Shown here one piece after another: positions 1-64,000 of a stretch of 64,000 nt of DNA. Under the pieces are notes generated by a model. That model had not been told where the DNA came from. It saw nothing but the letters and a program-made list of their open reading frames with translations, and ran no database searches. The position numbers and the translations under genes are program-made. Origin of the DNA: Bacteroidota bacterium (GTDB lineage: Bacteria > Bacteroidota > Bacteroidia > Chitinophagales > LD1). The stretch lies in assembly GCA_947479455.1 (NCBI GenBank), contig CANJZE010000019.1, positions 1 through 64,000 of the forward strand, in the 5' to 3' direction. Each line of letters starts with the position of its first letter. The stretch's first letter is position 1.

Positions 1-47
1 CGTCTCTTCGTCCGTAACTCTCCGTCAATAATTCTATTTTTAGCCCG

Positions 48-827
48 ATGGCATCTTCGGGAAAAATTTATTTCGCTTCTGATCTTCATTTGGGTGTGCC
101 CGATGAAGTATCGAGCAATGCGCGCGAAAAACTTTTTGTGCAGTGGCTTAATGAAATAAAAACTGACGCTAAAGAAATTTTCATCATTGGCGATATGTTC
201 GATTTTTGGCACGAATACAAAACTGTTGTGCCGAAAGGTTTTGTTCGTATACAAGGAAAAATTGCTGAGTTGTGTGATGCAGGAATTCCCATTCACATTT
301 TTACCGGCAATCATGATTTATGGATGTTCGGATATTTTGAAAAAGAATTGGGGGCAAAAGTTTATACGCAACCCATCGAAAGAACATTTGACGGAAAGAA
401 ATTTTTCATTGGTCATGGAGATGGTCTCGGACCTGGCGACCACGGATATAAATTCATCAAGAAAGTTTTTTCGAATCCTGTTTGTCAGTTTTTATTTCGG
501 TGGCTTCATCCTGATATTGGTGCACGCATCGCCAATTACTTTTCTTACGAAAGCCGTTTTGGGAATGCGGGACAAAGAAAACCACCGGAAGAATTTCAAA
601 GCGAAGAGCGAGAATGGTTGGTGCAGTTTTCAAACGATGTTTTGAAGAAAGAGCATTTCGATTTTTTTGTTTTTGGTCACCGTCACTTGCCGCTTGATGT
701 GCAACTGAATGAAAAAAGCCGTTACATCAATACCGGAGATTGGCTCGATTATTACAGCTACGCTGTTTTTGACGGAGAAAAAATGGAGTTGAAATATTTT
801 AAACAGACACAAGATTTTAGACAATAG
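48..827 (+). CDS. lpxH: UDP-2,3-diacylglucosamine diphosphatase, LpxH family
   Basis: A 259-residue calcineurin-like metallophosphoesterase. The metal-binding motifs are in the expected order: SDLHLG (11-16), GDMFDFW (48-54), GNHD (87-90), GHGDG (122-126) and GHRH (210-213). In the LpxH family this enzyme removes UMP from UDP-2,3-diacylglucosamine to give lipid X, a step in lipid A synthesis at the inner face of the cytoplasmic membrane. The length and the DFW after the second motif fit LpxH better than a generic phosphoesterase. ATG at 48 is the only sensible start. The 3' end and the following spacer are built of a 7-bp repeat that supplies the last codons. Function is inferred from family; orthology to LpxH rather than LpxH2 is likely but not proven. 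Confidence 0.9.
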   Translation: MASSGKIYFASDLHLGVPDEVSSNAREKLFVQWLNEIKTDAKEIFIIGDMFDFWHEYKTVVPKGFVRIQGKIAELCDAGIPIHIFTGNHDLWMFGYFEKELGAKVYTQPIERTFDGKKFFIGHGDGLGPGDHGYKFIKKVFSNPVCQFLFRWLHPDIGARIANYFSYESRFGNAGQRKPPEEFQSEEREWLVQFSNDVLKKEHFDFFVFGHRHLPLDVQLNEKSRYINTGDWLDYYSYAVFDGEKMELKYFKQTQDFRQ

Positions 828-836
828 ACTTTAGAC
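816..836 (+). repeat. Three tandem 7-mers at the end of lpxH
   Basis: TTTAGAC, AATAGAC and TTTAGAC lie in tandem directly before an ATG at 837. The first two units encode the last residues and the TAG stop of the LpxH gene. This is one of several 7-bp-period tracts at gene boundaries in this window. Confidence 0.8.
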
Positions 837-861
837 ATGAAATTCAAATTTGTCCATCGCT

Positions 862-893
862 GTGTTTACGTGTTTATGTGTTTACGTGTTTAT
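862..893 (+). repeat. Four tandem 8-mers in a gene leader
   Basis: GTGTTTAC and GTGTTTAT alternate for four exact 8-bp units. They lie between the possible ATG at 837 and the more likely start at 903 of the next gene. A similar stretch (CGTTTATGTGTTTACG) lies over the 3' end of mfd near 51383-51398. Confidence 0.85.
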
Positions 894-902
894 GCAAATA
901 CA

Positions 903-1685
903 ATGAAGATTGCATTTGCTTTGTCTATCGTCTTTGGTCTATGCTCTCTGGTCTCTCCCTTTTCTCTTCTCAATTCCCACGAAACAAAAGCCATCTTTTT
1001 AGCAGTGGATAATTTCAGCAGTTTCTATTCTGCTTCTAACAATTCTGTTCTCAAGTTTTCTAATGAAGGAAAATTTTTGTACCGCTACGAAGAATTCAAT
1101 TACGGCAAAATTGGAATGATAGATGTGAGCAATCCTATGAAGATGCTCGTGTTCTATCCTGATTTTATGACGGTAGTTACGCTCGATAAATTTTTATCAC
1201 CATTAACTACTTACAATTTTTTTCAGCTGGGTTATCAGAATATTTCTGCTGTGGCCTCTTCTACCGATGGACGAATCTGGTTTTACGACAACACCGATTT
1301 TAAATTGAAGAAAATAGATGAAGCAGGAAAAGTGTTTTTAGAAAGCCAGCCATTGAATGTTTTGTTAGAACAAGCACCCAATCCTAATTTTATGCTGGAG
1401 CGCGATAGTAAAGTTTATATGAACGACACCGCCATTGGTATTTTGGTCTTTGATATTTTTGGGAGTTATGAGAAGACAATTCCATTGAAAGGGCTAAAGA
1501 AATTTCAAATTCTGCAGGACCAGATTGTGTATTTCGACAATCATCAACTCAATTCATACAGCTCGCTTACGCTCGATTTAAAATCGCTTGCTCTGCCCGA
1601 TAGTAGCGATGTAAGCCTTGCCGTGCTTGAAAAAGAACGGTTAGCAGTTTTGAAAAAAGACAAGATTAATTTTTATAGGTATTGA
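903..1685 (+). CDS. Exported protein of unknown function, possible beta-propeller
   Basis: About 260 residues. I chose ATG 903 because it opens a classical signal peptide (MKIAFALSIVFGLCSLVS). The in-frame ATG at 837 would add 22 residues encoded largely by an 8-bp tandem repeat. The mature part has recurring blocks such as GKIGMIDVSNPMKMLVFYP and DGRIWFYDN that resemble blades of an NHL- or WD-like beta-propeller, but I could not define repeats rigorously. It follows lpxH on the same strand and converges on the TPR gene with a two-base gap. No catalytic motif is visible. Function unknown. Confidence 0.65.
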   Translation: MKIAFALSIVFGLCSLVSPFSLLNSHETKAIFLAVDNFSSFYSASNNSVLKFSNEGKFLYRYEEFNYGKIGMIDVSNPMKMLVFYPDFMTVVTLDKFLSPLTTYNFFQLGYQNISAVASSTDGRIWFYDNTDFKLKKIDEAGKVFLESQPLNVLLEQAPNPNFMLERDSKVYMNDTAIGILVFDIFGSYEKTIPLKGLKKFQILQDQIVYFDNHQLNSYSSLTLDLKSLALPDSSDVSLAVLEKERLAVLKKDKINFYRY

Positions 1686-1687
1686 GC

Positions 1688-3439
1688 TTACTCCATATAC
1701 TTCCCTTCCGAAATTTTCTTTTCTATGGAAGGCGATTCTGTACCAAGGTCTTTGGCTTGCTTCCAATATTTAACTGCTTCTTCCTTATTGCCGAGTTCAT
1801 AAAGAATATCTCCGTAGTGCTCAATGATAGTTCCGCTTTTATCGCCACCTGCTTTCATTGCTTTTTCCTGCCACTCTTTCGCTCCGCTAAAATCATTCAA
1901 CTGAAAAAGTATCCACGCATACGTATCTAAAAATGAACTGCTATTCGGTTCCAACTTGTTGGAGTAAGCACTCATCTGCTTTGCCTTCTCCAAATTTGTT
2001 TTGCGTAAACTGAGGTAATAACTATAGTTATTCAGCACATAAGAATTTTCCGGATCGAGTTTCAAGGAGCGGTCATATGCGCTATCGCTTGCCGCAAATT
2101 TGTTCATGCTGTGATAAACATCGCCAAGGTTTGCAAAAAACTGCGCGCGTAGTTTTTCATTATCAGCACTCATTTTTTCTCCCTTCGAAAAACTCTTCAC
2201 GGCCTTTTCTAATTCTTTATTCTGCTGTTCTGCTGCGCCCTTAAACAAATAAACCATCGCCTGATTAGGAAAAAGCTCCATGGCTTCGGTGCTTGTTTTT
2301 TGCAGATTAGTCCAATCGCGTTTTACATTGTAAAGAACCATTACCTGCTGCCAAACCTGAAAAACATCTTTGTTTATGGTGAGCGCTTTCAAATAGGCTT
2401 CGAGCGCTTTGTCGTTTTGATTATCGAGATAAAACAAGTCGCCTTTAATTGCATAGCCCTTTGCATCATCAGGATGAACTGTAGTTAAGGTTTCTGCCAG
2501 TTCAAATGCATCACCATGTTTGTCTTTTTGTAAATCCCAGTATTGCAAAAACGGAAAAAGAATTTTGATTTTGGTATCTACATCCACTTTCGAATTCTCA
2601 AAAATCTTCTTGATGCTTTCTAAACTTTGTTGCTCGTTTCCGCTTTGCATTCCAAAATCGGCAGCAGCCAAAAGTGCATTGGCATTGTCGGGTTCAATGG
2701 CAAGAATTTTTTTGTAAACCTCCATCGCTTTTTCTTTCATTCGATTAGCCCGATACATGTCTGACAGCATAAGAAGGTAGTCTATTTCACCCGGATTTGC
2801 ATCAATCAGTTTCTGCACTTCGTTTACTGCATCGTTGAATTTGTTGAGATGCAGATAAAGATTTTTTTTCTCCATCACTACGTTTTCGTCTATGCCGAAA
2901 TTCTTTTCGTATTGGTCGTAAGTCTTTATTGCGTTTTCAAATTGACCTGCTTTTGATTGCAGAAACCCCAGGTTGAGAAAGTAGTCGGGATTGTTTGGAA
3001 ATTTTTCAATCAACGATTTGAATGCATCTGCCGCATCTTTCGTTTTGCCTTCGTTCATGTAAACGTTTGCAAGCATTTCCATAAACCACTTATTATCCGG
3101 GTCTAATTTTACGGCTGCGGTTACTTCCTTTTCTGCATCACTCAGATTTCGTTGCGTGTAATAAATCTGCGACAACTGAAAGTGCGCGTTTGAATTACTT
3201 GGGTCAAGCAATATGACATCCTGATAATTTTTTATCGCCACCTCATAATCATCTACCACTTTTGCCTTTTCGGCATCGAGTAAAAGGCGTTCTAGTTTTT
3301 GCTTCGTGCCTTTATCGAGCAATGAAGTTTGCGTTTTATCCCCGTCTTTTTTCTTCTTCTTTTTTTCCTTATCAAAACCTGCCGCATGGCTAACTAGCAC
3401 AAAAGAAAAAAATAAGATTATGGTTGAGAAAAATTTCAT
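1688..3439 (-). CDS. Tetratricopeptide repeat protein with signal peptide
   Basis: 583 residues. An N-terminal signal peptide (FFSTIILFFSFVLVSHAAG) is followed by a short Lys-rich stretch and then TPR units for almost the whole length, for example blocks ending in LDPSN, LDPDN, IEPDN and LDPEN that mark repeat boundaries. TPR arrays are protein-interaction scaffolds. In Bacteroidota, TPR proteins of this size often lie next to envelope-polysaccharide genes, and here the gene is last in a leftward cluster after the flippase, dut and nucleotidyltransferase genes. It is probably periplasmic or outer-membrane associated. The specific partner is unknown. Confidence 0.8.
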   Translation of the reverse strand: MKFFSTIILFFSFVLVSHAAGFDKEKKKKKKDGDKTQTSLLDKGTKQKLERLLLDAEKAKVVDDYEVAIKNYQDVILLDPSNSNAHFQLSQIYYTQRNLSDAEKEVTAAVKLDPDNKWFMEMLANVYMNEGKTKDAADAFKSLIEKFPNNPDYFLNLGFLQSKAGQFENAIKTYDQYEKNFGIDENVVMEKKNLYLHLNKFNDAVNEVQKLIDANPGEIDYLLMLSDMYRANRMKEKAMEVYKKILAIEPDNANALLAAADFGMQSGNEQQSLESIKKIFENSKVDVDTKIKILFPFLQYWDLQKDKHGDAFELAETLTTVHPDDAKGYAIKGDLFYLDNQNDKALEAYLKALTINKDVFQVWQQVMVLYNVKRDWTNLQKTSTEAMELFPNQAMVYLFKGAAEQQNKELEKAVKSFSKGEKMSADNEKLRAQFFANLGDVYHSMNKFAASDSAYDRSLKLDPENSYVLNNYSYYLSLRKTNLEKAKQMSAYSNKLEPNSSSFLDTYAWILFQLNDFSGAKEWQEKAMKAGGDKSGTIIEHYGDILYELGNKEEAVKYWKQAKDLGTESPSIEKKISEGKYME

Positions 3440-3481
3440 TTGCTGATTTGAGAAGAGAACAACGGAAATATTATTTCGCTG

Positions 3482-4489
3482 TTATTCCTTTATTGAATTG
3501 TAATCGCCTACGCTTAAGTCTTCCATTCTGCCTTCAAGTTTAACATTATTCCCAATCATTGAATTGGCGATTAACTTATTTTTCAGAAATGTTTTGCTCT
3601 GCACAATGCTGTTCTTCACCACCGAATTTTCAATTGTAGTTCCCGCACCAATAGAAACATGCGGTCCAACCACCGAATTTTTAAGCAACACCCCTTCTTC
3701 AATATAACAAGGCGCAATAACCAAAGAGTTTTCAATCACCGCCTTTTCGCTCACCAAATTTTCATTCTTAATAAACTCCAACACGCGCGAATTAGTATAC
3801 ACAGTCGCATCTTTGTTTCCGCAGTCGAGCCATTCCTGCACTTCGCCTTTGTAAAACTTCGAGCCCTTCTTCTTCATATTCTCCATAGCATCGGTCAACC
3901 AGTATTCCCCTTTTTGCTTGATGTCGTTATCAAGAAGATATTGCATTTCATCGCGCAGATATTTTCCGTCTTTGAAATAATAAATGCCAATGATGGCAAG
4001 GTCTGAAACAAAATCTTTCGGCTTTTCTACAAAATCAGTAATCACTCCATCGGCATTCATTTTCACCACTCCAAACGCAGAAGGGTCGTCAACTTTCTGC
4101 ACCCAGATAATGCCATCTTTTTGTGCATCAATTTTATACTCGGCACGAAACAATGTATCAGCAAAAGCAACAATCACATTGCCTTCCAAAAAATCGCCAG
4201 CGCACAAAATTGCATGAGCGGTTCCGAGCGGCTCTGCCTGGTAGCGAATGTGCCCGCGGCTTCCCGCATCCATAGCAATGCTCAAAAGTTTTTCTTCTAT
4301 CACCCTTCCAAAATCTTCACGAATTACAAACACAACCTCATCTACTTTTTGCTCTGTGCTCTTCATCAAATCGTGAACCAAGCGTTCAACAATCGGCTTG
4401 CCTGCAATTGGCAACATTGGTTTTGGTACAGTAAGTGTGTGTGGTCGTAATCGGCTGCCCCATCCAGCCATCGGGATAATTATTCTCAT
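3482..4489 (-). CDS. Sugar-phosphate nucleotidyltransferase
   Basis: 335 residues. The N-terminus MAGWGSRLRPHTLTVPKPMLPIAGKP is the nucleotide-binding signature of nucleotidyltransferases (GxGxRxxPxT...KPm), here cited in part. The C-terminal third (from about 250) has hexapeptide-like repeats (VIENSLVIAPCYIEEG, VVGPHVSIGAGTTIENSVV) forming a left-handed beta-helix. Such proteins activate a sugar 1-phosphate as an NDP-sugar (glucose-1-phosphate thymidylyl- or uridylyltransferase type). The exact substrate cannot be read from sequence. It lies seven bases after dut and just upstream of the TPR gene, in a cluster headed by an oligosaccharide flippase, which points to surface-glycan synthesis. 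Confidence 0.85.
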   Translation of the reverse strand: MRIIIPMAGWGSRLRPHTLTVPKPMLPIAGKPIVERLVHDLMKSTEQKVDEVVFVIREDFGRVIEEKLLSIAMDAGSRGHIRYQAEPLGTAHAILCAGDFLEGNVIVAFADTLFRAEYKIDAQKDGIIWVQKVDDPSAFGVVKMNADGVITDFVEKPKDFVSDLAIIGIYYFKDGKYLRDEMQYLLDNDIKQKGEYWLTDAMENMKKKGSKFYKGEVQEWLDCGNKDATVYTNSRVLEFIKNENLVSEKAVIENSLVIAPCYIEEGVLLKNSVVGPHVSIGAGTTIENSVVKNSIVQSKTFLKNKLIANSMIGNNVKLEGRMEDLSVGDYNSIKE

Positions 4490-4495
4490 TGTCTT

Positions 4496-4939
4496 TTATT
4501 TTCCTGTTGAACCGAATCCTCCTTCTCCTCTTTTCGTTTCGTTTATTTCTTCTACCTGAATCAATTCTGCTTTCTCATGCTTTGCAATTATCATTTGCGC
4601 AATACGTTCACCATTCTTCACAATAAAAACTTCATTACTTAAATTGATGAGCGCAATTTTTATTTCACCGCGGTAATCGCTGTCAATTGTTGCAGGTGTA
4701 TTAGGCAAACTGATACCGTGCTTAAAGGCCAAACCGCTTCGTGGGCGAAGTTGTGCTTCGTATCCTTCCGGAATTTCTAAAAACAATCCTGTTGGAATCA
4801 ACTTTCTATCCAACGGTTTCAACTCTACTTCCTCACTCACAAACGCGCGCAAATCCATCCCTGCCGAACCACTTGTTTCGTAAGCGGGCAATGGGTTGTT
4901 ACTTTTATTGATGATTCTGATTTGCATAAAGGACGCCAA
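4496..4939 (-). CDS. dut: dUTP diphosphatase
   Basis: 147 residues, the normal length of trimeric dUTPase. All five motifs are visible: [11 protein letters not shown] (motif 1), [11 protein letters not shown] (motif 2), [13 protein letters not shown] (motif 3), GERIAQMI (motif 4) and [10 protein letters not shown] (motif 5). It hydrolyses dUTP to dUMP and diphosphate, limiting uracil incorporation and feeding thymidylate synthesis. The start may be ATG 4939 or the internal ATG encoding MQIRIIN at 4927. The downstream Met is closer to the usual N-terminus. It sits between the flippase and the nucleotidyltransferase and is probably co-transcribed with them. Confidence 0.95.
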
Positions 4940-4948
4940 AAATAAAAT

Positions 4949-6448
4949 TTATATGATGGGGCTTGATGAAGAGCCTTTGAAGAGTTTGCGACCATCTTCA
5001 AACCAAACCAAGATTAAAAATGTAAGCATGTAAACAGTGCTTAAAACAAATGGCGGAAGTTGTTTTGCGAAAGCCAACCGTTGGTTCACCATGGTAAAAG
5101 AGAAATAGAAAAGCAACGCGAGGAAAAAATATTTGATGAAACTTTTCAAATCGTATTCTACCGGATAAAATTTTTGCCCAAGCAAATAAGAAACAATTGC
5201 CATGCTCGCGTAACACGCCAACGTTGCCCATGCACTCGCCACATAACCGTAAGCAGGAATAAAAGCAATGTTCAACACAACAGTAAGCAGCGCACCGCCT
5301 ATTGAAACAAACGAGCCGAGCAAAGTTTTGTCTGAAAGCTTATACCAAATGGAAAGATTGACATACACACCCAAAAACAAATTTGCCAGTAACAAAACAG
5401 GAACAATCGAAAGTCCTTCGCGAAAATCTTTACCGATAAAATATTTGAACACATCTATGTAAAGAGTAACAAGCAAAAAGATGGTGACACAAACAATCAC
5501 GAAATACTTCATCACATCGACATATACTTTTGTTGAATTTTTTTCTTTGGCGTGCGAAAAGAAAAACGGCTCTGCCGCATAGCGAAACGCCTGAATGAAA
5601 AGTGTCATTAAAATAGAAAGCTTGTAGCACGCACCATAAATGCCGAGCTGTTCCATATTTGTTTTTGCATCGAAAGGCAAAAGAAATTTTAGGATAGCGC
5701 GGTCAAGCATTTCGTTGATGATTCCCGCAAAACCAATAATTACCATCGGCAGCGAATAGCGAATCATTTTCTTTAATAGCGCTGTATCTATTCCACCAAA
5801 AATTCCGCGCAGCAATGGCGAAAGCAAAAGCAGTTTGAATGAACTCGCTATCAAATTTGCTATAAAAATATAGCCCACTCCTATTTCAGGATTATACATT
5901 TTACCGAAGAGTGAATTTGCATCTGCTTCAAACGCGCGTTTGCAAACCACAAAAAAAAACAGGTTGAGTAAAATGGTCAATCCGATTTCCAAAAACTTGA
6001 TGCCTGCAAAATGCCATGCTTTGTTTTCAGAGCGTAAGCGTGCAAATGGAATTGTTGCTACTGAATCGAAAACAAGAATCAACGCGAACCAATAAAAGTA
6101 TTCGTGGTGAGTTGGATAACGAAGCGCTTCCGACACAGGAGAAACAAAAACAGCAATCAATAAAATGAAAACAAGGTTGGCAACTAAAACAAAGTTGAGT
6201 GCAGTGGAATAAACCTTCGCTTTGTTTTCTTCATCCTGAGAGAATCGAAAAAATCCGGTTTCGAAACCAAACACTAACAAAGTACCGAGGAATCCCGTAT
6301 ACGCATAGAACTCACTTACCACCCCATATTCCGCTTTTGAAAATGCATAAGTATAAAGCGGCACCATCAAGTAATTAAGAAACCTGCCAACTATGCTGCT
6401 AAGTCCATAGATGGCAGTTTGTGATGCGAGTTTTTTGAGCGGATTCAT
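4949..6448 (-). CDS. Oligosaccharide flippase / polysaccharide biosynthesis protein
   Basis: 499 residues with about 12-14 hydrophobic segments spread over the whole length, the layout of MOP-superfamily flippases (Wzx/RfbX-like). The N-terminal LASQTAIYGLSSIVGRFLNYL stretch and its paired Gly and Arg residues are typical. Family members move lipid-linked oligosaccharide across the cytoplasmic membrane for O-antigen or exopolysaccharide assembly. It is the first gene of a leftward cluster (flippase, dut, nucleotidyltransferase, TPR protein). No glycosyltransferase or polymerase gene is nearby, so the glycan is unknown. Confidence 0.85.
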   Translation of the reverse strand: MNPLKKLASQTAIYGLSSIVGRFLNYLMVPLYTYAFSKAEYGVVSEFYAYTGFLGTLLVFGFETGFFRFSQDEENKAKVYSTALNFVLVANLVFILLIAVFVSPVSEALRYPTHHEYFYWFALILVFDSVATIPFARLRSENKAWHFAGIKFLEIGLTILLNLFFFVVCKRAFEADANSLFGKMYNPEIGVGYIFIANLIASSFKLLLLSPLLRGIFGGIDTALLKKMIRYSLPMVIIGFAGIINEMLDRAILKFLLPFDAKTNMEQLGIYGACYKLSILMTLFIQAFRYAAEPFFFSHAKEKNSTKVYVDVMKYFVIVCVTIFLLVTLYIDVFKYFIGKDFREGLSIVPVLLLANLFLGVYVNLSIWYKLSDKTLLGSFVSIGGALLTVVLNIAFIPAYGYVASAWATLACYASMAIVSYLLGQKFYPVEYDLKSFIKYFFLALLFYFSFTMVNQRLAFAKQLPPFVLSTVYMLTFLILVWFEDGRKLFKGSSSSPII

Positions 6449-6528
6449 TTGACCTAGCTAAGTTCATCTTTATTCATACAAGATGGAACTTGGTTTTCAA
6501 TACCACCATACAAGTTGTAACTTTTAGC

Positions 6529-6542
6529 ATACGCATGCGTAT
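6529..6542. promoter_or_regulatory. 14-bp perfect palindrome upstream of the MORN gene
   Basis: ATACGCATGCGTAT is a perfect palindrome 26 bp before the ATG at 6568, in the spacer divergent from the flippase gene. The spacing suits a dimeric regulator site. The function is inferred. Confidence 0.4.
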
Positions 6543-6567
6543 ATGTTTTTTACAAACGTGTTGGATT

Positions 6568-7383
6568 ATGAAAACGGCTTTTTACATTTTTATTTTCTTC
6601 TCCCTTACTACCGGTGTAGCCACCGCGCAAGAAACTATCGCGTTCATAAACGGCAAATATGAAGGCGATATCAAAGAAGGCAAACGTCAAGGTCATGGTC
6701 GTGCTGTTTATTTCGATGGCTCGTTGTATGATGGCGTATGGGCAAATGATATGCGCAATGGCGTTGGTCGTGCCATTTTCAAAGATGGCTCTTCTTATTA
6801 TGGCGATTGGAAAGAAGACAAACGCCAAGGGCGCGGCAACTACGAATTTCCGAATGGCGATAAGTTTATTGGTCAGTTTGCAAATGATGAAATGAGCGGT
6901 TACGGAACGTATATGTATGCCAATGGAAACAAGTATATTGGTGACATGGTGAACGGAGTAATTAATGGAAAGGGGGTGTTGCAATATGCCACCGGTGAAC
7001 GCTACGAAGGTTCATTTATAGATGGACAAAAAGCGGGCAAGGGAAAGTACTATTACAAGAGTGGAAATTTGTATGATGGCTATTATATGGCAGATAAAAA
7101 AGAAGGATTCGGTAAAATGGTTTTTGCAAATGGCGATGAATACATGGGGGAGTTTAAAGACAACAACCGAACCGGAAAAGGAATTTTTACATGGGCTAAT
7201 GGCGACCGATACGAGGGTGATTTTATGAACGGAAGTTTGCATGGCTTTGGAAGTTTTACCTGGAGCGATGGAGAAAAATATACCGGCACCTGGACAAACA
7301 ATAACCGCGATGGTCAGGGTACATTCGTAACTAAAAGCGGAGAAGAAAAAATGTTGGTGTTTGCCAACGGGCTAAAAAGATAA
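6568..7383 (+). CDS. MORN-repeat exported protein
   Basis: 271 residues from ATG 6568, chosen because it opens a signal peptide (MKTAFYIFIFFSLTTGVATAQ). An in-frame upstream ATG at 6490 would precede a non-hydrophobic extension. From about residue 30 it consists of roughly ten MORN units of 23 residues: Y.G....G.G....NGD.Y.G.F. Examples are GKYEGDIKEGKRQGHG, GDKFIGQFANDEMSGYG and GDRYEGDFMNGSLHGFG. MORN arrays form extended beta-sheets that bind protein or lipid. In Bacteroidota they are common exported proteins of unknown role. It is followed by a strong hairpin terminator. Confidence 0.85.
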   Translation: MKTAFYIFIFFSLTTGVATAQETIAFINGKYEGDIKEGKRQGHGRAVYFDGSLYDGVWANDMRNGVGRAIFKDGSSYYGDWKEDKRQGRGNYEFPNGDKFIGQFANDEMSGYGTYMYANGNKYIGDMVNGVINGKGVLQYATGERYEGSFIDGQKAGKGKYYYKSGNLYDGYYMADKKEGFGKMVFANGDEYMGEFKDNNRTGKGIFTWANGDRYEGDFMNGSLHGFGSFTWSDGEKYTGTWTNNNRDGQGTFVTKSGEEKMLVFANGLKR

Positions 7384-7491
7384 CCCCCACCCCCCCTAAA
7401 GGGGGCTTTAATACAAAATACAAAGTCTGCACAAGCAGGCTTTTTTTATTTTGGTATTTCTCAAAGTCCCCTTTAGGGGATTTAGGGGTTG
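7383..7491. repeat. Inverted pair of CCCCTAAAGGGG-type elements
   Basis: A left arm near 7383-7411 (centre CCCCCTAAAGGGGGCTTT) is repeated in inverted orientation at about 7461-7491 (centre AAGTCCCCTTTAGGGG then ATTTAGGGGTTG). The same family recurs, interrupted, at 29667-29720. The element fills the spacer between the MORN gene and rnhB and surrounds a terminator hairpin. Confidence 0.75.
7422..7447 (+). terminator. Rho-independent terminator after the MORN gene
   Basis: AAAGTCTGC, loop ACAA, then GCAGGCTTT and four more T. The nine-pair stem (one G-T pair) and the T tract follow the stop codon at 7383 by about 40 bp. Confidence 0.8.
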
Positions 7492-7494
7492 TTT

Positions 7495-8094
7495 ATGCTG
7501 CTACCATTCTTTCAAAAAAAATTTATTGAAGCCGGTTGCGATGAGGCCGGCAGAGGTTGTTTGGCTGGTCCTGTTTTTGCGGCTGCCGTTATTCTTCCAA
7601 AAAACTTTAAGAACGAAGAACTGAATGATTCCAAAAAACTATCGCGCAAACAGCGCGAAGCACTTCGAATCATCATAGAAAATGAAGCTGTTGATTTTGC
7701 GGTGGCAAGTATTGACAATAATAAGATTGACGAAATCAATATTCTCAATGCTTCAATCCTTGCTATGCATGAAGCATTGAAGAAACTGCGCAAACCTTTT
7801 CAATTCATTATTGTAGATGGAAACAAATTCAAGCCCTACAAAAAGATTCCACATCAAACCATTGTAAAAGGCGATGGAAAATATTTGAGCATTGCCGCAG
7901 CATCTGTGCTGGCAAAAACATATCGCGATGAATGGATGGAACGGGCACACACAAAACATCCGCAATACGATTGGCTCTGCAATAAAGGTTATGGAGTTGA
8001 AAAACACCGCAAAGCAATTATTGAATTAGGACACACGCCACTTCATCGAAAAAGTTTTGTGCTGAAAGAAATGCAGATGCAATTGTTCGGGTAG
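7495..8094 (+). CDS. rnhB: Ribonuclease HII
   Basis: 199 residues from ATG 7495. The signature GCDEAGRGCLAGPVFAA near the N-terminus carries the first catalytic Asp-Glu pair. VDGNKF (Asp in the third strand) and SVLAKTYRDEWM follow as in the family. The enzyme cleaves RNA in RNA/DNA hybrids and excises single misincorporated ribonucleotides. The ATG at 7495 gives the usual short N-terminus. A TTG two codons earlier is possible but unlikely. It starts a rightward set with the gamma-carbonic anhydrase, idi and methyltransferase genes. Confidence 0.95.
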   Translation: MLLPFFQKKFIEAGCDEAGRGCLAGPVFAAAVILPKNFKNEELNDSKKLSRKQREALRIIIENEAVDFAVASIDNNKIDEINILNASILAMHEALKKLRKPFQFIIVDGNKFKPYKKIPHQTIVKGDGKYLSIAAASVLAKTYRDEWMERAHTKHPQYDWLCNKGYGVEKHRKAIIELGHTPLHRKSFVLKEMQMQLFG

Positions 8095-8133
8095 TCCCCC
8101 TTTTTCGTATAATTCTTATGTTTGATTTTAAGT

Positions 8134-8649
8134 ATGGCACTCATTCTTCCTGTAAATAATATTCATCCAAAATTTGGCAGCAATAATTTTATTGCAGAAA
8201 ACGCTACAGTGGTTGGCGATGTAACAACCGGTGACGATTGCAGCATTTGGTTTCAGGCAGTGGTGCGGGGCGATGTGCATTACATACGAATGGGCAACAA
8301 AGTGAACGTGCAAGACGGAGCTATTCTTCACTGCACTTACCAAAAAGCGCCTCTCAACATTGGCAACAATGTGAGCATTGGTCACCGCGCCATTGTGCAT
8401 GGTTGCACCGTGCACGACAATGTGCTCATTGGCATGGGAGCTATTGTAATGGATCATGCGGTTATTGGCGAAAACAGCATTATAGCCGCGGGGGCTATAG
8501 TCTTAGAAAATACCATTGTAGAGCCAGGAAGCATTTACGCAGGTGTTCCCGCAAAAAAAGTAAAGGACGTGGACAAAGAAAAATTCAAAGATTTGATTGA
8601 GCGCATCAGCAATAATTATGTGATGTATTCTGGGTGGTTTAAGAAATAA
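8134..8649 (+). CDS. Gamma-class carbonic anhydrase family protein
   Basis: 171 residues from ATG 8134 (MALILPVNN). The protein is a left-handed beta-helix of hexapeptides: FIAENATVVGDVTTGDDCSIW, then QDGAILHCTYQ, IGHRAIVHGCTVHDN and VLIGMGAIVMDHAVIG. His residues in LHCTY, GHRAIVHG fit the trimer-interface zinc or iron site of the gamma-CA/YrdA family. Some members hydrate CO2; others have no measured activity, so the name is a family call. Its stop is two bases before the idi start, so the two are probably co-translated. Confidence 0.85.
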   Translation: MALILPVNNIHPKFGSNNFIAENATVVGDVTTGDDCSIWFQAVVRGDVHYIRMGNKVNVQDGAILHCTYQKAPLNIGNNVSIGHRAIVHGCTVHDNVLIGMGAIVMDHAVIGENSIIAAGAIVLENTIVEPGSIYAGVPAKKVKDVDKEKFKDLIERISNNYVMYSGWFKK

Positions 8650-8651
8650 CT

Positions 8652-9185
8652 ATGGAAGACTTAGATAAAGAAGAACAAGTAGTTTTGGTTGATGAGGATA
8701 ATAATGTTCTCGGTTACGTAGGCAAGTTAGAGGCGCACACAAAAGCATTGCTTCACCGCGCCATCAGCGTAATTATATTCAATAGCAAAGGCGAACAATT
8801 GGTGCAGCAACGTGCGCTGAACAAATATCATTTCGCAGGCATTTGGAGTAATACCTGTTGCAGCCATCCGCGTAAGGATGAAAGTTTTCAGCAGGCGGCT
8901 GAGAGAAGATTGTTTGAAGAGCTCGGAATTGAAACTGCGCTGAAAGAAGAATTTCATTTCATCTACAAAGCGCATGACGAAAAAAGCGGCTTGACCGAAT
9001 GGGAATACGATACTGTTTTCACGGGAGTGTTTGATGATGCATTTGAATTCAACAAAAACGAAGTAGCTAGCGTACGCTGGATGAAAACCGAAGATTTGGA
9101 AATAGATATTGCGAAAAACGCTGACCAATATTCATTTTGGTTCAAAGTTATTTTGAAAGAATTAAAAAAGAGAGAAATCATATAA
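8652..9185 (+). CDS. idi: Isopentenyl-diphosphate delta-isomerase, type I
   Basis: 177 residues of the Nudix fold. SNTCCSHPR holds the catalytic Cys, AAERRLFEELGIE is the Nudix-box helix, and TEWEYDTVFTGVF contains the catalytic Glu region (WEYD). HRAISVIIFNSKGEQLVQQRA is the expected N-terminal strand region. It interconverts isopentenyl and dimethylallyl diphosphate for isoprenoid synthesis. It lies two bases after the carbonic-anhydrase-like gene, and the methyltransferase follows by two bases, so all four genes from rnhB may form one transcript. Confidence 0.93.
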   Translation: MEDLDKEEQVVLVDEDNNVLGYVGKLEAHTKALLHRAISVIIFNSKGEQLVQQRALNKYHFAGIWSNTCCSHPRKDESFQQAAERRLFEELGIETALKEEFHFIYKAHDEKSGLTEWEYDTVFTGVFDDAFEFNKNEVASVRWMKTEDLEIDIAKNADQYSFWFKVILKELKKREII

Positions 9186-9187
9186 CC

Positions 9188-9823
9188 ATGCATTTAGTTT
9201 CTAATGAAATTGAAAATTACATAACGCAATTCTCTTCGGCAGAAGACGAAGTGTTGCGTGAACTTTCGCGCGAAACGTATTTAAAAGTTCAGATGCCGCA
9301 AATGGTTTCGGGAAATTTACAGGGACAGTTCCTGGAAATGATTTCGCGGTTGCTTCAACCGAAAAGAATTTTAGAGGTAGGAACGTTCACGGGTTACTCT
9401 GCTAATTGTTTAGCAAAAGGATTAACCGATGGCGGATTGCTTTATACCGTTGATGTAAACGAAGAGCTACAACCGATGTGCGCCCGATATTTTGAACGTG
9501 CGAAACTCTCTTCCAAAATCAAACACCTGATTGGGGATGCACGAAAAATAATTCCTGAACTGAATGAAACTTTTGATTTGGTTTTTATTGATGCCGATAA
9601 AACCAATTACTCCAACTACTACGATTTAGTTTTCGATAAAGTGCGGGTTGGTGGTTATATCATTGCCGATAATGTGTTGTGGAGCGGAAAGGTGGTAGAA
9701 GAAAAAAAAGATAAAGACACTCTTGCCATTCACCAATACAATGAAAAAATAGCTACTGATACGCGAGTAAAAAATTTCATTCTTCCCTTGCGCGATGGAT
9801 TGAATATAGCGGTGAAACAGTAA
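9188..9823 (+). CDS. Class I SAM-dependent O-methyltransferase
   Basis: 211 residues from ATG 9188; an earlier in-frame start would overlap idi. The SAM motif I is ILEVGTFTGYSANCLAKGL. Motifs LLYTVDVNEE and FDLVFIDADKTNYSNYYD (metal-binding Asp in FIDADK) and GGYIIADNVLW are characteristic of the catechol/caffeoyl-CoA O-methyltransferase-like family (Methyltransf_3). The substrate cannot be predicted. It starts two bases after idi. Confidence 0.88.
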   Translation: MHLVSNEIENYITQFSSAEDEVLRELSRETYLKVQMPQMVSGNLQGQFLEMISRLLQPKRILEVGTFTGYSANCLAKGLTDGGLLYTVDVNEELQPMCARYFERAKLSSKIKHLIGDARKIIPELNETFDLVFIDADKTNYSNYYDLVFDKVRVGGYIIADNVLWSGKVVEEKKDKDTLAIHQYNEKIATDTRVKNFILPLRDGLNIAVKQ

Positions 9824-9931
9824 CATGAACTTGAAAATTTTTTCGGTGGTGCTGATCAAACTCTTTTCACTTTGCTAAAAAATTTTAACCGCATTGGCTG
9901 TGGTTGGTTGTAATAATATATTCGCACTCTC

Positions 9932-10678
9932 ATGAAGAGCTTACATTTATTTCTGTTGTCTGTTGTCTGTTGTCTGTTTTCAAACGCACAGCTAAATCAA
10001 CTCTCTACAACCCCCGAGAAAAAAGAAACTCGAAACGGCAATAAACAATTCGACAAAGGTATTTACACCGATGCAGAAGCGAGCTACAAAAAAGCGCTCG
10101 ACAAAAAGAACAACATGCCCGAAGCCACTTTCAATTTGGGTGATGCCGTGTATGAACAAAAGCGTTACGATGAAGCCGCAAAACAATTTCAGCTTTCGGC
10201 ACAAACCAATACCGATAAAACCATCAAGGCAAAAGCCTATCACAACCTAGGCAATACTTTTTTAGAACAACAGAAATGGGAAGAAGCGACAAAGGCATAT
10301 AAAGAAGCCTTGAAGAACAATTCAAAAGATGCCGATACGAAATATAATTTAGCTTATGCGAACGCAATGCTGATTCAACAAAGAAATCAAGACAAGCAGA
10401 ACAAAGACAACAAGGATAAAAAGGACGATAAAAAAGATAAGAAAGAAGACAAGCAGGATAAGAACAAAGACGATAAAAATAAAGATCACAACAAGGATCA
10501 GCAATCGAAAAATCAGGATAAAAAAGACCAGCAGCAGAAAGCACAACAACCAAAACTTTCAAAAGAAGAAGCAGAAAAAATGTTACAAGCTTTACAAGGC
10601 GAAGAACAAAAGACCAATCAGAAAATGCAGCAGAAACAAATGAAAGTAGTAAACGTGAAGATTGACAAGGATTGGTAA
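9932..10678 (+). CDS. TPR protein with charged tail, BatC/BatE-like
   Basis: 248 residues. The signal peptide (MKSLHLFLLSVVCCLFSNA) is partly encoded by the 7-bp tandem repeat at 9952-9978. Residues about 30-145 hold three TPR units (YTDAEASYKKALDKKNNMPEA, YDEAAKQFQLSA, WEEATKAYKEALKNN). From about 150 to 215 the sequence is almost only Lys, Asp, Asn and Gln, a low-complexity linker. This architecture matches BatC-like proteins of the Bacteroidota Bat (aerotolerance) operon, but no MoxR or VWA-domain Bat genes are in the window, so the assignment is tentative. Confidence 0.7.
   Translation: MKSLHLFLLSVVCCLFSNAQLNQLSTTPEKKETRNGNKQFDKGIYTDAEASYKKALDKKNNMPEATFNLGDAVYEQKRYDEAAKQFQLSAQTNTDKTIKAKAYHNLGNTFLEQQKWEEATKAYKEALKNNSKDADTKYNLAYANAMLIQQRNQDKQNKDNKDKKDDKKDKKEDKQDKNKDDKNKDHNKDQQSKNQDKKDQQQKAQQPKLSKEEAEKMLQALQGEEQKTNQKMQQKQMKVVNVKIDKDW
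9952..9978 (+). repeat. TCTGTTG tandem 7-mers in a signal-peptide coding region
   Basis: Three exact TCTGTTG units followed by a partial fourth. They encode the hydrophobic core LLSVVCCL of the signal peptide of the TPR protein. A gain or loss of one unit would shift frame. Confidence 0.9.
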
Positions 10679-10688
10679 ATAGCTCCGT

Positions 10689-11300
10689 TCAATGTTTTAC
10701 CCAGTAATAAATTGTCTTCATCCATTCGTTGTTCATGCTAATTAATCCTTCTTCTTCTTTCCACCAATCCAACTCATTAAACCTTGAACTCGGTGCACCC
10801 CGTACTATAAGTTCTATACCTGCCGTCAAAAACGCGGAGCGAAGCACACTATTCACTCGATGTGTGTGAAGTTTAGACGAAAGCACAATTATCTTCTTAA
10901 AATTGTTTTTATAACAGTAATGCAAAATAATTTGTGCCTCTTCTTTGGTACTGGTTCCGTTTCTAATCAATACTATACACGAATCCGGAATTGAATGTTG
11001 TCGAAGATTAGCCGCAGTCATATCGCTTTCCAGTGTATCAATATTCATCACACATAATTCAGTAACTGCATTGCCTCCTGTGCAAATAATTTTATCGGCA
11101 TATCCAGCATTGAAGATTTTCACCGCTTCATTGCCACGGTCATAACCACCACCCGACAATACAAACATTGCATCAGCTTTCTTCAACGTGTTTTCTTCAA
11201 TTAAAAACGTAGCGCATGAACGCAAAACAGGCGCGCGAAAAAAATAAATAATCGTGCAGAGAAGTAAAGTTAAAAGTAGTAACAGAAATAATTTGCGCAT
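10689..11300 (-). CDS. YdcF/SanA-like DUF218 protein
   Basis: 203 residues. One N-terminal transmembrane helix (LFLLLLLTLLLCTIIYFF) is followed by a DUF218 domain: ADAMFVLSGGGYDRGNEAVKIF, KIICTGGN, STKEEAQIILHYC and KIIVLSSKLHTHRVNSVLR. DUF218 proteins such as SanA, ElyC and YdcF are inner-membrane proteins with the domain outside; several affect envelope integrity or undecaprenyl-phosphate-linked processes. Precise reaction unknown. The gene converges with the TPR gene, leaving 11 bases, and lies 37 bp beyond the stop of the upstream alpha/beta hydrolase. Confidence 0.8.
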   Translation of the reverse strand: MRKLFLLLLLTLLLCTIIYFFRAPVLRSCATFLIEENTLKKADAMFVLSGGGYDRGNEAVKIFNAGYADKIICTGGNAVTELCVMNIDTLESDMTAANLRQHSIPDSCIVLIRNGTSTKEEAQIILHYCYKNNFKKIIVLSSKLHTHRVNSVLRSAFLTAGIELIVRGAPSSRFNELDWWKEEEGLISMNNEWMKTIYYWVKH

Positions 11301-11336
11301 GTATTTAAAGTCCTCTACTTCGGAGAGTATTTTGTT

Positions 11337-12188
11337 TCATCCCGCTTGCGGGAAGGAGAGGTTTCCGTTCAGCCAATTGGTAATATATGCCATCACCTCG
11401 CTTCTGTCGGGCTCAGGCTCGTTGTGTAATTCGTGGTAAAAACCTTCCCATAATTTTAGTGTTACCAAATTTTTGGGAGCGCTTGCGGCAAACTCTTTTG
11501 TGCCTTCAACTGAAGTAAGTTGGTCGGCAGTTCCATGCATCAACAACAAATGAGTTTTCAGTTCACTCGCGTGTTCAACATTCCACTTCCCCGCCTGAAA
11601 CATTCCCAGAAAAGTTCCAGCAGTAATTTTTCCATGATTATGCGGGTCTTCATTGTATTTGCGAACCTCATTTCTATCGCGCGAAATAGCTTCAGAATTC
11701 AATTCGGCTTTTTCAGTAAATGCGGGGTAAATGTTCACCATCATCTTCGCCAAAAAAACTTTGAATGCTGGCGGCTCAAATCCTAGCTTCAACAATGGAC
11801 CGGTGGCAATAGCTCCAGCGATATTCGGTTGCCGTTTCAGTAAATAATTCAACACAATTCCACCACCCATGCTGTGTCCCCACAAAAATTTCTTCACCCC
11901 GGGAAACCGAGTTTCCGCTTCATCTAAAATTATTTTTACTGAATCAAGAAACGCATCATAAGTGGGCGCGTGTCCACGTTTGCCCGAAGTTTTCCCGTGA
12001 CCAAATTCATCATAAGTTAGCACCGCATAACCCGCGTTGCACAATCGTTCTGCCGCTTCGGCATAGCGAGTTCCGTGCTCGTTAAATCCATGTACTATAC
12101 AAACAACTCCGTTGGTATGTGGTGGACTCCACCCCTGTGCCGAAATTGTTTCTCCCTCTTGTTGCCATGTCCATTCGAAGTGATTCAT
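11337..12188 (-). CDS. Alpha/beta hydrolase, monoacylglycerol lipase-like
   Basis: 283 residues. The lipase fold elements are clear: CIVHGFNEHGTRY (oxyanion HG), the nucleophile elbow FLWGHSMGGGIVLNYL (GHSMG), LLLMHGTADQLTSVEG (acid Asp) and WEGFYHELHNEP (catalytic His). The pattern is that of serine aminopeptidase/monoglyceride lipase (Hydrolase_4). It has no signal peptide, so it is probably cytoplasmic. The last residues FPQAG are encoded by a short CCCGCTTGCGGG palindrome, so the C-terminus may have been formed by a repeat insertion. Confidence 0.88.
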   Translation of the reverse strand: MNHFEWTWQQEGETISAQGWSPPHTNGVVCIVHGFNEHGTRYAEAAERLCNAGYAVLTYDEFGHGKTSGKRGHAPTYDAFLDSVKIILDEAETRFPGVKKFLWGHSMGGGIVLNYLLKRQPNIAGAIATGPLLKLGFEPPAFKVFLAKMMVNIYPAFTEKAELNSEAISRDRNEVRKYNEDPHNHGKITAGTFLGMFQAGKWNVEHASELKTHLLLMHGTADQLTSVEGTKEFAASAPKNLVTLKLWEGFYHELHNEPEPDRSEVMAYITNWLNGNLSFPQAG

Positions 12189-12274
12189 ACTTTAATTTTT
12201 GTGTTGAAATTACAAACGTGATTTTGTTTTTACCAATTCAAATGTAGAAATTATCTTGCGCAGAAATTTAAAAA

Positions 12275-13345
12275 ATGAAGCAGGCATTATTATTCGTTGG
12301 CATTCTTTTTATGAGCGCAACTCTTTATGTAGGCGGAATGATTCTGCTTGGCATAATCACCAAATACAAACCAGCACCAATCGAGCTAGTAGCCCCCGAA
12401 CAACCAAAATCATCTATCAAAAACCCAAAGCAACTTACTGATTCGTGTTTCACATTTTTAATCTGGAATTTGGGTTATGGTGGATTGGGTAAAGAAGTAG
12501 ATTTTTTTTACGATGGCGGTAAAATGGTTACATCGCCAAAAGAACATGTGCTTAAGAATAACGAAGGCATCAAAAATTTTATTGCCGCAAACAGCAATAT
12601 TGATTTCATCATGTTGCAAGAAGTGGATAAAAAAAGTAAACGCAGTTGGAAAATTGACCAGGTAGAACAAATTGCTAAAATATTGACTGAGCACAATTCT
12701 GCTTTTACCCCAAACTACGATGTAATGTATTTGCCTTTCCCTTTTACAAATCCCATTGGAAAAGTTTTTGGCGGCTTGCAAACCCTTTCAAAATACACTC
12801 CGGTTGAATCGAAACGAATTGCGTTGCCGGGCATTACAGATTTTCCACGTAAACTTTTTTACCTCGAGCGCTGCTTAATTATGCAACGTTATACTCTCGC
12901 CAACAGTAAAGATTTGATTGTCATCAACACTCATTTTGAAGCATATGATGACGGAAGCGTAAAAAAAGCACAAATGGCTTTGACAAAAAAAATTCTTGAA
13001 GAAGAATACTCAAAAGGAAACTATGTTGTTCTTGGTGGCGATTGGAATATTGCCCCACCTTCGTTCAGCGTTCATACTTGGGAAAAGGAACATGAAGACG
13101 ACCCATTGTACTTAAAAAACAATGACCCTAACTATGTTGCTGGCTGGAACTATAACTACGATTCAACTATTGCTACCAATCGCAAAAACAAATTCACTTT
13201 CGATAAAAACAAAACTTTTACTACTGTCATTGATTATTACTTCACTTCGCCAAATATAATGGTGGAACAAGTGAATGGATTCGATTTGGGATTTGATTTT
13301 AGCGACCACCAACCTGTTGCTATGAAAATTAAACTTCTCCCCTAG
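12275..13345 (+). CDS. Endonuclease/exonuclease/phosphatase family protein
   Basis: 356 residues. A single N-terminal membrane segment (ALLFVGILFMSATLYVGGMILLGII) is followed by an EEP domain. Visible motifs are FLIWNLGYGG, DFIMLQEVDKKS (catalytic Glu), VINTHFEAYDDG, VVLGGDWNIAPP (Asp-x-Asn) and the terminal DLGFDFSDHQPVAMK (SDHxP, catalytic Asp-His). The family includes DNases, sphingomyelinase-like and inositol phosphatase enzymes. The membrane anchor suggests an envelope-facing hydrolase, but the substrate is unknown. A strong hairpin follows the stop codon. Confidence 0.85.
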   Translation: MKQALLFVGILFMSATLYVGGMILLGIITKYKPAPIELVAPEQPKSSIKNPKQLTDSCFTFLIWNLGYGGLGKEVDFFYDGGKMVTSPKEHVLKNNEGIKNFIAANSNIDFIMLQEVDKKSKRSWKIDQVEQIAKILTEHNSAFTPNYDVMYLPFPFTNPIGKVFGGLQTLSKYTPVESKRIALPGITDFPRKLFYLERCLIMQRYTLANSKDLIVINTHFEAYDDGSVKKAQMALTKKILEEEYSKGNYVVLGGDWNIAPPSFSVHTWEKEHEDDPLYLKNNDPNYVAGWNYNYDSTIATNRKNKFTFDKNKTFTTVIDYYFTSPNIMVEQVNGFDLGFDFSDHQPVAMKIKLLP

Positions 13346-13362
13346 CACTACCTAGAAATAAA

Positions 13363-13392
13363 ATTGCCGCTTAATGCGAGTTAAGCGGCAAT
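13363..13392. terminator. Bidirectional terminator hairpin
   Basis: ATTGCCGCTTAA, loop TGCGAG, TTAAGCGGCAAT: a perfect 12-bp stem between two convergent genes. A-rich flanks lie on both sides, so it can serve the EEP gene and the small PID-CTERM gene. Confidence 0.85.
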
Positions 13393-13413
13393 CTAAAAAT
13401 GTGGAAGAATTTA

Positions 13414-13614
13414 TTATTCGCTACGATACAGTTTTTTAGCCCCGTAAACCAAGCCAGCTGACAACAACATAAAAATACCTCCATCAATAGGAACACCTGA
13501 ACCTGGTGGTGGTGGTGGTGGTGGTGGTGGTGGTGGTCCGCCTTGAGAAAATGCGGCAAAAGCCAATCCCAAAAAAACTGCCGTTAGGGTTATTGATAAG
13601 AATTTATTCTTCAT
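13414..13614 (-). CDS. Small exported protein with PID-CTERM-like sorting tail
   Basis: 66 residues from the second Met (ATG at 13614; an ATG two codons upstream is equally possible). The layout is a signal peptide (MKNKFLSITLTAVFLGLAFA), a run of 11 prolines, then GSGVPIDGG, a hydrophobic helix (IFMLLSAGLVYGAKK) and a basic tail LYRSE. The PIDGG motif plus transmembrane helix plus basic end is the pattern of the PID-CTERM sorting signal seen in Bacteroidota. The processing enzyme is not obvious in this window. The proline run is encoded by 11 identical CCA codons. Confidence 0.75.
   Translation of the reverse strand: MKNKFLSITLTAVFLGLAFAAFSQGGPPPPPPPPPPPGSGVPIDGGIFMLLSAGLVYGAKKLYRSE
13505..13537 (-). 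repeat. Trinucleotide microsatellite, 11 CCA units
   Basis: Eleven exact GGT units on the plus strand, read as CCA (Pro) codons in the PID-CTERM-like gene. Length changes would keep frame and alter only proline number. Confidence 0.95.
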
Positions 13615-13718
13615 ATGCAAACTTGATTTTAAACTTGATGTGACTACAAATATAAACCTCCTTTCTAAAAATGCAAGTCCTTGCCTTACATATTTTGGTA
13701 TGAAAATTAGTTAATCAA

Positions 13719-14123
13719 TCAGATAGCTAGTTCTATAGCCGGATCCCAATAAATTTTGTCGAATTTTTGAACCGTATCTTCGCTCACCTTTATGCCTTCC
13801 TTTTCGAGCAATTTTTGCATTAAATCGGGTGGTGCGAAATGATGTTTGCCAGTGAGCATACCATTACGGTTAAGCACCCTATGGGCAGGAATTGGCGGCA
13901 CTTGTAAATGCGCGGCATTCATGGCATAACCCACCATTCGTGCTGATTTTCCTGAGCCCAAATATTTAGCTATAGCTCCATAGCTGGTTACCCTACCCTT
14001 TGGTATCAGTCTCGCCACTTCATAAACGTTTTCGAAAAATGAGTAACTACTTTTCTTTTCAGATAGGTTTGAGCGTGACTGATTGATGTGTTTTTTCTTT
14101 GGAGAGGTCTCTCTGATTTTCAT
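13719..14123 (-). CDS. Alkyltransferase-like protein, MGMT domain without active-site Cys
   Basis: 134 residues. VYEVARLIPKGRVTSYGAIAKYLG is the DNA-binding helix-turn-helix start of the MGMT fold, with GSGKSARMVGYAMN holding the Arg finger. The active-site motif PCHRV of methyltransferases is PIPAHRV here, with Ala80 in place of Cys. This is the pattern of alkyltransferase-like (ATL) proteins, which bind O6-alkylguanine and hand it to nucleotide excision repair rather than removing the alkyl group. A Lys-rich N-terminal stretch of about 25 residues is extra. Its start overlaps the trmB stop by four bases, so translation is probably coupled. Confidence 0.85.
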   Translation of the reverse strand: MKIRETSPKKKHINQSRSNLSEKKSSYSFFENVYEVARLIPKGRVTSYGAIAKYLGSGKSARMVGYAMNAAHLQVPPIPAHRVLNRNGMLTGKHHFAPPDLMQKLLEKEGIKVSEDTVQKFDKIYWDPAIELAI

Positions 14124-14803
14124 AATTGAAATTGTAAGTAGTTAATGGTTCGCCCATTCGCTAAATGCGATTTCTCATAATAGGTTTGAATATTCAACTC
14201 TTCGAAGTCGAGAGGAGAGGCGTAAATATTTTCTTTGTAATAGAGCGTTTTTAAACCAAACTCATCAATACTTTCTTTGGTTGAGTGAAAAAGGGGTAAG
14301 TCATCGGTTTTAAAATGAACAACCGCTCCTTGCTTGCAAATTTTTTGATACCTATCTAAAAATCCCTTCGCGCTTAATCTTCTTTTTGCATCACCTTTTT
14401 TAGGAAATGGATCTGGAAACGTAATCCAAATTTCATCCACTTCTCCTTCCCCAAAAAAATTTAGAATGTTTTCTATACGCATACGTGCAAAAGCAATGTT
14501 GGAAAGATTTTTTTCAATGGCCTGTTTTGCTCCGGTAAAAATGCGAGCCCCTTTTGCATCTACTCCAATATAATTTCGGACCGGGTGTTTTTGCGCTAAG
14601 GCCAAAGTATAATCGCCTTTTCCACAGGCTAGTTCTACCGTTATTGGATTTGCATTATTAAAAACATTACTCTTCCACTTGTCTTTCATTTCTAACTCTT
14701 GTTGTAAATGATTAACCATTTTATGGTTGGTGAAATGTTGGTTCTGAAATACATTGGCGAAGGATCCTATAGCATTTACCTTAAACATTTTTTCCTTACC
14801 CAT
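14120..14803 (-). CDS. trmB: tRNA (guanine-N7-)-methyltransferase
   Basis: 227 residues. VELACGKGDYTLALAQ is the SAM motif, NYIGVDAKGARIFTGAKQA the second strand, and DEIWITFPDPFPKKGDAKRRL is the TrmB signature (PDPxxKxxHxKRRL, with small changes). The C-terminal part ends YYEKSHLANGRTINYL. It modifies G46 in the variable loop of tRNA. The N-terminus from ATG 14803 is plausible, with FANVFQ close to the family start. It overlaps the ATL gene by four bases. Confidence 0.92.
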   Translation of the reverse strand: MGKEKMFKVNAIGSFANVFQNQHFTNHKMVNHLQQELEMKDKWKSNVFNNANPITVELACGKGDYTLALAQKHPVRNYIGVDAKGARIFTGAKQAIEKNLSNIAFARMRIENILNFFGEGEVDEIWITFPDPFPKKGDAKRRLSAKGFLDRYQKICKQGAVVHFKTDDLPLFHSTKESIDEFGLKTLYYKENIYASPLDFEELNIQTYYEKSHLANGRTINYLQFQL

Positions 14804-14847
14804 AATAGTTATTGCTTGAATTAAAAGAGGAGCTGGTCCTTGCCTTA

Positions 14848-15438
14848 TTACTCGTAAGTGGCAACAATTTTTTCAATTGTTTGTACGTGTTTCTGCTTTT
14901 TGTTTTCGCGATGGCGCTTGCAGAAGGAAGTATAGTAATGGTGGTTCTTCAAAAAATTAAGTTGAATAATATTCCATTGTCGCTCTCCTTCAACCCCAAG
15001 GTAAATTTTAATTTCTTCGAAAAGTGTTCTTCCAATTCTCTCAAAATCATCAGTACCCAAATACTCAAGATCTGCATCGGCTATAATAAATTCTAATTTG
15101 CTTTTTGGATTTTGTGGAATTTTGGTGGCCATAATCATTCCGCAAATTGCTTCAATTTCTTTCGTGGTAAAGCCAAATTTAGGTAGGTCTTCTTTCGCCA
15201 TTTCGCAACCTATTTCTTCATGGTTTCTGTAAACTTTAATAAAACCCGCATCGTGGTAAAGGACCGAAACCTTGAGCAGAAGCATTTCGTGGTCGGTAAT
15301 TTTTTCGTCCTTCCCAATAAGCTCAGCTGACCGAAGTACGTCCATAGTATGGTGTAACCCGTGGTAAAAAAGATTGTTTGGCAAATCGCGTTTAAGAATG
15401 CCAATAATATGTTGTTCTACCTCTTTAAAAATTTTCAT
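14848..15438 (-). CDS. HD-domain phosphohydrolase
   Basis: 196 residues. The HD superfamily metal ligands are visible: H in YHGLHHTMDV, the HD pair in VLYHDAGFI and Asp in IIADADLEYLG. HD domains hydrolyse phosphate esters, often of nucleotides. The short single-domain form gives no substrate. It lies between the adenylate cyclase at 15469 and trmB with gaps of 30 and 44 bases on the same strand, so it may share a transcript with the two cyclases. Whether it acts on cyclic nucleotides is unknown; family evidence alone does not support that. Confidence 0.78.
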   Translation of the reverse strand: MKIFKEVEQHIIGILKRDLPNNLFYHGLHHTMDVLRSAELIGKDEKITDHEMLLLKVSVLYHDAGFIKVYRNHEEIGCEMAKEDLPKFGFTTKEIEAICGMIMATKIPQNPKSKLEFIIADADLEYLGTDDFERIGRTLFEEIKIYLGVEGERQWNIIQLNFLKNHHYYTSFCKRHRENKKQKHVQTIEKIVATYE

Positions 15439-15468
15439 CGCTGCTTCTATATTATCTGTTCCTAAACC

Positions 15469-16752
15469 TTATGCGATTGCCTTTGTAACGAAATACATGT
15501 CAATTTCTCCTTTGTTCTTGGCTTCAATTTTACCTCGATAAATGCAAACAAACCTATCCTTTACAAGTTCGTAGGTAGCGCCTGACACATTTATTTTTCC
15601 TGCTTCGCTGGCTTGCTGCATACGAGCCGCCATGTTTACCGTATCGCCCCATATATCATAGGCAAATTTGCGAATACCAATTACGCCTGCCACCAGTTGC
15701 CCTGTATGAATTCCTATTCTGAATTCAAAAGGAATTTTTCCTACCGCTGTGCGTTCTCTACGAAGCTTGTCTATTTCGTAAATAAACTCTATAGCGGCCT
15801 GAACAACGATGTGCGGATTGCCTTCGCTTTTTGTAGGCACTCCTCCAGCGCATACATACGCATCGCCAATGGTTTTAATTTTTTCGATGTCGTATTTTTC
15901 TATGACTTTGTCGAATCGCTCGAAATAAGCATCCAAGCCTTCGATTAAATCATCGGGCGAAAGCTGCTCGCTGATGGTGGTAAAATCTTTTATGTCGGCA
16001 AATAATACGGTGGCCTTAGAATAGTTTCTTGCTGTTGTTTTGCCATGCGCTTTCAATTCGTGCATAATTTCTTCGGGCAAAATATTTAAGAGGAGGTCAT
16101 CGCTTCTTTTCTTTTCTTCCTGAATCACTTTGTTTTTTTCGGCTAGTTCTTTTAATGCTTTTTGTCTTGTGAACAAGAGGGCAAAAAGCACCACCAATAA
16201 CGAGAGGGCAAGTGCTGCAGCAATAATATAAAGTTGATTTTTTTGCTTTTGAGCATCCAACTCGGTTTGCTGGCTTTTTAGTTTTAAGTCTTGAAATTCT
16301 TGTTCCTGTTTTAGCATAGTTACGCTATCTTCTTGATGCTGTAGCTCTTCTTTAATTCGTTTGTTTACCAATTCTGTTTCGGTGAGTTGATTACGGGTGG
16401 ATGCAAGTTCTGCCTTTGCTGAATCTATGAGCACTTGAGTATATGTAAGTTCACGCATTTTTGCCTCGAGTGCAAGCTTGGCTCTTAAAACATCTTGCTG
16501 CGCCTTTTGTGTTTCCTGTTTGCTAGTTACTATTTCAAAGTTTTTTTGTTGGAGTTCCTGGCTTTGTTTTTTTATTTCTTGCTGGGCATCTTGATTGTGC
16601 CACTCATTTTGCATCTTTTGTTCTTCCATTTGTTGCTGCTTCAACAGGCGAAGTTGCTCTAGCTGTTTGGCTTTTGCATCAGATGACGTTTGGGCAAACG
16701 AGACAAAAAATGAAAGTTGAATAACAAAAATCGTAAGCAATTTTTTGTTCAT
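15469..16752 (-). CDS. Class III adenylate cyclase with coiled coil and membrane anchor
   Basis: 427 residues. A signal peptide (about 1-20) is followed by a Gln/Glu-rich coiled coil (about 25-170), a transmembrane helix (about 174-194) and a class III cyclase domain (about 240-425). Metal-binding Asp253 (FADIKDFT) and Asp297 (GDAY), purine-selecting Lys293 (KTIGD) and Asp366 (YDIWG), and transition-state Asn373 and Arg377 (NMAARM) are all present, so an active ATP-using enzyme is predicted. The sensor part would be outside the membrane. It lies 45 bases downstream of a paralogous cyclase on the same strand. Confidence 0.88.
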   Translation of the reverse strand: MNKKLLTIFVIQLSFFVSFAQTSSDAKAKQLEQLRLLKQQQMEEQKMQNEWHNQDAQQEIKKQSQELQQKNFEIVTSKQETQKAQQDVLRAKLALEAKMRELTYTQVLIDSAKAELASTRNQLTETELVNKRIKEELQHQEDSVTMLKQEQEFQDLKLKSQQTELDAQKQKNQLYIIAAALALSLLVVLFALLFTRQKALKELAEKNKVIQEEKKRSDDLLLNILPEEIMHELKAHGKTTARNYSKATVLFADIKDFTTISEQLSPDDLIEGLDAYFERFDKVIEKYDIEKIKTIGDAYVCAGGVPTKSEGNPHIVVQAAIEFIYEIDKLRRERTAVGKIPFEFRIGIHTGQLVAGVIGIRKFAYDIWGDTVNMAARMQQASEAGKINVSGATYELVKDRFVCIYRGKIEAKNKGEIDMYFVTKAIA

Positions 16753-16797
16753 GGCAATGAAAGTAAAAAAAGAATTAAATGCTCAAAAGCAATTAGA

Positions 16798-18705
16798 TTA
16801 GGATATAGCGCTTTCTACAAAATACATATCAATTTGTCCTTTGTTCTTGGCTTCTATTTTACCACGGTGGGTGCAAATAAATTTGTCTTGAACAAGTTCA
16901 AAGGTGGCTCCCGATATATTTATTTTTCCCTCCTCTCCATGTTGCTCCATTCGCGCTGCCACATTTACAGTATCACCCCAAATATCATATGCAAATTTAC
17001 GCAGCCCTACAATGCCTGCTACTAGTGGGCCGCTATGAATACCCACTCTAATTTCGAAATAGGTTTCGCCTTTTTTGATTCGCTCCTCTTTAACTCGCAT
17101 TACAAATTCCTGCATTTCTAATCCTGCAGAAACTACATAATTGGCATTGTCTTTATCTGCTATAGGCAAGCCACCTACACATAGATATGCATCGCCTATT
17201 GTTTTTATTTTTTCGATTTTATACTTAGAAATTATTTCGTCAAAATTTTTGAAATAAAAATCTAGTTCCGATATCAATTTGTCATGACTCATTTTTTCGG
17301 CAGCACCAGTAAAATTTTTAATGTCGGCAAACAATACGGTAGCTCTATCATAATTTTTTGATTTGGAATGGCCCGTTGCTTTCAATTCGTTGGCCACTTC
17401 TTCGGGTAGAATATTTAGAAGTAAATCGTCCGATTTTTTCTTTTCTGCTGCTATTAGTCTACTGTCGTTTCGTTTTTGAACAAAAGCAAAAATTGCCAGT
17501 GCTGCAATTATGCCTAATAGCCCAAGGCCAATGAATGACGCTTTTTTCATTAGCCTTTGCTTTTCTAATTGTGCATTCATTTCTGCTTTCTCCTTTTCCT
17601 GAATGGCGCGTGCTATTTCTCTTTCCTTTTCAAACTTGTCGTGCAGCTCCATCTGAGTAAGTTTTTTGGCTAGCTCTTCATTTTGATTTTTCTGTGCTAA
17701 TTCATAAAACTGAATGTGGTAATCAAGTGCTTTGCTTTTATCGCCTTTATAGAAATAGCAGTAATACAATACTTCTGTAGCATCTTTTTGCAAAACCAAA
17801 TCGTTTTTTTGTTTGCCGTCCTCTAAACTTGATTTGGCTAAATCAATAGAAAGGTCGTAGTCCTTATCGCTAAGCAAAATTAAACTCAACAACAGTCGGC
17901 TTTGACTAAATGCTGCAATTGCCCCTGTTTGTTGATATAGATCCATAGCCTGCTGAACAAACTTCATTGCTTGTTTCGAGTCATTTTTATCGTAGTAAAT
18001 TAGTGCGAGTTGATGATAACATCCGGCTTTATTGTTTGTGTTTCCGGCAGCGTCAGACGCTGCTGCGCTCTCAGTAAAGTAAGCTATAGCCTTGTCAATG
18101 TGCTTGTGTTTATACTCGAGATTTCCAAGCGAAGAGAGTGCGGAAGGAATCCATTCGGTAAAATTATTTTCGGTGGCAATTTTTAAAGATTCGCGATATA
18201 GGCTATCTGCCTTAACGTCTTCGTCAAGCGATTGATAAATTCCTCCTAACCCATCAAGCGAACGGGCAAGATTTTTTTTGTCTTTAATGGCCACAGAAAT
18301 TGCTCCCGCCTTTTGATATTGTTCAAGGGCTTTAGCAAAGTCGCCCTTATTGATCTCAAGGTTTCCGTTCCAATAATAAGCGTAAGCCAAGGTAACCGAA
18401 TCCTTTGCGCTATGACTTAGGGAAATTGCTTCGGTAAGAAAAATTTTTGCCTTGTCGTAATTGTCGTGTTTATAGTTGGCTATGCCAATGATGGTTGTAG
18501 CAAGTGCCCCGTTTTTTTTATCGCCTTTTTGGTCGGCTTGAGATTTTGCTTCTTCTGCTAGCCGAATGGCTTCGATAGGATTTTGGTTTAATTGTTGTTC
18601 GGCCTGTTGATTGAGCATGGTTGACTCAGCACTGGTTTGAGAAAACAATATCGAAACAAAAAAAAGATGAAAAAGAAGACTGGCGGAAAATTTCCTCATC
18701 GGCAT
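16798..18705 (-). CDS. Class III adenylate cyclase with TPR sensor domain
   Basis: 635 residues. A signal peptide (about 1-22, FHLFFVSILFSQTSA) is followed by roughly eight TPR-like units (about 30-360), a coiled coil, a transmembrane helix (ASFIGLGLLGIIAALAIFAFV) and a cyclase domain (about 440-630). Catalytic motifs are FADIKNFT, KIKTIGDAYLC, YDIWGDTVNVAARM, so both metal Asp, the ATP-selecting Lys and Asp, and Asn/Arg are kept. The cyclase domain closely resembles that of the downstream gene, consistent with tandem duplication followed by sensor replacement. Cytosolic cyclase with an extracytoplasmic TPR part is inferred. Confidence 0.88.
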   Translation of the reverse strand: MPMRKFSASLLFHLFFVSILFSQTSAESTMLNQQAEQQLNQNPIEAIRLAEEAKSQADQKGDKKNGALATTIIGIANYKHDNYDKAKIFLTEAISLSHSAKDSVTLAYAYYWNGNLEINKGDFAKALEQYQKAGAISVAIKDKKNLARSLDGLGGIYQSLDEDVKADSLYRESLKIATENNFTEWIPSALSSLGNLEYKHKHIDKAIAYFTESAAASDAAGNTNNKAGCYHQLALIYYDKNDSKQAMKFVQQAMDLYQQTGAIAAFSQSRLLLSLILLSDKDYDLSIDLAKSSLEDGKQKNDLVLQKDATEVLYYCYFYKGDKSKALDYHIQFYELAQKNQNEELAKKLTQMELHDKFEKEREIARAIQEKEKAEMNAQLEKQRLMKKASFIGLGLLGIIAALAIFAFVQKRNDSRLIAAEKKKSDDLLLNILPEEVANELKATGHSKSKNYDRATVLFADIKNFTGAAEKMSHDKLISELDFYFKNFDEIISKYKIEKIKTIGDAYLCVGGLPIADKDNANYVVSAGLEMQEFVMRVKEERIKKGETYFEIRVGIHSGPLVAGIVGLRKFAYDIWGDTVNVAARMEQHGEEGKINISGATFELVQDKFICTHRGKIEAKNKGQIDMYFVESAIS

Positions 18706-18765
18706 AAACTTTTTTTGAAAATAGATTTTATCTGCAGAAAAAACAATTGCCTTGCAAAACCAAGG

Positions 18766-19239
18766 CTACTGTTTTGTAAAATGAAATTCAATTCGTTTAT
18801 ACGCTCCGTTTGTTTTCCCTTCAATGTATGCAATAAGTTTTTTTCTGCCGACTAGTCTATAAACAATTCGCTTCGGGAAATCATGCGCTGGGTTTTCTGC
18901 CACAAAAGATTTTGCAGTAACTGAAGTGATTTTAAACTCTACTTCTTTTCCGCTGTTCTGACCACGCACTTGCGGTATGTAAAAACAGTTAGTGCCGCGC
19001 ACCACCAATCGGATTGATTCATCATAAAAAATATCTGTTTCGTCTTTATCGTGTTCTTCCTGCGCGTAATGGTAACTGATGCCACCCATCATAGTATCGT
19101 TTATCGCCTGCCACTTTTCGTACTCCTCTTTGCCATCTTGCTTCCAGTTTCCTTCCAACCACGAAAATTGTTTTACAGAATTTTCTTGAGCATAAGCAAT
19201 TGAAGTTATTGCTGTAAAAAGCAAGAGCATGTGTCGCAT
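18766..19239 (-). CDS. Exported DUF6265-like protein
   Basis: 157 residues if started at ATG 19239 (MRHMLLLFTAITSIAYAQ), which is a signal peptide. A longer upstream frame exists but would run through the paaJ end. The body shows FSWLEGNWKQDG, MMGGISYHY and ENPAHDFPKRIVY, the pattern of DUF6265, a beta-barrel-like domain of unknown role. It begins two bases after the PaaJ stop, in the position where a reductase subunit often follows in paa operons. Its relation to phenylacetate metabolism is unproven. Confidence 0.72.
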   Translation of the reverse strand: MRHMLLLFTAITSIAYAQENSVKQFSWLEGNWKQDGKEEYEKWQAINDTMMGGISYHYAQEEHDKDETDIFYDESIRLVVRGTNCFYIPQVRGQNSGKEVEFKITSVTAKSFVAENPAHDFPKRIVYRLVGRKKLIAYIEGKTNGAYKRIEFHFTKQ

Positions 19240-19240
19240 T

Positions 19241-19750
19241 CTAAATTGGTTTGAATTGTTCAAAACCCTGTTTACACGAAAAGCAAAAACGAATAGCCCT
19301 GCAAAGCGTTGAACCAAATGCAGAGCGCAAAGTGGTATCAGTGCTTTGGCAATACGGACAGCGAACATTATTGAGCTGTTCTTCTGTTAACTCTTCGTCA
19401 TTCAACATAACCGGTGGTGCTAAACCGAATTTTTCCACTTTCACTTTTGCTTCTGGTTTCATTCTGTCACTCGTCCACTTAGTTTCAAAATCAACTTTCA
19501 CTTCTACCTCATCAAAGCCAAGCTTCAAGACTTCTTCGCGGATATTTTTTTTGATGACATCAATTGCTGGGCAACCAACGAAAGTGGGTGTCATTGTAAT
19601 AGAACAAGTCCGAAGTCCGAAGTCCGATAACGGAAGTTGAATGCCTGTAATCATTCCCATATCCACTACAGAAATCACAGGAATCTCCGGGTCTTTCACA
19701 TTTTCGAGTGCAAGCCAAATTTGTTGTTCTGTAATTTCTGTGATTACCAT
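19241..19750 (-). CDS. paaJ: Phenylacetyl-CoA epoxidase subunit PaaD (PaaJ)
   Basis: 169 residues. The N-terminal MIP18/DUF59-like domain shows VKDPEIPVISVVDMGMI and TPTFVGCPAID; the C-terminus has a zinc-ribbon pair, CPYCQS and CFSCKQGF, as in PaaD. PaaD helps assemble or mature the epoxidase complex. A 7-bp tandem repeat (19607-19627) encodes the segment SDFGLRT in the loop before the TITPT-like strand. That segment looks inserted compared with the family's compact loop. The start overlaps the PaaC gene end by seven bases (19744-19750). Confidence 0.9.
   Translation of the reverse strand: MVITEITEQQIWLALENVKDPEIPVISVVDMGMITGIQLPLSDFGLRTCSITMTPTFVGCPAIDVIKKNIREEVLKLGFDEVEVKVDFETKWTSDRMKPEAKVKVEKFGLAPPVMLNDEELTEEQLNNVRCPYCQSTDTTLRSAFGSTLCRAIRFCFSCKQGFEQFKPI
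19607..19627 (-). repeat. Three exact 7-mers inside paaJ
   Basis: AGTCCGA is repeated three times without error inside coding sequence. Three copies make 21 bp, which keeps frame and yields SDFGLRT in the protein. Confidence 0.92.
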
Positions 19751-20508
19751 TCTGCTGTTGCTTCATCGCTTCTGACTACTTCACACATTTCATCTAAAAG
19801 CGGTTTCAGATATTCTGAATGAAACCCTTTTCTACCTCCGTAAACTATTTTGCTTTCATCAGTTGCGGGAATTTTCAGGCTGGCTGCTTCAATAATTGGA
19901 ATTATTTTTTGGAGCCACCGTTTTTTCAGTTCCTCTTCTCCTGCAAAAATATTTTCTGAAATCAAATCGTTTTCAAATTCACTTTTTTCAAAAATGCCAA
20001 GGGCCAAATGCCAGGCATAATTCAAAGAGGTTTGCAAGCGTGCTTTACTTTCTTCTGTTCCGTTGCCGAGTAGTTTTACAAAAGTGTCAGCATGCATGAC
20101 GTGGTATTTTATTTCTCCTTTCACCTTCTTCGCTAATTGCGCTAACGGCTGAAAAGAAGATTGTGTAAGCATATCGTACCTAATCAATTCCGCATGGTCG
20201 AAAAGAAATTGACGAACAATGCTGAAATCGTATTCGCCAATCGGCTGCTCAACTAACTGACAGCATTTGAAATTTTTTTCTTCGCGTTTAAATGCAAGTG
20301 TGTCTGCATCCGCTTCTCCCAAAACATCATTCAAGATTTTGTAGAGTGCTTGTGCATGTCCAATTTTATCTTGCGCCATAGAAGAAAATGCGAGGTCTTC
20401 TTCCAACATTGGACCAATACCAGTCCATTCTGAATTGCGGTGGCCAATGATGAGCGCATCATCTGCCATCTTAAAAAGTAAATCTTTAAGTGCGTTGCTC
20501 ATGTTCAA
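19744..20508 (-). CDS. paaI: Phenylacetyl-CoA epoxidase subunit PaaC (PaaI)
   Basis: 254 residues of the ferritin-like PaaA/PaaC fold. LEEDLAFSSMAQDKIGHAQALYKIL is the first helical motif, HVMHADTFVKLLGNG the second. PaaC is the structural partner of catalytic PaaA in the epoxidase that converts phenylacetyl-CoA to the ring 1,2-epoxide. As in the family, the diiron ligand set is incomplete compared with PaaA. It overlaps the neighbouring genes by a few bases (four with paaH, seven with paaJ), supporting one translationally coupled operon. Confidence 0.92.
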   Translation of the reverse strand: MNMSNALKDLLFKMADDALIIGHRNSEWTGIGPMLEEDLAFSSMAQDKIGHAQALYKILNDVLGEADADTLAFKREEKNFKCCQLVEQPIGEYDFSIVRQFLFDHAELIRYDMLTQSSFQPLAQLAKKVKGEIKYHVMHADTFVKLLGNGTEESKARLQTSLNYAWHLALGIFEKSEFENDLISENIFAGEEELKKRWLQKIIPIIEAASLKIPATDESKIVYGGRKGFHSEYLKPLLDEMCEVVRSDEATAEW

Positions 20509-20867
20509 ACTTTATTCTTGTTTTGAAATTTTTCAATTCTATCTCTTACCTTATAATATGCTGGGTCACGAAAAGTTTTTTCGGGAGTGGTTTCAAACAT
20601 TTCCTCATCTTCTGAACTGAACGTGTAAACATCGCTTGTCTTCACCACCCAAAGGTTGGTAGTCTTTCCTCTTCTGCCAAAAACTTCTTTCGCCATCACT
20701 AACGCCATTTCGGGATTTGATGCGTGAACAATGCCGACATGCGTTACATGTTTTCCTCTTTTCTCCTGATGAAAAACTTCGTAGGTAATTAAATGTGAGT
20801 TTGTCTTTTCAACTTCCGTTGATGTTTCTAAAGACAAACGTTTTATTCTTGGGTCAAGTGTTTCCAT
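20505..20867 (-). CDS. paaH: Phenylacetyl-CoA epoxidase subunit PaaB (PaaH)
   Basis: 120 residues. TYEVFHQEKRGKHVTHVGIVHASNPEMALV and VFGRRGKTTNLWVVKTSDV (cited in part) are the PaaB core, ending KVRDRIEKFQ. PaaB bridges PaaAC units in the complex. It is somewhat longer than the usual 95-residue protein because of about 20 extra N-terminal residues (METLDPRIKRLSLETSTEV). It lies between paaG and paaI and overlaps paaI by four bases. Confidence 0.92.
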   Translation of the reverse strand: METLDPRIKRLSLETSTEVEKTNSHLITYEVFHQEKRGKHVTHVGIVHASNPEMALVMAKEVFGRRGKTTNLWVVKTSDVYTFSSEDEEMFETTPEKTFRDPAYYKVRDRIEKFQNKNKV

Positions 20868-20884
20868 TGTTTTCTGTTTTCAAA

Positions 20885-21871
20885 TTACGCTAAAGGTGCT
20901 ACATATTTTTCTGTCGGATTCATCAATGCTGCTCGCACCCATCTTCCCGCTTCTTCCGCAAATTTTCTCACAGCAATCCTTTCTGCATTACAAGGACCAG
21001 CACCGTTTATTACCCGTTTGAATTCGTTCCAATCGGGATCGCTGAATTCCCAAATGCCATCGTTGTTCTTTTTTAAATTAGGGTCGGGGAAGGTGATATC
21101 AAGCTCCCAAATTTTAGGAACGTATTGGTCGAGAAACTGATTTCGCATATCGTCATTACTCGCCAATTTCACTTTCCACTTCATTAATTTTTCGCTGTGA
21201 GCGCTCAGTTTATCTGGTGGACCAAAAAAGTGTAACAAGGGAACATACCACCGGTTGATGGCATCCTGCAAAATTGCGCGCTGATGTTTTGTGCCTGTGG
21301 CGAGGTAAACCACGTTATCATGGCCTTGCTTTAAATGAAAACTTTCTTCATAACAAATTCTCTCGAGCGCACGACAATAAGGACCATAACTTCCTTTGCT
21401 ATTAATAACCTGATTTACGATTGCTGCGCCATCCACCAAAAACCCTATCACTGCAATATCGGCCCATGTTTTTGCAGGATAATTAAATACGTTTGAATAT
21501 TTCGATTTACCGTTCAACAAATCGTTCAGCATTTCTTCGCGTGTTTTGCCAAGCGTTTCGGCTGCTGAATAAAGTAATTGACCGTGACCGATTTCGTCCT
21601 GCACTTTTGCAATAAGCGCAAGTTTACGTCTGAAATTGGGTGCACGTGTAATCCACGTTCCCTCAGGCAACGCACCCACAATTTCTGAATGTGCATGCTG
21701 CTCAATCATTCGTATCAACTGCTTGCGGTACTCTATAGGCATCCAATCTTGCGGTTCAATTTTTTCGCCCCGTGCAATGCGCGATTCAAATGCTTCCAAC
21801 TTCTCGGGATCTTCCACCGTGCTGTTCATTCGTTTTGCATCTTCTTCCGATAAGTTTGTGCTTCCGTACAT
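20885..21871 (-). CDS. paaG: Phenylacetyl-CoA epoxidase catalytic subunit PaaA (PaaG)
   Basis: 328 residues. This is the diiron monooxygenase subunit. Helical carboxylate/His motifs are visible: [29 protein letters not shown] and [16 protein letters not shown]. Together with PaaB, PaaC and PaaD it epoxidises the ring of phenylacetyl-CoA, the first committed step of aerobic phenylacetate breakdown. The start ATG 21871 lies four bases after the TetR gene stop, so regulator and enzyme are co-transcribed. No PaaK ligase, PaaE reductase, PaaG/PaaZ hydrolytic enzymes are in the window. Confidence 0.93.
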
Positions 21872-21874
21872 GGT

Positions 21875-22450
21875 TTATGATTTAAGTCCTTTTAATAATA
21901 ACTCAGAAATATCCTCTGCAATTTCTTCCTGCGATAATTTTTCGTTTGAATGGTACAATTCGTAAGTAGCGTTTAGTGCAGAAAAAATTGCGAAGGCAAT
22001 TAATTTCGAATTCATTTTTTTGAAATCTCCTTTCTTTATTCCCTTATCAATAACCTCCCGGAACTTCATTTCGTATTCGAATCGCATTTTTTTGAATTTA
22101 CTCAAATGAGGTTGCTCTAAAAATACCCATTCGTTGAAGAAGACTTCCGAAGCTTCAAGGTTCATTGCAATTACCTGGATGTGCGCTTTGATAACCGCTT
22201 TCATCTTTCGCTGCGATTTCTCTTCTGTAGTTACTGCCTTATCAAACCCAACAAAAAAATGTCCTGCCATGTCGAAACAAATTTCGCGTAGCAAATCATC
22301 TTTACTTTTATAGTGGTTATATAAACTTGGCGCCTGTATACCTACTTCTTTGGCCAGCTCGCGCATTCCCACGGCAGCATAACCGCGCTCACGGAAAAGT
22401 TTTTGGGCGGTTTGTTTTACCTTTTCTTTGGTTGATTGTTTTGTTGCCAT
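21875..22450 (-). CDS. TetR family regulator of the paa operon
   Basis: 191 residues. The N-terminal helix-turn-helix reads VKQTAQKLFRERGYAAVGMRELAKEVGIQAPSLYNHYKSKDDLL (cited in part); the rest is the all-alpha ligand domain. It is the first gene of the paa operon and is preceded by three palindromes in a 55-bp spacer, so self-repression and induction by an aromatic-CoA (phenylacetyl-CoA, as in PaaR-type TetR regulators) is a reasonable inference. Ligand not shown. Confidence 0.85.
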   Translation of the reverse strand: MATKQSTKEKVKQTAQKLFRERGYAAVGMRELAKEVGIQAPSLYNHYKSKDDLLREICFDMAGHFFVGFDKAVTTEEKSQRKMKAVIKAHIQVIAMNLEASEVFFNEWVFLEQPHLSKFKKMRFEYEMKFREVIDKGIKKGDFKKMNSKLIAFAIFSALNATYELYHSNEKLSQEEIAEDISELLLKGLKS

Positions 22451-22452
22451 AG

Positions 22453-22505
22453 GTTAACGATTAACAACAAAAGAAAGAAATTCTTTCGAAACTAACAAGT
22501 GTTAG
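22453..22505 (-). promoter_or_regulatory. Three candidate operators upstream of tetR-paa
   Basis: The spacer before tetR contains GTTAA-CGA-TTAAC (22453-22465), GAAAGAA-A-TTCTTTC (22473-22487) and CTAACA-AG-TGTTAG (22492-22505). The last overlaps the hflX stop codon. Arms are perfect in all three. Which is the operator is unknown. Confidence 0.5.
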
Positions 22506-23746
22506 GATTCTAAGGTAGTATCTGTCTGTGTTAAGTAGTCTTGCCAATAGCCGGCTTTGTATGGATAGCGCTCGAGATAAAGTTTTTTCACCTTCTGAAA
22601 AAGCAGTTCGCGCAGGTCAGCGGTGTTGCGGTTTTGAATAGCGGAAACAAAAATGCAATTGTCGTGAGTCTTAGCCATCCAGCTTTCTTTTAATTCGGCT
22701 AATAAACCATTCCTGATTTCATCGGGCAAGAACTCATCAAACTTCTTGTGCTCATACAAATCCATTTTGTTGAAGATGACGAGAACGGGTTTTATTTCGC
22801 ACTTCAAATCTTTCAGAATTTCGTTAACCACATTCATTTGGTCTTCGAAAGCGGTGTGAGATATATCCACCACATGCAAAAGAATATCGGCTTCAATAGC
22901 TTCATCTAAGGTTGATTTAAAACTCTCTACTAAATGATGGGGAAGTTTACGAATGAACCCAACGGTGTCGCTCAGTAAAAAGGGAACAGTATTAAAAGTA
23001 ACCTTACGAACTGTGGTGTCAACCGTTGCGAATAATTTATTTTCAGCAAACACCGTTTCCTTTGCGAGCAAATTCATCAAGGTAGATTTGCCTACATTGG
23101 TGTAGCCGACCAACGCCACGCGTATCATTTCGCTACGATGTTTTCTGCGCACCATGTTTTGCTTGTCAATCTCCTTCAGCTTGTGCTTGAGTAAAGAGAT
23201 TTTTTTCTCCGCCATTCGTCTATCGGTTTCAATTTCTTTTTCACCGGCTCCACCACGCGTTCCTGTTCCTCCGCGCTGACGCTCTAAGTGCGTCCACATA
23301 CCTTTTAGACGAGGCAGCATATATTGCAGCTGAGCTAATTCAACTTGTGTTTTTGCCTGAACAGTTCTTGCACGTTGCGCAAAAATGTCGAGGATTAACA
23401 TACTTCGGTCAAGCACTCTTTTCTTTACGACCTCTTCAATATTGCGTTGTTGTGAAGGAGATATTTCATCGTCAATCAAAATTAAATCAATGCCTTTATC
23501 TTCTACATACGCTCTTATTTCTTCCAGCTTTCCTTTGCCTACATAGGTTTTATTATCGGGATGCGGCAGTTTTTGTGTGAAGCGTTTCATGGTTTTTACA
23601 CCATCTGTTTCTGCCAAAAATTCGAGTTCGTCCAAATATTCTTTGGTCTGTTCTTCGCTCTGGTTTTGCGAAACTAAAGCAACCAACACAGCGGTCTCTA
23701 CATGCACAGTCGTATTATCAACTTTAAATTTTGGTTTTTCGCTCAT
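22502..23746 (-). CDS. hflX: GTPase HflX
   Basis: 414 residues from ATG 23746; an upstream ATG adds 26 unlikely residues. The N-terminal HflX domain shows TYVGKGKLEEIRAYV and SPSQQRNIEEVVKKRVLDRSMLILDIFAQRA (cited in part), then GGTGTRGGAGEKEIETDRR. The G domain has G1 GYTNVGKST, G3 DTVGF and G4 NKMD. HflX binds the 50S subunit and rescues stalled ribosomes after stress. The reverse spacer to the DUF3078 gene holds a hairpin. Confidence 0.93.
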   Translation of the reverse strand: MSEKPKFKVDNTTVHVETAVLVALVSQNQSEEQTKEYLDELEFLAETDGVKTMKRFTQKLPHPDNKTYVGKGKLEEIRAYVEDKGIDLILIDDEISPSQQRNIEEVVKKRVLDRSMLILDIFAQRARTVQAKTQVELAQLQYMLPRLKGMWTHLERQRGGTGTRGGAGEKEIETDRRMAEKKISLLKHKLKEIDKQNMVRRKHRSEMIRVALVGYTNVGKSTLMNLLAKETVFAENKLFATVDTTVRKVTFNTVPFLLSDTVGFIRKLPHHLVESFKSTLDEAIEADILLHVVDISHTAFEDQMNVVNEILKDLKCEIKPVLVIFNKMDLYEHKKFDEFLPDEIRNGLLAELKESWMAKTHDNCIFVSAIQNRNTADLRELLFQKVKKLYLERYPYKAGYWQDYLTQTDTTLES

Positions 23747-23773
23747 GTTGTTTTGTAAGGCGTGCAAAATAGA

Positions 23774-23804
23774 AAACGTCCCGCAGTAAATATGCGGGAC
23801 GTTT
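23774..23804 (-). terminator. Terminator hairpin, same family as a dispersed palindrome
   Basis: AAACGTCCCGCA, loop GTAAATA, TGCGGGACGTTT: a 12-bp perfect stem after the DUF3078 gene. Its core CCCGCA.TAAAT.TGCGGGAC is nearly the same as the element at 54773-54803. Confidence 0.75.
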
Positions 23805-23824
23805 CTCTGACGTAATTGATTCAA

Positions 23825-24991
23825 TTAAAACTTTACTGATAGACCAAGCCCGAATTGTTCAAAAATTTGAAGTTTGCTATAACCCTTCACAGTATTTCCG
23901 GTTACATCTTTATCGGTAATTCCATCCGGTCCCTTTTTGTTCGTATCGTTGTTGCGTACATCTATAGGCACCTGCGCATTGTATTGATAAACAAACTTAC
24001 ACGAGAGTGTTGCGTTTAGCCACTTGTTTACCTTAAACACAATATCGTTTTCCCATTTCACCACCGGAATGTGTTTAGATGTTAGTCTAACCGTATCGGT
24101 GCCAACGGTGTTCAAAGTAGAATTGTATGAGGGCAAATACTGATTGTAACTGTCGTTCAAATATGCTCCGAAAACATTCAAATGCGATTTCCAATTTACG
24201 TTCTTAATAATGTCTTTTTGAAAAAGCAAATCCAACTCCCATCCTAATTCACCCATAAAAGCAGAGCCCTTCTTCAAGCCAAATCTGGTTTCGTCTACGT
24301 TATTATAATAAGCGTCTGTAAATTTTCCAGTGGGTAATGTGTCCATATTTCTTCCTGGGTTATCTTTTGTCACAAAAGTCATTTTACCTTCTACCGGAGA
24401 GAAGAACAAAGTGAAATAATCTTTCGGCTTCCATGTTAAACCAGGACCAATAGTTAACACCGCAGGTGCAGCAAATTTTGAAACGGTATATCTTCTGAAA
24501 CCACTATCTGTGGTATCGGTTAAGGAGTAATCGTAACTCGGTGTAATTTGTGTTTCGAATCCGAGTCGGGCAGAAACATAAAGTGATTTCGACACAGCAT
24601 AACCCAAAGAAGTTTTAATGCCAAACACATCTATGTTCTTTTGTAAATTGCTTTTTGCTAATGATTTGTTGCGAATCAATCCATTAGCTACCATTCCCCA
24701 TTTCGCATCTAAACTGTTGTCCCAAATCAATTTGTCTTTTTTGTAATTTGCATACAAACTTGCCCCTAACAAAAACGCAAAGTTGTTATTACCACCAGGT
24801 CCCCATTGGTAAAGTGCCGTTTGGCTGACCATAACACCTATGTAACCTCCAATTTTCCAGGTAGAATCACTCACATATATACCCTCTCCCCCCAATATAA
24901 ATTTTGGTCTTTTTTTTACGTGCGTAGAATCTTGTGCCATTGTTGCACATACAATCATTAGTAGTGCAGAAAGTAGAATTGTTTTCTTCAT
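23825..24991 (-). CDS. Exported DUF3078 protein
   Basis: 388 residues from ATG 24991, which starts a signal peptide (MKKTILLSALLMIVCATMAQ); the longer frame upstream has no signal and is not likely. Motifs WKIGGYIGVMVSQTALYQWGPGGNNNFAFL and DSLDAKWGMV-type stretches (cited in part) match the DUF3078 outer-membrane beta-barrel family common in Bacteroidota. Alternating aromatic/polar strands continue to the C-terminus FGLGLSVKF, which ends in Phe as outer-membrane proteins do. Role unknown. Confidence 0.82.
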   Translation of the reverse strand: MKKTILLSALLMIVCATMAQDSTHVKKRPKFILGGEGIYVSDSTWKIGGYIGVMVSQTALYQWGPGGNNNFAFLLGASLYANYKKDKLIWDNSLDAKWGMVANGLIRNKSLAKSNLQKNIDVFGIKTSLGYAVSKSLYVSARLGFETQITPSYDYSLTDTTDSGFRRYTVSKFAAPAVLTIGPGLTWKPKDYFTLFFSPVEGKMTFVTKDNPGRNMDTLPTGKFTDAYYNNVDETRFGLKKGSAFMGELGWELDLLFQKDIIKNVNWKSHLNVFGAYLNDSYNQYLPSYNSTLNTVGTDTVRLTSKHIPVVKWENDIVFKVNKWLNATLSCKFVYQYNAQVPIDVRNNDTNKKGPDGITDKDVTGNTVKGYSKLQIFEQFGLGLSVKF

Positions 24992-25235
24992 AAGAACATG
25001 TTTTGGTTTGGTTTCAAAAATGCTGCGCTTATTCAAAATATCATGCCACGTTTTACACAAAAGAGAGGTTCTTTCATCTTTTTTATAAGACAAGTGAAAA
25101 TTTTTTCTCCCTTAAAACCAACGGGTTAGACACGGTTCTAGTAAAAACACAGTAGTGTGTGTTGCATAATACCATTTAATAAACGTATCATTGCATCGTC
25201 AAGTAGTTGATTAAACAAACCAAAAAACAACAATC

Positions 25236-25589
25236 ATGAAAAAGAAAATGTCAACAGCGCTATTTATTACCACCTACTTTTTGTTGATGAGCACCATCGG
25301 AATAATTGCTGCCGTTCCGGGCAATGTAGAAAAGACAGCGAAAGAAAATGTGCGCAGAGAAATTATGCGCAACATCACTTGCCCTGAATATGTAACTGAA
25401 AATACCGAAGCTAACGATGTGAAAGCTATCGTATCGGTAGATGAAAAAGGAAAGGTGAGTTTATATGAAATTAATTCGGCTAACCCTGAATTGAAAAATT
25501 ATGTGGAGCAATCGTTGAAAGAAATGAATTTGAAAACAGCAGTGCCTACAGAAAAATTTGTACTCGTGGTGAAGTTTCGTGTGGCGTAA
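25236..25589 (+). CDS. Small exported protein, possible TonB-like fold
   Basis: 117 residues. A signal peptide (ALFITTYFLLMSTIGIIAAVPG) is followed by a region RREIMRNITCPEYVTENTEAND and VSVDEKGKVSLYEINSANPEL, then KFVLVVKFRVA. The pattern of a beta-strand with a final hydrophobic strand resembles the TonB C-terminal-like small exported proteins of Bacteroidota, but I cannot confirm this. It is divergent from the DUF3078 gene across a 240-bp spacer in which I see no clear element. Confidence 0.65.
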   Translation: MKKKMSTALFITTYFLLMSTIGIIAAVPGNVEKTAKENVRREIMRNITCPEYVTENTEANDVKAIVSVDEKGKVSLYEINSANPELKNYVEQSLKEMNLKTAVPTEKFVLVVKFRVA

Positions 25590-25717
25590 ATCAAAAGCAG
25601 GCGGAACCGGCATGAACCGGCACCGCAATTTTTATTGAGGAGGCTTCGCAATGATTTCATAGATAAATTTAAAAGCAGTAGAAGAAAATTTCAAGTAAAA
25701 ACTAAAATCAAAACAGT

Positions 25718-26059
25718 ATGAACATAGAAAACACAAAAGCGCAAATGCGTAAAGGAGTGCTTGAGTTCTGCATTCTTTCAATTATGTCGGATGGAGAACA
25801 TTATCCTACAGAATTGATTGAACGCATGAAGAAAGCCGAACTATTGGTGGTGGAAGGAACCTTGTATCCTCTACTCACCCGTTTGAAAAATGACGGATTG
25901 CTTTCGTACCGTTGGGAAGAATCTACTTCGGGGCCTCCAAGAAAATATTTTACGCTAACCAAAGACGGAAAAAAATTTTTGAAAGAGCTGATAGAAACCT
26001 GGACAGAACTCACCAATTCGGTAAACGACATTATTAAACAAACCAACAAAAATTTATAA
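25718..26059 (+). CDS. PadR family transcriptional regulator
   Basis: 113 residues, normal for the short PadR class. MRKGVLEFCILSIMSDGEHYPTELIERM, then VVEGTLYPLLTRLKNDGLLSYRWEE (cited in part) is the winged helix, and a short C-terminal helix for dimerisation follows. PadR proteins usually repress adjacent genes. It starts the pair with the PspC-domain membrane protein three bases after its stop, as commonly seen in Bacteroidota. The effector is unknown. Confidence 0.9.
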   Translation: MNIENTKAQMRKGVLEFCILSIMSDGEHYPTELIERMKKAELLVVEGTLYPLLTRLKNDGLLSYRWEESTSGPPRKYFTLTKDGKKFLKELIETWTELTNSVNDIIKQTNKNL

Positions 26060-26062
26060 GCC

Positions 26063-27847
26063 ATGCGAAAAACATTAAACATAAACTTAGGCGGCATTGC
26101 ATTTATTATTGATGAAAATGCCTTCGAACTACTTCATAATTATTTAGAAACGTTGAAAGCAAAATTCAAAAGCGAAACCGAGCGCGATGAAATCATTAAT
26201 GATATTGAAGCACGAATTGCCGAAATGCTGAGCCAGAAATTAGGCGACCGTAAAGAGGTAGTGAGCATTGACGATGTGCAATACGTAACCGGCATAATGG
26301 GCAAGCCTGAAGATATTGCAGGTGAAGAGTCAGTACCAGATTCTGCAGCAGTAGGCAGTGGCAGTCAACAATCAAATACAAATGCAAGTAATGCAAGTAC
26401 TGTAAAAAGAAGATTATTCCGCGATCCTGACGATGCCAAAGTGGGCGGAGTGATTTCAGGCTTGTGCCACTACTTTGGTATTAACGACCCTGTTTGGGTT
26501 CGCTTGGCTGTAGTAATACTTTGCTTCGTAAGTTTTGGAACAATGATTCTGATTTATTTTCTGTTGCTTATTGTAATTCCTAAGGCATATACATCGGCCG
26601 AGAAATTGCAAATGAAAGGTGAGCCTGTGAATATTTCTACCATTGAAAAAGAAATTAAAGACGCAGCCCATCGTACGGGTGAATCGCTGAACAATCTGAG
26701 AAATGATGATGGCATACTTTCTAAAATCGGGCACATCATCGTTACCATTTTCACATTCTTCGCAAAACTAGTAGCTGGGTTTATCATCTTTATTGGGCTT
26801 GTAGTTTTGTTTGCGCTCATAGCCGGAATGTTGGGTGTTACCATTGCAGGCAACGCTTTATTTACCGAAGCACCACGCCTCTTAGTTGACAATCCGTTTA
26901 CGATTACACTCTTCAACCTTGGGGTGGTTCTGTTTATTGCGGCTCCGGTTATTGGAATAATTTACGCAGCCCTTCGTGCAATTCTCGGAACACAAAAACG
27001 TGCACCGTGGTTGAAATGGACTTTGCTTACTGCTTGGTGGATTGGCGTTTTCCTAATAGGATATGCCGTAATTGAAAACATCGGCAACTTTAATTCATCG
27101 GGAACAAAACATGAGCAGGTGGCTTTGATGCAACCCGCCAACGGAAATGTTTTTGTGCAGTTGACAGATTCTGTCGGAAATAAATTTTCGAAAGACGATG
27201 AAGATAACAACGAGGATTTTCACATTGGCTTTGGCGGGGTTTTTATTGATGGTGAAGATTTAAGAGATGCTTCGAGCATCCATATAGGAAAACCAAATTT
27301 GCAATTATTGCCATCTACAAACGATTCCTTTTATGTGGAAAAAATTGTTTCCTCGAAAGGAAAATCGAAAAACGATGCTTTAAAAAATACCGAGTATGTG
27401 ATTTATAGTTTCAGTCAGAAAGACACGGTGCTGAATTTACCGGCAACCACACTACTTGAGAAAAACGGGAAGTATCGCGCGCAGAATATTCGTATTCGAA
27501 TTTCAATTCCCGAAGGCAAGCGAATAAGTTTTGCCGATAATATTGACTTCTGGGCTGCCACCGTAAAAGGCGACAACAATTTTGACGATACTTATTTTGC
27601 AAACACTACCTGGACTACCGAAGGCGGAAAAGTAAAGTGTGTGAAAGGCGAGAATCATTTTAACGCAAACGAGGAAGAAATAATAACCGAAGAGTTAGAA
27701 AATGATGCTAAGCAGTTAGAACAGGAAGGCGATAAGTTGCAGGACGAGGCTGACAAGCATTTGAAAAAAGCGGAAAAGAAAATTATTAAAATTGAAAAGC
27801 ATATGGGAGACAAGGACGAAAAGGACAAGTCGAAAGAAGATTATTAA
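26063..27847 (+). CDS. PspC-domain membrane protein
   Basis: 594 residues. An N-terminal DUF-like segment (to about 110) leads into a PspC domain, KRRLFRDPDDAKVGGVISGLCHYFG, followed by the hydrophobic helix VILCFVSFGTMILIYFLLLIVIP. Three to four further transmembrane helices lie at about 220-340. A soluble region and a highly charged coiled C-terminus (EEEIITEELENDAKQLEQEG) follow. PspC proteins sense membrane stress. It is paired with the PadR gene three bases upstream, so PadR is probably its regulator. Confidence 0.83.
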   Translation: MRKTLNINLGGIAFIIDENAFELLHNYLETLKAKFKSETERDEIINDIEARIAEMLSQKLGDRKEVVSIDDVQYVTGIMGKPEDIAGEESVPDSAAVGSGSQQSNTNASNASTVKRRLFRDPDDAKVGGVISGLCHYFGINDPVWVRLAVVILCFVSFGTMILIYFLLLIVIPKAYTSAEKLQMKGEPVNISTIEKEIKDAAHRTGESLNNLRNDDGILSKIGHIIVTIFTFFAKLVAGFIIFIGLVVLFALIAGMLGVTIAGNALFTEAPRLLVDNPFTITLFNLGVVLFIAAPVIGIIYAALRAILGTQKRAPWLKWTLLTAWWIGVFLIGYAVIENIGNFNSSGTKHEQVALMQPANGNVFVQLTDSVGNKFSKDDEDNNEDFHIGFGGVFIDGEDLRDASSIHIGKPNLQLLPSTNDSFYVEKIVSSKGKSKNDALKNTEYVIYSFSQKDTVLNLPATTLLEKNGKYRAQNIRIRISIPEGKRISFADNIDFWAATVKGDNNFDDTYFANTTWTTEGGKVKCVKGENHFNANEEEIITEELENDAKQLEQEGDKLQDEADKHLKKAEKKIIKIEKHMGDKDEKDKSKEDY

Positions 27848-27860
27848 AACACAATAAGTC

Positions 27861-27895
27861 GCAAAAGGCTCTCGAATTTTCGGGAGCCTTTTTGC
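27861..27895 (+). terminator. Terminator after the PspC gene
   Basis: GCAAAAGGCTCTCG, loop AATTTT, CGGGAGCCTTTTTGC form a stem with one small bulge, with a T tract in the right arm. Confidence 0.7.
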
Positions 27896-27946
27896 GTACC
27901 ATTAGTTACGCTTTCTTCTGTTTTAAATTTTTCTTACCGCGATTTT

Positions 27947-27954
27947 TACCTTTG
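27947..27954 (+). promoter_or_regulatory. Candidate -7 promoter element before rbfA
   Basis: TACCTTTG matches the Bacteroidota -7 consensus TAnnTTTG and lies 16 bases before the rbfA ATG. No clear -33 TTG is present at the usual distance. Confidence 0.35.
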
Positions 27955-27970
27955 AGGAAATTTAGAAAAC

Positions 27971-28426
27971 ATGGATTCGCGCAGACAATTGAAAGTAGGT
28001 TCAGAAATTCAAAAAGCTTTTTCCGAAATACTAACCCGTGACGGCAAAGCTATTTACGGTAAGGCTTTTGTTACACTGACCAAAGTGCGGGTAACTTCCG
28101 ATTTAGGTTTGGCGCGTTTTTACCTCAGCGTTTTCAATACCGAAAATCCAGATGAGGTAGTTGAAAAATTCAACGAGCGCAAGTTTGAGTTGAAAAGAAA
28201 GCTGGTTGAAAAACTTCGTCATCAATTGCGCGTTACCCCCGAAATAGAATTTTTCAGAGACGAAACACTTGATTATGCGTTTCACATGGATGAAGTTTTT
28301 AAGAAAGTGCATGAAGACGATGAGCGAATAAAGTCAGAAGCGAGAAGTTTGAAGACAGAAGAAAAACCAAAGACAAAAAAGGTTGCTGCAAAAACAAAAG
28401 CACCGGTTAAGCGTGCAAAGAAGTAA
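27971..28426 (+). CDS. rbfA: 30S ribosome-binding factor RbfA
   Basis: 151 residues. SRRQLKVGSEIQKAFSEIL and KVRVTSDLGLARFYLSVFN, then LRHQLRVTPEIEFFRDETLDY (cited in part) are the KH-type RbfA core. The C-terminus is a Lys/Ala-rich tail (KTKKVAAKTKAPVKRAKK) beyond the usual end, as seen in several Bacteroidota. RbfA assists 16S rRNA maturation in the 30S subunit, especially in the cold. The LolC/E-like permease follows after 18 bases. Confidence 0.93.
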   Translation: MDSRRQLKVGSEIQKAFSEILTRDGKAIYGKAFVTLTKVRVTSDLGLARFYLSVFNTENPDEVVEKFNERKFELKRKLVEKLRHQLRVTPEIEFFRDETLDYAFHMDEVFKKVHEDDERIKSEARSLKTEEKPKTKKVAAKTKAPVKRAKK

Positions 28427-28444
28427 CCAACTGTAAAACAGCAC

Positions 28445-29668
28445 ATGCTTGCATTCAGAATAGCATTACGCTACATCTTCTCGAAAAAATCTACCAATGC
28501 CATCAATGTAATTTCGCGTGTTAGCATGTTGGGTATGGGTGTAGGTGCGTTTGCGTTGATTGTTGTGCTCTCGGTGTTCAACGGCTTTGAAGGATTAGTG
28601 CTTTCGCTCTACAATTCCTTTTATCCTGATTTGGAAATTCGTGCTGTGCAGGGAAAAACATTTGAAGATGATTCGCTCTTCCGTTCTAAAATTTTACAGC
28701 TCAACGGCATTGCATCGTTATCGCAAACGCTCGAAGAAAACGCGTATCTCGAATACGGAGAAGAAGCGCAGCTCGCCACCATAAAAGGCGTAGATGAAAA
28801 TTACAATTCGGTTACCACCGTAAAAAATTATGTGCGCGATGGGAAATTTTTACTGCGCGACACTTCGATGAATTACGCAGTGATAGGCGCTAACATCAGC
28901 TATCCGATGAATATAGATGTGAAACGCGGAGCCGAGCCGCTGCGCATTACTGTGCCACGCAAGGGAGTGAAAACCTCCTTCGCGCCAGAAGATGCATTCA
29001 ATACCATGTCGGTTATTCCTTCGGGAGTTTTTTCTATTCAGCAGGAGTTTGATTCCAAATATGTTTTTGTAAATCTGAATTTTGCGCGCGAATTGCTTGG
29101 TGAAGAGAACCGCGTTTCGGCCTATGAAATAAAACTGAAACACGATGCCGATATAGAAGCCACAAAAAAACTACTTGCACAATTAGCCGGAAAAGATTTT
29201 GCAGTGCGAACGCGTTACGAGCAAAAAGCAGAAACCTATCAAGTGATGTTGATTGAGCGGTGGGTGACCACCGCTATTCTCGGTTTTATCATTCTGATTA
29301 TTTCGTTCAACATTATTGGTTCGCTTTCTATGCTTGTTCTCGAAAAATCGAAAGACATTTCCATTTTAAAAGCAATGGGCAGCAATGCGCAGCAGGTAAA
29401 AAAGATTTATCTGCTCAATGGCATGTTGTCTTCGCTCATTGGTGCATTAACGGGTTTGGTGCTCGGTTACGCTGTAGTGTTGCTTCAAATGAAATTTCAT
29501 TTTTTGAAATTAGGCGGAGCCGATTCGAGTTTTGTAATCAATTACTATCCTGTAAAATTAAAATGGCTCGACCCTATTGTTACTATGCTGATTATCGTTT
29601 CAGTGAGTTTACTGGCAGCATATTTTCCCGCGAAGAGAGCGAGCGAAGGAGAGATGAGTTTTAAGTAA
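28445..29668 (+). CDS. Lipoprotein-release ABC permease, LolC/LolE family
   Basis: 407 residues. An N-terminal transmembrane helix (LGMGVGAFALIVVLSVFNGFE) precedes a large extracytoplasmic MacB-like domain (about 60-260), and three C-terminal helices (AILGFIILIISFNIIGSLSML, LLNGMLSSLIGALTGLVLGYAVV, IVTMLIIVSVSLLAAYF) form the FtsX-like domain. The pattern is that of LolC/E, which with ATPase LolD extracts lipoproteins from the inner membrane. LolD is not in the window. The 3' end runs into a nested repeat element at 29667. Confidence 0.87.
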   Translation: MLAFRIALRYIFSKKSTNAINVISRVSMLGMGVGAFALIVVLSVFNGFEGLVLSLYNSFYPDLEIRAVQGKTFEDDSLFRSKILQLNGIASLSQTLEENAYLEYGEEAQLATIKGVDENYNSVTTVKNYVRDGKFLLRDTSMNYAVIGANISYPMNIDVKRGAEPLRITVPRKGVKTSFAPEDAFNTMSVIPSGVFSIQQEFDSKYVFVNLNFARELLGEENRVSAYEIKLKHDADIEATKKLLAQLAGKDFAVRTRYEQKAETYQVMLIERWVTTAILGFIILIISFNIIGSLSMLVLEKSKDISILKAMGSNAQQVKKIYLLNGMLSSLIGALTGLVLGYAVVLLQMKFHFLKLGGADSSFVINYYPVKLKWLDPIVTMLIIVSVSLLAAYFPAKRASEGEMSFK

Positions 29669-29720
29669 ACCCCTAAATCCCCTTCCCGAAAAATCGGGAT
29701 GAAACAAAAGGGAACTTGAA
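29667..29720. repeat. Palindrome nested in a second repeat element
   Basis: AAACCCCTAAATCCCCT (29667-29683) and AAAGGGAACTTGAA (29707-29720) together match the element at 7461-7491 in inverse orientation. TCCCGA-AAAA-TCGGGA plus TGAAACA (29684-29706) sits between them. This looks like one small element inserted into another. Confidence 0.7.
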
Positions 29721-29736
29721 CAGCCAACACAAAATT

Positions 29737-30828
29737 CTATCCTAAATACACCGCCCCACCACAAGTATCTTTTCTCGCACCGGTTACACTCTTCAACACA
29801 TTTACTTCGTTGCGTTTTCGTAACACACCCATAAATGCAATTACAAGAGCTTCTTTAAACTTCACTAACTCTTCATCCGGAATTTCAATGAAGAGTTTGG
29901 TTTGTGCTTTTATTCTTTCGATTAAGAATATATTGAATGCTCCACCACCCGTTACCAATATTTTGTCTTCGGATGACAAATTGATTTTTTCCTTTTTGAC
30001 AATGCGCTGAATATGATTTGCAATTTGAACGGCAATGTGTTCTACATACGTTCGCATTTTATCTTCTACAGAAATTTCAAACTCCTCTAACAGCGGCAAA
30101 ATTGTTTCGCGCGAAAAACTATTGTCTAAAGATTTTGGAAATGGCAACGAACAAAATTTTACTTCGTTCAGCCTTGCTAATAATTCCGCGTTCAATTCTC
30201 CGCTGGCCGCAATTTCTCCGGCTGCATCGTATTCTTTGTCAAAAGTATTTGCGAGAAAATTCAAAACCTGATTCGCGGCACAAATATCAAAAGCAACAAT
30301 TCCTGTTTCTGTTTTGCAACTGATATTTGCAATGCCACCTATGTTCAAACAAAATTTAAAGTCGGCAAAAAGAAACTTGTCGCCAATAGGAACAATAGGT
30401 GTTCCCTGTCCGCCATTTGCCATATCAGCCGAACGAAAATCACAAACCACAGGAAGATTTGTTTGTGCGGCTATTGCCGCACCATTTCCTATTTGCGTGG
30501 TAAATCCTTTTTCGGGAAAATGAAAAATGGTATGCCCATGTGAAGCAATGAAGTCAACTTTATTTTGCAACGAATTTTTCTGAATGAATTCTTGCACGCA
30601 TTTGCCAAAATAATTTCCGAGCGAAGTATGCGCTTGTGCAATTTCTTTTGCCGATGCAGTTGGCAGTGATTTAATTCTCAGAATGCCTTCGGCAGAAAAC
30701 TCCACCACTTCGGTTTGCAGAATTTTAAAATTCCACGTTTCGTTTTCATAGGTGAATTCGCAATAGGCAATATCAAGCCCGTCAAGAGAACTTCCCGACA
30801 TGAGTCCGATTATTCGGTAGTGATTCAT
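29737..30828 (-). CDS. anmK: Anhydro-N-acetylmuramic acid kinase
   Basis: 363 residues. IGLMSGSSLDGLDIAYCEF is the phosphate-binding start of the family; HGHTIFHFPEKGFTTQIGNG, DFRSADMANGGQGTPIVP and ILVTGGGAFNIFL are the other core motifs. AnmK cleaves and phosphorylates 1,6-anhydro-MurNAc to MurNAc-6-phosphate in peptidoglycan recycling. It converges with the LolC/E-like gene. Confidence 0.93.
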   Translation of the reverse strand: MNHYRIIGLMSGSSLDGLDIAYCEFTYENETWNFKILQTEVVEFSAEGILRIKSLPTASAKEIAQAHTSLGNYFGKCVQEFIQKNSLQNKVDFIASHGHTIFHFPEKGFTTQIGNGAAIAAQTNLPVVCDFRSADMANGGQGTPIVPIGDKFLFADFKFCLNIGGIANISCKTETGIVAFDICAANQVLNFLANTFDKEYDAAGEIAASGELNAELLARLNEVKFCSLPFPKSLDNSFSRETILPLLEEFEISVEDKMRTYVEHIAVQIANHIQRIVKKEKINLSSEDKILVTGGGAFNIFLIERIKAQTKLFIEIPDEELVKFKEALVIAFMGVLRKRNEVNVLKSVTGARKDTCGGAVYLG

Positions 30829-30856
30829 TGAGAGAAAGATTTGTTTTTCATTTGGT

Positions 30857-30948
30857 CAATTGGAATAATGGATAGGTGGAATGTTGGATTAAATACCAAA
30901 GGATGTTTTGTATTTCATTTATCCATTATTTCACTATTCCATTTTGGA
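30857..30948. repeat. Inverted pair of degenerate 7-bp-period tracts
   Basis: About 30857-30890 (units such as TGGAATA, ATGGATA, GGTGGAA, TGTTGGA) is matched in inverted orientation by 30916-30948 (TATCCAT, TATTTCA, CTATTCC, ATTTTGG). It fills the spacer between anmK and the cytochrome gene. Confidence 0.5.
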
Positions 30949-30995
30949 ACGAAGAGAAGTGTTTTGTGCGAGTATGAAAGATGTGTAACCCGTCC

Positions 30996-31313
30996 CTACT
31001 TATTATGCCAGCCTACAATCAAATCGGCTACAGCAGAAATTTCTGCGGTGCTCAATTTATCTTGAAACGCAGGCATGTGACCTTTGCCGTGTGTGATGCT
31101 ATTTACTAATCCTGCTTTATCTAAAGCAATGGTATGAAGGTTAGGTGTGCGGCTGTCTTTAATTCCATCGGCACCGTGGCAACCTTTGCAATTACTTGCG
31201 AATATGAGAGCGCCATCTACAGCTGTTTCTTTTGCAGCAGTAGGAGCAGATTTTTTTGAGCACGATGCAATTGAAATCATTAGAACAACAAAGGCGAACA
31301 TAATTTTCTTCAT
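30996..31313 (-). CDS. Cytochrome c lipoprotein
   Basis: 105 residues. A lipoprotein signal (MFAFVVLMISIASC, lipobox IASC) is followed by a class I cytochrome c domain. CKGCHG is the heme c attachment motif and MPAFQDKLS supplies the axial Met region. It is a small, probably periplasm-facing, single-heme electron carrier. There is no oxidase in the window, so its partner is unknown. Confidence 0.88.
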   Translation of the reverse strand: MKKIMFAFVVLMISIASCSKKSAPTAAKETAVDGALIFASNCKGCHGADGIKDSRTPNLHTIALDKAGLVNSITHGKGHMPAFQDKLSTAEISAVADLIVGWHNK

Positions 31314-31387
31314 GTGTAATTATTTTTATGTGGCTAAGAAAAGGAATTTTTGAGAAGCTGTTGAAGTTAGCTGAACAAAAAACGGTA

Positions 31388-31450
31388 TGTCATGCTGAGC
31401 TTGTCGAAGCACTTTCCTCTTTAAAACCCTTCGACAGGCTCAGGGTGACA
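31388..31450. repeat. Inverted repeat, TGTCATGCTGAGC-type element
   Basis: Left arm 31388-31411 (starts TGTCATGCTGAGCTTGTCG) and right arm 31427-31450 (ends AGGCTCAGGGTGACA) pair over about 19 of 24 positions. The right arm has the widely occurring CCCTTCGACAGGCTCAGGGTGACA sequence pattern, a known dispersed repeat of environmental bacteria. It lies between the T9SS protein and cytochrome genes. Confidence 0.85.
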
Positions 31451-31457
31451 TTTTGTT

Positions 31458-34400
31458 TTAGCGCACCAACGTTACGTTTCCTGTGCGTGTGATTTCTTCG
31501 GGGTCTTTTGTTTCGGCAATTACTTGCCAAACATAAACACCCATTTCTTGTTCCATGTTTCTGAACTTACCGTTCCAGCCTTCTTCAATATCATTTGTAG
31601 AAAAAACTTTTTCTCCCCAACGATTCCACACCGAAAACTCTTTGATTTTGCCGATGTTGAGGTAACGAAGAATTCTGAAAACATCATTCACGCCATCGCC
31701 ATTTGGTGAGAAAGCCGTAGGCACTAAAAGCAGATTGTTGGTTTCAACAGTAATAATTATTGAATCGCTATTCACGCAACCAAAACTGTTTTCTACGTAC
31801 AAAACATAGGCCTGTGTTTTTGTAATGTCGGCAGAAGTTTGTAATGATTGATAGCTATGCAGAAAAGTTTTTGGCGACCAAAAATATTTCGAAGCATCGG
31901 TAGAGCCATCGAGAAATGCTTTGGTATCTTTCCAAATCAAGGTGTCGTTTCCAGCATTTACAATTGGCAACTGAACAACATTGATGAATGTAGAATCGTA
32001 ATTCGTGCATCCGTTAATATCGGTTCCGCTTACATAATAAAACTGCGAACTATCGGGCCATGCAAAAGGATTTGAAATGTTGAGTGCGCTCAACGTGTTA
32101 TCAAAATTCCATAGGTAGTTTTGCGCACCCGTTGCAAAAAGTTGCAGAGTGTCGCGCACACATACAGAGTCCTTTTGCGTAAAAGACAAAGTTGGTAATG
32201 GAAGAACCACAATCAAAATATCATCGCTTTTTGAATAACAGTAATTAGAAACCGTGAGTGTGTAAGTTGTGTTTATTGTAGGATAAAATCCCGGGCTGTA
32301 AGAATTCGGATTCACTAAAAACAGATTTGGAGTCCATACATAATTCGAAGCGCCTTGACTTGTAATATTCGCGTAAACAGTATCGCCAATACAAACATTT
32401 TTTGTGGCGTCAATAATCACATTGATACTCGGGTCGAGTACATAAACTGTGACCGAATCAAAAGCGAAACAACCGTTTGCATCAGTTCCCATTACTAAAA
32501 ACGTTGTGTTAGACAAAGGTCGCGCAACGGGGTTTTGAATGAAAGCAGAATTAAGCGAGAACGCAGGCATCCATTGATAACTAACCGCACCACTCGCATT
32601 CAGTTGCACACTGTCTTTAAAATTCGCACCACTTAAACAAACCGAAGTATCAAGTCCCGCAAAAATAGTTGGTGGTGGTAAAAATGAAATGGTAATTACA
32701 TCGCTTGCGCTGCATTGAAAGGCATTAATAGCAGTTATGTTGTAAGTAATTGAAGTTGGCGGTACCGGAGTAGAAATCGGATTTGCCAATGTTGAATCAT
32801 TCAAATAAAGTGCAGGGCTCCATGTGTAAACAGAACCACCACTTGCATTCAACTGCACCGATTGTCCTGGACAAATAGCAGTATCGTTATTCGCCACTAC
32901 AGGAACAGGATTTACCGTTATTGATTTTGTTATCGTATCGCTGCAACCTGCCGAAGCCACAATCAAATCAACATTGAAATTTCCAACGGTGTTGTAAGTA
33001 GTTGTTGGGTTTGCTTGCGTATCACTCGCTCCATTTCCAAATTGCCATGCGTAAGATGTAATTGTTCCCGTGCTGTTATCGATAAAATTCACTGGTGAAT
33101 TCACACAAGTTTGCCCGAAATTAAAATCGGCAATTGGTGTAGAGTAAATCGTAATTGGTTTCACCATGGTATCTCTACAACCCAAATCATTTCCGCCAAC
33201 GAGTGTTACGTTGTATGTGCCGGGTGTGGTAAACAAATGCGTTGGATTGCTTTGGCTCGATGTGTTTCCATCGCCAAAATTCCAGTTCCATTGATTTACA
33301 TTTCCTACTGTAGAAATACTTTGGTCAGTAAAGTTTGCAAGTACTCCGTGACAAACATTTGCTGTAGTAAAATCTGAATAATGTGTTGGATAAATGTAGA
33401 CGAAAGCATAAGTGGTGTCAATGCACGCTTGCAATCCGGTGCCCTTAGTTGCAATGAGTGTTACAAAATAAGTTCCGGTATCGGGGTAATCATAAAACGG
33501 AACGGGTTGATTCGAAACATCAGTAGTAATTCCAGGTACTCCAAAATCCCAATCGTAAGTAATGGCCACGCCAACCGGTGGCGGATTGTACGAAGTGTTT
33601 TGAAACACTACATGCAAATTACTGCAATTGATAATGTACGTTCCTACTCCTGTACCCGGATTAATATTCGTACTCGGAATATCTGCTACCGGAATATTGC
33701 ACGGTGTTACGTTGAATTGAAAATCGCGCAGGTACGTTGAAATCAAAACTCCTCCGCGGTATTCGCTTACACAAATGCCCACTACAAATTGCCCTTGCAT
33801 GTTTGGTGTGCCGGTAAGAAAACCGCTGTTGGGATCAATTTGTAAAGAATTGTTTCCTAATGGATTTGACGCGCTAAATCCCCCTGCCCAATACACATCA
33901 TCAAACGGTGGACCCGGAGGATTAAGTGGCGAAGGATCGACTGTATCGCCACCTAATTTTGGTGGACAAAGAGAATACACCAACACATCGCCATCAATAT
34001 CTGTTGCAGAATGGTCAAATCTTAATGGCGCGTTTAAGCAAATAAATGTTGGCGGAAACTGATTAAAATCCGGACTGCTGTTATGAAATGTATTGGTAGG
34101 TGGAATGTATGCAGAGTATGTTCCGCCTTGTGAACCGGGCGTTAAAATATTATCAATAGAACCATTGCGGCAACAACGCACATACGCTAATGTATATCCC
34201 TGCGCATCGCTTGGCAGAGTATAAGTGGTGGTATAAACTCCTTCTTCAACACAAACGCCACTGGTATTTGTAAGACATGGGTTGTCAATTGGAGGATCAA
34301 TATTGGTTACAATGGGGGCATCTAAATCAATCGTTGCTATCATTGATCCGAAATTGTCATACAAAAAAAGGTGTCCGGTTCTTACCGTGCCATTGATGTC

Positions 34401-34577
34401 AGGAAGGCCGTCAAATGGAGTTTGCGAATTACAATCGCGATAAACACTGAGCTTAATGTTGTAAGTAGAAGTAGAACCAACCACATAGGTGTATGAAATA
34501 AATCCGCCAACAATGTGCGTTGCTTTTACTACAAAAACATGGGCGGCAAAAAGCGAGAATAAAATTATTTTTTTCAT
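31458..34577 (-). CDS. Large PKD-repeat protein with type B T9SS sorting domain
   Basis: 1039 residues. A signal peptide (about 1-20) precedes an N-terminal region with HIVGGFISYTYVVGS and VYRDCN. PKD-like beta domains follow (DWDFGVPG, WNFGDGNTSSQ, WQFGNGAS, and later SPALYL/FTQKD units with repeated Cys pairs). The C-terminal 90 residues contain TAFSPNGDGVNDVFRI, FSVWNRWGEKVFST and GVYVWQV, the gliding-motility type B sorting domain of the type IX secretion system. It is exported to the cell surface. Function is probably adhesive; ligand unknown. Confidence 0.88.
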   Translation of the reverse strand: MKKIILFSLFAAHVFVVKATHIVGGFISYTYVVGSTSTYNIKLSVYRDCNSQTPFDGLPDINGTVRTGHLFLYDNFGSMIATIDLDAPIVTNIDPPIDNPCLTNTSGVCVEEGVYTTTYTLPSDAQGYTLAYVRCCRNGSIDNILTPGSQGGTYSAYIPPTNTFHNSSPDFNQFPPTFICLNAPLRFDHSATDIDGDVLVYSLCPPKLGGDTVDPSPLNPPGPPFDDVYWAGGFSASNPLGNNSLQIDPNSGFLTGTPNMQGQFVVGICVSEYRGGVLISTYLRDFQFNVTPCNIPVADIPSTNINPGTGVGTYIINCSNLHVVFQNTSYNPPPVGVAITYDWDFGVPGITTDVSNQPVPFYDYPDTGTYFVTLIATKGTGLQACIDTTYAFVYIYPTHYSDFTTANVCHGVLANFTDQSISTVGNVNQWNWNFGDGNTSSQSNPTHLFTTPGTYNVTLVGGNDLGCRDTMVKPITIYSTPIADFNFGQTCVNSPVNFIDNSTGTITSYAWQFGNGASDTQANPTTTYNTVGNFNVDLIVASAGCSDTITKSITVNPVPVVANNDTAICPGQSVQLNASGGSVYTWSPALYLNDSTLANPISTPVPPTSITYNITAINAFQCSASDVITISFLPPPTIFAGLDTSVCLSGANFKDSVQLNASGAVSYQWMPAFSLNSAFIQNPVARPLSNTTFLVMGTDANGCFAFDSVTVYVLDPSINVIIDATKNVCIGDTVYANITSQGASNYVWTPNLFLVNPNSYSPGFYPTINTTYTLTVSNYCYSKSDDILIVVLPLPTLSFTQKDSVCVRDTLQLFATGAQNYLWNFDNTLSALNISNPFAWPDSSQFYYVSGTDINGCTNYDSTFINVVQLPIVNAGNDTLIWKDTKAFLDGSTDASKYFWSPKTFLHSYQSLQTSADITKTQAYVLYVENSFGCVNSDSIIITVETNNLLLVPTAFSPNGDGVNDVFRILRYLNIGKIKEFSVWNRWGEKVFSTNDIEEGWNGKFRNMEQEMGVYVWQVIAETKDPEEITRTGNVTLVR

Positions 34578-34679
34578 GGTCAGGCGAAAAGGAGGACGAA
34601 GATAATTTTTAATTGATTTCTCTATGTAAAACGCTTTCTCTCTTCGTTTCGTTGTATGCGGCCAAAAAGAAAGTGGTTT

Positions 34680-36647
34680 TTATTTAAAAGAAAGTGCATC
34701 AGCCTGCAGCATCATTTGTTGCCGCGCGTTGTTAGATAAATACCAACCCAATGGAAAAATTTTGTTTTCGCCTACGTTTAATTCCACGCGCTCGTAACTT
34801 ATTTCACCGGTTAGTTCTCCTATGCGCGCAGCCATGTTTTCATTAGATATAGCTCTTCGCAACCACGAATTATAAAAGCCAACAACAGGAGCCGCCTCGT
34901 AATTAAAACCAAGTGCGGGTGCGGTGTCGGGTTTTGCGCAATTGATAATGCCTATAATTTTTATGTGAATAGGAATTCCTTTGTTGCGTGCTGTGCTCAC
35001 CATCATTTGCGAAAGTTGCAAACAAGTTTCAATTCCCGTGTTATCAAAATAGCCGCCATCCACCAAATGCCCGAAAGGTTTTCCATCGGTGTCCATCATT
35101 AACGCTGGCGGTGTAACCATAGGAAACCGCGAAGCGCAAGAAACTGCCGTCTTCAACAAAACAGATTTTTGAATTCTGGTTTCTACATCCAGCACATCTT
35201 TAAAATACTTTGGGCTCAATTGTAAATTGCTGATGATAGACTTGCGGCCGGTTTCAACGTGTGTGCAATTAAAAAACAGCGATGGAATTTTGTTTGGTGC
35301 GCTATACAAACTATCCACGCCTTCGTTCAGTAAGGAGCTTTGAGTCACCTCTTCAAAACTTTTTGCGAAACCATCTTCTAAGTATCTGCCGCGATCAAAC
35401 TTCCCAATCACAAAAGGTAGAAACTTTTGCAAGGCATCGGGCAATACCATACCCGTGGTAAGTGGCGAAAGAAAATCGGCTCCGCAAATAGTATCTAACT
35501 GCATTTTCATTTTCCTGAAATCATCGGCATTCAATGCCTTCCCGGTTTTATGCTCTAGGGTGTGACACGCGAGTGCGTTAAAAAACATAATGCCTACCGC
35601 ACCGCCCGATGCACCGCTAAGCGCAAACGTGTGTTGAAAGCTTCCAGGATTTTTTTCGTAGTACTTACACAAAACCACTGCCGCCCAATAAGCGGCTCTG
35701 CTGCCGCCACCTTCAGCTGCTACTAAAATTATTTTTACCGGTTCTTGTTTTTGAGTTGAATCTTTAAGTGTGATTGGCTTCAAATTCTCTAGCCATTTTC
35801 CAAAGTAAACCACATCGGTATTTTGTGTAGAAGAAACGCGTTTTACATTTTCTACTGCCCGCAATTCGTGATTGTTGTTAGTGAAAGAAAAAATAACGGG
35901 CACTAAAAGTATCAATGGCAAAACCGGAAAACCAAGTTTGTTGCTGATAAGATTTATAGCCATTCCCCAGAACGTAACGAAGAATAACGAGCAAAGAATA
36001 ACGGCCGCGGGGCCAAACGCAACAGAAATATTGATGAGTGTTTTTGGTGAAACAATGGAAAGCACAACACCAACAAGAAACGCGAGCAGAATAACAATCA
36101 ATTCAACGCGCAACCATTTATCAAATGAAAAATACGTGCTCATTTCAACAGCAGACACACCAAACAAACCTTCTTGCTTTTTTTCGAGCCGCTGAATTTT
36201 TTTGTGCTGATAAAAAGCCAGCGCAAACCCAACAACAAATGCAAGAACAAAATATCTTATGAGCACAACTGTAGCGTTCGGAAAATTACACAGGTGATAA
36301 ACATACCAGTGATTGAAACCAAAAAGCAAAATAGATAACGTGGCGAGGCCTACAGGAAGCAAAACATAGTGTTTGCGCACATTGTCTTTGTTGCATCCGC
36401 CTATTTCTGAAAAAATTAAAACAAGTGTGGTGGTTTGCCACAACAACAAACTCCAAAGCAAAAGGAAAACAAAATACATAGCTGCATTTTGATTAAAACT
36501 ATCGCCTTTAAAGCTGACATAAAAATCTTGCGATTGATCGGGCAGTAAAAACGAAAGCCATCCACAACAGATTATTAGTAATGCTACACGAATAGATTGC
36601 ACGACTGTCCATATTTCGCGCATTGTTTTTAAGATAGGTGAGTTCAT
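34680..36647 (-). CDS. Multi-pass membrane patatin-like phospholipase
   Basis: 655 residues from ATG 36647; an upstream in-frame start would overlap the phosphoesterase gene. Seven hydrophobic helices lie in about residues 20-260. The catalytic patatin domain follows: oxyanion motif GGGSR (313-317), nucleophile GASGG with Ser347 (345-349) and Asp530 in the DGG motif. Patatins deacylate phospholipids. This type, with a membrane half plus soluble hydrolase half, is seen in Bacteroidota but poorly characterised. It starts 22 bases after the stop of the metallophosphoesterase gene, so the two share a transcript. Confidence 0.8.
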   Translation of the reverse strand: MNSPILKTMREIWTVVQSIRVALLIICCGWLSFLLPDQSQDFYVSFKGDSFNQNAAMYFVFLLLWSLLLWQTTTLVLIFSEIGGCNKDNVRKHYVLLPVGLATLSILLFGFNHWYVYHLCNFPNATVVLIRYFVLAFVVGFALAFYQHKKIQRLEKKQEGLFGVSAVEMSTYFSFDKWLRVELIVILLAFLVGVVLSIVSPKTLINISVAFGPAAVILCSLFFVTFWGMAINLISNKLGFPVLPLILLVPVIFSFTNNNHELRAVENVKRVSSTQNTDVVYFGKWLENLKPITLKDSTQKQEPVKIILVAAEGGGSRAAYWAAVVLCKYYEKNPGSFQHTFALSGASGGAVGIMFFNALACHTLEHKTGKALNADDFRKMKMQLDTICGADFLSPLTTGMVLPDALQKFLPFVIGKFDRGRYLEDGFAKSFEEVTQSSLLNEGVDSLYSAPNKIPSLFFNCTHVETGRKSIISNLQLSPKYFKDVLDVETRIQKSVLLKTAVSCASRFPMVTPPALMMDTDGKPFGHLVDGGYFDNTGIETCLQLSQMMVSTARNKGIPIHIKIIGIINCAKPDTAPALGFNYEAAPVVGFYNSWLRRAISNENMAARIGELTGEISYERVELNVGENKIFPLGWYLSNNARQQMMLQADALSFK

Positions 36648-36669
36648 GTTTTGTTTATTTGAATTCGTT

Positions 36670-38529
36670 CTATGTCCAACTATTGTTTTTAAAAACGTGC
36701 GAAGCAACTTCTTCAAATTGCAAAGCCGTTTTGTGAGGAACCAAATCGGAAACTGTTTTATCTGCACTTGTTTTATCGCGCCAGCTCTTGGCTACTTTTT
36801 TTATGCGCACCACATAAACGGTCAATTCATCTTTCGTAATTTTTACGCGCAGCAGGTTCTTATAGTCCTGCACGCGCAACGAACTGAATGCTTCGTTATC
36901 ATGAACTTTAAACCCAAGATTAGCAATGATGAAATAAACACCCATTACAAAACTGCTTACCAAAAAACCAACAGCAAAAATTACCGCGAAAGCGCTAATA
37001 CGAAAACTTGGAGCAAGCATTTTATTTGTGTCATCAGAAAAAAAACAATGTGCAATGCAGTGGATAGATAGCCCAATCAATGTGCACATAAGAATAAATT
37101 GAACAAGCAAATGAGTTACACCTAAACCTATCATCAGGTTCGGTCGTTTTTTATCGAGTGTGGCAACCACAAAAAATATGGTTACAAAAAACAGCGAAAA
37201 AACTAAAGCCACCGGATTTGCAAGCACCTCCTTTGCTACTTCCCACGTTACACCAGCGAGTGGCATTTTCGCAAGATGCGATGAAAATGAAACGATTGGA
37301 TTGTACGCGACATCATTGACAATGCTATAGTTTTCTACACTCAAAAAAACGGCTGCATACAAAAAGCCAAACAAAGCAGAGAGCGATAACGATTGAAATC
37401 CGAACAACAAGTTTTTCCAGGTCATTTGCTTCGATTTTTCTTTTGCCGGGTAACATTCCAGGAAAGTAAAATCCCATTTTATCTTACTCTTAAAACTTCT
37501 GCCCTCATCCTTTATCTTTTCCGGAAACTCATATTGCAAAGCATTTCCGCTAGAAGAGGTTTTGTCATGCAAATTATGTGTAGGATGCAAGAACGCTCCG
37601 CCTCCTCCTGCCGTTACAAAAAGTGTTTCCCATTCTTTTTGCGTTTCCGGCTTATCAATGTTAGCCGTGTAACTAGCATTCGCTTTATAGGCAGCATAAT
37701 GGTGGCTATCCCCGGTAAGCACCAAAATCAACTTCGCGTTTTTTTGTTCTTCCTCTTTCGTAACGCCTTCTTGATAAATTATTCTGCGAATAAAATAATC
37801 GAGCGTTCTAAACTGAGTTGCCTTTGCGTTTTCGGTGCATTGATACCAGGTAGGTTCTGCCGTACACAAAACAATTTTTGAATCGGGTGCCATTTTTTTC
37901 ATCACCCCCTCAAAGTACTGCAATTGCAAATCATCAATAGCCCCTTCTAATTAAATGTCAATTCCGAAAATCCAGATATTGTGGGGCAGGGTAACCGCAA
38001 AATAACTTCGTTCCTGTGCTGTTTGCCAGCCTCCAATTTTTCTACGCTGGCAAAATATTTTTAAAAATTTATTCAAGCCATCATACCAATCGTGGTTGCC
38101 CGGAATTGCAAACAGTTTTGGTGCATCGGCTTGAGCGTTTCTTGGAAACGCGGCTTCAAAAACATTTTTAAACCTACGGTCATATTCATCTACACCGGGT
38201 GTTGGATACACCTGGTCACCACCTAAAATCAACGCATCGGCTACTTTCCAATTGTTATGCGCGGTAGAAATTATTTCGGGATTGGCTAAGCAATACGCTA
38301 CTGAATATGTAGCATCAAAACCATCACCGCTATCGGCTGCATAATCAACCCATACTTCTTCCTTGGCTTCACCCACCGGTGTAGGTTCCGGAATTGCGGT
38401 GTGCGAATAGGTTTCTCTTTTATCAGAGTAGGTGGCAAAAATTTCGGAGAGTGTGGAGCGCAAAGTGGTATCGGCTAATTGTGTGGGGTCGTACCAATTT
38501 ACAGGTGCCGCTCTTTCTATTTTTTTCAT
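36670..38529 (-). pseudogene. Membrane metallophosphoesterase, interrupted by an in-frame stop
   Basis: The reading frame is continuous from 38529 to 36670 (619 codons) except for one TAA at 37951-37953. The first 192 residues hold GGDQVYP (103-109) and GNHDWYDG (144-151). After the stop the frame continues LEGAIDD and then QLQYFEG, TGDSHHYA (third metallophosphoesterase motif), and four C-terminal membrane helices. A CAA-to-TAA change would explain the stop (GIDI-stop-LEGA). It may be a true pseudogene, a readthrough gene or a sequencing error. The active site needs motifs on both sides of the stop, so the shorter products are probably inactive. Confidence 0.8.
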
Positions 38530-38614
38530 TTTTTAGTTGGTTCTGGTTCAAAAAAATTCTTCATACATGCGTGAAAAGTAAAATTCTATTTTCACTCGCT
38601 CAAAAAAATTTCAC

Positions 38615-41600
38615 ATGCGCAAATTCCTATCCAGCATTTATCTGTTGTCTATTGTTTATTGTCTCTCGTCTCAAGAAACAACTTTCAAAACCAACGGACC
38701 CGATGATTATCGCGAAGGTAAACATGCGTTTACTAACGCAACCATCTATATTTCGTACAATCAAAAAATAGATAGTGCAACACTTTACATTGAAAATGGA
38801 AAGGTGTTGGCTGTTACTCCCTCCCCTTCGGGGAGGGCTGGGGAGGGGCTGGGGGCTGGTTTTATCGTTCATGAAATGCAAGGCAAATTCATCTACCCAA
38901 GTTTCATTGATATTTTTTCTGATTACGGAATGCCAGATGTTCCTAAACCAAAAAATTCTGAAGACCCTCAATTAGAATCAAACATCAAAGGCGCTTATGG
39001 ATGGAATCAAGCCATTCACACCGATTTTCATGCCGATAGAAACTTTACAGTGAATGATGGCAAGGCAGATGAATTGCGCAAAATTGGTTTCGGTGCCGTT
39101 CTTACTAACAAGAAAGACGGCATCGCACGCGGCACAGGTGCGGTGGTAACACTTAATAACGACAAAGAAAATTTTGTACTAGTGAAGCCTGATGCTTCTG
39201 CAAATTATTCTTTCAATAAAGGAAGTTCAACGCAAGATTATCCAAGTTCGTTGATGGGAAGTATCGCGCTCATTCGTCAAACGTATTACGATGCACAGTG
39301 GTATAAGACTTCTATTGATAAAAAAGAGTTCAACATTAATTTGCAAGAGTGGAATTTGGAACAAACTATTCCACAAATTTTTGATGCCGGTGGCGATTGG
39401 CAAAAAGTTTTGCGTGCCGATAAAGTAGGCGATGAGTTTTCGGTTCAATACATCATTAAAGCAAAGGGTGATGAATACAAGCGCGTTGATGAAATAAAAA
39501 AGAGCAATGCAAAAATTATCACGTCATTAAATTTTCCGAAAGCATTTGATGTTGAAGACCCTTATAAGGCTAACTGGGTTTCGCTGGAGGATATGAAGCA
39601 TTGGGAATTGGCACCAACGAATTGCGCAGCATTGGCAAAAGCCGCGATTGATTTTTCGATCACTACTTCTGATTTAGAAAAGAAAGATGACTTCCTTGGT
39701 AACCTTCGCAAAGCGGTGAAATATGGTTTGGATTCTTCCCTCGCGTTGAAGGCGCTCACTTACAATCCTGCATCGTTTATAAATGTGTACGACAAAGTTG
39801 GTTCGCTTGAAGCAGGAAAGCTGGCGAACTTTTTTATTACATCGAAACCATTGTTTGATGAAAAATGCGATCTGAACGAAAACTGGATTCAGGGAACGCG
39901 CTATGAGATAAAAGCATTTGACCAGAAAGATATTCGTGGAGAATATGCTTTAACGGTTGGCAACAACAAATACAAACTAAAATTAAACGGAGAGGCGTCC
40001 TCGTCTAAAGCACAGATTATTTTAAGCGACACAAATAAATTAGACGCGAAGCTTTCTTACAAAAGCAACGATATCTCTCTTTCTTTTTCTGCTGATAAAA
40101 AAGCAGAACAAAGCAAAATTCGTTTAACCGGAACGATTGACTACAACACAAAATCGTGGAGCGGTAATGGTCAGCTTGCTAATGGCGATTGGATAACATG
40201 GAGTGCCACACAAACCAAAGGACCGGAGGCAGATACCACAAAACCTAAAAAAGATTCAGTTGATGTAACGAAGAATTTGGGCAAAGTAATTTTCCCTTTC
40301 CTGGCTTACGGCAATGAGCAAATTCCAACACAAGAAAACTTCTTGATCAAAAACGGAACCGTTTGGACCAACGAGACAGAACATGTTTTGGCAAACACAG
40401 ATGTAATCATTCGTGCAGGTAAAACTTCTTCTATTGGAAAAAATTTAGCCTGTGCCGATTGCAAAACAATTGACGCCACCAATAAATTTGTTACCGCTGG
40501 AATTATTGATGAGCACAATCACATCGCCATTCAAGAAGGTGTGAACGAAGGTACCGAAGCGAGCAGCGCAGAGGTTCGCATTAGCGATGTGGTGAGTTGC
40601 GATGACATTAATATTTACAGGCAGCTTGCCGGTGGAGTTATTGGCGCGCAGTTGTTGCACGGTTCTGCAAATCCTATTGGCGGACAAAGTGCGTTGGTGA
40701 AATTTCGTTGGGGATATACACCGGAGAAAATGAAAATTGAGGGAGCCGATGGCTTCATCAAGTTTGCTCTTGGTGAAAATGTAAAGCAATCTAATTGGGG
40801 CGACCACAATCGTATTCGTTATCCGCAAACGCGCATGGGTGTTGAGCAGACTTATTATAATTATTTTACCAAAGCAAAAGAATATCAGAAACAGTGGGGT
40901 ACTTACAACGCAGCAAAAGTCAAAGGTGTTTCACCGCGAAAAGATATTGAGCTGGATGCGATCTCTGAAATTCTGAACAAGAAAAGATTTATCACTTGTC
41001 ACAGTTATGTGCAGAGTGAAATAAATATGCTGATGCACGTGGCTGATTCATTCAACTTTAAAGTGAACACGTTCACGCATATTTTGGAAGGTTATAAAGT
41101 AGCGGATAAAATGAAGGCGCACGGAGTGAACGCCTCAACCTTTGCTGACTGGTGGGCTTACAAGTATGAAGTGATTGATGCTATTCCGTACAACGCGGCA
41201 ATTCTTACAAAAGTTGGAATCAACACCGCTGTAAATTCTGACGATGCAGAAATGGCGCGCAGATTAAATCAGGAAGCAGCGAAGTCAATTAAGTATGGCG
41301 GACTTACCGAAGAACAAGCATGGAAAATGGTTACACTTAATCCTGCCAAGATGCTTCACCTCGATAAACAAACCGGTTCAATAAAAGTTGGAAAAGATGC
41401 AGACGTTGTAATATGGAGCGCGAACCCGCTTTCTGTTTATGCTAAAGCAGAAAAAACTTTTGTAGATGGAATTTTATTCTTCGACATTGGACGTGATGCA
41501 CAGAAACGCGATGAAATCCGCAAAGAACGCGCACGTTTAATTCAGAAAATGCTCGATGATAAAAAAGGCGGAGGCGGCACACAAGAGCCTTCACCTAAAG

Positions 41601-41647
41601 GCAACAAAGAATATTCGTGTGGTGACTTTGAAGAACACAATCATTAA
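38615..41647 (+). CDS. Two-domain amidohydrolase-like exported protein
   Basis: 1010 residues. A signal peptide (about 1-20; its second half is encoded by 7-bp repeats at 38641-38675) precedes two amidohydrolase-like domains. The N-terminal one lacks the HxH metal motif. The C-terminal one has DEHNHIA (HxH), CHSYVQSE, THILEG and NSDDAEMARRL, typical of imidazolonepropionase-like enzymes. Residues about 70-83 (PSPSGRAGEGLGAG) are encoded by a palindromic repeat insertion at 38817-38858. It is followed 19 bases later by a second amidohydrolase-like gene; the pair is probably one functional unit. Substrate unknown. Confidence 0.82.
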   Translation: MRKFLSSIYLLSIVYCLSSQETTFKTNGPDDYREGKHAFTNATIYISYNQKIDSATLYIENGKVLAVTPSPSGRAGEGLGAGFIVHEMQGKFIYPSFIDIFSDYGMPDVPKPKNSEDPQLESNIKGAYGWNQAIHTDFHADRNFTVNDGKADELRKIGFGAVLTNKKDGIARGTGAVVTLNNDKENFVLVKPDASANYSFNKGSSTQDYPSSLMGSIALIRQTYYDAQWYKTSIDKKEFNINLQEWNLEQTIPQIFDAGGDWQKVLRADKVGDEFSVQYIIKAKGDEYKRVDEIKKSNAKIITSLNFPKAFDVEDPYKANWVSLEDMKHWELAPTNCAALAKAAIDFSITTSDLEKKDDFLGNLRKAVKYGLDSSLALKALTYNPASFINVYDKVGSLEAGKLANFFITSKPLFDEKCDLNENWIQGTRYEIKAFDQKDIRGEYALTVGNNKYKLKLNGEASSSKAQIILSDTNKLDAKLSYKSNDISLSFSADKKAEQSKIRLTGTIDYNTKSWSGNGQLANGDWITWSATQTKGPEADTTKPKKDSVDVTKNLGKVIFPFLAYGNEQIPTQENFLIKNGTVWTNETEHVLANTDVIIRAGKTSSIGKNLACADCKTIDATNKFVTAGIIDEHNHIAIQEGVNEGTEASSAEVRISDVVSCDDINIYRQLAGGVIGAQLLHGSANPIGGQSALVKFRWGYTPEKMKIEGADGFIKFALGENVKQSNWGDHNRIRYPQTRMGVEQTYYNYFTKAKEYQKQWGTYNAAKVKGVSPRKDIELDAISEILNKKRFITCHSYVQSEINMLMHVADSFNFKVNTFTHILEGYKVADKMKAHGVNASTFADWWAYKYEVIDAIPYNAAILTKVGINTAVNSDDAEMARRLNQEAAKSIKYGGLTEEQAWKMVTLNPAKMLHLDKQTGSIKVGKDADVVIWSANPLSVYAKAEKTFVDGILFFDIGRDAQKRDEIRKERARLIQKMLDDKKGGGGTQEPSPKGNKEYSCGDFEEHNH
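38641..38675 (+). repeat. Degenerate 7-mers encoding a signal peptide
   Basis: TCTGTTG, TCTATTG, TTTATTG, TCTCTCG and TCTCAAG follow one another and code for the hydrophobic core and cleavage region (LLSIVYCLSSQ). Confidence 0.8.
38817..38858 (+). repeat. GC-rich palindromic element inserted in a coding sequence
   Basis: The core CTCCCCTTCGGGGAG and the following GGGCTGGGGAGGGGCTGGGGG form a compact GC-rich unit in AT-rich DNA. It is read in frame as PSPSGRAGEGLGAG. The same peptide-like signature is widespread in Bacteroidota proteins, consistent with a protein-coding repeat insertion. Confidence 0.85.
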
Positions 41648-41665
41648 AAATTTAAAAACTCTTTT

Positions 41666-42970
41666 ATGAATTTAAGAACAGCATTAATCATAATCATAAG
41701 CGTTATCTGCGTTCCATTTGCTTTTTCTCAAAGCGATGTCCCCGCACCGGCACCCAAACAATCGCAAAGCATTTACTTAACCCACGCCACTATTCACACC
41801 GGCACCGGTAAGGTTTTACAAAATGCTACCATCGGTTTCGAGAACGGCAAAATTATTTTGCTCGAAGAAAATCCTGTTTTCAAAACCGATGAAACCATGG
41901 GCAAAGTAATTGACTGCACCGGCAAACAAATTTACCCAGGCATTATTGCACCAAACACAAAAGTTGGTTTAGATGAAATTGAAGCCGTACGCGCCACAAA
42001 CGATTATGCCGAAGTTGGAAATTACAATCCCGATGCGCGCGCCATTATTGCTTACAACACCGACTCGCGTGTAACTCCAACAGTACGCAGCAACGGTGTT
42101 TTGTATGCACAAAGCACTCCGCTTTACGGAGTTATCTCCGGTACTTCAGCAGTGGTGCAATTAGATGCCTGGAACTGGGAAGATGCTCTCATAAAAGAAG
42201 ACGGAGTTTGGATGAATTGGCCAAATATGCAAAGCCGCGGTGGCTGGTGGGCCGAGCCTTCGGCACCAACGACTAATAAGGATTACGATAAACAGGTAAA
42301 CTCTATTAGAGATTATTTCAGTGATGCAAAAAGTTATACCGATGCCAATGAGCACAACAAAACAAATCTTCGTTTCGAAGCCATGCGCGATTTATTTTCA
42401 AAAACTAAAACACTTTACATCAATGTTGATCGCGTAAAAGAAATTCAAAACGCCATTGCTTTTGCCGAAGAATTTAATTTGCATTTAGTGATTAGCGGTG
42501 GTGAAGAAAGTTGGATGATTGCTGATGAACTCGCGAAAAAAAATATCGCTGTAATTCTTGGCAAAACACACGAACTGCCTGCCAGTGATGATGCGGATAT
42601 TGACCAGGAATTTAAAGCACCCACGTTGCTGAAAAAGGCAGGTGTGCTTTTTTGTTTGAGCATACCCGGTGGCTTTTGGCAAGAAAGAAATTTGGCGTTC
42701 AACGCAGGGAGTGCAGCTGCTTACGGTTTGAGTAAAGAAGAAGCATTGTCTGCAATTACTTCAAACACGGCAAAAATTCTCGGGGTTGATGCGCTAATTG
42801 GTTCTCTTGAAAAAGGAAAAGAAGCGTCTCTGATTGTTTCCTCTGGTGATGTGCTGGACATGAAGACATCGAACATTGAATATGCTTTCATCAGCGGAAG
42901 ATTGATTGACCTGAACAATAAGCAGAAAGAACTCAACGCAAAGTTCAACAAGAAATACGGTGTGAATTAA
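41666..42970 (+). CDS. Amidohydrolase-like protein without metal motif
   Basis: 434 residues. A signal peptide (TALIIIISVICVPFAFSQ) leads to an amidohydrolase-like beta-sandwich and barrel. IHTGTGKVLQNATIGFENGKI is the usual N-terminal sandwich; LGVDALIGSLEKGKEASLIV is the usual C-terminal strand. At the position of the HxH motif the sequence is PGIIAPNTKVGL, without His. It is therefore probably not an active hydrolase on its own and may pair with the preceding protein. The genes are 19 bases apart, and this protein ends four bases into the convergent Ig-like gene. Confidence 0.8.
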   Translation: MNLRTALIIIISVICVPFAFSQSDVPAPAPKQSQSIYLTHATIHTGTGKVLQNATIGFENGKIILLEENPVFKTDETMGKVIDCTGKQIYPGIIAPNTKVGLDEIEAVRATNDYAEVGNYNPDARAIIAYNTDSRVTPTVRSNGVLYAQSTPLYGVISGTSAVVQLDAWNWEDALIKEDGVWMNWPNMQSRGGWWAEPSAPTTNKDYDKQVNSIRDYFSDAKSYTDANEHNKTNLRFEAMRDLFSKTKTLYINVDRVKEIQNAIAFAEEFNLHLVISGGEESWMIADELAKKNIAVILGKTHELPASDDADIDQEFKAPTLLKKAGVLFCLSIPGGFWQERNLAFNAGSAAAYGLSKEEALSAITSNTAKILGVDALIGSLEKGKEASLIVSSGDVLDMKTSNIEYAFISGRLIDLNNKQKELNAKFNKKYGVN

Positions 42971-44661
42971 AACTTCACTTCTGCGTCTAAATCCCAGCCG
43001 CCTTTGAGTTGGTAGCTTTCTTTGTAAGTGAATATTTTTTCGGGTTGCTTTTTATTTTTTAAATTTCCCGTATCCCACACTCCGTTTTTATTGGTGTCTT
43101 CAATCACAAGAAATTTATAGCTGCCCGCTAAAATATTTTCTGCACTAACTTTTCTTTCTCCGTTACCGGTTAAGAAAAATTCCTGTACGGTATTGTTGCT
43201 CGCATCAAGCAGCTTTATCACATAATAATTTTCGGGGTGTTGTGTCTTGAGTGTAATGCGCAAATTGCCGTAACTGTTTTTTGCATTTGTAATAAATTTG
43301 TAAACTAGTTTGCTATTCCACTTTCCGAAAATATCCTGCAATGTTGAATCCGGAATTTCTAAACGATATTTTGTATTTTCCTTTTTCTCAAAATCGACAG
43401 CAATGCTCTGTTTTGTTTTTTCTTCCAACACAAATTTCAGTTCCGAATAATTTGTGCTTGAATCTTCGAATAAATGAAGTTGTTTTGTTTCGTTTATACC
43501 GATGCACGGTCGGGTCAAATTTATTTTAATCGCTTTATTAAACTCCTGAAAAGTAAAATCAACCCGTTTAGCAGTGTCTTCTTTGCTTCTATTTGGTTGA
43601 TTTGCAACACCTGACAAAATATTATTCCGCGTGAAGAGAGAATCTTTCTTCACAAATTTCAGTTCCAACCTCGCGGTATCAAGAATGGTATCGTTTGCAC
43701 TGAGAAAGAAGCTGTCTTTTTGAATATAATATTTTGAATACCAGTATATTATGGTATCATTGGTGGGGTAAATATACGCAAAGTCTTCCTTCGACAATCC
43801 TTTCCAGTCCAGTTTAAAATTTGATATAGGTCTATTATAACTAATTTTTAGTTGACCCGGACTTAAAGACTTAACCATATCTAATTGCGCCTTCCTTTTA
43901 TTTTCATCAAACAAAAAAAGCTTGACTTCATCGTTTACCGAATCGGTCAAGTCAAGAATCGAATCTGAAAAGGCGATTAGCTCGTTTGGCTGGTCGTAGA
44001 TGTAATTATAGTTCTGGTCTTTGAGCGCATAAACCAAATATTTGCCCGATTTGATATTTTCAATTTTAAACTGCCCCGATTTATCTGTCTTGGCAAAGTA
44101 AAATGGTTTTGATTTCAGAATTCCATTTACTGAATCCTGCGGATAAAGAGATACCACGATACCTTCTTGGTTTGTATTGTCCTTCGCCAGCACCACTGAG
44201 CCAGATACTTTCTGCGAATCTATGAAATCACCAGTAGAAAAGACATAGGTCAAGTTACTAGCCGTGTTTCCTTCGTTTAAATCCTTTACATCATCAGCAA
44301 AGTTGATGGTGTAAGTGGTGCTGTCGCGCAGCGGGCTCTTTAATTTTATGGTAAGCGTTCGGCCTTCGACATGAAATTCGGGTTTTTTGTCTTGTGGAGG
44401 AGAGATAAGCGTTTGTGTAAATCCTCCATCCTTTAAAAATTCGTTGAAGGTTATTTTTACTTGCGTGCTGGTGAAACGAAGCGATTTATTGGGAGGTGAA
44501 ATCTTTTTTGCTTCAGGTGGTTTTTCATCTTTCTTTCCTCCGGTAGGAACACTTTCGTTAGCGCAGCCGAATTGTATAAGGGCAACAACGACCATTATAA
44601 CTATCGAGATTGCTCTTCTGAGGTTGAATTGATAATTGATAGTTGATAATTGATAACTCAT
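42967..44661 (-). CDS. Ig-like domain lipoprotein
   Basis: 564 residues. The N-terminal n-region (MSYQLSTINYQFNLRR) is encoded by a 7-bp tandem repeat; the hydrophobic stretch and Cys (ALIQFGCANES) make a lipoprotein signal, with a non-standard QFG before Cys. The first module (LRFTSTQVKITFNEFLKDGG and DSTTYTINFADDVKD) is a bacterial Ig-like SbsA/Big_5-like domain. Later beta-rich modules include a carboxypeptidase-regulatory-like strand set (GQFKIENIKSGKYLVYALKD). Role unknown. It is three bases past the mnmG stop and is likely co-transcribed with mnmG. Confidence 0.75.
   Translation of the reverse strand: MSYQLSTINYQFNLRRAISIVIMVVVALIQFGCANESVPTGGKKDEKPPEAKKISPPNKSLRFTSTQVKITFNEFLKDGGFTQTLISPPQDKKPEFHVEGRTLTIKLKSPLRDSTTYTINFADDVKDLNEGNTASNLTYVFSTGDFIDSQKVSGSVVLAKDNTNQEGIVVSLYPQDSVNGILKSKPFYFAKTDKSGQFKIENIKSGKYLVYALKDQNYNYIYDQPNELIAFSDSILDLTDSVNDEVKLFLFDENKRKAQLDMVKSLSPGQLKISYNRPISNFKLDWKGLSKEDFAYIYPTNDTIIYWYSKYYIQKDSFFLSANDTILDTARLELKFVKKDSLFTRNNILSGVANQPNRSKEDTAKRVDFTFQEFNKAIKINLTRPCIGINETKQLHLFEDSSTNYSELKFVLEEKTKQSIAVDFEKKENTKYRLEIPDSTLQDIFGKWNSKLVYKFITNAKNSYGNLRITLKTQHPENYYVIKLLDASNNTVQEFFLTGNGERKVSAENILAGSYKFLVIEDTNKNGVWDTGNLKNKKQPEKIFTYKESYQLKGGWDLDAEVKF
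44629..44656 (-). repeat. TTGATAA 7-mers at the start of a gene
   Basis: Four units (TTGATAA, TTGATAG, TTGATAA, TTGATAA) at the 5' end of the Ig-like lipoprotein gene. They encode residues 3-11 (YQLSTINYQ) before the signal helix. Confidence 0.88.
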
Positions 44662-44663
44662 AT

Positions 44664-46562
44664 TTATCTTCCCATGTGCACCAACAAAACTGAAACATCA
44701 GCAGGGGAAACTCCGCTGATTCGGCTTGCCTGACCTAGGGAAATGGGTTTAATTTTAGCTAATTTTTGTCGCGCTTCAATACTCAATGATTTCAGTTTGC
44801 TGTAATCGTAATCTGCCTGCAGTTTAATGTGTTCGAGCTTGCCCATCTTTTGCACCAGGTCCATCTCCTTTTCAATATAGGCATCGTATTTCATTACTAT
44901 TTCGGCAGACTCTATAAAGTCTTTACCGTATTTGTAAAGGAATTCATCAAGTGCCTTAACACCCTTGCGAAGGATTTCCATATTCACCTGGGGACGCATA
45001 AGTACCTTGTCGAGCTTTACCTTTTGGTTTAACTCTGCGGTCCCTGCTTCGGTGAGGATGGGGTTTATTTCTGTCGGCTCTACTCCGTATTGTGTAAAGA
45101 ACTCGCGTATTTCTTTCAGGGCTTCCTTCTTCTGCTTCACCCGCTCGTATCGCTCATTATCTGCCAATCCGATGTTGTAACCGAGTTCGGTAAGGCGAAG
45201 GTCGGCATTGTCCTGACGAAGGAGAATACGATACTCTGCACGGCTCGTAAACATACGGTAGGGCTCTTCTGTTCCCTTGTTAATGAGGTCATCTATCAAT
45301 ACTCCGATATAGGCATCTGAACGCTTGAGAACAACAGCCTCTTCTTCTTTAGCTGAACGATGCGCATTGATACCAGCCATTAAACCCTGGCAGGCAGCTT
45401 CTTCATAACCGGTAGTGCCATTAATTTGCCCTGCAAAAAACAATCCCTTAATCAACTTTGTTTCGAGAGAGTGGGTCAACTGCGTAGGCGGAAAGTAATC
45501 ATACTCTATGGCATAGCCTGGGCGAAACATCTTTACATTTTTCAAGCCCGGAACCTGCTGCAATGCTTTGAACTGAACATCCTCGGGAAGTGATGTAGAA
45601 AACCCGTTGAGGTAAATTTCCACCGTATTCCATCCTTCGGGCTCTACGAATAGTTGATGTCTTTCTTTGTCGGCAAATCGGTCAATCTTATCTTCCACTG
45701 AGGGACAATAACGGGGACCGAGTCCTTTTATTCTTCCTGAAAACATTGGGCTTTTGTCGAAGCCTGTGCGCAGGATGTCGTGGACTTTTTGGTCGGTGTA
45801 AGTGATGTGGCAGCTCAACTGTTTTAGCTTTGGTCTACCGTCTTCCGCCTTATGGCTTTCAAAAGGATTCATTCCCTTCTTGAAAGAAAAACCTGTTACC
45901 TCTTCATCACCGAATTGTTCTTCCATCTTAGAGTAGTCGAGGCTTCTTCCATCTAATCGCGGGGGTGTTCCTGTCTTCATTCTTCCCGCTTCAAAGCCGA
46001 GTTCTACCAATTGCTCGGTAATGCCATGTGCGGCCTTTTCCCCTGCTCTTCCTCCACCAAAGTTCTTTTCTCCGATATGAATAAGTCCGTTAAGGAAGGT
46101 TCCGTTGGTTAAAACCACCGATTTGGATGAAATCTCTATCCCCATTGAAGTGCGGATTCCGCACACGTTTCCGTCCCTTATCAACAGCCCGCCAACCATA
46201 TCTTGCCAGAAATCCACATTTTTAGTATCTTCCAACATAGTTCTCCACACGGTTGCAAACATCATTCTGTCGTTCTGAGTGCGTGGACTCCACATAGCCG
46301 GGCCCTTACTTCGGTTCAGCATACGAAACTGCACCATGCTTTTATCGCTTACAATTCCCGAGTAACCACCGAGGGCATCAATTTCACGAACTATTTGTCC
46401 TTTGGCTATTCCACCCATTGCTGGGTTGCAACTCATTTGAGCAATGGTTTGCATGTTCATAGTAACGAGCAACACACTGCTGCCCATATTGGCAGCTGCT
46501 GCTGCGGCCTCGCAACCAGCGTGACCGGCACCCACCACTATAACATCATACTCTTTGAACAT
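44664..46562 (-). CDS. mnmG: tRNA uridine-5-carboxymethylaminomethyl modification enzyme MnmG
   Basis: 632 residues, normal for MnmG. FAD-binding VVGAGHAGCEAAAAAANMG, GCN...PAMGGIAKGQIVREIDALGG, and RTQNDRMMF follow, then GLRxGT-type HIGEKNFGGGRAGE and C-terminal SRISGVSPADVSVLL. With MnmE it modifies U34 in certain tRNAs. In many bacteria mnmG (gidA) lies near the replication origin; two parS-like sites 40 and 100 bases upstream fit this here. The start ATG 46562 is the only plausible one. The Ig-like lipoprotein follows three bases later. Confidence 0.95.
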   Translation of the reverse strand: MFKEYDVIVVGAGHAGCEAAAAAANMGSSVLLVTMNMQTIAQMSCNPAMGGIAKGQIVREIDALGGYSGIVSDKSMVQFRMLNRSKGPAMWSPRTQNDRMMFATVWRTMLEDTKNVDFWQDMVGGLLIRDGNVCGIRTSMGIEISSKSVVLTNGTFLNGLIHIGEKNFGGGRAGEKAAHGITEQLVELGFEAGRMKTGTPPRLDGRSLDYSKMEEQFGDEEVTGFSFKKGMNPFESHKAEDGRPKLKQLSCHITYTDQKVHDILRTGFDKSPMFSGRIKGLGPRYCPSVEDKIDRFADKERHQLFVEPEGWNTVEIYLNGFSTSLPEDVQFKALQQVPGLKNVKMFRPGYAIEYDYFPPTQLTHSLETKLIKGLFFAGQINGTTGYEEAACQGLMAGINAHRSAKEEEAVVLKRSDAYIGVLIDDLINKGTEEPYRMFTSRAEYRILLRQDNADLRLTELGYNIGLADNERYERVKQKKEALKEIREFFTQYGVEPTEINPILTEAGTAELNQKVKLDKVLMRPQVNMEILRKGVKALDEFLYKYGKDFIESAEIVMKYDAYIEKEMDLVQKMGKLEHIKLQADYDYSKLKSLSIEARQKLAKIKPISLGQASRISGVSPADVSVLLVHMGR

Positions 46563-46601
46563 GGCGCGAATTTAATGCGGATTGCGGATTATAAAATAAG
46601 T

Positions 46602-46617
46602 TGTGCCACGTGGCACA
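46602..46617. promoter_or_regulatory. parS-like palindrome upstream of mnmG
   Basis: TGTGCCACGTGGCACA is a perfect 16-bp palindrome. It differs from the ParB consensus TGTTCCACGTGGAACA at positions 4 and 13 only. It lies 40 bases before the mnmG start. Confidence 0.55.
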
Positions 46618-46664
46618 GGGATAGTTTAAAATTCAGGGTTTAGGGTTTAATGCAATTGTTGGAT

Positions 46665-46680
46665 TGTGCCACGTGGAACG
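46665..46680. promoter_or_regulatory. Second parS-like site upstream of mnmG
   Basis: TGTGCCACGTGGAACG shares the CCACGTGGAAC core and matches TGTTCCACGTGGAACA at 14 of 16 positions. A pair of such sites beside mnmG is typical of origin-proximal regions. Confidence 0.55.
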
Positions 46681-46737
46681 AAAAGGGCTTAAATTTATCC
46701 ACCTCAGTCTCGCACAAAGCCGCGAGACACCTCCGCC

Positions 46738-47289
46738 CTACGGCTGCTTGCGAAGGACAAATACACACTTTGCTTCCTTTGCTTTTTCTCTTTTACTGCT
46801 ATAGATCGAAAACTGATTTATCCATTTATCTTCCATTTTACTCATTATCAATTTATTAGCCTTTGTTTTGTCTTTATAACCCAATAGATGCAGCACTCCG
46901 TGGAAGATAACTCTTGTTAGCTCAACTTCGAAAGGGCGAGTGGCTGGTGGCCAAGGGTTGGACTTGCCTTTGCTTCGGAACTCTGACCTCGCACTTGATA
47001 CTTTGTATTTCTCTGCATTCTCCTTCACTCTATCTACGCTTATATAAATCTCAGCTTCTAGCTCTTCTTTTGTTTGAACCATGGGAAAGGTGATGATATC
47101 GGTATAGTAGTCGTGGTTTAGAAATTGTTTGTTGATGGCCAAGAGAAATTCATCGGAGCAGAAAATAAAAGACAGGGTGACGAGGTGGCGGGGTGACGAT
47201 GTAGCGATTTGTTGTGCAATAAACTTCTTCAGCGCAGTTTGATTGCGCAGAGAGAATTTAATGTCAGCTATGTGGAAGGTGATGGGCAA
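46738..47289 (-). CDS. ybeY: Endoribonuclease YbeY
   Basis: 183 residues. HDYYTDIITFPM and HGVLHLLGYKDKTKA are the core; the third zinc His of many YbeY proteins (GYDH) is replaced by Lys-Asp (GYKD), a usual feature of Bacteroidota. It processes the 3' end of 16S rRNA. Two segments look repeat-derived: SSPRHLVTLS (16-bp duplication at 47175-47206) and an insertion of about 22 residues before FEVEL encoded at about 46935-46997 by 7-bp units. Otherwise about 20 residues longer than usual. The C-terminal part is Lys-rich. Confidence 0.88.
   Translation of the reverse strand: MPITFHIADIKFSLRNQTALKKFIAQQIATSSPRHLVTLSFIFCSDEFLLAINKQFLNHDYYTDIITFPMVQTKEELEAEIYISVDRVKENAEKYKVSSARSEFRSKGKSNPWPPATRPFEVELTRVIFHGVLHLLGYKDKTKANKLIMSKMEDKWINQFSIYSSKREKAKEAKCVFVLRKQP
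46935..46997 (-). repeat. Degenerate 7-mers inserted in ybeY
   Basis: On the minus strand the units TACAAAG, TATCAAG, TGCGAGG, TCAGAGT, TCCGAAG (the last also in the paaJ tract) begin a stretch that encodes the extra SARSEFRSKGKSNPW segment. The period decays toward the 3' side. Confidence 0.5.
47175..47206 (-). repeat. 16-bp tandem duplication in ybeY
   Basis: GGGTGACGAGGTGGCG and GGGTGACGATGTAGCG are adjacent and differ at two positions. They encode the residues around SSPRHLVT. Confidence 0.7.
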
Positions 47290-47478
47290 AGGAAAGATGA
47301 ATGCTTAGTTGTGAGTAGTAAATAATAAATGCCAAATACAAAAAATAACGCGCGGCAAATTTGAGAAAATATTTGTTCTTCTGATTTTTTGCTTTGTACG
47401 GGCGTTTTTAAACGTGCCGTTATTGATTTCGGTTCTTACTTTCGTTAGGATATTTTTTCTGAAACTAAAACCTTGACC

Positions 47479-49434
47479 ATGAAAAAAGTTTTCTCTTCTA
47501 CTCTTCTGCTGTGTGTGCTTTTTACAACCACCACACTTACTGCTCAACAAAATTATCATCGCTGTTCTACTGCAGAACATTTGCAGGAACAATTACTTGC
47601 TGACCCAAGTCTTGCCGACAGAATGCAGGATATAGAAAGACAAACCGAAACATTTATTCAGGATGGTGGTAATGGTGGCTCACGCGCTCTGGTAACTATT
47701 CCGGTGGTGGTGCACGTAGTTTATAATACTGCCGCACAAAATATTTCTGATGCATTAATTCTTGCTCAGATTAATCAATTGAATTTGGATTATGCAAAAT
47801 TAAACAGCGATGCTTCGAGTGTGCCTTCGGCATTTGCAGCGGTGGCGGCTAACACAAACGTGCAGTTTTGTTTGGCGCAGCGCGACCCAAGCGGAAATGC
47901 TACTACGGGTATTGTTCGCAAGTCTACAACGGTTACTTCTTTTTCAACTAACGATGCTGTAAAGAAAAATGCAAACGGTGGTGATGCTGCCTGGGACGCA
48001 ACCAAATACTTAAACCTTTGGGTTTGTAACTTGGGTGGGGGATTACTTGGCTATGCTCAATTTCCGGGAGGAAGTACTACTACTGATGGTGTTGTGGTAT
48101 TGTATTCTTCGGTAGGAAGTATGACTACACCCGGCACTGCTGCTCCTTATAATTTTGGAAGAACAGCAACGCATGAAGTTGGGCACTGGTTAAATCTCTA
48201 TCACATTTGGGGAGATGACGGCACTGCATGCACAGGTTCGGATAATGTTGGCGACACACCCAACCAAGCAGGAGAGAATTATGGTTGTCCTGCGTTTCCA
48301 ACAACAGATGGCTGCTCTGCTTCTTCGCCAGGTGTAATGTTTATGAATTATATGGACTATACCGATGACGGTTGTATGAACATGTTTACCGCAGGTCAAT
48401 CAACACGCATGAACGCTTTGTTTGCTACGGGTGGTGCACGTGTTGGGTTGCTTACTTCGCTCGGTTGTCAAGTGCCAGTGGCGGGTGCATGCAATGTGGC
48501 TGCAGGATTAAATGCTACTTCGATTACTACTACTACGGCTACACTTAACTGGTCGGCTGTGTCAGGTGCGGCAAGTTATAATGTGCAATACCGCGCGGTG
48601 GGTGCTGCCACGTGGAACAGCGCAAACACTACTTCGGTTTCGCGTGCGATTAGCGGATTGACACAAGGAACCAACTATGAGTTTCAGGTGCAAACGGTTT
48701 GCGCTTCGGCTACGGCAGCATTTAGTGCTTCGGCTTTGTTTACTACTTCGGTTCCTTCTACCTGCACCGATATTTATGAATCAAACAATAGTTCTTCTGC
48801 GGCTAAAACACCTACGCTTAATGCGAACCTCACGGGCCTTATTACACCGAGCACTGATGTGGACTGGTTCAAATTTACTACTACCACAAGCGGAGGAATT
48901 AAAATAAAAGTAGACCTTACTAATTTGCCTGCTGACTATGATGTAGTGCTTTACAAATCGAACGCTTCTACCAAATTGGCTACTGGTGCTAACAGTGGCA
49001 CTACGAGTGAGAGCATTAAATACAATGCTAGTTCTACTGGAACCTATTATGTGAAAGTATATGGTTACAACGGTGCTACAAGTGCCACATCTTGTTACAC
49101 GCTTAAAATTTCTACTTCTTCTACTTCATTTAGAACGGGCGATAATACAGATGGTGATATGATTGCCGAAGCCATTGCAGAGCCGGTGTTGAAATTATTT
49201 CCGAACCCGGCAAGTGATAAGCTGAATGTAGAATACCTGAGTGCCACAGCCGGTGCAGCTAAGCTAAGCGTTTATAATTTGAGCGGACAGCGTATTTTGT
49301 TTACTGAAGGCGAAGCTGCTGAAGGATTGAACACGCAAAGCATGAACACAAACACACTGAGCAATGGTGTTTATGTTTTTGAAGTGAATACCAATGGCGA
49401 AACACAACGCATGAAGTTTACGATTGCGAAATAG
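47479..49434 (+). CDS. Secreted M43-family metalloprotease with type A T9SS domain
   Basis: 651 residues from ATG 47479, which opens the signal peptide (MKKVFSSTLLLCVLFTTTTLTA). The M43 zinc site is HEVGHWLNLYH with His232, Glu233, His236 and His242; the Met-turn is MNYMDY. A fibronectin type III domain (about 340-420) and a PPC-like domain (about 425-540) follow. The C-terminal 80 residues (LKLFPNPASDKLNVEY, GVYVFEVNTNGETQ) are a type A sorting signal. The enzyme is exported by T9SS and anchored or released at the surface. The substrate is unknown. Confidence 0.92.
   Translation: MKKVFSSTLLLCVLFTTTTLTAQQNYHRCSTAEHLQEQLLADPSLADRMQDIERQTETFIQDGGNGGSRALVTIPVVVHVVYNTAAQNISDALILAQINQLNLDYAKLNSDASSVPSAFAAVAANTNVQFCLAQRDPSGNATTGIVRKSTTVTSFSTNDAVKKNANGGDAAWDATKYLNLWVCNLGGGLLGYAQFPGGSTTTDGVVVLYSSVGSMTTPGTAAPYNFGRTATHEVGHWLNLYHIWGDDGTACTGSDNVGDTPNQAGENYGCPAFPTTDGCSASSPGVMFMNYMDYTDDGCMNMFTAGQSTRMNALFATGGARVGLLTSLGCQVPVAGACNVAAGLNATSITTTTATLNWSAVSGAASYNVQYRAVGAATWNSANTTSVSRAISGLTQGTNYEFQVQTVCASATAAFSASALFTTSVPSTCTDIYESNNSSSAAKTPTLNANLTGLITPSTDVDWFKFTTTTSGGIKIKVDLTNLPADYDVVLYKSNASTKLATGANSGTTSESIKYNASSTGTYYVKVYGYNGATSATSCYTLKISTSSTSFRTGDNTDGDMIAEAIAEPVLKLFPNPASDKLNVEYLSATAGAAKLSVYNLSGQRILFTEGEAAEGLNTQSMNTNTLSNGVYVFEVNTNGETQRMKFTIAK
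48604..48619. promoter_or_regulatory. parS-like site within a gene
   Basis: GCTGCCACGTGGAACA inside the M43 protease gene matches the consensus at 13 of 16 positions, including CCACGTGGAAC. It lies about 2 kb from the mnmG pair. Confidence 0.35.
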
Positions 49435-49473
49435 TTTTACCAAAAGGACACGAAGAACACGAAGGTGTAATAG

Positions 49474-49506
49474 AAAAGCCGCTCTCTTTACAGGAGCGGC
49501 TTTTTT
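49474..49506 (+). terminator. Terminator after the M43 protease gene
   Basis: AAAAGCCGCTC and GAGCGGCTTTT pair, followed by a T run. The preceding ACACGAAGA/ACACGAAGG duplication is a short spacer repeat. Confidence 0.85.
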
Positions 49507-49552
49507 GTTTGTGTTCCGTGTTAGCAAAGCAAGAAATAACGGTATACGAAAT

Positions 49553-49876
49553 TTAGCCTAGCCGTTTTCTAATTTCATCGGGACTCATTTTTTTCATTGC
49601 TTCAAATGCATCAAAAATAGGTTTTGGCTTAAGTGCGTTTAGTGGTTGAGTTTCATCCGGCACCCTTTTATCATCGGGGGTATACTCAAACAAGTCGTTT
49701 GGTTCACACCTTAGCAAAAGACACAAAATCTCAATGTCTTTAAACAGAATCCAAATTTTTTTGTGTGTTAAGTATTTCTGGGCAACTCCTTGACTTATTC
49801 CAGCCTTTGTAAGTGCGCTTAGTGGACTCTTAACGCCTTTTTCTTTCATGAGTTGCTTTAACCTAAGTTGTATCAT
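49553..49876 (-). CDS. Helix-turn-helix DNA-binding protein (Cro/C1-type)
   Basis: 107 residues. IQLRLKQLMKEKGVKSPLSALTKAGISQGVAQKYL is a five-helix HTH (cited in part), then KDIEILCLLLRCEPNDLFEY, typical of small Cro/C1 regulators. The C-terminal part (residues 65-107) has no recognisable partner domain. No toxin, phage gene or obvious target operon is adjacent. Its upstream side borders a 270-bp AT-rich gap. Target unknown. Confidence 0.75.
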   Translation of the reverse strand: MIQLRLKQLMKEKGVKSPLSALTKAGISQGVAQKYLTHKKIWILFKDIEILCLLLRCEPNDLFEYTPDDKRVPDETQPLNALKPKPIFDAFEAMKKMSPDEIRKRLG

Positions 49877-50145
49877 TGTTTTTGTTTTTCTGAAGTTAAT
49901 TGTTTTTTAGATTCATGACTACATAAAAACATTTCTTTGTAATGTTTTATATTGAAACCATAACATTAATAAACTACAAGTTAAGTTTATATAAAATCTA
50001 TGTTACCTCCAACAAATGCGGCATTACCTCCATCATAATCTATATAACATGTTCTTAATGCCCCATTAAAAATACCATTGCCTATATTACATGAAACAAA
50101 TGAAGTGTGACAAAATGGAAAGATTACTTGTTTCCTTCTGGTTTC
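49877..50145. other. AT-rich gap with a start-less open frame
   Basis: 270 bp without a gene. On the minus strand the frame of the diiron-protein gene continues past its TAG for 53 codons (for example GNGIFNGALRTCYIDYDGG) and ends at TAA near 50003. It has no ATG. It may be a decayed C-terminal extension, or simply spacer. No RNA structure was recognised. Confidence 0.4.
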
Positions 50146-50718
50146 CTAAAGTTTACAGCCCGTAGAATTGGAGTTGATGGTGTTCAGGTCTTTGTTTTTA
50201 TCCGCCACGTTTACCTGATTAAAACTTTCGCTTTTGCCCCAGCCGAAAACTTTTTCGAAGAAGAACATGAGGCGGCTGTCTTTTATCAGCGAGAGAAAAT
50301 AATCTTCGTGCTCTCGCTCTTTAATTCCCATTTCGTAGAGAATTTTATCGTGCTTGGTAATGCCCGCTTTGTTGAAGTAATCTTTCATGCGGATGTATTC
50401 GCACACGTTGCCGCTTTCTAAACGCCCCGCAAAATAAATGGGCATAAACCAGCCGATGACATAACAACTTGCACCAATGGTTCTGCCGATAACATGAAAG
50501 CGCAACTCATACCATTTCGACACCGGAACGTTGTATTCGTTCATTATCGCCAGCACTTCGCGCCTGTGGTTCCATTCGTCTGTCTCAATCTGGTTTACGG
50601 CTTTTTTTACTTCCTCGTTTTTAAGCGAACCGGCATGACCGATGTAAGCAAAGGCCGCGGCTTTCTCGGCAGAATAAGCCATTTGTAAAAGGTCGGTAAG
50701 TTCGGGTTGAGGTTGCAT
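50146..50718 (-). CDS. COQ7-like ferritin-family diiron protein
   Basis: 190 residues from ATG 50718. LLQMAYSAEKAAAFAYIGHAGS and NQIETDEWNHRREVL (cited in part) give the Glu-(x)-His pattern of demethoxyubiquinone hydroxylase-like ferritins; EREHEDYF supplies the later pair. The family includes COQ7 and other diiron hydroxylases. Ubiquinone synthesis is not expected in Bacteroidota that use menaquinone, so the substrate is open. The frame continues 53 codons after the stop with no start codon (see 49877-50145). Confidence 0.7.
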   Translation of the reverse strand: MQPQPELTDLLQMAYSAEKAAAFAYIGHAGSLKNEEVKKAVNQIETDEWNHRREVLAIMNEYNVPVSKWYELRFHVIGRTIGASCYVIGWFMPIYFAGRLESGNVCEYIRMKDYFNKAGITKHDKILYEMGIKEREHEDYFLSLIKDSRLMFFFEKVFGWGKSESFNQVNVADKNKDLNTINSNSTGCKL

Positions 50719-50800
50719 GGTTGAAACCAAGTGCGAATGTATACACGCAAGAGCAAGAATGAAAAAAATGGAGAACGTTGTATAATAAAATACCTCGTGC

Positions 50801-51106
50801 TTATTGTAGTCTCTTTTTTATTTCTTCCGGATTTCTTCGCTCATGCAACACCGCTGCAATTACAATTTTCTTTTGCGATTCGTTTTTTCGGTAGTAAATA
50901 AGATATGGAAAGCGGGCGACAAAAATTTTGTGTATGTCGTCAAAGTAAATCTGATAGCTAACCCGGTCGTCTGTTATCTTTTCAAGGCAAAGTGCTATTT
51001 CATTTCGAAACTCCCACCCCAAGCCGTGGCTTTCTTTTTCATACCATTCAAAGGCAAGGTGTAAATCGGTTTCGGCAGTTAGCGAGAAAATAATTTCATA
51101 AATCAT
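50801..51106 (-). CDS. RelE/ParE-type toxin
   Basis: 101 residues. IIFSLTAETDLHLAFEWYEKE and FPYLIYYRKNESQKKIVIAAVLHERRNPE (cited in part) are the ParE/RelE core. Its ATG overlaps the end of the antitoxin gene by 11 bases. ParE toxins poison gyrase and RelE toxins cleave mRNA; the family member cannot be told apart from sequence. The module lies between the diiron-protein gene and mfd. Confidence 0.85.
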   Translation of the reverse strand: MIYEIIFSLTAETDLHLAFEWYEKESHGLGWEFRNEIALCLEKITDDRVSYQIYFDDIHKIFVARFPYLIYYRKNESQKKIVIAAVLHERRNPEEIKKRLQ

Positions 51107-51317
51107 TCTTCCATTTCTTTTTGAGATCTTCCCAGCTAATTACGTTTTGCGGATTGCGCTCGTAATCGGTAAATCGCTCTTCAACCATTTGCCGATGCCA
51201 CTCTGGTGATTCACTTTGATTGAGATTCAAAATGCGTGCAATAGCCCAAAGTGTTTTTTCATCATGCACCTTGTCTAATTCGTTTTTTATTTCTCTTATA
51301 GTTAGCTGTAAGTCCAT
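51096..51317 (-). CDS. Antitoxin of the RelE/ParE pair
   Basis: 73 residues from ATG 51317. TIREIKNELDKVHDEKTLWAIARIL and EDLKKKWKNDL (cited in part) fit a small helical addiction-module antitoxin. The protein precedes and overlaps the toxin gene (11 bases), as usual. Its DNA-binding fold is not clear from sequence. It presumably neutralises the toxin and represses its own operon. Confidence 0.75.
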   Translation of the reverse strand: MDLQLTIREIKNELDKVHDEKTLWAIARILNLNQSESPEWHRQMVEERFTDYERNPQNVISWEDLKKKWKNDL

Positions 51318-51385
51318 ACTTATTTGTTTTGGTTTTCTAAAGTAAGCGATTTCCGACAAGTACACAAACCGTTTCCTTAACACGT

Positions 51386-54300
51386 TTATGTGTTTACGCT
51401 TTTACTCAACTCACTCAACTTTTCATCGCCTTCTTTCATTGTCCTCACTTTTTCAAACGTAAGCACTAAAAACTTTTCTGTTTCGCGGAGGTAGATGCCG
51501 GTGCGGTGCTGCTGCACGTATTCCATTATTTTGCTGAACACGGTGCTCTTGTAAAAACTCGATTCCTGATTGGCTACAAAGTAACATCGCATGGTTCTTC
51601 CCTTTAAAATGATTTGCTCCATACCCAGTTTGGTTGCCATCCATTTCAGGCGCATGGCTTCAAACAATTCATACACCGGTTCCGGCACCGGTCCAAAGCG
51701 GTCGTGCAGCTGGTCTTCAAATTTCTTTAAGCCCGGTTCATCTTTAATATCGTTCAGTTCGCGGTACAGCAACATACGCTCGGTGGTGTTGGAAACGTAT
51801 TCGTTGGGTATGAGCATTTCTAAATCGGTTTCGATAGCGCAGTCGCGCACGTAATCGTTGGTGCGCTCAAACTCATCTTTGTAAAGTTCTTTAAAGTCGG
51901 TTTGCTTGAGCTCGCGCACGGCTTCGTCCAGAATTTTCTGATACACATCCAAACCAATCTCGGCAATAAAACCGCTTTGCTCTGCGCCCAGCATATTACC
52001 GGCACCGCGTATATCCATATCGCGCATGGCAATGTTGAAGCCGCTTCCCAAATCAGAAAACTCCTCAATGGTTTTGAGCCGCTGCTTGCTTTCGTTGCTG
52101 AGCGTGCTGAGCGGTGGCGCGAGCAGATAACAGAACGCGTGCTTGTTGCTGCGCCCCACGCGTCCGCGCAACTGGTGCGTATCGCTCAAACCAAACTGAT
52201 GCGCGTTGTTGATGATGATGGTGTTGGCGTTCGCAATATCAATTCCGCTTTCAATAATGTTGGTGCAAAGCAGCACATCGTATTCGCGGTTGATGAACTT
52301 GAGCAGTACCTCTTCCAGATGGTCGCCTTCCATTTGTCCGTGCGCCACGCCCACATCAATGTTCGGCACAATCTTCATCAGCATTTCTTTCACTTCGCCA
52401 ATATCGCGCACACGGTTGTGCACGAAGAAGACCTGACCTCCCCGATAAATTTCATACTCAATAGCTTCCTTAATTAAATCGGGGTCCATTGGATGCACAC
52501 TCGTAGTTATTGGCTGACGATTGGGTGGCGGAGTGTTGATGATACTCAAATCGCGCGCGCCCATCAGTGAAAAGGAAAGAGTTCGCGGAATAGGCGTAGC
52601 GGTAAGCGTAAGCGTATCTACGTTTGCTTTGATTGTTTTCAAAGTTTCTTTTGTGCCCACTCCGAATTTTTGTTCTTCATCAATAATCATTAAGCCCAAA
52701 TCCTGAAACTTGACGCTCTTACCTACTAAGCCATGTGTGCCTATGATGATGTTGATTTTTCCTTCTGCTAAACGTTGCAGCGTGTCTTTCTTTTCTTTTG
52801 CTGTTTTAAAACGATTGAGATAATCTATCTCTACCGGAAAATCTGCGAGCCGCTCTTTAAAAACTTTGTGGTGTTGCATGGCAAGAATTGTGGTAGGCAC
52901 TAACACGGCAACCTGCTTACCATCGGTGGCGGCTTTGAATGCCGCGCGGATAGCAATTTCTGTTTTACCAAAACCCACATCGCCACACACCAACCGGTCC
53001 ATTGGTGATACCGCTTCCATATCGCGCTTTACATCTTCGGTAGCCTTTGCCTGGTCCGGTGTGTCTTCATACATGAAAGAAGCTTCGAGTTCGGTTTGCA
53101 AATAACTATCCGGTGCAAACTGAAAACCCTTCGATGCTTTGCGCTTGGCGTAGAGCTGAATTAAATCGAAGGCGAGTTCTTTAATCCGCTTCTTCGTTTT
53201 CTTTTTCAGATTACTCCATGTATCAGTACCAAGTTTATTTACTCGCGGTGCATCGCCATCTTTACCTACATACTTCGAAATTTTATGCAACGATTGAATG
53301 CCCACATACAACAAATCGTTACCTGAATAAATCAAACGCACAGACTCTTGCATCTGTCCGCCCACTTCAATTTTTTCGAGACCGCTGAACACACCCACAC
53401 CGTGGTCAATGTGCGTGACATAATCACCGGGCTTTAACTCGCGGAGGGTTTTCATCATCAGCGCCTTGTCGCGGCTGAAGCCCTGACGCAAATTGTATTT
53501 GTGGTACCGGTTAAATATCTGATGGTCGGTATAGCAGCTGAGTTGTAAATCTTCGTCTACAAAGCCCTGATGCAAGCCGATGTGTACCGGTGTAAAATTT
53601 ACATCGGCTTTCAGGTCCGTGAAGATGGCGTAGAAGCGTTCCACCTGTTTAGGATTTTCTGCGAAGATGAGATTGGTGTATCCAGCTTCACTATTTTGAT
53701 TAAGATTAGAAATCAATAAATCAAAATTCTTGTTGAACGAAGGCTGAGGGCGACACTTGAAAGAAATTTTTTGTTCTGGTTTGAAGAATGAATTTTTCCC
53801 GAATTCAATTACACGAAACTTTGAAAGATGATTTTGAAATTCTACAAAGTTGGTAAATACTTCCTCCGGTTCGCCTTCCAGCAACGGATGATGCGGATGC
53901 TCTATCCGGTGCTTCTTAATATCCGGTTGAATTTTTTTCGCTTTCTCGATGCTCGATGCAAAAACATCCATCAGCATCTGCACATCTTTAAACCAGATGA
54001 CGGTGTTGGGCGGAAACACTTCGAGCACCGAAGTTTTTTGCACGTTGGTAAAGTGCGATTGAATATTCGGCACAATGGTAACGCTGGCAATTTTCTTCTG
54101 GCTCAACTGCGTAAGCGGGTCAAAGGTGCGGATGCTTTCAATTTCTTTCCCGAACAATTCTACGCGGTAAGGAAACTCGTTGCCGAATGAAAACACATCC
54201 ACAATATCTCCCCGGATACTGAACTGCCCCGGCTCGTACACAAAATCAACACGCTCAAATTCAAAACCTACGAGCAGGTCAATCATAAAATCGGTATCGA

Positions 54301-54760
54301 GCTTTTCGTTTATGCGCATGCGCAGCGTTTGCTCGTTCAGCACATCCTGCCGCACTACTTTCTCGAATAGCGCCTCGGGGTAAGTAACGGCTAACTCCGC
54401 TTTGCTGTTCGAATTACTTAACCGGTTAACGGTTTCGGTGCGCAGCAGAATATTGTTGTTGTTTACCTCGCTAAACTCCTGCGGACGCTTAAATGAATCA
54501 GGAAAGAAAAAAACATCTTTATTGCCGAGCAGGTTCTTGAGGTTGTTTTGAAAATAAGCGGCTTCTTCTTTATCGCTCATTACAAACAGATGATTAAAAT
54601 CGGTCTGCTTAAAAATGGCGGCCGCTACAAAAGCATCCTGCGAGCCGATGAGGCCGTGCAGAAAAAAATCGTTGCGGTCGTCACCGGTGTTCAGTTGCTC
54701 AATCAGTTGCTTTACCTGTGCGGAGCCGGTGTAGGCTTTTAGTATTTCTTCTATGTTCAT
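51386..54760 (-). CDS. mfd: Transcription-repair coupling factor Mfd
   Basis: 1124 residues from ATG 54760 (MNIEEILKAYTG). The layout is complete: UvrB-homology region, RNA-polymerase interaction domain near HIDHGVGVFSGLEKIEV, then SF2 helicase motifs GDVGFGKTEIA (Walker A), DEEQKFG (motif II), LTATPIPRTL (motif III), LRGRVGRS (motif VI), and TRCF C-terminal domain. It displaces RNA polymerase stalled at lesions and recruits UvrA. The 3' end (about 51383-51398) overlaps a CGTTTATGTGTTTACG repeat. A long antisense open frame at 51902-52477 is discounted. Confidence 0.96.
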   Translation of the reverse strand: MNIEEILKAYTGSAQVKQLIEQLNTGDDRNDFFLHGLIGSQDAFVAAAIFKQTDFNHLFVMSDKEEAAYFQNNLKNLLGNKDVFFFPDSFKRPQEFSEVNNNNILLRTETVNRLSNSNSKAELAVTYPEALFEKVVRQDVLNEQTLRMRINEKLDTDFMIDLLVGFEFERVDFVYEPGQFSIRGDIVDVFSFGNEFPYRVELFGKEIESIRTFDPLTQLSQKKIASVTIVPNIQSHFTNVQKTSVLEVFPPNTVIWFKDVQMLMDVFASSIEKAKKIQPDIKKHRIEHPHHPLLEGEPEEVFTNFVEFQNHLSKFRVIEFGKNSFFKPEQKISFKCRPQPSFNKNFDLLISNLNQNSEAGYTNLIFAENPKQVERFYAIFTDLKADVNFTPVHIGLHQGFVDEDLQLSCYTDHQIFNRYHKYNLRQGFSRDKALMMKTLRELKPGDYVTHIDHGVGVFSGLEKIEVGGQMQESVRLIYSGNDLLYVGIQSLHKISKYVGKDGDAPRVNKLGTDTWSNLKKKTKKRIKELAFDLIQLYAKRKASKGFQFAPDSYLQTELEASFMYEDTPDQAKATEDVKRDMEAVSPMDRLVCGDVGFGKTEIAIRAAFKAATDGKQVAVLVPTTILAMQHHKVFKERLADFPVEIDYLNRFKTAKEKKDTLQRLAEGKINIIIGTHGLVGKSVKFQDLGLMIIDEEQKFGVGTKETLKTIKANVDTLTLTATPIPRTLSFSLMGARDLSIINTPPPNRQPITTSVHPMDPDLIKEAIEYEIYRGGQVFFVHNRVRDIGEVKEMLMKIVPNIDVGVAHGQMEGDHLEEVLLKFINREYDVLLCTNIIESGIDIANANTIIINNAHQFGLSDTHQLRGRVGRSNKHAFCYLLAPPLSTLSNESKQRLKTIEEFSDLGSGFNIAMRDMDIRGAGNMLGAEQSGFIAEIGLDVYQKILDEAVRELKQTDFKELYKDEFERTNDYVRDCAIETDLEMLIPNEYVSNTTERMLLYRELNDIKDEPGLKKFEDQLHDRFGPVPEPVYELFEAMRLKWMATKLGMEQIILKGRTMRCYFVANQESSFYKSTVFSKIMEYVQQHRTGIYLRETEKFLVLTFEKVRTMKEGDEKLSELSKSVNT

Positions 54761-54772
54761 AAAAGGAGATTG

Positions 54773-54803
54773 CCCCGATCCCGCAATAAATTGCGGGACG
54801 GGG
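54773..54803. repeat. Palindrome upstream of mfd
   Basis: CCCCGATCCCGCAAT, loop AA, then ATTGCGGGACGGGG. It is close to the hairpin at 23774-23804 (shared core CCCGCA.TAAAT.TGCGGGAC) and to the shorter CCCGCTTGCGGG at 11341-11352. It lies a few bases before the mfd start. Confidence 0.8.
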
Positions 54804-54868
54804 TTGAATTTTGTGGGGCGAATATAGACAGACCGATTAGCTTTGGAAGCGTAAAGCACAAGCAACCT

Positions 54869-54913
54869 AACAGGTATAATTTTTTGTTTTAGATTTGAAA
54901 CAAAGTACCTGTT
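54869..54913 (+). promoter_or_regulatory. Candidate promoter flanked by an inverted repeat
   Basis: AACAGGTA (54869-54876) and TACCTGTT (54906-54913) are exact inverses. Between them TAGATTTG (54890-54897) matches the -7 consensus TAnnTTTG. The right arm abuts the ATG at 54914. Confidence 0.45.
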
Positions 54914-55732
54914 ATGAAAACACAGCTAACAATTTTTGCTCTGCTTTTACAATTGCATTCTTTTTCGCAGGTTAGTTATACCCGTTATTTAAATCACTCT
55001 GTAAAATGGACGCGAACATTCAGCGCGCCCTACCATTTCGAAACTCACAACTACTACATCTATGGCGATACTATGCTTGCTTCCAAGTGGTATTACAAGG
55101 TGCGCGATAATTATCATGTATCAGATAGTTACAGTGGCACTCTTCAGGATTTTTGGGGAAATGTCTACAGCATGGCGTTAAGGGAAGATTCACTCAAGTG
55201 CTTTTGGGTGCGGTACGTAAACGACACTGCAGAGCATCTGCGTTATAATTTCAATCGTCCGCCTAACGATAGTCTTTTGGGTTCGGCAATTATAAGCATA
55301 GACACTATTTACTTTGATGGAGAGCCGCGCCAATGTTTTCACAACGAAACATACAACGTGTTGATTGAGGGTATAGGTATTCCCGATACCAGAACATACT
55401 TTACCTCTCTGGCAGATATCATGCATTGTTTTTTTAAAGATACGGCTATGTACAGTTATGACGGAAACTGTTATCTCCTTTCTTCGGTTGATGAAGCAGA
55501 AAAAATTGATTTTACAATTTATCCTAATCCTGCTTCGGGTTTAGTAAATGTAGAAGCGGAAGAAAACATTTCAGCCTTTACGCTTTCCGATTTAACGGGC
55601 AGAGCGGTAATAACAAAAACACACAACGAGAAGAAGTTTCCATTAGATGTTTCGGCATTGCCGCGCGGTGTTTATTTTCTTTCTGTAAAGAGCGGCATAA
55701 AACAAGGAGTAAAAAAATTTGTGTTGCAGTAG
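54914..55732 (+). CDS. Exported protein with type A T9SS sorting domain
   Basis: 272 residues. A signal peptide (TIFALLLQLHSFSQ) is followed by a beta-rich central part with no recognised domain (WTRTFSAPYHFETHNYYIYGDTM). The last 75 residues (FTIYPNPASGLVNVEA, TLSDLTGRAVITK, RGVYFLSVKSG, KKFVLQ) are a type A sorting signal for the type IX secretion system. It is probably a surface or secreted protein. Spacer repeat elements surround the promoter. Confidence 0.8.
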   Translation: MKTQLTIFALLLQLHSFSQVSYTRYLNHSVKWTRTFSAPYHFETHNYYIYGDTMLASKWYYKVRDNYHVSDSYSGTLQDFWGNVYSMALREDSLKCFWVRYVNDTAEHLRYNFNRPPNDSLLGSAIISIDTIYFDGEPRQCFHNETYNVLIEGIGIPDTRTYFTSLADIMHCFFKDTAMYSYDGNCYLLSSVDEAEKIDFTIYPNPASGLVNVEAEENISAFTLSDLTGRAVITKTHNEKKFPLDVSALPRGVYFLSVKSGIKQGVKKFVLQ

Positions 55733-55949
55733 GAGCGGAAAATTAATTTCTGCCGTTGCTACTTTTACCTGTAAAACAAACATTACCGTAATCCATCAGT
55801 TCAATGTTTGAATTTCGACAAACGTATTTTGGGCTCTAACTAGAAACGTCTCCCTTTAAACAGCTAAAAAATAAGATTCAGAATATCGCCTTGCCTATTG
55901 CTCGTTTCAAAACTTTTATATCTTCGGCATTCAGAAAAACAAAAGTGTA

Positions 55950-56408
55950 ATGAAAAAGATTTACGCATTGCTATTGATTCTTTTTGTTGTGGCTGGTTGC
56001 AACAAGGAAAAAATATATAAAGACAACCTTAATGGCCTTTGGGAAGTATACAAATACATTCTCAACAACACCGATAAAACTACACAATTTAAATCTACCC
56101 ACCCAAACTATACCATTGCATTTACCAGCGATGGAAAATTTACAGAAACCCAGTCGTTTGTTGATACCACAATTGTAAACGGCACCTATTCATTTGAAGA
56201 TAACGATGAAAAAATTGTTTTACAAAACGAATATTACACGTACAACATAGTCACCCTTTACGATACTGCAATGATTCCTTACTTCGATACTGTTGAACAG
56301 CTACATACCCTTATTCGCAAATACACTATTTTCAATCTTACAAAGGATCATGTTCAATTGCGCAATGATACTTCGCAACTTTATATGGATAAACCACAAA
56401 CCCCTTAA
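55950..56408 (+). CDS. Lipocalin-like lipoprotein
   Basis: 152 residues. A lipoprotein signal ends at VVAGCNKE. LNGLWEVYKYI, NGTYSFEDNDEKIVLQN and a final HVQLRND strand give a lipocalin-like beta barrel pattern. A related lipoprotein gene follows 21 bases later (MTNK..., DRKAF, similar barrel signature), so the two look like tandem duplicates. The 218-bp region upstream holds no gene; I see a possible TATCTTCG box near 55919-55926. Confidence 0.7.
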   Translation: MKKIYALLLILFVVAGCNKEKIYKDNLNGLWEVYKYILNNTDKTTQFKSTHPNYTIAFTSDGKFTETQSFVDTTIVNGTYSFEDNDEKIVLQNEYYTYNIVTLYDTAMIPYFDTVEQLHTLIRKYTIFNLTKDHVQLRNDTSQLYMDKPQTP

Positions 56409-56429
56409 TATTTCAACCAATAACTTATC

Positions 56430-56927
56430 ATGACAAACAAATCGAAAACAGTAATTCTTTTTGCCATTGGTTTTTTGATTTTGCTCTCTGCCTGCGATAG
56501 AAAAGCTTTCGTTAAGAAAATTGTGGGAACCTGGAGCGTTAGCAAATATCTTTTCAGCGGTCAAGATAAAACGTTGATGTATGATACTACGCTGCGCGAT
56601 TGGAAGTTGACAATTGGCGAAGATTTGGTTTACACCAAAACATGGAAAGACTACTACTTTGCTGCCGACTCTATCATTATTTCCGATACGCTCGGTTACG
56701 ATTCTGTAACTGCCATCTATACAATTTCGATGGATACCTTGCGTTTTATGGACACAACTATTGTTCCACGCATGAGAATTGGAAAATGGGATTTAATAAA
56801 TAGCGAAGAAGATTTACAGTTACGCGATGACTCTGACAACACCACCGAAATCTATCGCATACTCGAACTCACTAAAAATAATTTGAATCTTAGAAAAGGA
56901 AATGAAGAGTTTTATCTCGGAAAATGA
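56430..56927 (+). CDS. Lipocalin-like lipoprotein, second copy
   Basis: 165 residues. Signal ILLSACDRK with the lipoprotein Cys, then VGTWSVSKYLFSG, a beta-rich body and NLNLRKGNEEFYLGK. It resembles the preceding lipoprotein in length, lipobox, W..SKY start and ending but shares only moderate identity. It is followed by a hairpin at 56951-56984. Function unknown. Confidence 0.7.
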   Translation: MTNKSKTVILFAIGFLILLSACDRKAFVKKIVGTWSVSKYLFSGQDKTLMYDTTLRDWKLTIGEDLVYTKTWKDYYFAADSIIISDTLGYDSVTAIYTISMDTLRFMDTTIVPRMRIGKWDLINSEEDLQLRDDSDNTTEIYRILELTKNNLNLRKGNEEFYLGK

Positions 56928-56950
56928 GATTAGACAATAGCTACCCAACA

Positions 56951-56984
56951 AAAAGCAATACGAAAAAATCGTGTTGCTTTTTTT
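56951..56984 (+). terminator. Terminator after the lipoprotein pair
   Basis: AAAAGCAATACGA, loop AAAAA, TCGTGTTGCTTT followed by a T run, 24 bases after the stop codon. Confidence 0.85.
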
Positions 56985-57023
56985 ATTTGAGAATTTTTAA
57001 ATCATCCTAAACATAGAACGTGC

Positions 57024-57599
57024 GTGATTGTAATTGACGACAAAACCATCAGCGATGATGTAGTAGAAGAACAATTTGTTTGCGACCTTACTGCATGCAA
57101 AGGAGCATGCTGCACTGCCGGAGATTTTGGCGCGCCACTCGACAAAAGCGAATTGCAAATTCTTGATGATATCTATGATAAAGTAAAGCCATACTTAACC
57201 GCTGAGGGAATTGCCACAATTGAAAAAGAGGGCAAGTATGTTTATGTAAAAGAAAATAAAGAGTGGTGTACCACACTCATGAACAAAACCGAAGGTTGTG
57301 CTTGGCTAGTTCGTGACAAGCACGGAGTTGTGGGTTGCGGAATTGAAAAAGCATATAACGACAAAGTGATTGATTGGAAAAAACCTATTAGTTGTCACCT
57401 CTATCCTATTCGAATTACCAAATATAAAAACTACGATGCCGTGAACTACGAGCGGTGGCACGTTTGTAAAGCCGCCTGTAAGAATGGCAAAGCACTGAAA
57501 GTTCCCGTTTACAAATTTTTGAAAGATGCATTGATTAGAAAATACGGTGCCGACTTTTATGAAGCGTTGGAGTTAACGGTGCAGCACACGGAGAAATAA
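57024..57599 (+). CDS. DUF3109 family protein, Cys-rich
   Basis: 191 residues from a GTG start; MIVIDDKTISDD is the family N-terminus. The pattern CDLTACKGACC near the start and the later CAWL, GCGIEK, SCHLYPIRI and HVCKAACKNG is that of DUF3109/YkgJ-like proteins that may bind iron-sulfur or metal. Length matches the family. Function unknown. It lies alone between a terminator and a lipoprotein gene. Confidence 0.85.
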   Translation: MIVIDDKTISDDVVEEQFVCDLTACKGACCTAGDFGAPLDKSELQILDDIYDKVKPYLTAEGIATIEKEGKYVYVKENKEWCTTLMNKTEGCAWLVRDKHGVVGCGIEKAYNDKVIDWKKPISCHLYPIRITKYKNYDAVNYERWHVCKAACKNGKALKVPVYKFLKDALIRKYGADFYEALELTVQHTEK

Positions 57600-57648
57600 T
57601 TTCTTTGCTAAACTTTATTTTACACTTTTGGCAAGTAATATTTACGCC

Positions 57649-58458
57649 ATGTCAAAACGATTCTTTTGCCTAATTCTCTGTTTCTGTTTGTTCACAGGGT
57701 GTAAGTACTCTCAGGTCGTTTACACTGTACCCAAATCACCGGATGTCCATGCAGATGGCTCTTATTACAAGTTTGAAAACGACACCCTCCTTGTGACATA
57801 TTCCTTTTGGGGACCGAATGGCGTTATGTCTTTTATGGTGTATAACAAGCTTTCGATTCCCATTTATATTGACTGGAAAAAGTCTTCTTACATTGATAAA
57901 AGTAAAAAGCTTAACTACTACATAGAGAAGGAAACAAAAGAGTGGAAAAGTGTTTCTGCCAACTATATCAACAAGTACCCGATAAATTCACTTACTGTTT
58001 TTGGACCAACCATAATCACCGAGTCCTCTGGTTCGGGAACTTCTGTGAAAGAAGAGAGAGTAACATTTATCCCGCCTCAATCATATATCTACAGAGACTT
58101 CTACATAATTTTTCCAAACCAACATTTTATTTGTAAAAAAGAATCTGAAGTACAATTGCCGATTTCGGAAGGCGCTTCAAAAACTTTTCCTGCATTCGTC
58201 TCCATTGCAGAGAAAACAAACTCCGCTCTGTTTTTTAGAAACTTTTTAACCTATTCAACTACTGAAAGTTTTGAAAAAGAAAATTATGTCAACAACGAAT
58301 TTTTTGTGAACAAGGTTATTACAATGAAGCAAAAATATTTCGACAATGGAACCAATAGCTCCACAGACCCTCGTGGCATCGGGTCGAATTTTGAAGACCA
58401 TAAAGGTTTCTACATTCCTGATTTGGGTTCGGTAGACATTTTTCCCGAACAGAAATAG
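57649..58458 (+). CDS. Hypothetical lipoprotein
   Basis: 269 residues from ATG 57649 (MSKRFFCLILCFCLFTGC), chosen because it starts a lipoprotein signal with Cys at the end (FTGC). An upstream in-frame start adds seven non-hydrophobic residues. The body (WGPNGVMSFMVYNKLSIPIYIDWKKS, cited in part) reads as beta-rich; no catalytic motif or known domain is seen. Similar lipoproteins occur in Bacteroidota. Role unknown. Confidence 0.7.
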   Translation: MSKRFFCLILCFCLFTGCKYSQVVYTVPKSPDVHADGSYYKFENDTLLVTYSFWGPNGVMSFMVYNKLSIPIYIDWKKSSYIDKSKKLNYYIEKETKEWKSVSANYINKYPINSLTVFGPTIITESSGSGTSVKEERVTFIPPQSYIYRDFYIIFPNQHFICKKESEVQLPISEGASKTFPAFVSIAEKTNSALFFRNFLTYSTTESFEKENYVNNEFFVNKVITMKQKYFDNGTNSSTDPRGIGSNFEDHKGFYIPDLGSVDIFPEQK

Positions 58459-58538
58459 TTGTCCTCTCCTCTATTCAAAAAAATCTTTTCCTGTTATAAT
58501 GATTTTGTGCGCTTTGCGTTATGTAATCTGCAAGCGCA

Positions 58539-58546
58539 TAAATTTG
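58539..58546 (+). promoter_or_regulatory. Candidate -7 element just before the PBP1A start
   Basis: TAAATTTG matches TAnnTTTG; a TTTG 22 bases upstream (58513-58516) could be the -33 box. It is only four bases before the GTG start, so transcription would be nearly leaderless. This makes the site or the start doubtful. Confidence 0.25.
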
Positions 58547-58550
58547 TTTT

Positions 58551-60827
58551 GTGGCAAAATCGAAATCAGCAATAGGTCGTTTCTTGAAATTCAATCCGAA
58601 TAATTTTTGGGAAGTTTTTTTTCGCGTTCAACTAATTATTTGGTCGTTTTTTGTTTTAGTAGCTCTGTTTTTTATTGGTGTTAACTACGGCATACTTGGT
58701 AAAATGCCCGACCTTGATGCTATTCAAAATCCGAATAGCGCTGTAAGCACCAGCATTTATTCTGCCGATTATGAAGTGCTGGGTTCTTACTACAACGAGA
58801 ACCGAATAGAAATTTCTTACGATGAACTTTCTCCTTATTTGGTTAATGCATTGGTGGCAACCGAAGACAAACGTTTCTATGAGCACAGCGGCATTGATTT
58901 AAAAAGTCTGTTCCGCGCTATCACGTTGGCTTTTGTTCCGGGGCAAGATGGCGGTGGTGGCTCAACGCTTACCCAGCAATTAGCAAAAAATCTTTTCCAT
59001 GCAGATTTTGAAAGAGCCGGTGCGTTTACACGGCTTTCGCAAAAATTAAAAGAATGGGTTCTCGCTGCAAAGATAGAACGCACGTTTACGAAGGAAGAAA
59101 TCATCAACCTTTACCTCAACACAATTGGCTTTCATTACAACTCGTACGGAATCAAAACTGCCTCATTCACTTATTTCTATAAAACACCTAAAGAACTAAA
59201 GCCCGAAGAGGCCGCTATGCTTATTGGTATGTTGAATGCGCCTGCGCGTTTCAATCCGCGTATACATGAAGGGCGCGCTACTGAAAGACGAAACTTAGTG
59301 TTACGCAGAATGGCAGAAGCAAATGCAATTACACACCGTCAATGCGATTCACTTTCGAAATTGAAAATCAAATTAAACTTTCATAATCCCGATTATCGCG
59401 AAGGTGTGGGCACTTACATTCGCGAATACATTCGTCAGGAATTAAAAAACTGGTGCGATAAAAATCTCAAACCCGATGGCAGCAAGTGGGATGTATATGA
59501 AGACGGACTCAAAGTTTTTACCACGATTGATTCTCGTATGCAAAAATATGCCGAGAGTGCAGTAGCAGAACATCTCACCAATTTGCAGGATGCGTATTTT
59601 AAAGAATGGCACGGGCGCGACCCATGGAAAATTGGTTCGAGAGCCAAACCCGATTTGCTCGACAAGATGATGAAGCAAAGCGACCGTTATCAGGATTTGA
59701 ACGCACAGGGAAAAAGCAATGCTGAAATCAAAAAGATTTTCGAAACAAAAATTAGGATGGAGGTTTTTTCCTGGCATGGGGATAAAACCCAAAGCGTAGA
59801 CACCGTGATGAGTCCGCTGGATTCACTTCGCTATTATCTGCAAATAATTCAGGTTGGGTTTTTAGCCGTGGACGCAAAAACAGGTGAAGTGAAAGCATGG
59901 ATTGGCGGCCCGAACATTCGTTACTTTCAATTAGACCACGTAAAGAAAAGCACTAAGCGACAAGTGGGCTCAACCATGAAACCATTTTTGTATGCACTTG
60001 CACTTGAAAGAAATTATGAGCCGTGCTCACTCATTCCGTACCTGGCCCCCGAATGCCCCGGCATTGATGCGAGTTGGAATCCTGATGGAACTGATAAGTG
60101 GAGTGAGGGCGAATTGGTTCCTATGAAAGATGGGTTGGCTGCTTCTGACAATCGCATTACTGCTCGCATCATGTGCGACATTGGCGACCCAAATCAATTA
60201 GTTGATTTCGCTCGACATTGTCAAATTGAAAGTAATCTCGATGCGGTGCCTTCATTGTGCCTTGGCACTTGCGATATTTCGCTTTACGAAATGGTAGGCG
60301 CTTATACTTGCTTCGCCAACCTTGGCACTTACAGCAAACCATACTTCATTAAACGTATTGAAGACAAAGATGGAAACGTGTTGGCGCAATTCGGCACTAC
60401 ACAAAAAGAAGCCATACCCGAAAAAACCGCTTACACACTCACCGAAATGCTGAAGGGTGTAATCAATAAAGGAACAGCTGCATCGCTTCGGCCACACTAT
60501 GGTTTGCAAATGCCGCTTGCGGGAAAAACCGGAACCACACAAAGCAATGCCGATGCCTGGTTCATGTGCTACAATCCCGATATAGTTGTTGGTGCCTGGG
60601 TAGGCTTCGAGCAACCGAGTGTTCACTTTGCATCGAATCATTCTGGTGCGGGTGCTACTGCAGCAATGCCGATTGTTGGCGCATTTTTGCGCAAGAGTTT
60701 CAACGACCGCACGGTGCAATTAAAGCACGATGAGTTTTCGTTACCGAGCGATTCTTCTGCGCTGTTTAGTTTTAATTGCAGTGCAATAGACACTAGCAAG
60801 AAAGAAGAAACACCATCTTCACCATAA
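58551..60827 (+). CDS. Penicillin-binding protein 1A (bifunctional)
   Basis: 758 residues from a GTG start. One N-terminal membrane helix (LIIWSFFVLVALFFIGVNY) is followed by a GT51 transglycosylase domain (EDKRFYEHSGID with catalytic Glu, GGSTLTQQLAKNLF) and a transpeptidase domain: serine motif STMKPF, SDN in AASDNRI and KTG in GKTGTTQ. It polymerises and cross-links peptidoglycan at the periplasmic side. It is preceded by the lipoprotein gene and followed by a toxin-antitoxin pair. Confidence 0.94.
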   Translation: MAKSKSAIGRFLKFNPNNFWEVFFRVQLIIWSFFVLVALFFIGVNYGILGKMPDLDAIQNPNSAVSTSIYSADYEVLGSYYNENRIEISYDELSPYLVNALVATEDKRFYEHSGIDLKSLFRAITLAFVPGQDGGGGSTLTQQLAKNLFHADFERAGAFTRLSQKLKEWVLAAKIERTFTKEEIINLYLNTIGFHYNSYGIKTASFTYFYKTPKELKPEEAAMLIGMLNAPARFNPRIHEGRATERRNLVLRRMAEANAITHRQCDSLSKLKIKLNFHNPDYREGVGTYIREYIRQELKNWCDKNLKPDGSKWDVYEDGLKVFTTIDSRMQKYAESAVAEHLTNLQDAYFKEWHGRDPWKIGSRAKPDLLDKMMKQSDRYQDLNAQGKSNAEIKKIFETKIRMEVFSWHGDKTQSVDTVMSPLDSLRYYLQIIQVGFLAVDAKTGEVKAWIGGPNIRYFQLDHVKKSTKRQVGSTMKPFLYALALERNYEPCSLIPYLAPECPGIDASWNPDGTDKWSEGELVPMKDGLAASDNRITARIMCDIGDPNQLVDFARHCQIESNLDAVPSLCLGTCDISLYEMVGAYTCFANLGTYSKPYFIKRIEDKDGNVLAQFGTTQKEAIPEKTAYTLTEMLKGVINKGTAASLRPHYGLQMPLAGKTGTTQSNADAWFMCYNPDIVVGAWVGFEQPSVHFASNHSGAGATAAMPIVGAFLRKSFNDRTVQLKHDEFSLPSDSSALFSFNCSAIDTSKKEETPSSP

Positions 60828-60839
60828 ATTGTTATTCAC

Positions 60840-60847
60840 TATCTTTG
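60840..60847 (+). promoter_or_regulatory. Candidate -7 element before the second TA module
   Basis: TATCTTTG is an exact TAnnTTTG box 13 bases before the antitoxin ATG at 60861. No clear -33 TTG at about 20 bases upstream. Confidence 0.4.
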
Positions 60848-60860
60848 AAAAAATTTTACC

Positions 60861-61049
60861 ATGAGCTACCTTGTATTAAAACCGAAGTCGAAAAAAGAAG
60901 AAACCTTTTTGAAACAATTGGCAGATATGCTGAACGTAGAATATCAAAAAATATCTTTAGAAGATTACATGAAAGATATTTCTGAAAGCAGAAAACAATT
61001 CAAGCAAGGAAAAAAGGTTTCACTGGCATCGCTGGCAAATGGCATTTGA
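60861..61049 (+). CDS. Small antitoxin of a RelE-type pair
   Basis: 62 residues. A Lys/Glu-rich protein (ETFLKQLADMLNVEYQKISLEDYMKD, cited in part) of the DUF2683-like antitoxin type, with helix pairs and a charged C-terminus. It precedes and overlaps the toxin gene by 11 bases and has its own -7 box. Neutralising function is inferred from position. Confidence 0.75.
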   Translation: MSYLVLKPKSKKEETFLKQLADMLNVEYQKISLEDYMKDISESRKQFKQGKKVSLASLANGI

Positions 61050-61293
61050 AATAAATTTTTCTGAACGAGCAGCTAAAGAATTTAAGAAGCTCGATAAGCA
61101 AGTTCAAAAACGAATTATTGATAAACTCACCGAATATGCCGAAGCGGAAAATTTAAGCGAGGCAAAAAAACTCGTCAATTCCGATTTGGGTCAATGGCGT
61201 TATCGCGTTGGCGACTACAGAATAATTTTTGATTTAGCAGAAAAAGAAATTCGGATTTTAAAAGTTGCGCATCGTAGTGAGGTGTATGAATAA
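61039..61293 (+). CDS. RelE-type toxin
   Basis: 84 residues. FSERAAKEFKKLDKQVQKRIIDKL and VGDYRIIFDLAEKEIRILKVAHRSEVYE (cited in part) are typical of RelE; Arg and His/Tyr near the C-terminus are the usual RNase residues. It overlaps its antitoxin gene by 11 bases. The methyltransferase gene follows seven bases later in the same direction. Confidence 0.88.
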   Translation: MAFEINFSERAAKEFKKLDKQVQKRIIDKLTEYAEAENLSEAKKLVNSDLGQWRYRVGDYRIIFDLAEKEIRILKVAHRSEVYE

Positions 61294-61299
61294 AAAACT

Positions 61300-61998
61300 A
61301 TGAGCGGAAAATTATTTCTCATTCCTTCTTTTCTTGGCGAAGACAATCCATCAATCATAACTGACCAAATAAAAAATTGCGTTCAGGACTTGAATGAATT
61401 TATTGTGGAAGATGCGCGCACCGCCCGTAGATATTTGCGCGCCATTGGTTTCAAAAAGAATTTTGATACCGAAGTTACCATGCACGAATTAGACAAACAC
61501 ACGAAGCAGCAGAACTGTCAATTGCTTTTGCAAAATGTAATGCAGGGAAAAAACGCGGGTATAATTTCTGAAGCTGGAAATCCTTGCATTGCCGATCCCG
61601 GAAGTGAAGTGGTGGCGTTTGCACACGTCTACGATATTGAAATTGTTCCGCTGGTTGGTCCTTCTTCTATTTTGCTTGCACTAATTGCTTCGGGTTTCAA
61701 CGGACAGCAATTTTGTTTTAATGGTTACCTGCCAATTGACAGCGCACAACGCACCGGGAAATTAAAGAAGCTAGAATCTGCTTCAAAAAATACCACGCAA
61801 CTTTTTATGGAAACTCCTTTCCGCAATCAAAAATTATTTGATGAAGTTTTAAGAAGCTGCAATCCCGATACGAATCTTTGCATTGCCTGCGACCTTACTT
61901 TGCCCACTCAGTTTATCCGCACAAAAAAAATTGCGGCATGGAAGAATGATAAGATAGATATTAATAAGCGGTATTGTATTTTTCTTTTCGGTGTGTGA
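61300..61998 (+). CDS. RsmI-like SAM-dependent methyltransferase
   Basis: 232 residues. FIVEDARTARRYLR, GIISEAGNPCIADPGSEVV and ALIASGFNGQQFCFNGYLP are the tetrapyrrole-methylase-fold motifs of RsmI (16S rRNA C1402 2'-O methylation). The family motif VSDAGTPG is ISEAGNPC here, and the protein is about 50 residues shorter than RsmI, so the exact substrate is less certain. In Bacteroidota this short form is common. Confidence 0.8.
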   Translation: MSGKLFLIPSFLGEDNPSIITDQIKNCVQDLNEFIVEDARTARRYLRAIGFKKNFDTEVTMHELDKHTKQQNCQLLLQNVMQGKNAGIISEAGNPCIADPGSEVVAFAHVYDIEIVPLVGPSSILLALIASGFNGQQFCFNGYLPIDSAQRTGKLKKLESASKNTTQLFMETPFRNQKLFDEVLRSCNPDTNLCIACDLTLPTQFIRTKKIAAWKNDKIDINKRYCIFLFGV

Positions 61999-62015
61999 AT
62001 TTGTAATTTCAACAA

Positions 62016-63062
62016 ATGAAACAATCCTTCTTTAACGCGCAACAGATGCCGCTCATCATCGAGCCTAACGGCACTGGAAATTCTAAACAAGAATTATTAC
62101 AATGGATGCGTGCGAACCAAGAAGATTTAGAGAAAAAATTTTTTAAACACGGTGCTATCCTTTTCCGCGGTTTCGAAATTGATACACCAAAAGCTTTTGA
62201 AGATGTTGCGCTTCAAGTTGATGGTCGCTTGAAGAACGATTACTACGGTACATCGCCAAGAAATATTGTGAAGGACACCACTTACGTTTATACCGCGAGC
62301 GAGCTGCCGGGTTATTATCCTATTCCGCAACATTGCGAAATGACCTATGTGAAACATCCGCCCATCAGCATATTTTTTTATTGCCACGTGGAACCTTCCT
62401 ATGGTGGCGAATCGCCTCTGTGCAATTTTAGAAAAGTGTATGCTGATATAAATCCAAAAATTCGTGAGGAGTTCGACACGAAAGGAATTATTACCGTGCG
62501 CAATTATTCTAACCCGAAAAAGAATAATCCGTTCAATTTATTTCAGCTGAAGAAGTGGAACGAAATTTTTCATACCAGCGATAAAGCCGAAGTAGAAAAA
62601 CAATGTCGCGAACAGGAAATAGAATTTGAATGGTTGAAGGACGATAACCTTCGATTACTACATCGCACACCAGCAACTATAACACACCCCATTACCGGAG
62701 AAAAAGTTTGGTTTAATCATGCACAAGTTTTTCATCCGGCAAGCGCACCGGTAGAATATAAATTCATTCATGCGCATCAACAGCGCGCAAAAACGTTTTT
62801 CTGGAAAACATTTATTGCAGCTATGGTGAAAATAAAATCGCTACACACCAAACCAATTGAGCAAAGCATGAATGTGCTCTTTGGTGATGGCACAGCTGTG
62901 CCCGATAGTTATATGCAGCACATTGAAGAGGTCATCTGGAAAAACTTAGTCATTATTCCCTGGAAACAAAACGATGTGATAGCTTTAGATAATTTCAGCA
63001 CCTCACATGGTCGTTTACCATTTGAAGGCAAGCGGCAAATATTGGTTTGTTGGAGCGCATAA
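62016..63062 (+). CDS. TauD/TfdA-family Fe(II)/2-oxoglutarate dioxygenase
   Basis: 348 residues. The iron site is HCEMTY (HxE) with the distal His in SHGRLPFEGKRQIL, as in TauD/SyrP-type proteins (most TfdA members use HxD). The 2-oxoglutarate-binding Arg lies in the same segment. The reaction is hydroxylation of an unknown small substrate. It starts 17 bases after the methyltransferase and is followed by a bile-acid symporter homologue six bases after its stop, suggesting an uptake-plus-oxidation unit. A parS-like CCACGTGGAAC lies inside at 62384-62394. Confidence 0.85.
   Translation: MKQSFFNAQQMPLIIEPNGTGNSKQELLQWMRANQEDLEKKFFKHGAILFRGFEIDTPKAFEDVALQVDGRLKNDYYGTSPRNIVKDTTYVYTASELPGYYPIPQHCEMTYVKHPPISIFFYCHVEPSYGGESPLCNFRKVYADINPKIREEFDTKGIITVRNYSNPKKNNPFNLFQLKKWNEIFHTSDKAEVEKQCREQEIEFEWLKDDNLRLLHRTPATITHPITGEKVWFNHAQVFHPASAPVEYKFIHAHQQRAKTFFWKTFIAAMVKIKSLHTKPIEQSMNVLFGDGTAVPDSYMQHIEEVIWKNLVIIPWKQNDVIALDNFSTSHGRLPFEGKRQILVCWSA
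62380..62395. promoter_or_regulatory. parS-like sequence within a coding region
   Basis: ATTGCCACGTGGAACC contains CCACGTGGAAC and matches the ParB consensus at 12 of 16 positions. It is weaker than the mnmG sites and coding. Confidence 0.2.
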
Positions 63063-63068
63063 CAACAC

Positions 63069-63968
63069 ATGAACGAACTCGATACCATAAAAATTTCTTT
63101 CAGTGAACACGGCTTAATGGTGCTCAACATCATTCTAGGTTTTATTCTGTTTGGCATAGCTCTCGAACTCAAGAAAGAAGATTTCATCAACCTGATTAAA
63201 AACAAGAAGACAACCTTTGTCGGTCTCTCGGCACATTTCATTCTATTACCTCTACTCACTTTCGCCCTCGTAAAACTTTTACATCCACCACCATCTGTTG
63301 CCCTCGGAATGATTTTAGTTGGAGCATGCCCCGGTGGAAACATGAGTAATATGTTCACTCACCTTGCTAAAGGAAATACCGCGCTTGCTGTTGGTTTAAC
63401 TTCTGTATCGCACATGCTCGCCATCATTATGACTCCTTTCAATTTTTCTTTCTATGGAGGATTAGATACCGAAACCGCTGCACTACTCAAAACAATTCAC
63501 CTCGATGTGTTCGATGTGTTTCAAACTATTGTTTTTGTTATCGGTATTCCGCTCGTGGTTGGTATTTTTCTGAATTACAAAAAACCTGTTTTCGCAGAAA
63601 AACTGAAGAAGATTATGAAACCGTTTTCGTTGATTGCCTTTGCTGCTTTTTTGATTGCAGCATTTGCGGGCAATGCAAAAGTCTTCACCGCTAACTTCAC
63701 TACCATTATGCCGCTGGTGGTCATTCACAACGCTGTTGCATTGAGTGGTGGTTTTCTTTTCGCCAAACTATTGCGCTTAGAATTTCGTGATGTAAAAACC
63801 ATCACCTTCGAAACCGGAGTGCAGAATGCAGGGCTCGGACTCATTCTCATTTTTACTTTTTTCAATGGGCTGGGTGGTATGGCAATAGTTGCCGCAAGCT
63901 GGGGAGTTTGGCATTTGGTAAGCGGAGGTGCACTGGCTTTTTACTGGGGCAGAAAAACTACTGCGTAG
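63069..63968 (+). CDS. Bile acid:sodium symporter family protein
   Basis: 299 residues with about nine or ten hydrophobic helices (BASS family). ILGFILFGIALELKKEDF, then GACPGGNMSNMFTHLAKGNTALAV with the Gly-Asn-rich crossing helix, and FETGVQNAGLGLIL are family hallmarks (cited in part). Family members transport bile acids or small organic anions with sodium. It follows the dioxygenase by six bases, so the two are probably one operon. Substrate unknown. Confidence 0.88.
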   Translation: MNELDTIKISFSEHGLMVLNIILGFILFGIALELKKEDFINLIKNKKTTFVGLSAHFILLPLLTFALVKLLHPPPSVALGMILVGACPGGNMSNMFTHLAKGNTALAVGLTSVSHMLAIIMTPFNFSFYGGLDTETAALLKTIHLDVFDVFQTIVFVIGIPLVVGIFLNYKKPVFAEKLKKIMKPFSLIAFAAFLIAAFAGNAKVFTANFTTIMPLVVIHNAVALSGGFLFAKLLRLEFRDVKTITFETGVQNAGLGLILIFTFFNGLGGMAIVAASWGVWHLVSGGALAFYWGRKTTA

Positions 63969-64000
63969 CAATCACCGTTTCTCCATCAATGGTTACATCG
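63958..64000 (-). CDS. C-terminal end of a gene cut by the window edge
   Basis: On the minus strand the frame reads DVTIDGETVIATQ and then TAG (plus-strand 63958-63960). It would overlap the symporter stop by 11 bases in convergent orientation. Too little is visible to name it, and the frame may be fortuitous. Confidence 0.35.
   Translation of the reverse strand, partial: DVTIDGETVIATQ

Follow-up and report, generated by a model that had tools for sequence, protein, structure and literature searches.

A TCTGTTG array encodes the core of a signal peptide

The window, a stretch of 64,000 nucleotides from a Bacteroidota genome, contains a gene for a BatC-like TPR protein (9932–10678, forward strand) that carries a tandem heptamer array close to its start codon. 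This array (9952–9978, forward strand) reads TCTGTTGTCTGTTGTCTGTTGTCTGTT and was detected by TRF with a period of 7, 3.9 copies and a 100% match. Translation of the ORF agreed with the original prediction that the TCTGTTG repeat encodes the residues LLSVVCCL, which form the hydrophobic core of a signal peptide. The signal peptide region comprises 20 codons (9932–9991, forward strand; MKSLHLFLLSVVCCLFSNAQ), and the predicted peptide MKSLHLFLLSVVCCLFSNA is followed by QLNQ, with a cleavage site between SNA and Q that was judged by eye. A pattern search found a single copy of the exact 21-mer of this array genome-wide, so the 21-mer was rejected as a dispersed element.

The protein encoded by ORF 9932–10678 contains TPR repeats and its best NCBIfam match is the BatC model NF047507, a Leptospira-specific model whose curated cut-off of 175 bits was missed (61 bits). 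The gene next to it on the upstream side in the window is O-methyltransferase-like. The name BatC-like appears fair, since the orthologue lies 3′ of a VWA-like (BatA/BatB-like, by eye) gene in four genomes (G006, G013, G014 and G018).

Four further heptamer arrays are found in the window. A degenerate TCTRTTG array (38641–38672, forward strand) forms the core of the signal peptide MRKFLSSIYLLSIVYCLSSQ of an amidohydrolase-family protein (ORF 38615–41647), while an AATTGAT array (44627–44656, reverse strand; TTATCAA in the coding sense) encodes the N-terminal part of the signal peptide MSYQLSTINYQFNLRR at the N-terminus of ORF 42967–44661, where the aligned sequence of the relative G015 is shorter by 24 nt, in frame. 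Similar tracts had been pointed out at 38641 and 44629, and both are real and lie in signal peptides. A degenerate GGTCTAT array (923–956, forward strand) lies in the signal-peptide-like N-terminus of a gene starting at 903, and an AAGTCCG array (19606–19627, reverse strand; CGGACTT in the coding sense) encodes a loop of PaaD (ORF 19241–19750). A period-8/16 tract (TGTGTTTACGTGTTTA) occupies positions 861–894, immediately 5′ of the start at 903.

Heptamer arrays are abundant and patchily distributed

Genome coverage was provided by pattern searches together with sampled stretches amounting to about a quarter of the genome. Exact period-7 runs occurred 12 times in 464 kb of this genome, with 0 expected under a Markov-3 model, and 28 period-7 arrays were found in 620 kb outside the window where a Markov-4 model predicts approximately one, which bears out the expectation that such a tract is unlikely to arise by chance. 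The same 620 kb held another 21 arrays with a period of 14, and other periods were near background, with periods 9 and 6 slightly raised. Array density was 48 per Mb in this genome (G000) and 54 per Mb in its close relative G015, compared with 13, 8 and 0 per Mb in G009, G007 and G018, respectively. The units are varied and include AAGTCCG, GAAATAC, TCAATNN and CAATATT, among others. Each of three heptamer classes that were searched was found in a few species of the genus only, with matches in no other genus among 40 relatives. Pairs of TCTRTTG are missing from 34 of 41 related genomes and are present in seven of 395 sampled Bacteroidota genomes, where this genome has the most matches (14, versus at most three elsewhere). 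An excess over chance at many sites, a patchy distribution and a preference for gene starts over conserved coding sequence, all features of dispersed heptanucleotide arrays (STRR/LSSR-like), are thus found here. Most of the aligned window is 83–93% identical to G015, yet stretches of L208 (G000:C41) and L247 (G015:C66), as well as of L205 and L249, are near-identical between the two genomes, which may reflect recent exchange or the mis-binning of a contig.

To place the arrays relative to genes, 684 kb containing 33 arrays was considered, using gene starts that are our own calls from a gene caller with 87% coding; because of this, the categories "upstream" and "first codons" are partly interchangeable. 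Thirteen intergenic arrays, compared with 1.2 expected, lie upstream of a called start at a distance of no more than 60 bp, which upholds the proposed concentration of heptamer tracts around gene starts. Another six (3.7 expected) fall within the first 45 codons, and ten (25 expected) are in the interiors of coding sequences.

Hydrophobic heptamers are used as signal peptide cores

Calls of signal peptides rely on a simple rule for hydrophobicity and on inspection by eye. In this genome, 10 of 11 TCTRTTG sites lie in the coding orientation within the hydrophobic cores of signal peptides or lipoprotein signals (translations by eye), and the same is true of 29 of 38 sites across G000, G015 and G004, in genes that by eye are unrelated. 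A lag-7 score of at least 9 was obtained for 14 of 149 signal-peptide-like N-termini in G000 and for seven of 111 in G015, compared with 0.15 in each case after codon shuffling, and for none of 161 such N-termini in three control genomes. An excess of self-matches at lag 4, for which we have no explanation, accompanies the lag-7 excess in the signal-peptide-like N-termini of both G000 and G015 (z = 5.7 and 4.0).

The properties of the unit match this usage. As 7 mod 3 is 1, any stop-free heptamer array encodes an identical cyclic heptapeptide in all three frames by simple arithmetic. The cyclic heptapeptides of TCTRTTG, SVVCCLL and SIVYCLL, are among the most hydrophobic, and TCTGTTG falls within the top 1% when stop-free heptamers are ordered by hydrophobicity; such a strongly hydrophobic peptide is usable as a signal peptide core. 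Heptamers found in n-regions, GAAAAAC and GAAATAC among them, rank low on the same scale. In a large genome collection, 56 of the 82 TCTRTTG ×3 arrays among the matches listed are noncoding, and those in other phyla are mostly so, which means that use in signal peptides is no universal trait of TCTRTTG.

One signal peptide array in G000, near position 1500 of L052 (C8:35539–35554), contains a palindrome-like stretch, CATCCCGCGTTTCTTCGCGGGAATG, that keeps the frame. The G004 orthologue of this protein lacks the stretch.

Units often change between orthologues at constant length

At orthologous sites, the repeated unit often differs between species in all copies together, without any difference in array length. 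At the BatC-like site, TCTGTTG in this genome corresponds to TTTTCTG in G016 and TTTCTGY in G001, with traces only in G015 and no change in length. The PaaD loop is built from CGGACTT, CAGACTT, CGGATGT or ACAACAG depending on the species, with equal loop length (25 genomes compared; loci L260–L285), and several other genomes have a loop that is approximately four residues shorter and carries no array. Similarly, a signal peptide (L203:7423–7452) has TCTATTG here and TTTACTA in G015, and a lipoprotein signal has TTGTCTA in G000 and GTGGTCT ×4 in G010. In a further case, adjacent arrays of one long gene (L066:13966–14032 and L246) consist of TCTGTTG in G015 and of ACTTCGG/ATGTCCG here.

For orthologous arrays without gaps in which G000 and G015 differ, periodicity in the second species exceeded the expectation under independent point mutation in 12 of 14 cases (p = 0.007) and, under another selection that shares loci with the first, in 13 of 16 (p = 0.003). 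The BatC-like pair from these two genomes, taken alone, showed no excess homogeneity and fits plain decay. A permutation test that placed between-species mismatches in the same heptamer phase was set aside, because periodicity in both sequences makes such a test circular. The likeliest cause of this turnover would be paired slippage or conversion within arrays combined with frame selection on length, with independent births at the same site as a possible alternative.

The array probably acts as a constant export signal

We consider it probable that the TCTGTTG tract belongs to a large dispersed population of heptamer arrays and that at this site it provides a constant export signal instead of a switch. 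Such arrays would arise and be homogenised locally by slippage or conversion, and would persist where they do little harm: immediately 5′ of genes and within variable loops or signal peptides, positions in which they are indeed observed. Hydrophobic TCTRTTG could then become a signal peptide core, with polar or charged heptamers passing to the flanking parts, and selection on the reading frame would hold the length of the array; it is this constraint on length that would make the array here a constant signal. A broader proposal, which we put forward tentatively, is that this genus repeatedly draws on heptamer arrays as raw material for its signal peptides. Since the peptide specified by a stop-free array does not depend on the frame, slippage adjacent to a start codon may create or renew export signals, with concerted swaps of units, length under frame selection and rare, transient OFF cells.

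A regulatory role offers a different account of the position near gene starts, in which a translational or transcriptional regulator binds the arrays and the coding of signal peptides is secondary. The 13 arrays immediately upstream of called starts favour this account, as does the like placement described for TAACTGA repeats (PMC4679880). However, the units differ among genes and among orthologues, a poor fit to one binding protein, and within signal peptides the heptamer suits the chemistry of the encoded region; we therefore regard a regulatory site as unlikely.

The original prediction instead held that slippage at this tract could switch export or expression on and off. Its premise is correct: a gain or loss of one or two units causes the ORF from 9932 to stop after 18–39 aa, so that the gene would be off, and the addition of three units keeps the frame. 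The apparent homogenisation of arrays during evolution, which implies some slippage or conversion, is also in keeping with a phase-variable contingency locus, and the opa genes of Neisseria provide a direct precedent. The switch itself was not supported by the comparisons. The BatC-like signal peptide is exactly 20 codons long in all five species compared, and in the amidohydrolase (38615) the distance from the ATG to the conserved region is equal in seven species and differs by whole codons in seven others, with four unaligned. Seven genomes contributed 35 genes with signal peptide arrays, of which 28 start at an in-frame ATG and seven apparently use GTG or TTG; none has an OFF-frame allele, defined as an ATG reading into the array in another frame. 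All of these comparisons are between consensus sequences of different species. The tract is also short, with 3.9 copies compared with the 13–24 of the known switching heptamer of hmw1A. A contingency locus thus appears quite improbable. For annotation, the case cautions that short repeats which break the frame near a start codon are not necessarily a sign of phase variation. Finally, it is very improbable that the runs are a by-product of composition, arising by chance from the T-rich hydrophobic codons of signal peptide cores, because although Leu, Val, Cys and Phe codons are abundant there and a lag-4 excess is also seen, codon-shuffled signal peptides are nearly devoid of such runs, control genomes have none and most related genomes lack TCTRTTG pairs.

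Relationship to known repeat systems

A close parallel to the dispersed arrays is provided by the TAACTGA heptamer direct repeats described by MacGregor (2015) near starts in Beggiatoaceae, cyanobacteria and some Bacteroidetes, which were proposed as binding sites for a translational or transcriptional regulator (PMC4679880). The same paper cites Mrazek 2007 for long simple sequence repeats that are rich in heptanucleotides. Like the arrays reported here, TAACTGA repeats are short, dispersed, patchy among relatives, often near start codons and open in one orientation. Unlike them, many heptamers coexist in the present genome, hydrophobic ones lie within signal peptide codons and the unit varies between orthologues at constant length.

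Export signals that vary in phase through heptamers had been thought undescribed, and this is partly wrong. Switching by repeats in a region coding for a signal peptide is classical: the CTCTT repeats of Neisseria opa lie in the leader peptide coding region and are phase-variable (PMC3899988, PMC3960869). As at the BatC-like gene, a non-triplet tandem repeat encodes part of the signal peptide and a change in copy number causes a frameshift, but opa copy number varies and switches expression, whereas the species compared here share one length and no OFF state was encountered. Phase variation by a 7-bp unit is likewise already known, at a promoter, from hmw1A of Haemophilus influenzae, with 13–24 copies (PMC8262952). 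In hmw1A as in the BatC-like gene, a 7-bp unit lies near the start of a gene for an exported protein, although the hmw1A repeat is a promoter/5′ UTR element of variable copy number and the array here is a coding tract of 3.9 copies.

We found no description in the open-access literature of signal peptides that are recurrently built from heptamer arrays, with units swapped at fixed length, and this repeated use of heptamers to construct export signals looks new. Signal peptides evolve fast and the origin of their sequences is seldom traceable. A genus with many visibly heptamer-built signal peptides would make the birth and turnover of export signals directly traceable, and would offer a test case for the concerted evolution of very short repeats under reading-frame constraint.

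Outside signal peptides, arrays in the interiors of genes appear to be located in linkers or loops. In-frame heptamer arrays were also observed within conserved enzymes (L212:6682–6714, L074:16442–16474, L210:12457–12484, L063:7261–7323 and L214:883–915), which by eye resemble PurH, SerC, pyruvate carboxylase, an E2 acyltransferase linker and a metallo-beta-lactamase fold protein.

Follow-up and report, generated by a model that had tools for sequence, protein, structure and literature searches.

The perfect triple heptamer inside paaD is most probably (about 0.7) one of the sites occupied by a family of dispersed, homogenized heptamer micro-repeats, which is tolerated and is spreading in an uncultured clade of the Bacteroidota. 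The genome-wide AGTCCGA family to which the array belongs merits study in its own right. The array lies in the window, the whole stretch of 64,000 nucleotides that was analyzed.

The array in paaD and its loop

Positions 19607-19627 read AGTCCGAAGTCCGAAGTCCGA exactly, three copies of AGTCCGA on the plus strand without a mismatch, as an earlier note on this DNA had reported; on the coding (minus) strand of paaD the unit reads TCGGACT. Tandem Repeats Finder, applied to the window, placed the array at 19606-19627 (period 7, 3.1 copies, 100% matches), starting one position earlier because one extra A precedes the array. The 14-mer formed by the AGTCCGA doublet was matched 0.00 times on average over 100 dinucleotide shuffles of the window; the triple heptamer is beyond chance expectation. 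The array and the genes around it are as follows.

19607-19627, minus strand: perfect heptamer array (TCGGACT)x3 (AGTCCGA on the plus strand), encoding SDFGLRT; exact match, Tandem Repeats Finder and shuffles.
19241-19750, minus strand: paaD, host of the array, 1,2-phenylacetyl-CoA epoxidase subunit PaaD, 169 aa; TIGR02159, PF01883 and PF23451.
19744-20508, minus strand: paaC, neighbor in the paa operon; TIGR02158, 232.7 bits, above the cut-off.
20505-20867, minus strand: paaB-like neighbor; TIGR02157, 75.1 bits, below the cut-off of 85.45.
20885-21871, minus strand: paaA, neighbor; TIGR02156, 446.8 bits, above the cut-off.

PaaD was identified by TIGR02159 at 156.9 bits, above the curated cut-off of 108.15 (E = 4e-46), and its Pfam matches are FeS_assembly_P and Zn_ribbon_PaaD. 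The earlier note used paaJ in its title and PaaD in its text, presumably two names of one gene, which NCBIfam calls PaaD. The three copies amount to 21 nt, or seven codons, and so keep the frame, as had been stated; they encode SDFGLRT, residues 42-48 of PaaD, upstream of CSITMTPTFVGCP. The proposed position in a loop agrees with an AlphaFold2 model (mean pLDDT 73.4, about 80 over the loop), in which the array falls between strands E34-38 and E47-53 and occupies the tip of a predicted beta-hairpin.

Alignment of 30 PaaD loops confirmed that the segment is lineage-specific, SDFGLRT being not conserved in the other PaaD proteins. A score of at least 12 of 14 at lag 7 was reached by the loops of six of the 30 orthologues, with five different words:

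G000 (the genome of the window): TCGGACT.
G004: TTCGGAC (the TCGGACT word, with one variant unit).
G015: TTCAGAC.
G012: ACAACAG.
G008: GTCGGAT.
G029: TCACGTC/TCATGTC.

The same tip thus carries other words in orthologues (TCAGACT, CAACAGA, TCGGATG, TCACGTC), or the array is absent. Three further loops look like decayed arrays (G001, G013 and G027, score 10-11), and the remaining 21 score 9 or less; at lags 5, 6, 8 and 9 none of the 30 loops scored above 10. The PaaD loops of 24 named loci are identical to 24 of the 30 and added no independent data. Despite the differing words, the loop is 75 nt long in eight of the nine cases with a clear or decayed array; array-free loops mostly measure 60-66 nt, and two of them also 75 nt. 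The comparison does not show a clean 21-bp insertion. Because the difference from most array-free loops is 9-15 nt and not 21, the loop appears to have been rewritten rather than simply interrupted. No clean empty site bearing a target duplication came to light. On a tree built from MutL without its linker, the state of the paaD array needs at least three changes, forced by the starred branches.

Heptamers in the genome and in its relatives

In the 3.76 Mb genome (G000) the doublet AGTCCGAAGTCCGA is found 39 times, spread over 19 sites, and its reversed control 0 times; tandem arrays of one heptamer at many unrelated sites are what defines a dispersed heptamer. The perfect arrays at these sites have two to six copies (14-42 bp). 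At 16 sites the array is in frame within an ORF; the 15 ORFs concerned are 169-671 aa long, and each has a Pfam match: GDSL lipase, Thioredox_DsbH, RsmF, MazG, MutL, TsaE, LipB-like ligase, E1 dehydrogenase, epimerase, PaaD, GldD, RimP, asparaginase, a glycosyltransferase carrying two arrays and a second glycosyltransferase. No long ORF was found at the other three sites (L014, L026 and L073). The doublet is carried by six of 60 genomes, own genome and relatives together (G000, G001, G004, G009, G010 and G015), which all belong to one genus. In the five relatives each of the 25 sites falls within an ORF of 181 aa or more, these ORFs including dihydroorotate dehydrogenase, PrmC-like methyltransferase and NAD synthase; in these ORF counts, arrays at ORF starts (L001, L070, L078, L279) may sit in leaders, as the starts given by the home-made gene caller are approximate. 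G000 and G015, which are separate assemblies, have five orthologous arrays in common, and chance or artefact was rejected on this ground; the number of perfect copies is equal in four of the five pairs.

Among 395 genomes of the phylum searched with the 21-mer, matches were obtained in G000 and G268 only. G268, a member of the Bacteroidota outside the order of the window, had 22 matches of (AGTCCGA)x3; at the two loci read (L265, L273) the array stands in similar leader regions of long ORFs, so that the number may stem from gene duplication. The reversed control word (AGCCTGA)x3, with 69 matches in G377 and three in G291, is another high-copy heptamer.

Heptamers as a class were examined in a 464 kb sample consisting of the window and 20 stretches of 20 kb. 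Exact lag-7 runs of at least 10 matches numbered 26, versus 1.0 in simulation. The next period was 6, with 10 observed, and none of the other periods exceeded 10; only period 7 stands out as strongly enriched in the sample. The 26 exact arrays comprise about 20 canonical words, of which AGTCCGA, seen four times, is the most frequent. A tolerant scan picked up 36 lag-7 segments and 15 at the double period, lag 14, with 0-7 at lags 4-6 and 8-13. In samples of 60-100 kb from nine relatives, lag-7 runs numbered six in G015, seven in G017 and two apiece in G009 and G007; each of the five genomes from other genera and families had 0-1, which makes the class strongest in the clade of close relatives.

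Other words are dispersed as well. Doublets of GAAATAC were present in eight of the 18 genomes of the genus (reversed control: one hit, in G001) and those of CATCGGA in seven (reversed control: 0). Imperfect mosaics of 22-24 nt recur, with the same imperfections, at unrelated loci. The flanks of AGTCCGA sites are enriched in other heptamer words, and the k-mers shared between flanks are mostly such words. Three further heptamer arrays of the window are the following.

9952-9978, no strand assigned: (TCTGTTG)x3.9, equivalent to CAACAGA, also the word of the G012 paaD loop; Tandem Repeats Finder and repeat scans.
38641-38664, no strand assigned: imperfect heptamer mosaic TGTTGTCTATTGTTTATTGTCT (38643-38664), the 22-mer of which is also found on another contig; Tandem Repeats Finder.
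44627-44656, no strand assigned: (AATTGAT)x4.3, between two called genes; Tandem Repeats Finder and tolerant scan.

Repeats of other kinds were also observed. At 31387-31411 of the window lies a dispersed repeat whose core is CTTCGACAAGCTCAGC/G, with TGACA at one end; further copies are at L101 5606-5632, L102 12807-12832 and 17851-17916, L108 11113-11134 and L090 4899-4921. Dispersed GTCCCCTTTAGGGGATTTAGGGGTT repeats are found at 7466-7490 and 29665-29683 of the window, L103 16112-16138 and L107 5154-5183. A perfect (TGG)x11.3 trinucleotide run occupies 13504-13537, between two called genes, and a perfect 2.1-copy 16-mer at 861-894 is an octamer-like GTGTTTAC repeat.

The preference for genes is special to the AGTCCGA word. 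Its own-genome sites lie in ORFs in 16 of 19 cases, versus 12 of 32 in CDSs for other words (p = 0.0015, the two criteria being slightly different); with the relatives included the figure is 41 of 44 versus the same 12 of 32 (p = 3e-7, again by two different criteria and with orthologous sites counted repeatedly). All heptamer words together are under-represented in CDSs, with 16 of 36 in called genes compared with about 89% coding sequence. Avoidance of stop codons was considered as the cause of coding residence and rejected: stop-free words are not significantly commoner in genes (14/16 inside, 17/20 outside), and reading-frame tolerance alone is therefore insufficient. Words open in all six frames numbered 5 of 16 in genes versus 2 of 20 outside (p = 0.20). 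About 37% of heptamers are expected to be open in all six frames at the given base composition, so that openness is no rarity.

MutL, TsaE and LipB were compared across genomes. The location of MutL is as follows.

L015, 913-2772 (G000:C8:122462-124321): MutL; orthologues L164-L182.

As MutL anchors failed in 19 of 30 rows, the comparison was repeated for 19 genomes, six of which have linkers scoring at least 13 of 14 at lag 7, with words that differ by species. Linkers of sister species carry TCGGACT, ACATCGG, and AGTCCGA in the opposite sense. The word differences at this one site in G000, G004, G010 and G016 have the appearance of an ancestral array converted in place, in which case no spread would be needed for them. 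Some rows lacked anchors in TsaE and LipB, too. The TsaE loop was located by anchors at 18 of 30 loci; among these, four AGTCCGA copies are present only in G000, and the TsaE loop of G017 has another period-7 stretch. LipB contains a composite GAAATAC and TCGGACT insert which the other 10 aligned orthologues (11 rows in all) lack. The 5' end of the long TsaE ORF (L100 9665-9684; L283; L284; G000:C11:29118-29735) overlaps a dispersed repeat, GTTGTTGGTGTTTAGT ... CACCAACA, and the true TsaE start is for this reason probably further in.

Origin of the arrays

According to the preferred reading, arrays would grow and homogenize via slippage in 7-nt steps, and new sites would be reached by some copying process, either ectopic template switching or conversion. 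An array would survive in a CDS where its total length keeps the frame and its peptide falls in a surface loop that tolerates it, like the hairpin tip of PaaD. The copy number of a coding array would be frame-locked, since a single-unit change would destroy the protein, with the word still free to change; such locking fits the equal copy number in four of five orthologous arrays. A function in phenylacetate metabolism would not be needed. Two residences were looked at closely: in PaaD the array lies in a hairpin loop, in MutL in a linker between domains. Words turn over between sister species. Judged by their shared imperfections, the recurring mosaics fit copying of arrays better than independent birth. 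Counting against the preferred reading are that neither a copying machinery nor a clean empty site came to light, that paaD loops differ by 9-15 nt and not 21, that the coding preference is confined to the AGTCCGA word and not accounted for by frame tolerance, and that some MutL word differences could have arisen without spread.

Reverse transcriptase (RVT_1, PF00078) was considered as the copier and rejected; it is present in 7 of 18 genomes of the genus but in neither of the array-rich G015 and G004, and shows no correlation. Ku (PF02735) was found in none of the 18 genomes, the search control being positive only in Bacillus subtilis, and Ku-based capture by non-homologous end joining is consequently unlikely.

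A bolder version of the preferred reading is tentative and on balance doubtful. In it, AGTCCGA/TCGGACT, open in all six frames, would be a mobile, protein-compatible micro-repeat, copied genus-wide and in frame into surface loops without a dedicated element and swapped there for other words, with a selfish 7-bp vocabulary driving loop evolution.

Purely local slippage, by which arrays would be born in place from chance 7-nt duplications under a lineage bias to 7-nt steps and without spread between sites, is unlikely. The dominance of period 7 with about 20 words in 26 exact arrays, and homogenization in place at MutL, speak for it, as does a polymerase-footprint idea for heptamers in the accessible text of PMC4679880 and PMC4692102. 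One word at 19 sites with a reversed control of 0, mosaics with common imperfections at unrelated loci, and the recurrence of words across species nevertheless argue for transfer between sites, as in the preferred reading.

The orientation of the arrays bears on a third reading, selection of the peptide SPKSEVR/SDFGLRT as a linker or tag. AGTCCGA is the sense strand at 28 versus five of about 33 distinct coding sites (p = 7e-5; orthology of sites was judged by eye, and L279 is possibly the orthologue of L001, which would give 27:5), and the majority-orientation peptide is the more hydrophilic (mean hydropathy -1.56 vs -0.47). Both observations are consistent with a useful peptide, but paaD is one of the five coding sites with the rarer orientation, there is turnover of arrays between sister species, and purifying selection alone also yields a hydrophilic bias; this reading is accordingly held to be very improbable. 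Either purifying selection in favor of a hydrophilic peptide or a copying step with a strand preference would account for the orientation bias.

The earlier suggestion that 7-bp slippage in paaD toggles phenylacetate use could draw on the identity of the copies and on a unit in the CDS that is not a multiple of three, a one-unit change of which would inactivate PaaD; it is rejected as scarcely credible, since the array has only three units, the same perfect arrays occur in MutL, TsaE, LipB, RimP, RsmF and other unrelated genes, and copy number in G000 and G015 is mostly equal, as given above. Array-bearing genes such as these five, which we take to be essential, are not the dispensable, switch-worthy genes to which a contingency repeat would be confined. 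A perfect out-of-frame repeat in a gene need not be a phase switch. A mutator switch in MutL is imaginable, because a one-unit slip in the linker would frameshift the C-terminal domain, and is more worth testing than a switch in paaD.

Comparison with known systems

The heptamers of Calothrix and the GGGNATC-type repeats of Xanthomonas and Nostoc are G-rich and over-represented in non-coding DNA, according to the accessible text of PMC4692102. Like these, AGTCCGA is tandem with at least two units, scattered over the genome and variable in unit number and sequence; unlike them, as there described, it is mostly inside genes and lacks G-tracts. The available part of PMC4679880 reports TAACTGA direct repeats from Beggiatoaceae, Cyanobacteria and five Bacteroidetes, the sets of the BOGUAY genome having 2-6 units; the repeats are mostly just upstream of start codons, have stops in all forward frames and are peripheral when in ORFs. 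AGTCCGA shares with them the dispersed arrays mixed with other heptamers, also in Bacteroidetes, but differs from what is described there by lying chiefly in frame within genes. Rickettsia palindromic elements (RPE), in the portion available of the review PMC10969869, are palindromic, about 150 bp long and inserted in frame in unrelated metabolic genes. AGTCCGA arrays are likewise in frame in unrelated genes, but with a 7-bp unit and perfect arrays of 14-42 bp they do not match the palindrome of about 150 bp described there, and no shared palindrome was seen in their flanks. With phase-variable simple sequence repeats (contingency loci) AGTCCGA has in common an out-of-frame tandem unit within a CDS, but it is spread over housekeeping genes and gives no sign of copy-number switching between G000 and G015.

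No report of in-frame heptamer arrays in coding genes of Bacteroidota was found in the literature searched, most subscription journals being outside it. Tandem bacterial heptamers are usually described as intergenic and regulatory; AGTCCGA resides chiefly in genes, in loops that differ between sister species. It lends itself to studying by what route 7-bp repeats spread when no transposase carries them, and how conserved proteins acquire new loop sequence. The AGTCCGA case is a variant of dispersed heptamer arrays, RPE-like in residence and heptameric in build, and it is classed with these because it is built of heptamers and fails the size and palindrome test of the RPE. Location mainly between genes is a trait of the described heptamer families rather than a strict definition, and with 16 of 19 sites in ORFs AGTCCGA departs from it. 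Dispersed bacterial heptamers, described as mainly intergenic, are thus known; the in-frame coding habit is new.
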